The notes beneath the pieces were generated by a model that was given only the letters and a program-made list of their open reading frames with translations, was not told where the DNA came from and did no database searches. A DNA stretch of 8,708 nt, from NCBI GenBank assembly GCA_021851535.1, contig JAJZDT010000133.1, forward strand, positions 1 through 8,708. The letters run 5' to 3'. Both the position numbers and the translations under genes were made by a program. This document shows positions 1 to 8,708 of the stretch, in pieces; position 1 is the stretch's first letter; each line of letters opens with the position of its first letter. The stretch comes from Microcaldota archaeon. Lineage in GTDB: Archaea > Micrarchaeota > Micrarchaeia > Micrarchaeales > Micrarchaeaceae.

Positions 1-1160
1 TAATAGGAGCACCAAATAAGGGCAAAAGCACGCTTTTCTCTGCCATAACATCAAATAATGTTGATATTGCAGATTATCCTTTTACCACAATAGACCCAAA
101 TAGAGGTATTGGATATGTAACACATAAGTGTCCTGAAATTGAACTTGGAATAAAATGCAAGGCACGAAATTCCTTATGCAGCAATGGTACTAGAAAAATA
201 CCAATAAACATAATAGATGTCGCAGGACTCGTAGAAAATGCGCATGCCGGAAAGGGTATGGGAAATCAATTTCTTAATGATTTGTCATCGTCTGATGCTT
301 ATATAATAGTAGTTGACGTAAGCGGAAAAACTGACATGAATGGAAATGCAGCAATAAACGCTGATCCATTCAATGACTATAATATGGTAATGAATGAATT
401 AATTGAATGGTTGTCTGGCATAATAAAAAAACATATGCGCGTAATGTCGAGATCTGAAAATGCGGCAGTTGCGTTGTCAGAAGTATTAACAGGCTTTAAG
501 ATCAATAAAAAAAATATAGAGGATACAATAAATGAGCTATCATTAACTAAAAGCAAAATAAATTGGAATGATGATGAAATAAAAAACTTCTCAAAACTAA
601 TAATAAAAATATCAAAACCCATAGTAATTGCTGCAAATAAATGTGATAGTGAGGGCGCGGATAAGCGCATAGAATCGCTAAGAGAGCGTCTGCCAAATAT
701 TCCCATATTTGAATGCTCCGCCGCAATAGAATTGGCACTAATAAAAGCGGATGCATCAAAATTAATTGAATATATCCCTGGAAACAGCAATTTCAATATA
801 ATAGAGAGCGTAAATTTTGAAAAGATGAATGCGCTTGCATTTATGCAAAAATTCATATCAAGAAATAATGGTACTGGAGTGCATGCATTATTGAATGGCC
901 TTGTATTTAACGTACTAAAAGAGATTGTAGTATATCCTGTAGAGGATGAGAATAAATTTACAGATAATTTTGGAAATGTTCTGCCCGATGCTATTTTAGT
1001 TAAAAATGGATCTACTGCAATAGACCTTGCAAGAATAATACATACAGAACTTGCCAATAAAATGTTATACGCAATAGATGCACGAAAAAAAATGCGCATA
1101 TCAAAAGAGCAAATATTACAAGATAATCAGATAGTAAAAATTGTCAGCGCGGCAAAGTGA
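1..1160 (+). CDS. ychF: Archaeal OBG/YchF-type GTPase with C-terminal TGS domain (5' partial)
   Basis: The frame is open from base 3 to a TGA at 1158-1160, giving 385 visible residues. Family members are about 390-400 residues, so only a short N-terminal piece is missing. All GTPase motifs can be read: the P-loop GAPNKGKST (visible residues 2-10), the PFTT switch I segment, DVAG (72-75) followed by GLVENAHAGKGMGNQFL, NKCD (212-215) and SAA (239-241). NKCD is a canonical NKxD guanine motif, unlike the altered one in bacterial and eukaryotic YchF/OLA1, which prefer ATP; GTP preference is therefore inferred. A TGS domain occupies roughly residues 307-383, including the VKNGSTAIDLARIIH stretch. 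TGS domains occur in several RNA- and ribosome-associated GTPases, so a cytosolic ribosome-linked role is likely. It converges on the membrane-protein gene 64 bp downstream. An ATG at 258 is internal, because the P-loop lies upstream of it. Ile is coded mostly by ATA. Confidence 0.95.
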   Translation, partial: IGAPNKGKSTLFSAITSNNVDIADYPFTTIDPNRGIGYVTHKCPEIELGIKCKARNSLCSNGTRKIPINIIDVAGLVENAHAGKGMGNQFLNDLSSSDAYIIVVDVSGKTDMNGNAAINADPFNDYNMVMNELIEWLSGIIKKHMRVMSRSENAAVALSEVLTGFKINKKNIEDTINELSLTKSKINWNDDEIKNFSKLIIKISKPIVIAANKCDSEGADKRIESLRERLPNIPIFECSAAIELALIKADASKLIEYIPGNSNFNIIESVNFEKMNALAFMQKFISRNNGTGVHALLNGLVFNVLKEIVVYPVEDENKFTDNFGNVLPDAILVKNGSTAIDLARIIHTELANKMLYAIDARKKMRISKEQILQDNQIVKIVSAAK

Positions 1161-1224
1161 ATAACTGCACATTATTTATTCGCATAATGATGTTTGACTG
1201 CGTTGAATTTATTTGTATGATTAT

Positions 1225-1737
1225 TTATATTGTACGCCTTGCCCCAGCAAGAAGAGCGATTATCGGTGTTAGTATTAGCAATATACCTATTGGAATAGCA
1301 ACTAGATACATCAAAAAATCATCAAATTTAATTGTGCTTAAACCAACAGAACTAACATACAAAAATATCAAATAAATTATGAATATACCTATGGCGTAAA
1401 CTATTGCAGTATATAATGAATTTATTATACTTAGCCTAAGTATTCTTCCAGATTTTACTGTTATAGAACCAGCGCGTTCGCCAAGCCATGCGGCCACTAT
1501 CAATGGAAGTATTATCGCTCCTGGAAGATATAGCACATAGTTTGAAAATTTAACCATTATATCTGAGAGTGATGGAAAATAGGGGGCGACCACTAACTCT
1601 ATTATTACTGCAAGAATCAAAAGCCCAAACCATCCAGTTAATGGCTTTGATATTTCTATTGGTTCATCTATTATCTGCGTATCCGGATTGCCAGGGGTTG
1701 TTTTCTTTGTATAACCAACAGAGTCAGATATTTTCAT
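1225..1737 (-). CDS. Four-helix integral membrane protein of unknown function
   Basis: This 170-residue protein has a hydrophilic N-terminus of about 30 residues rich in Thr, Pro and Asp, followed by four hydrophobic segments at roughly 33-55, 68-87, 103-128 and 141-165. It ends with a short basic tail (GARRTI). The loop between helices 2 and 3 carries charged residues (GERAG and KSGR), and the segment near 134-140 contains IKFDD. I recognise no family motif. The layout resembles small Yip1- or DUF-type archaeal membrane proteins, but I cannot assign one. The start ATG at 1737 has a TATA-like AT-rich element about 28 bp upstream (1761-1770), which fits a leaderless transcript. The gene is divergent from the Sec61-beta-like gene and convergent with the GTPase gene, so it is probably monocistronic. 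Confidence 0.8.
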   Translation of the reverse strand: MKISDSVGYTKKTTPGNPDTQIIDEPIEISKPLTGWFGLLILAVIIELVVAPYFPSLSDIMVKFSNYVLYLPGAIILPLIVAAWLGERAGSITVKSGRILRLSIINSLYTAIVYAIGIFIIYLIFLYVSSVGLSTIKFDDFLMYLVAIPIGILLILTPIIALLAGARRTI

Positions 1738-1760
1738 TTAGTATCACTTCAAAAACACAA

Positions 1761-1770
1761 AATATTTTAT
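1761..1770 (-). promoter_or_regulatory. TATA-like box for the membrane-protein gene
   Basis: Read on the minus strand this is ATAAAATATT, centred about 28 bp before the ATG at 1737. This spacing places transcription initiation at or within a few bases of the start codon. No Shine-Dalgarno sequence is present between the box and the ATG. Confidence 0.45.
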
Positions 1771-1821
1771 TCAATTCCTATTTATAATAATATAATATTT
1801 ATGTAATAAGGATTAAATAGC

Positions 1822-1827
1822 TATATA
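1822..1827 (+). promoter_or_regulatory. TATA box for the Sec61-beta-like gene
   Basis: The sequence TATATA within GCTATATACCC lies 29-34 bp before the ATG at 1856. This is the normal archaeal TATA-to-start distance, so the transcript should be leaderless or carry only a few untranslated bases. No Shine-Dalgarno motif lies before the ATG, in agreement. Confidence 0.5.
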
Positions 1828-1855
1828 CCCTATCATTAGTGTTATTGGTGTATAT

Positions 1856-2011
1856 ATGCCTTCACTTATGGGACCGCAATCACAAAGCGGAGTAATGAGC
1901 TTTTATGATGCTCCATCCAATGGACCTAAATTAAATCCTAAGATGATGATGATAATCATATTATCATTTGCAATAATAGTGATGATAATAGACCACTTTG
2001 CATATCTCTAA
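1856..2011 (+). CDS. secG: Sec61-beta / SecG-like preprotein translocase subunit
   Basis: This short gene encodes 51 residues. It begins with a Gly/Ser/Gln-rich N-terminus, followed by SGVMSFYDAPSNGPKLNPK (residues 11-29) and a single hydrophobic helix at about 30-48 (MMMIIILSFAIIVMII), ending in DHFAYL. This order matches archaeal Sec61-beta: a G-L/V-[IM]-x-[FY] motif, a short acidic or polar spacer, a K-[LI]-[SND]-P-K motif directly before the membrane, and one tail-anchor helix near the C-terminus. The length is also typical (about 50-60 residues). Sec61-beta is the non-essential third subunit of the SecYE translocon, with a cytosolic N-terminus. A TATA box sits about 30 bp before the ATG, and no Shine-Dalgarno sequence is seen. 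Family assignment rests on motif order and topology, since the family is short and variable. Confidence 0.8.
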   Translation: MPSLMGPQSQSGVMSFYDAPSNGPKLNPKMMMIIILSFAIIVMIIDHFAYL

Positions 2012-2136
2012 TTTTAAGCATTTTATGCCGCAAATCTATTTTAAAGCGCATTTGTGCAGTAACATATACAAATAAATATTTGGACACATAGCAAGTATAG
2101 GTAGACAAACTACATTAATAGCATTAGTTGATTAAA

Positions 2137-2679
2137 ATGAATTCTTTTACAATACCAATTAGAAGAGCACAGCCGCTTAATGATGTAGCTGTTGCGTTTA
2201 GCCTTGATGGATTTAAATTTTTGAGCACGCAAAAAAATGAGCTTACGCGTAATGAATTTAACGAACTTTTGGATTTATCCAAATGGCATAGACGCACACT
2301 AATCTTATGTAATACAAGTTTGGTCGGAGTCGACCTATCTGATCTTGAAATAAATTTTGTAAATTTTATAAATGTAGATTTTACTAATACAAAATTTAAC
2401 AGATCTGCTTTAAAATGCATTTCGTTTGAACACTCATTCATGTTTAAAAGTGAATTTAACGAATCAAAATTGCAAGATGTTATAATCTCCAGATCCAATA
2501 TGTCGCATTCTATTATGGTAGGTATTGAACTAATTAATGTTCAATTTAAGCTTGAAACCAATTTATTTGGCATACAAACAGACCTTAAAGGTGCACAACA
2601 TCTAATTCGCTGTGGTAGAAGTGGCACCATACACCAAGAAATAAAATTAATTGATAGCGGTATGAGATTCATTAGATAA
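2137..2679 (+). CDS. Pentapeptide-repeat (right-handed beta-helix) protein
   Basis: From the ATG at 2137 the protein is 180 residues. A TTG at 2128 in the same frame would add three residues and is a weaker start. The N-terminal 55 residues look globular (LTRNEFNELLDLSKWHRRTL). From residue 62 to 137 every fifth residue is hydrophobic without a break: L62, L67, I72, F77, F82, F87, L92, F97, M102, F107, L112, I117, M122, M127, L132, F137. The residue two before each is usually small or beta-branched (V, S, T, I). This is the pentapeptide-repeat pattern A(D/N)LXX in degenerate form, and 16 pentads would build about four coils of a square beta-helix. A non-repetitive tail of about 40 residues follows. 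Function is unknown: the fold includes DNA mimics that protect gyrase, but many members are uncharacterised, and this one is not notably acidic. Confidence 0.75.
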   Translation: MNSFTIPIRRAQPLNDVAVAFSLDGFKFLSTQKNELTRNEFNELLDLSKWHRRTLILCNTSLVGVDLSDLEINFVNFINVDFTNTKFNRSALKCISFEHSFMFKSEFNESKLQDVIISRSNMSHSIMVGIELINVQFKLETNLFGIQTDLKGAQHLIRCGRSGTIHQEIKLIDSGMRFIR

Positions 2680-2752
2680 GCATCGTGCCCACACAAAATT
2701 AATTAGAATAAAGTAAATGAAAGTTTAGTACCATCAAAGTATCATATAATTC

Positions 2753-3655
2753 TCATGCAATGCTAAAGACATCCTTTCGCACTTCAGCTATATCCCCACT
2801 CTCAGCCATAAGATAAAGTATTGTACGCGCACCCTCCTCTTCGATTCCAGATTCCTTCGATATTTTTGATATAGGAGCACTTCCATTCTCTAGTACTTTC
2901 ATTATTTTTGCAGAGTTCTTTGCTATATATGAGCGTAATCCCACATAAAATTTTTTGTTAAATGCGCGCGTCCCCAAAACAAGCCCGCGCCTTATACTCT
3001 CCTCCATCAATGTTGATAGACTTGAGGCCTCAACATCATTATTTAATACAATATAACCTTTGGATTCCAATATTTCCGCATATTTATTCTGCTCTTTTAG
3101 CTTTAATTCCCATGCCTTCTCTACCTTAGGCTCTTGTATGCTCTCAGGTACTATCTTTTTAACAGGCTGCTTTGCCGCTGGCACATCCAAAGAATCTGGC
3201 CTTTTGAATTTATATTCACGCTTGCCATATAGAAATTTGTCATATATATCCTTTGATATGCTATAATGTTGCTCATCCTCAGGATTCTTTTTAAATAATG
3301 TTATAATACCACGCTTTAGCATTGCCTGTAGTATCTTCTGCTCCTCCAAATCAAATATCTGCTTAATCGTATCCTTGGTCCTATTTGAATACCTAATAGT
3401 GTCAAGACGCTTTAGAACCGCAAGCTCCTCAGGATTTAATATAACAGTTCTTGCATTGTCAAATTCTTTTGGTTTATGCACACCTTCTAAGCCAATTTTT
3501 GCAATTTTAAATGTACCATCACTATCTTTTACAAAAGATACTTCATCCCCTTCATCTATTAACATGGCCTTCGCTACTTCCATTGGTATATATACAAGAA
3601 GCTTCTCTCCTTTTTTTAAGATTGTTGGTATATTAACACCATCATGTAATTTTAT
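2753..3655 (-). CDS. AbrB/SpoVT-like DNA-binding protein with winged-helix-like segments; start codon unclear
   Basis: The first in-frame ATG is at 3583, giving 276 residues, but it cuts the N-terminal domain. The frame stays open upstream to a stop at 3683-3685, and the segment before the ATG reads NIPTILKKGEKLLVYIP. Joined to MEVAKAMLIDEGDEVSFVK this makes a good AbrB/SpoVT swapped-hairpin domain (compare the common pattern G-x-V-x-IP-x-x-I/V-x-x-x-L-x-I-x-x-GD-x-V). No ATG, GTG or TTG exists in that upstream stretch, so the start shown is only the approximate upstream limit, at an in-frame ATA. Residues 48-98 (from the ATG) look like a winged helix. A charged Pro/Lys linker (128-160) follows, and 222-275 is a second winged-helix-like segment. 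It lies downstream of dtdA on the same strand and may be co-transcribed with it, although a TATA-like box lies in the spacer. A transcription-regulator role is inferred from the domains. Confidence 0.7.
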   Translation of the reverse strand: MKLHDGVNIPTILKKGEKLLVYIPMEVAKAMLIDEGDEVSFVKDSDGTFKIAKIGLEGVHKPKEFDNARTVILNPEELAVLKRLDTIRYSNRTKDTIKQIFDLEEQKILQAMLKRGIITLFKKNPEDEQHYSISKDIYDKFLYGKREYKFKRPDSLDVPAAKQPVKKIVPESIQEPKVEKAWELKLKEQNKYAEILESKGYIVLNNDVEASSLSTLMEESIRRGLVLGTRAFNKKFYVGLRSYIAKNSAKIMKVLENGSAPISKISKESGIEEEGARTILYLMAESGDIAEVRKDVFSIA

Positions 3656-3668
3656 TACATTAAAACTA

Positions 3669-3676
3669 TATATATT
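3669..3676 (-). promoter_or_regulatory. TATA-like box before the AbrB-like gene
   Basis: Read on the minus strand the spacer after dtdA contains TATATATA. An initiation point 25-28 bp downstream would fall near 3645-3650, just at two ATG codons (3645-3640) that are out of frame with the AbrB-like protein. It suggests the gene has its own promoter even though it follows dtdA. Confidence 0.35.
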
Positions 3677-3699
3677 TGAGTGTTATTCAAAACTAATTA

Positions 3700-4464
3700 T
3701 TATACCATAACAGATTCCATACCGATCCCATTAAGTACATCCGTAACCATTTTCTTTTGAATACTATTTAACGCCTTTTTTTCTATTATAACAATATCTG
3801 GCTTTGGATCTGAATGTATTATCGCGCTATTTATTATGTTTATATTAGTTAAATTGTATTTAGGAAGAATATGTGAAAATGCATATTTTCCAGCTATTGC
3901 AAGCTCGGTAAATTTTTTTGGGTAATGTGTGCCGCTTATACCAAGCGCTATATTTTCATATTCTGCTTTTCTATCAAATGAATTTACAATTGCAAATGAT
4001 AATGCACGTGTATATACACCAAAATCTTCAATGTTTATTGGTCCTCCAAATTCAGTAAAAAATGACCTTTTTGAAATTATTGGACCATGGTGCGTAGCTT
4101 CATATGTTACAGATACATTTTCAAATTTACATGATTCGTTTATTGACTGCAACATTTTCAGCATGCCTATAGGATCCGCAACACCAAGATCATAATTATT
4201 TTCTGATATCCGACCGAGCGGATGCACAGTAAATGCCAAAACCCCTTTTGAACTTACATGCCTACTTACAAATACAAATTCTTCATATAACTTATCATTA
4301 AGATAATCTGAATCGATACTCGTGTTTATCTCAAATATTTCAACTTTATCATCACTTAACTTATTTACATCGCCAAATGATTTAAGAGATTTATAATTTT
4401 CTTTTATCTTAATTCCTATATCACGTGATATTTCCTCTGCTGTTGTATAAACTAAACAAGGCAT
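3700..4464 (-). CDS. dtdA: D-aminoacyl-tRNA deacylase, archaeal DtdA (GEK1) type
   Basis: The enzyme hydrolyses the ester bond of D-aminoacyl-tRNAs, freeing tRNA and keeping D-amino acids out of proteins; archaeal and plant members are zinc-dependent. The 254-residue product, slightly shorter than the usual length of about 270, shows the family's conserved blocks in order: FVSRHVSSKG (65-74), TVHPLG (79-84), YEATHHGP (121-128), GISGTHYPKKFTEL (175-188) and SHILPKY (197-203). The histidines in these blocks (H69, H81, H125, H126, H180, H198) are the likely metal and catalytic ligands. The fourth block reads SGTHY where family members I recall have a more glycine-rich GGGHY-like form; the histidine is kept. 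The start ATG at 4464 has an AT-rich element about 32 bp upstream and no Shine-Dalgarno sequence. The gene is divergent from tRNA-Leu and upstream of the AbrB-like gene. Confidence 0.93.
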   Translation of the reverse strand: MPCLVYTTAEEISRDIGIKIKENYKSLKSFGDVNKLSDDKVEIFEINTSIDSDYLNDKLYEEFVFVSRHVSSKGVLAFTVHPLGRISENNYDLGVADPIGMLKMLQSINESCKFENVSVTYEATHHGPIISKRSFFTEFGGPINIEDFGVYTRALSFAIVNSFDRKAEYENIALGISGTHYPKKFTELAIAGKYAFSHILPKYNLTNINIINSAIIHSDPKPDIVIIEKKALNSIQKKMVTDVLNGIGMESVMV

Positions 4465-4595
4465 AAAATCACAGATTTCATACGTACAATAAACATATTA
4501 GAATAATATAATTTTCTTTAAAATTTATTTACAATAACATAAAAATTAGATGAAATTATATTATTAAAATCTAAATCAGTACAGATACATACATT

Positions 4596-4604
4596 AAATA
4601 TATG
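4596..4604 (+). promoter_or_regulatory. TATA box for tRNA-Leu
   Basis: AAATATATG lies 22-30 bp before the first base of the tRNA (4626), the expected distance for an archaeal tRNA promoter with a start at or near the mature 5' end. Confidence 0.5.
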
Positions 4605-4625
4605 CTTGTAAAATATATAAGCAAT

Positions 4626-4710
4626 GCAGGGGTAACAAAGCCTGGTCAAATGTGGCAGGTTCAGGGCCTGCTCCCTTAGGGGTTCGAGAGTTCAAATCCC
4701 TCCCCCTGCA
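4626..4710 (+). tRNA. tRNA-Leu (anticodon CAG)
   Basis: The 85-nt gene folds as a class II tRNA. The acceptor stem is GCAGGGG (4626-4632) with CCCCTGC (4703-4709), and the discriminator is A4710. The D arm has a three-pair stem ACA/TGT and carries the GCCTGGTCAAA loop common in archaeal leucine tRNAs. The anticodon stem is GCAGG/CCTGC with loop TTCAGGG, so the anticodon is CAG, reading CUG. The long variable arm CCC-TTA-GGG follows. The T loop is TTCAAAT, inside a T stem GAGAG/CCCTC that has one A-C mismatch (A4689, C4699). No intron is seen and the 3' CCA is not encoded. The gene sits between dtdA (divergent) and the Lrp-like gene (convergent). Confidence 0.95.
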
Positions 4711-4903
4711 TAGATAAAATAAAAACACTGTTTTGACGAACGTTCTAAGTTGTATAAAGTAGTTATTGTCAAATATTAAGTTTGTGTCTATTAATAGGTG
4801 TTAGATAGGTATCGAATCTTATAGTTAGGTTTTTAAATATTTCTAGTGAATATGACTTGATGATGAATATGTTGAACAATGGAAATAGCGGTTCTAATAC
4901 ATC

Positions 4904-6298
4904 TTAGTAATTCATTTCATTCTTTGTTAACTTATAGTCGACGAGTTTGGCGCTTTTTATAGTTTTGCTTTTTACGAGATTCCCGAATTGCACGCTATGG
5001 TTGTTATCAAACAAGCGCACGTTTATACTTCCTATTAGTACTTCTGTGATTATTAGTGAATTTAATTCGATTCCTTTGACATTTAACATTTGTTTTTCAA
5101 TTACTTCGAGTTCATTTTCATAAACTGGGATTATTAATGCTCCGCCATTTGGTATTCCAATATCAAATATTAAAGAAAAATAATTTGTATACTTATTATA
5201 AGCTATAACAATTTTCCGCCATTCATTTTTCGTTTCATTGAATTTATCCCAATTTGTTATTGCAAAGTATATCATTGCAAAATACTTTGGTTTAAGCCCA
5301 ATAATGTTAATTGTGGGTCTGAGTATTATCTCTTTTTTCTCTGATATTAAATCATCATAAGTATAATGTGAACTATTATATGGTAAATTATATTTTTTAT
5401 CTATTTCAGAAAAACTTGTTGTGCTATTTTCATTTAGTTCCCTAAGTGTTGCATATTCTTTATATTTTATTGTTTTGTTTTTGTCATCAATTTTTCGTTT
5501 ATTAATTACCTTCTCTTTTAAGACATCGAAAAATTCTTGCCTAATCTGCACAAGACCATAACTTTCGCTAATAGGTGTTAAGTACCATTTTGACGGATAT
5601 CGATTTAATAATGTATTTAACTTTTGAATAGGTTTTAGAAATAAGGCAATATTACTCTCTTCTAAATAATATATTATAACATCATATTCTCCTTTGGTTA
5701 TTATTACAAGTTGTACTTTAGGATCATCTTTAAATGCATCCCTTATGATTTCAGATGTTGGCTTTTTATCTAAAAATTTTATAAAAAACATATATGTATT
5801 AAAGCCAATTTTTGAGAGGTTGAATAACTCTAACTCATACCTTATAAAACCTGTTTCTTCAAATTTTTTTATTCTGTGCGTTACAGCAGTTTGAGATAGG
5901 CCACACATTTGACTTATATATTTTCGTTGTATCCTTGAATTCATACTCAACGCCATAAGTATCTTCTTATCCGCTTCATCTAAAATTGACTTTTTTGATT
6001 CTAAGATGTTATTATTACTTTCAGGAAGTGCTACTGTTCCTCCATGCTCTTTTATAACTTCTATTGCCTTATCAAGCGCGCTTTTGCGTTTCTTTTTCTT
6101 CTCAATAAATATACCATTGTTATCTATTCGCCCGAGATACTCGGATATCACTTTACTTTTTTTTGTTTCTTTTATATATTTATAACGATCTTTATATATG
6201 CAAAATTTCCCATTTATTACTCGCAACTGTATTTTATATGGATATTTTAACCGTAATTCGTTTAATTTATTAGATACGAGTTCTGGTAGTTCTTGCAT
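4904..6298 (-). CDS. Large Lrp/AsnC-like regulator: N-terminal transposase-like module plus two HTH-RAM units
   Basis: Typical Lrp/AsnC proteins are about 150 residues; this one has 464. Residues 22-66 (INGKFCIYKDRYKYIKE then ISEYLGRID) resemble the short beta-rich N-terminus found in IS4/IS1634-type transposases, and are followed by a basic linker (KKKKRK, 67-72). Residues 106-155 are a clear AsnC winged helix (LDEADKKILMALSMNSRI, GLSQTAVTHRIKKFEETGFI), and 168-232 fit a RAM ligand-binding domain, with TKGEYDVIIYY at 201-211. Residues 279-335 look like a degenerate second helix-turn-helix, and 337-424 like a second RAM domain. The tandem reading is my inference from pattern alone. A DNA-binding regulator responding to a small ligand, often an amino acid in this family, is likely. 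The ATG at 6298 has a TATA-like box 26 bp upstream and a palindrome between them, suggesting autoregulation. Ile codons are mainly ATA at the 5' end, as in the left-hand genes. Confidence 0.85.
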   Translation of the reverse strand: MQELPELVSNKLNELRLKYPYKIQLRVINGKFCIYKDRYKYIKETKKSKVISEYLGRIDNNGIFIEKKKKRKSALDKAIEVIKEHGGTVALPESNNNILESKKSILDEADKKILMALSMNSRIQRKYISQMCGLSQTAVTHRIKKFEETGFIRYELELFNLSKIGFNTYMFFIKFLDKKPTSEIIRDAFKDDPKVQLVIITKGEYDVIIYYLEESNIALFLKPIQKLNTLLNRYPSKWYLTPISESYGLVQIRQEFFDVLKEKVINKRKIDDKNKTIKYKEYATLRELNENSTTSFSEIDKKYNLPYNSSHYTYDDLISEKKEIILRPTINIIGLKPKYFAMIYFAITNWDKFNETKNEWRKIVIAYNKYTNYFSLIFDIGIPNGGALIIPVYENELEVIEKQMLNVKGIELNSLIITEVLIGSINVRLFDNNHSVQFGNLVKSKTIKSAKLVDYKLTKNEMNY

Positions 6299-6308
6299 AT
6301 GTGTAAAA

Positions 6309-6318
6309 TAACATGTTA
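6309..6318. promoter_or_regulatory. Palindrome TAACATGTTA, proximal copy (putative operator)
   Basis: This perfect 10-bp palindrome lies between the TATA-like box (6319-6328) and the start codon (6298) of the Lrp-like gene, where a bound regulator would block initiation. An identical copy occurs 51 bp away at 6360-6369, and both are part of the same 13-base string AATAACATGTTAA. Autoregulation by the Lrp-like protein is inferred from position only. Confidence 0.4.
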
Positions 6319-6328
6319 AATATTTAAA
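6319..6328 (-). promoter_or_regulatory. TATA-like box for the Lrp-like gene
   Basis: The minus strand reads TTTAAATATT, centred about 26 bp before the ATG at 6298. The transcript would be leaderless, and no Shine-Dalgarno sequence is seen before the ATG. Confidence 0.45.
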
Positions 6329-6359
6329 TCTATTGTTTTTCTATAAGTAAATAATATAA

Positions 6360-6369
6360 TAACATGTTA
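6360..6369. promoter_or_regulatory. Palindrome TAACATGTTA, distal copy (putative operator)
   Basis: This is the second perfect copy of the 10-bp palindrome, upstream of the Lrp-like gene's TATA-like box. The 51-bp centre-to-centre distance is close to five helical turns, so both sites face nearly the same side of the DNA, as expected for cooperative binding by an oligomeric Lrp-family protein. Confidence 0.4.
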
Positions 6370-6447
6370 ATTTAATGTTTTTTTAATTTAAATAGTACAT
6401 ATTGAAAATTATATGTTGATAAAAATAGTTTTTTATTGGATAATATA

Positions 6448-6457
6448 TTTATATATC
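6448..6457 (+). promoter_or_regulatory. TATA-like box for the hairpin RNA / small-gene transcript
   Basis: TTTATATATC lies about 28-37 bp before the GGGGG run at 6485, so initiation is expected at about 6478-6485. It would serve the structured RNA and possibly the two small genes that follow. Confidence 0.4.
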
Positions 6458-6484
6458 AAAGTTCATAATACTACTATTAAGTTT

Positions 6485-6560
6485 GGGGGTGTGGAGATAT
6501 GAAATGTTATATTTCAGCTGAGTATAAATCCCTACCATCGGTCGCCTTTTCCACACCCCC
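6485..6560 (+). ncRNA. Candidate structured RNA or structured 5' leader
   Basis: A GC-rich island in AT-rich DNA is closed by a perfect 11-bp inverted repeat, GGGGGTGTGGA (6485-6495) and TCCACACCCCC (6550-6560). One G-U and one A-U pair extend it to 13 bp. Inside it is a second hairpin, TGAAAT (6500-6505) with ATTTCA (6511-6516) and a five-base loop, and a weak ACC-ATC-GGT stem at 6534-6542. A TATA-like box about 30 bp upstream suggests transcription from just before the stem. It does not match tRNA: there is no T arm or anticodon arm. C/D-box RNA is not supported (CTGA at 6518-6521, no clear C box), and I could not fit H/ACA or any riboswitch I know. It ends 35 bp before the ATG at 6596, so it may be a regulatory leader rather than an independent RNA. 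Strand is inferred from the TATA-like box. Confidence 0.5.
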
Positions 6561-6595
6561 TCCCACCACTATTTACAATTAAATGCGTGTTTTAG

Positions 6596-6811
6596 ATGCT
6601 TTTGAACCCGATATATCTGTTGGCTGATTTTATTGGTGTTAAAAAGTATAGATTTAACGAGAAATCAGAAACTAATTATTTTGAAGACAGAAAGACGCGT
6701 GTAATAAGATTGTCTAATATATCCTGGCACATAGTATGGGCAGATGAATATGATAATTACATGAAGTATTATGCTGAAAAGAAGGTAATTGGGTGTATAA
6801 ATGGTGAATAG
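6596..6811 (+). CDS. Hypothetical small protein (71 residues)
   Basis: The product is soluble, rich in Tyr, Asn, Glu and Lys, with no membrane segment, signal peptide or cysteine cluster; its only Cys is near the end (VIGCINGE). The middle contains DRKTRVIRLSNISWHIVWAD, which could form a beta-strand pair, and the C-terminal third (DEYDNYMKYYAEKK) is probably helical. I recognise no family. An in-frame TAG sits directly before the ATG at 6596, so the start cannot move upstream. There is no obvious Shine-Dalgarno sequence, and the structured RNA ends 35 bp before it. Its 3' end overlaps the next gene by 11 bp, which supports both being real and translated from one message. An alternative is that only the second gene is coding. 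Confidence 0.5.
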   Translation: MLLNPIYLLADFIGVKKYRFNEKSETNYFEDRKTRVIRLSNISWHIVWADEYDNYMKYYAEKKVIGCINGE

Positions 6812-7148
6812 GAATACAAAAAACAATGTGAATAGAATAAAATCTACCTATATTGTGAGGGATGGCAAGAAATTTTGTAAATTTTACCTTGTGAATCCAA
6901 ATCATCTATATTTGAGCATCGATGCGCTCGCAGAGCAGCTAATAAGCATGAAGGAGATAAAAGAAATATACATAAATGACACAAATGAAAGCAAGGCTTT
7001 TGATGTAATGGTTAGATTCACTAAAGAGATGGAGCCAAAAGCTGTAGAATCATACATAAAAGAGCGTTTAAGCAACAGATATGGAGCATTTTCTTTCAAA
7101 AATCCTTCAGGTAATAATATACGTTTACACGGTAATGCAATATCTTAG
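6801..7148 (+). CDS. Small protein resembling a stand-alone RAM/ferredoxin-like domain (115 residues)
   Basis: After a basic, Asn-rich N-terminus, residues 22-102 read as beta-alpha-beta-beta-alpha-beta. The elements are KKFCKFYLVN, DALAEQLISM (helix), KEIKEIYIND, AFDVMVRFT, AVESYIKERLSN (helix) and GAFSFKN. This order, with a strand pair around 53-73 and a terminal strand after a Gly, is that of the Lrp/AsnC RAM domain, in which strand 2 carries the changing specificity signal and strand 3 contains a Y/F-D-V/I motif (here FDVMV). No helix-turn-helix is present, so it would be a stand-alone ligand-binding or partner protein. The start codon overlaps the preceding gene by 11 bp, indicating translational coupling. 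A full Lrp-like protein with RAM domains is encoded nearby on the other strand. The family call is by fold pattern only. Confidence 0.6.
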   Translation: MVNRNTKNNVNRIKSTYIVRDGKKFCKFYLVNPNHLYLSIDALAEQLISMKEIKEIYINDTNESKAFDVMVRFTKEMEPKAVESYIKERLSNRYGAFSFKNPSGNNIRLHGNAIS

Positions 7149-7212
7149 TTTGCCATATTTTTCAAACATTATTTTTGAATAAATGACAATTGTAATGTAG
7201 TTATTGCTAAAT

Positions 7213-7244
7213 GAAGTTTTTAAACAACGTGCACGAAAAACTTC
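7213..7244 (+). repeat. Inverted repeat (9-bp stem, 14-base loop)
   Basis: GAAGTTTTT (7213-7221) pairs perfectly with AAAAACTTC (7236-7244), and the loop contains the palindrome CGTGCACG. It begins 65 bp after the stop codon of the RAM-like gene, so it could be a 3' processing or termination structure of that operon, or a protein-binding site. Strand is assigned on the assumption that it belongs to the upstream transcript. Confidence 0.35.
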
Positions 7245-7454
7245 CCATCTTTTGTGAATAAAAAGATATGTTGTAATATAATGCAAATTTTAATAGTTTA
7301 AACCCCATACAGTCATTTAAGCTACATTTAAAAATCAGCATTATAAAAACGCCACACTCCTAATTATAAACTAACAAAAAATTAAAATACGGATTAACAA
7401 CCATTACTATTATTATTTCTATTGTTCAACGCATAATTAACTTGTTATAGTATA

Positions 7455-7465
7455 CTTATATAAAT
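7455..7465 (+). promoter_or_regulatory. TATA-like box for the 7505 / FIST operon
   Basis: CTTATATAAAT lies about 45 bp before the ATG at 7505, predicting initiation near 7482-7488 and a leader of about 20 bases. That leader would contain AAGGGA about four bases before the ATG, a weak Shine-Dalgarno-like sequence. Confidence 0.45.
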
Positions 7466-7504
7466 TATTAGTGTAATAAAAAAAGGGCTTAAGTAAGGGA
7501 TAAT

Positions 7505-7945
7505 ATGATTAAAGATTTTTATGAAGTCATTTTAGTAGACTTTGGAGGTATGTTACCTTTTAAATTGGAAAAAGGGGATATTCTTACCAAACAGGAGATT
7601 GTTTCCACCAATAACTTAAAAAAATTTATTTTAGATTTAGAAAATCTTTTAGATTATGAATTTATTTATGTCGGATCAGATATATTAGAAGCGAAACTTT
7701 TTCATAGATTAATAGCAAAAGACGGGTTATTGGAATTGCTTATAGGAACTCCAATTACTTTAATAGGACATTTTAAAGATAAACGACAAGCAGAACAATT
7801 CAAAGTGTCACTTGAAAAGGTATTAAGTAATATTGTACCAGATGTATTACAACCTATGTTAATTGAATCTATAGAAATAAAAAAAGTAAAAAAAGAAATT
7901 GTAGCTTTTGAACAAGAACGATTTAAAAAATTGGGAGTGAGTTGA
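7505..7945 (+). CDS. Hypothetical protein (146 residues), first gene of the FIST operon
   Basis: I do not recognise this protein. It is soluble, with an N-terminal half of mixed strands and helices (FYEVILVDFGGMLPF, then KKFILDLENLLDYEFIYVG). A central LLIGTPITLIGHFKD segment follows, and then a long Lys/Glu-rich helical C-terminus (from about 90 to 146) that may form a coiled coil. There is no membrane segment, signal peptide or Cys/His cluster. Its TGA (7943-7945) is followed at once by the ATG of the FIST gene, so the two are translated from one message and the products probably act together. Ile is coded by ATT more often than ATA (about 11 to 6), unlike the ATA-dominated genes at the left of the window, and Leu is mostly TTA. 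Confidence 0.7.
   Translation: MIKDFYEVILVDFGGMLPFKLEKGDILTKQEIVSTNNLKKFILDLENLLDYEFIYVGSDILEAKLFHRLIAKDGLLELLIGTPITLIGHFKDKRQAEQFKVSLEKVLSNIVPDVLQPMLIESIEIKKVKKEIVAFEQERFKKLGVS
7933..7941 (+). promoter_or_regulatory. Shine-Dalgarno sequence of the FIST gene
   Basis: GGGAGTGAG precedes the ATG at 7946 by about five bases and closely matches GGAGGTGA, the complement of the archaeal 16S rRNA 3' end. It lies within the last codons of the preceding gene and fixes 7946 as the start, rather than the internal ATG at 7961. Confidence 0.6.
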
Positions 7946-8708
7946 ATGGACAATGGATTAATGAGCAAATGGGAAGATTTACAGGGTACTAAGAACAATA
8001 CTTCAGAAGTATTATTTACAGGAGGTGGTATGTCAGTGAACCCCGATTCGTATACCGCAGGAAAGGAAGCTGCAAAAAAAGCATTAGATGAATTGAAAGG
8101 TAAAATGCCTACAATAAGTTATATTTTCTTTTCTGGTGATTACAATCCATATGAACTAACTAAAGGATTAAAAGAAATTTTAAAAGACAGTGAATTTATA
8201 GGAGGGATGGGAGATAGAGTAATATATGATGATAAAGTCATAGAAAAAGGAGTTGTAGTAGCAAGTATACAATCAAAATTTTTACATGTAGGTATTGCTT
8301 CTGCCGATAATGTTTCAGAAAATTCTTTTGAAGCTGCAAAAAAAGTAACAACCGAGGCGCTTTCAAAGTTATCTATAGATAGTTACATTGATCCATATAT
8401 GCAAGCACAACGCGTAAAAGTTGGAGATGTTAGAGGTATTGTTAAAGTACCACCATACTATATCCACGTATTTGTAAATGGATTTAAATTACCAAAAATG
8501 GGTGAAGAAAATAAAATAATTTTGGGCATTTCGAATATTGTTGGAAGGCAGGTTCCGATTTGGGGTGGTAGTTTTGAAACTGCACTGGAAAAAGTATTAG
8601 GTAAATATGAAATATATTCCTTACACTCGGGTAAAGTTCTTAAAGATGGTCTTATAGTATCATTCACTTCGACAAGCACACTATATGGTTATTCAATGGC
8701 ACATGGTG
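7946..8708 (+). CDS. FIST-domain signal-transduction protein (3' partial)
   Basis: The frame is open from the ATG at 7946 to the window edge, giving 254 residues so far. It has FIST_N features: an early strand and helix (EVLFTGGGMSVNPDSYTAG, AAKKALDELK), a strand-rich FFSGDYNPYELTKG, and EFIGGMGDRVIYDDKVIEKG followed by VVVASIQSKFLHVGIAS. A second half reads VPIWGGSFETALEKVLG, HSGKVLKDGLIVSF and STLYGYSMAHG, matching the typical GG-[SA]-x-x-D/E, G-x-V-x-x-x-G/A-x-V-x-x-x and HG signatures. The FIST_C domain should lie past the edge. FIST proteins are predicted intracellular sensors of small ligands such as amino acids, often paired with kinases, chemoreceptors or cyclases, none of which is visible here. 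No signal peptide or membrane segment is seen. The Shine-Dalgarno sequence and the directly adjacent upstream gene indicate an operon. Confidence 0.8.
   Translation, partial: MDNGLMSKWEDLQGTKNNTSEVLFTGGGMSVNPDSYTAGKEAAKKALDELKGKMPTISYIFFSGDYNPYELTKGLKEILKDSEFIGGMGDRVIYDDKVIEKGVVVASIQSKFLHVGIASADNVSENSFEAAKKVTTEALSKLSIDSYIDPYMQAQRVKVGDVRGIVKVPPYYIHVFVNGFKLPKMGEENKIILGISNIVGRQVPIWGGSFETALEKVLGKYEIYSLHSGKVLKDGLIVSFTSTSTLYGYSMAHG

Follow-up and report, generated by a model that had tools for sequence, protein, structure and literature searches.

The window is the whole stretch of DNA that was analyzed, 8,708 nucleotides of contig JAJZDT010000133.1 from a Microcaldota archaeon; its assembly (0.73 Mb in 83 contigs) is 77% complete. 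A GC-rich hairpin lies at 6485-6560, between the divergent gene of a tandem Lrp/AsnC-like regulator and two small genes on the plus strand (Table 1). Farther along, positions 7505-8708 hold a gene for a 146-aa protein that matched no family above cut-off and then a FIST-domain gene; a TATA promoter that is similar by eye lies upstream of this pair.

Table 1. Features at and around the hairpin, in window coordinates
Feature	Position	Strand	Remarks
Tandem Lrp/AsnC-like regulator, 464 aa	4904-6298	-	Divergent; several related copies per genome in relatives
TATA-like box TTTATATATC	6448-6457	+	Same promoter position-weight matrix (PWM) at related loci
CATAATA initiator-like motif	6464-6470	+	Probable transcription start
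Long stem, 5' arm	6485-6497	+	Contains the Shine-Dalgarno (SD)-like GGGGGTGTGGAG
Short ORF MKCYISAEYKSLPSVAFSTPPPTTIYN	6499-6582	+	ATG at 6499-6501, 27 codons and TAA; crosses the hairpin
Internal hairpin 1	6500-6506/6510-6516	+	Six Watson-Crick pairs and one G-U
Internal hairpin 2	6517-6542	+	Weaker, interrupted
Long stem, 3' arm	6548-6560	+	C-rich; within the second half of the short ORF
TCCCACCACT	6561-6570	+	Carries the C-rich CCCACC motif that recurs in related leaders
71-aa protein, family C1 (RPVKLV..SWRVVWADE)	6596-6811	+	No clear SD of its own, as read from the sequence
115-aa protein, family C0	6801-7148	+	Predicted ferredoxin-like alpha/beta fold

The hairpin and its neighboring genes

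An initial annotation of this DNA had described an 11-bp stem (13 bp with a G-U and an A-U pair) around a 54-base interior with a second, 6-bp hairpin. The stem is present, with 11 Watson-Crick pairs, one G-U and one A-U joining 6485-6497 to 6548-6560; the interior has the length given when the 11-bp stem is the one counted, and the second hairpin was found with an extra G-U pair. Eight of the 13 pairs are G-C, more than in any other long stem detected in the window; the runner-up, the acceptor stem of a tRNA-Leu, has six. RNA folding, which had been advised, was carried out on positions 6470-6580 in RNAfold and gave -30.7 kcal/mol, a stability that not one of 200 shuffles reached (z = -3.61). 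The hairpin is real. It also stands out as the GC-rich island that had been reported, its G+C content being 47%; the intergenic DNA before it (6299-6480) has 13%, and the whole window has 31%. The element had been called non-coding. It is intergenic between the annotated neighbors, but the 27-codon ORF crosses it, and since many relatives likewise have a short ORF across the hairpin, the label is doubtful. The ORF had been overlooked, as had the SD-like sequence just upstream of its ATG, inside the 5' arm.

The annotation had been unable to fit the element to tRNA or to another known RNA class, and the searches agreed with this. Covariance models of Rfam 15, applied to the whole window at the gathering score, yielded no family match to the hairpin, and a permissive search of 6300-6820 yielded nothing near a gathering score. 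When the covariance search was extended to 20 related loci, just an RNase P and a tRNA were found, both away from the leaders. ARAGORN did not call the hairpin a tRNA; the sole tRNA that it located in the window was tRNA-Leu (CAG) at 4625-4711, which Rfam missed at the gathering score. A DNA search with the element in 41 genomes (its own included; E ≤ 10) returned, besides itself, just short matches, one of which was 30 nt over the promoter in genome G067. A look at related genomes, likewise advised, had a divided outcome: among 85 genomes of the family no close DNA relative of the element was found, but its architecture recurs, as described below. The protein collection included near relatives of the window's protein and regulator (P0001, P0005-P0009). 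No relatives turned up among phage records or viral contigs, and a viral origin is therefore not supported.

The regulator has an AsnC-type helix-turn-helix (HTH), with PF13404 and PF13412 above cut-off. Its structural model (pLDDT 79.6) had as its best PDB match the siroheme decarboxylase NirDL (4ch7; E = 1.1e-12). As modeled, the gene at 4904-6298 is thus one that combines an AsnC-type HTH with an Lrp-like effector fold. Its likeness to NirDL and to the Lrp/AsnC (FFRP) proteins lies in that HTH and in the predicted tandem Lrp-like fold; unlike them, it has an extra N-terminal region and many relatives per genome. Matches to it, some of them partial or weak, were found in 57 of 60 genomes (its own included), with up to 16 in one genome. 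An excerpt on the archaeon Mia14 places an Lrp-AsnC regulator beside a copper ATPase (PMC5498576).

Matches to the 115-aa protein were found in 22 of the 60 genomes and to the 71-aa protein in five (own genome included in both counts). Among the 37 listed matches of the 115-aa protein, 24 were within 1.5 kb of a listed regulator, where only the regulators listed on the contigs concerned were considered. The 115-aa protein was modeled with a ferredoxin-like fold (pLDDT 73.9). A fold search was ambiguous (best E = 0.034), with S6, RRM, ACT and FFRP-like hits and no significant PDB match, and when profiles of the 115-aa family and of the regulator were compared, no relation was detected (probability 0.4%). 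Since this fold is common to RNA-binding and ligand-binding proteins and no PDB match was significant, a putative autoregulatory role of the 115-aa protein is only a lead.

Recurrence of the promoter and the leader

Regions upstream of regulator paralogues were collected; exact duplicates were removed, and near copies were kept. The regulators were taken from the matches listed, where the match began near the protein start (mostly residue 22 or less). From 80 regions, L138, which has 174 bases, and L139, in which no regulator start matched, were withdrawn, and L062-L081 were added, resulting in 98. A scan of reference genomes with the regulator profile supplied 77 loci, all 77 titled Micrarchaeota, Micrarchaeaceae or (five rows) Marsarchaeota. 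A known start was available for 64 of these; 32 duplicates and two that were too short were taken out, and the 30 that were added brought the total to 128 regions.

A promoter model consisting of a TATA box followed by CATAATA was matched in 84 of the 128 regions, compared to two of 119 control stretches. The model was refined on the same 128 regions in which it was counted, so the control figure is the telling number. The matches sit 151-231 nt from the regulator start. At the window's locus, the TATA-like box that the annotation had noticed upstream of the hairpin is indeed there and is followed by the CATAATA motif. No match was found in 44 of the 128 regions, including all four G010 copies examined (L073, L083, L086 and L109), which have no promoter-anchored leader. 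In contig G047:C1, each of the three upstream regions examined (L066, L130 and L150) has the leader. Some C0 genes without a regulator in the examined stretch (L026, L028, L041, L042 and L049) had no promoter match above 12.

The bases of the anchored leaders follow a fixed order: G makes up 47% at +20 to +29, and from +60 to +119 C makes up 30-36% and G 14-17%. Behind the promoter come a G-rich SD, often a start codon, and then a C-rich stretch able to pair back. By single-linkage clustering, C0-type proteins were present at 66 of the 128 loci and C1-type proteins at 46. Other downstream genes occur at few loci, namely Nop (L131, L107), orotidine decarboxylase (L097) and a proteasome subunit (L104); the Nop-domain gene of L107 has its counterpart at L143 in a similar protein by clustering, and downstream of L149 none was identified. 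Dozens of paralogous loci from many genera have a structured leader that is alike in architecture and differs in sequence. A plain sequence search misses the leader, and locus-wise pairing tests reveal it.

The motif CCCACC was found in 33 of 81 leaders (4.3 expected), in 14 on the reverse strand, and in one of 78 controls. Its enrichment on the plus strand would suit a stand-alone, trans-acting small non-coding RNA in which CCCACC and CCCAATCCCAA, as C-rich stretches, served as anti-Shine-Dalgarno seeds on other mRNAs. Such an RNA would also be consistent with the leaders of L107, L143 and L149, in which a C-rich single strand of 20 nt is kept between two hairpins and no such ORF is found, and with L145, the second copy in the window's genome, past which the next 1.2 kb of that strand had no listed ORF of at least 60 aa. 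Many copies, on the other hand, possess an open frame with an SD and a start codon, and they stand first in a small operon that recurs among the loci. In addition, a scan for bacterial-type signals found no intrinsic-terminator-like site in 6300-7300 (0; shuffles, 0.3). A free-standing RNA was accordingly judged unlikely. In the leaders of L107, L143 and L149, ACCCAACATACCCAATCCCAA is unchanged beside the hairpins.

Pairing within and across loci

Inverted repeats with a score of at least 15 were found in 20 of 94 regions (those of the 98 that were 500 nt or more), compared to 2.6% of shuffles and seven of 91 control stretches; 18 of the 20 begin 172-243 nt from the regulator. For the partner-swap test, the 84 anchored loci were reduced to one per similarity group with at least 160 nt past the anchor, leaving 58 non-redundant loci. 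The SD region paired with its own downstream region at -24.04 kcal/mol and with those of other loci at -19.80 kcal/mol (Z = -10.3; p ≤ 5e-5 in 20,000 permutations). The same test on the region farther downstream gave no own-partner advantage (p = 0.84). On the minus strand the effect was weaker yet positive (-23.06 kcal/mol, Z = -7.4).

Consensus folds were then computed for 15 groups of related copies. On the plus strand, 411 pairs were constant, 51 were changed on one side, 10 were changed on both sides and 17 were mismatched; the corresponding numbers on the minus strand were 391, 36, 6 and 43. The ratio of consistent to mismatched pairs was hence 61:17 on the plus strand and 42:43 on the minus strand (Fisher p = 1.7e-4). 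Double changes include C-G to T-A in L099/L194 and A-T to G-C in L066/L167/L223. The pairing is kept by coordinated change across related loci.

Pairing of this kind could also serve in DNA, the arms being operator half-sites of an inverted repeat for the divergent Lrp/AsnC-like regulator, with a sequence private to each paralogue. The arms are indeed locus-specific inverted repeats that adjoin the gene of a DNA-binding regulator, pairing on the minus strand was above chance, and in the extension of the best stem G-U was not favored over A-C (13 vs. 11, i.e. no strand preference). But the excess of consistent changes over mismatches is confined to the plus strand, the 5' arm usually includes or adjoins the SD behind the promoter, and the span of the whole repeat varies from about 55 to 145 nt. 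An operator was regarded as quite unlikely on these grounds. Direct tests of strand preference gave mixed p values of 0.005 (permutation), 0.087 (t-test) and 0.20 (Wilcoxon), and pairing at the RNA level is consequently treated as favored, not proven.

The short ORF and masking of its ribosome-binding site

A strict SD with a start codon was present in 36 of the 58 non-redundant loci, 20-38 nt after CATAATA (59 nt at one locus), and was absent in 22. In those 36 loci the frame of the ORF stayed open for a median of 36.5 codons; the other two frames reached 8 (p = 0.0003) and 20 (p = 0.096), so that frame 0 was not significantly longer than frame 2. Synonymous changes were counted in 13 of the 15 groups, the L107 group (no ORF) and the L145 group being left out. 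They numbered 91 in the ORF frame, with 72.2 expected (p = 0.008), and the excess was seen in this frame only. The frames of L069 and L099 were chosen after the changes had been viewed, and the ORF of L093 continues into a zinc-finger-like protein; without these three groups, 53 of 186 changes were synonymous, with 45.8 expected (p = 0.13). Several pairs of copies differ mainly non-synonymously, and a frameshift is present in L096. The ORF runs on in frame into the zinc-finger-like protein at L093/L095/L148 and into a C1 or C0 protein at L079 and L069. By eye, no peptide motif was common to different loci. Selection on the peptide is doubtful as judged from these comparisons. Because the synonymous excess does not hold, several pairs differ mainly non-synonymously, one copy has a frameshift, one subgroup has no ORF and other ORFs are fused, it may be the open frame that is kept, more than any particular peptide.

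The short protein might nevertheless be the conserved product and the stem a by-product of a G-rich SD and C-rich codons. The openness of frame 0 and the in-frame fusions at some loci would agree with this, but swapped partners with equally G-rich and C-rich parts pair significantly worse, and both the lack of a motif between loci and the loss of the synonymous excess speak against it. This explanation was considered very unlikely.

Occlusion of the SD was calculated for the 36 loci that have both SD and start codon. The predicted probability that the leader SD is unpaired had a mean of 0.08 and a median of 0.01; it was 0.14 with swapped downstream parts (p = 4e-4) and 0.35 for the SDs of 26 downstream genes (p = 5e-7). 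For the window's SD the model gave 0.006 at 37° C. The leader SD is thus predicted to be almost fully occluded. A switch with the SD of the next gene was not supported, own pairing at 22 loci being no better than swapped pairing (p = 0.83). An RNA thermometer that opens on warming, for which an SD sequestered near the 5' end would be apt, is highly improbable, as the window copy stays closed in the model (SD unpaired 0.002-0.043 from 25 to 75° C).

The annotation had left the choice between a new small RNA and a cis-acting leader. The leader is the part that gained support, from the recurring structure, the position of the promoter, the operon context and the buried SD; the stand-alone small RNA came out weaker. 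The hairpin is probably a cis-acting leader, predicted to mask an SD, that overlaps a short ORF and controls the 71-aa and 115-aa genes. Its structure, the locus-specific pairing, the covariation, the occlusion of the SD and the recurring promoter and operon context are supported by computation.

In the mechanism that we infer for this leader, a small operon (27-codon ORF, 71-aa gene and 115-aa gene) would be transcribed from the TATA/CATAATA promoter, away from the regulator. The C-rich 3' arm, in the second half of the ORF, would pair with the G-rich SD before the ORF and mask it. A ribosome would then have to load ahead of the transcription of the 3' arm or wait for a factor to open the stem, and translation of the short ORF would hold the arms apart. 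With the lock inside the ORF that it controls, translation and folding would exclude each other. Reinitiation is plausible at the 71-aa gene, which lacks a clear SD and begins 13 nt past the stop of the short ORF, and in the window translation of the short ORF would feed the 71-aa gene in this way. Candidates for opening the stem are translation itself, the regulator and the 115-aa protein. A more specific version was entertained tentatively and held to be rather unlikely, in which the paralogous loci carry private, non-cross-reacting SD-masking locks that are opened by the pioneer ribosome or by the operon's own small protein with its ferredoxin fold (S6/RRM/RAM-like). If true, it would mean that an autoregulatory circuit has undergone repeated duplication in archaeal genomes that are among the smallest.

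In RNA thermometers and SD-sequestering riboswitches, the SD is paired in a stem, and the SD in the stem of the present leader resembles theirs. The leader differs from both in that the modeled stem of the window is too stable to melt and no sequence-conserved ligand domain was seen. Bacterial mRNA leaders with upstream ORFs (uORFs) or leader peptides, exemplified in an excerpt on the uORF of a Salmonella Mg2+ transporter (PMC8092293), share with it a short leader ORF, RNA structure over a ribosome-binding site and downstream genes that are co-transcribed, the last presumably so in the present case; a tool for such uORFs is uORF4u, according to an excerpt (PMC10219788). Unlike those leaders, this one is archaeal, its 3' arm lies inside the short ORF and masks that ORF's own SD, each of its many paralogous loci has a private sequence, and at the 22 loci no structure that competes with the next SD was seen. 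The family is best read as akin to known SD-masking leaders, from which it differs in its archaeal setting, the overlap with a short ORF and its locus-private sequences. A search of the open-access literature brought up no account of a comparable cis-acting RNA leader in Micrarchaeota; for Ca. Micrarchaeum harzensis, whose genome has 989,838 bp, an excerpt names RNA-seq data from a co-culture (BioSamples SAMN15702898 and SAMN15702859; PMC8975820). It is probable that the leaders form a newly recognized recurrent group of mRNA leaders from very small archaea, where each locus seems to have a stem of its own that conceals the ribosome-binding site of a very short ORF. They would offer a testable handle on gene control in archaea that are hard to study (draft genomes of about 0.4-1.3 Mb), and they also bear on archaeal translational control generally.

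Some copies were compared over longer stretches. Within single genomes, the members of L119/L121, of L085/L087/L097 and of L129/L141 are nearly identical in the leader and the following start and differ in the stretch on the regulator side, a pattern pointing to leader duplication or gene conversion. L145 (G000:C26) and L147 (G001:C28), the latter from a congener, are identical between the initiator and the end of the stem, and about 35 nt past the stem the two become abruptly unrelated; the break is a possible recombination breakpoint. Among the regulators, P0005 equals that of the window through residue 314, beyond which it diverges in blocks of 95, 85 and 76% identity, and P0008 shares with it 28 identical residues, 92% identity over the first 66 residues and 57% overall. 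These alignments suggest that the regulators are mosaic, with recombination among copies.
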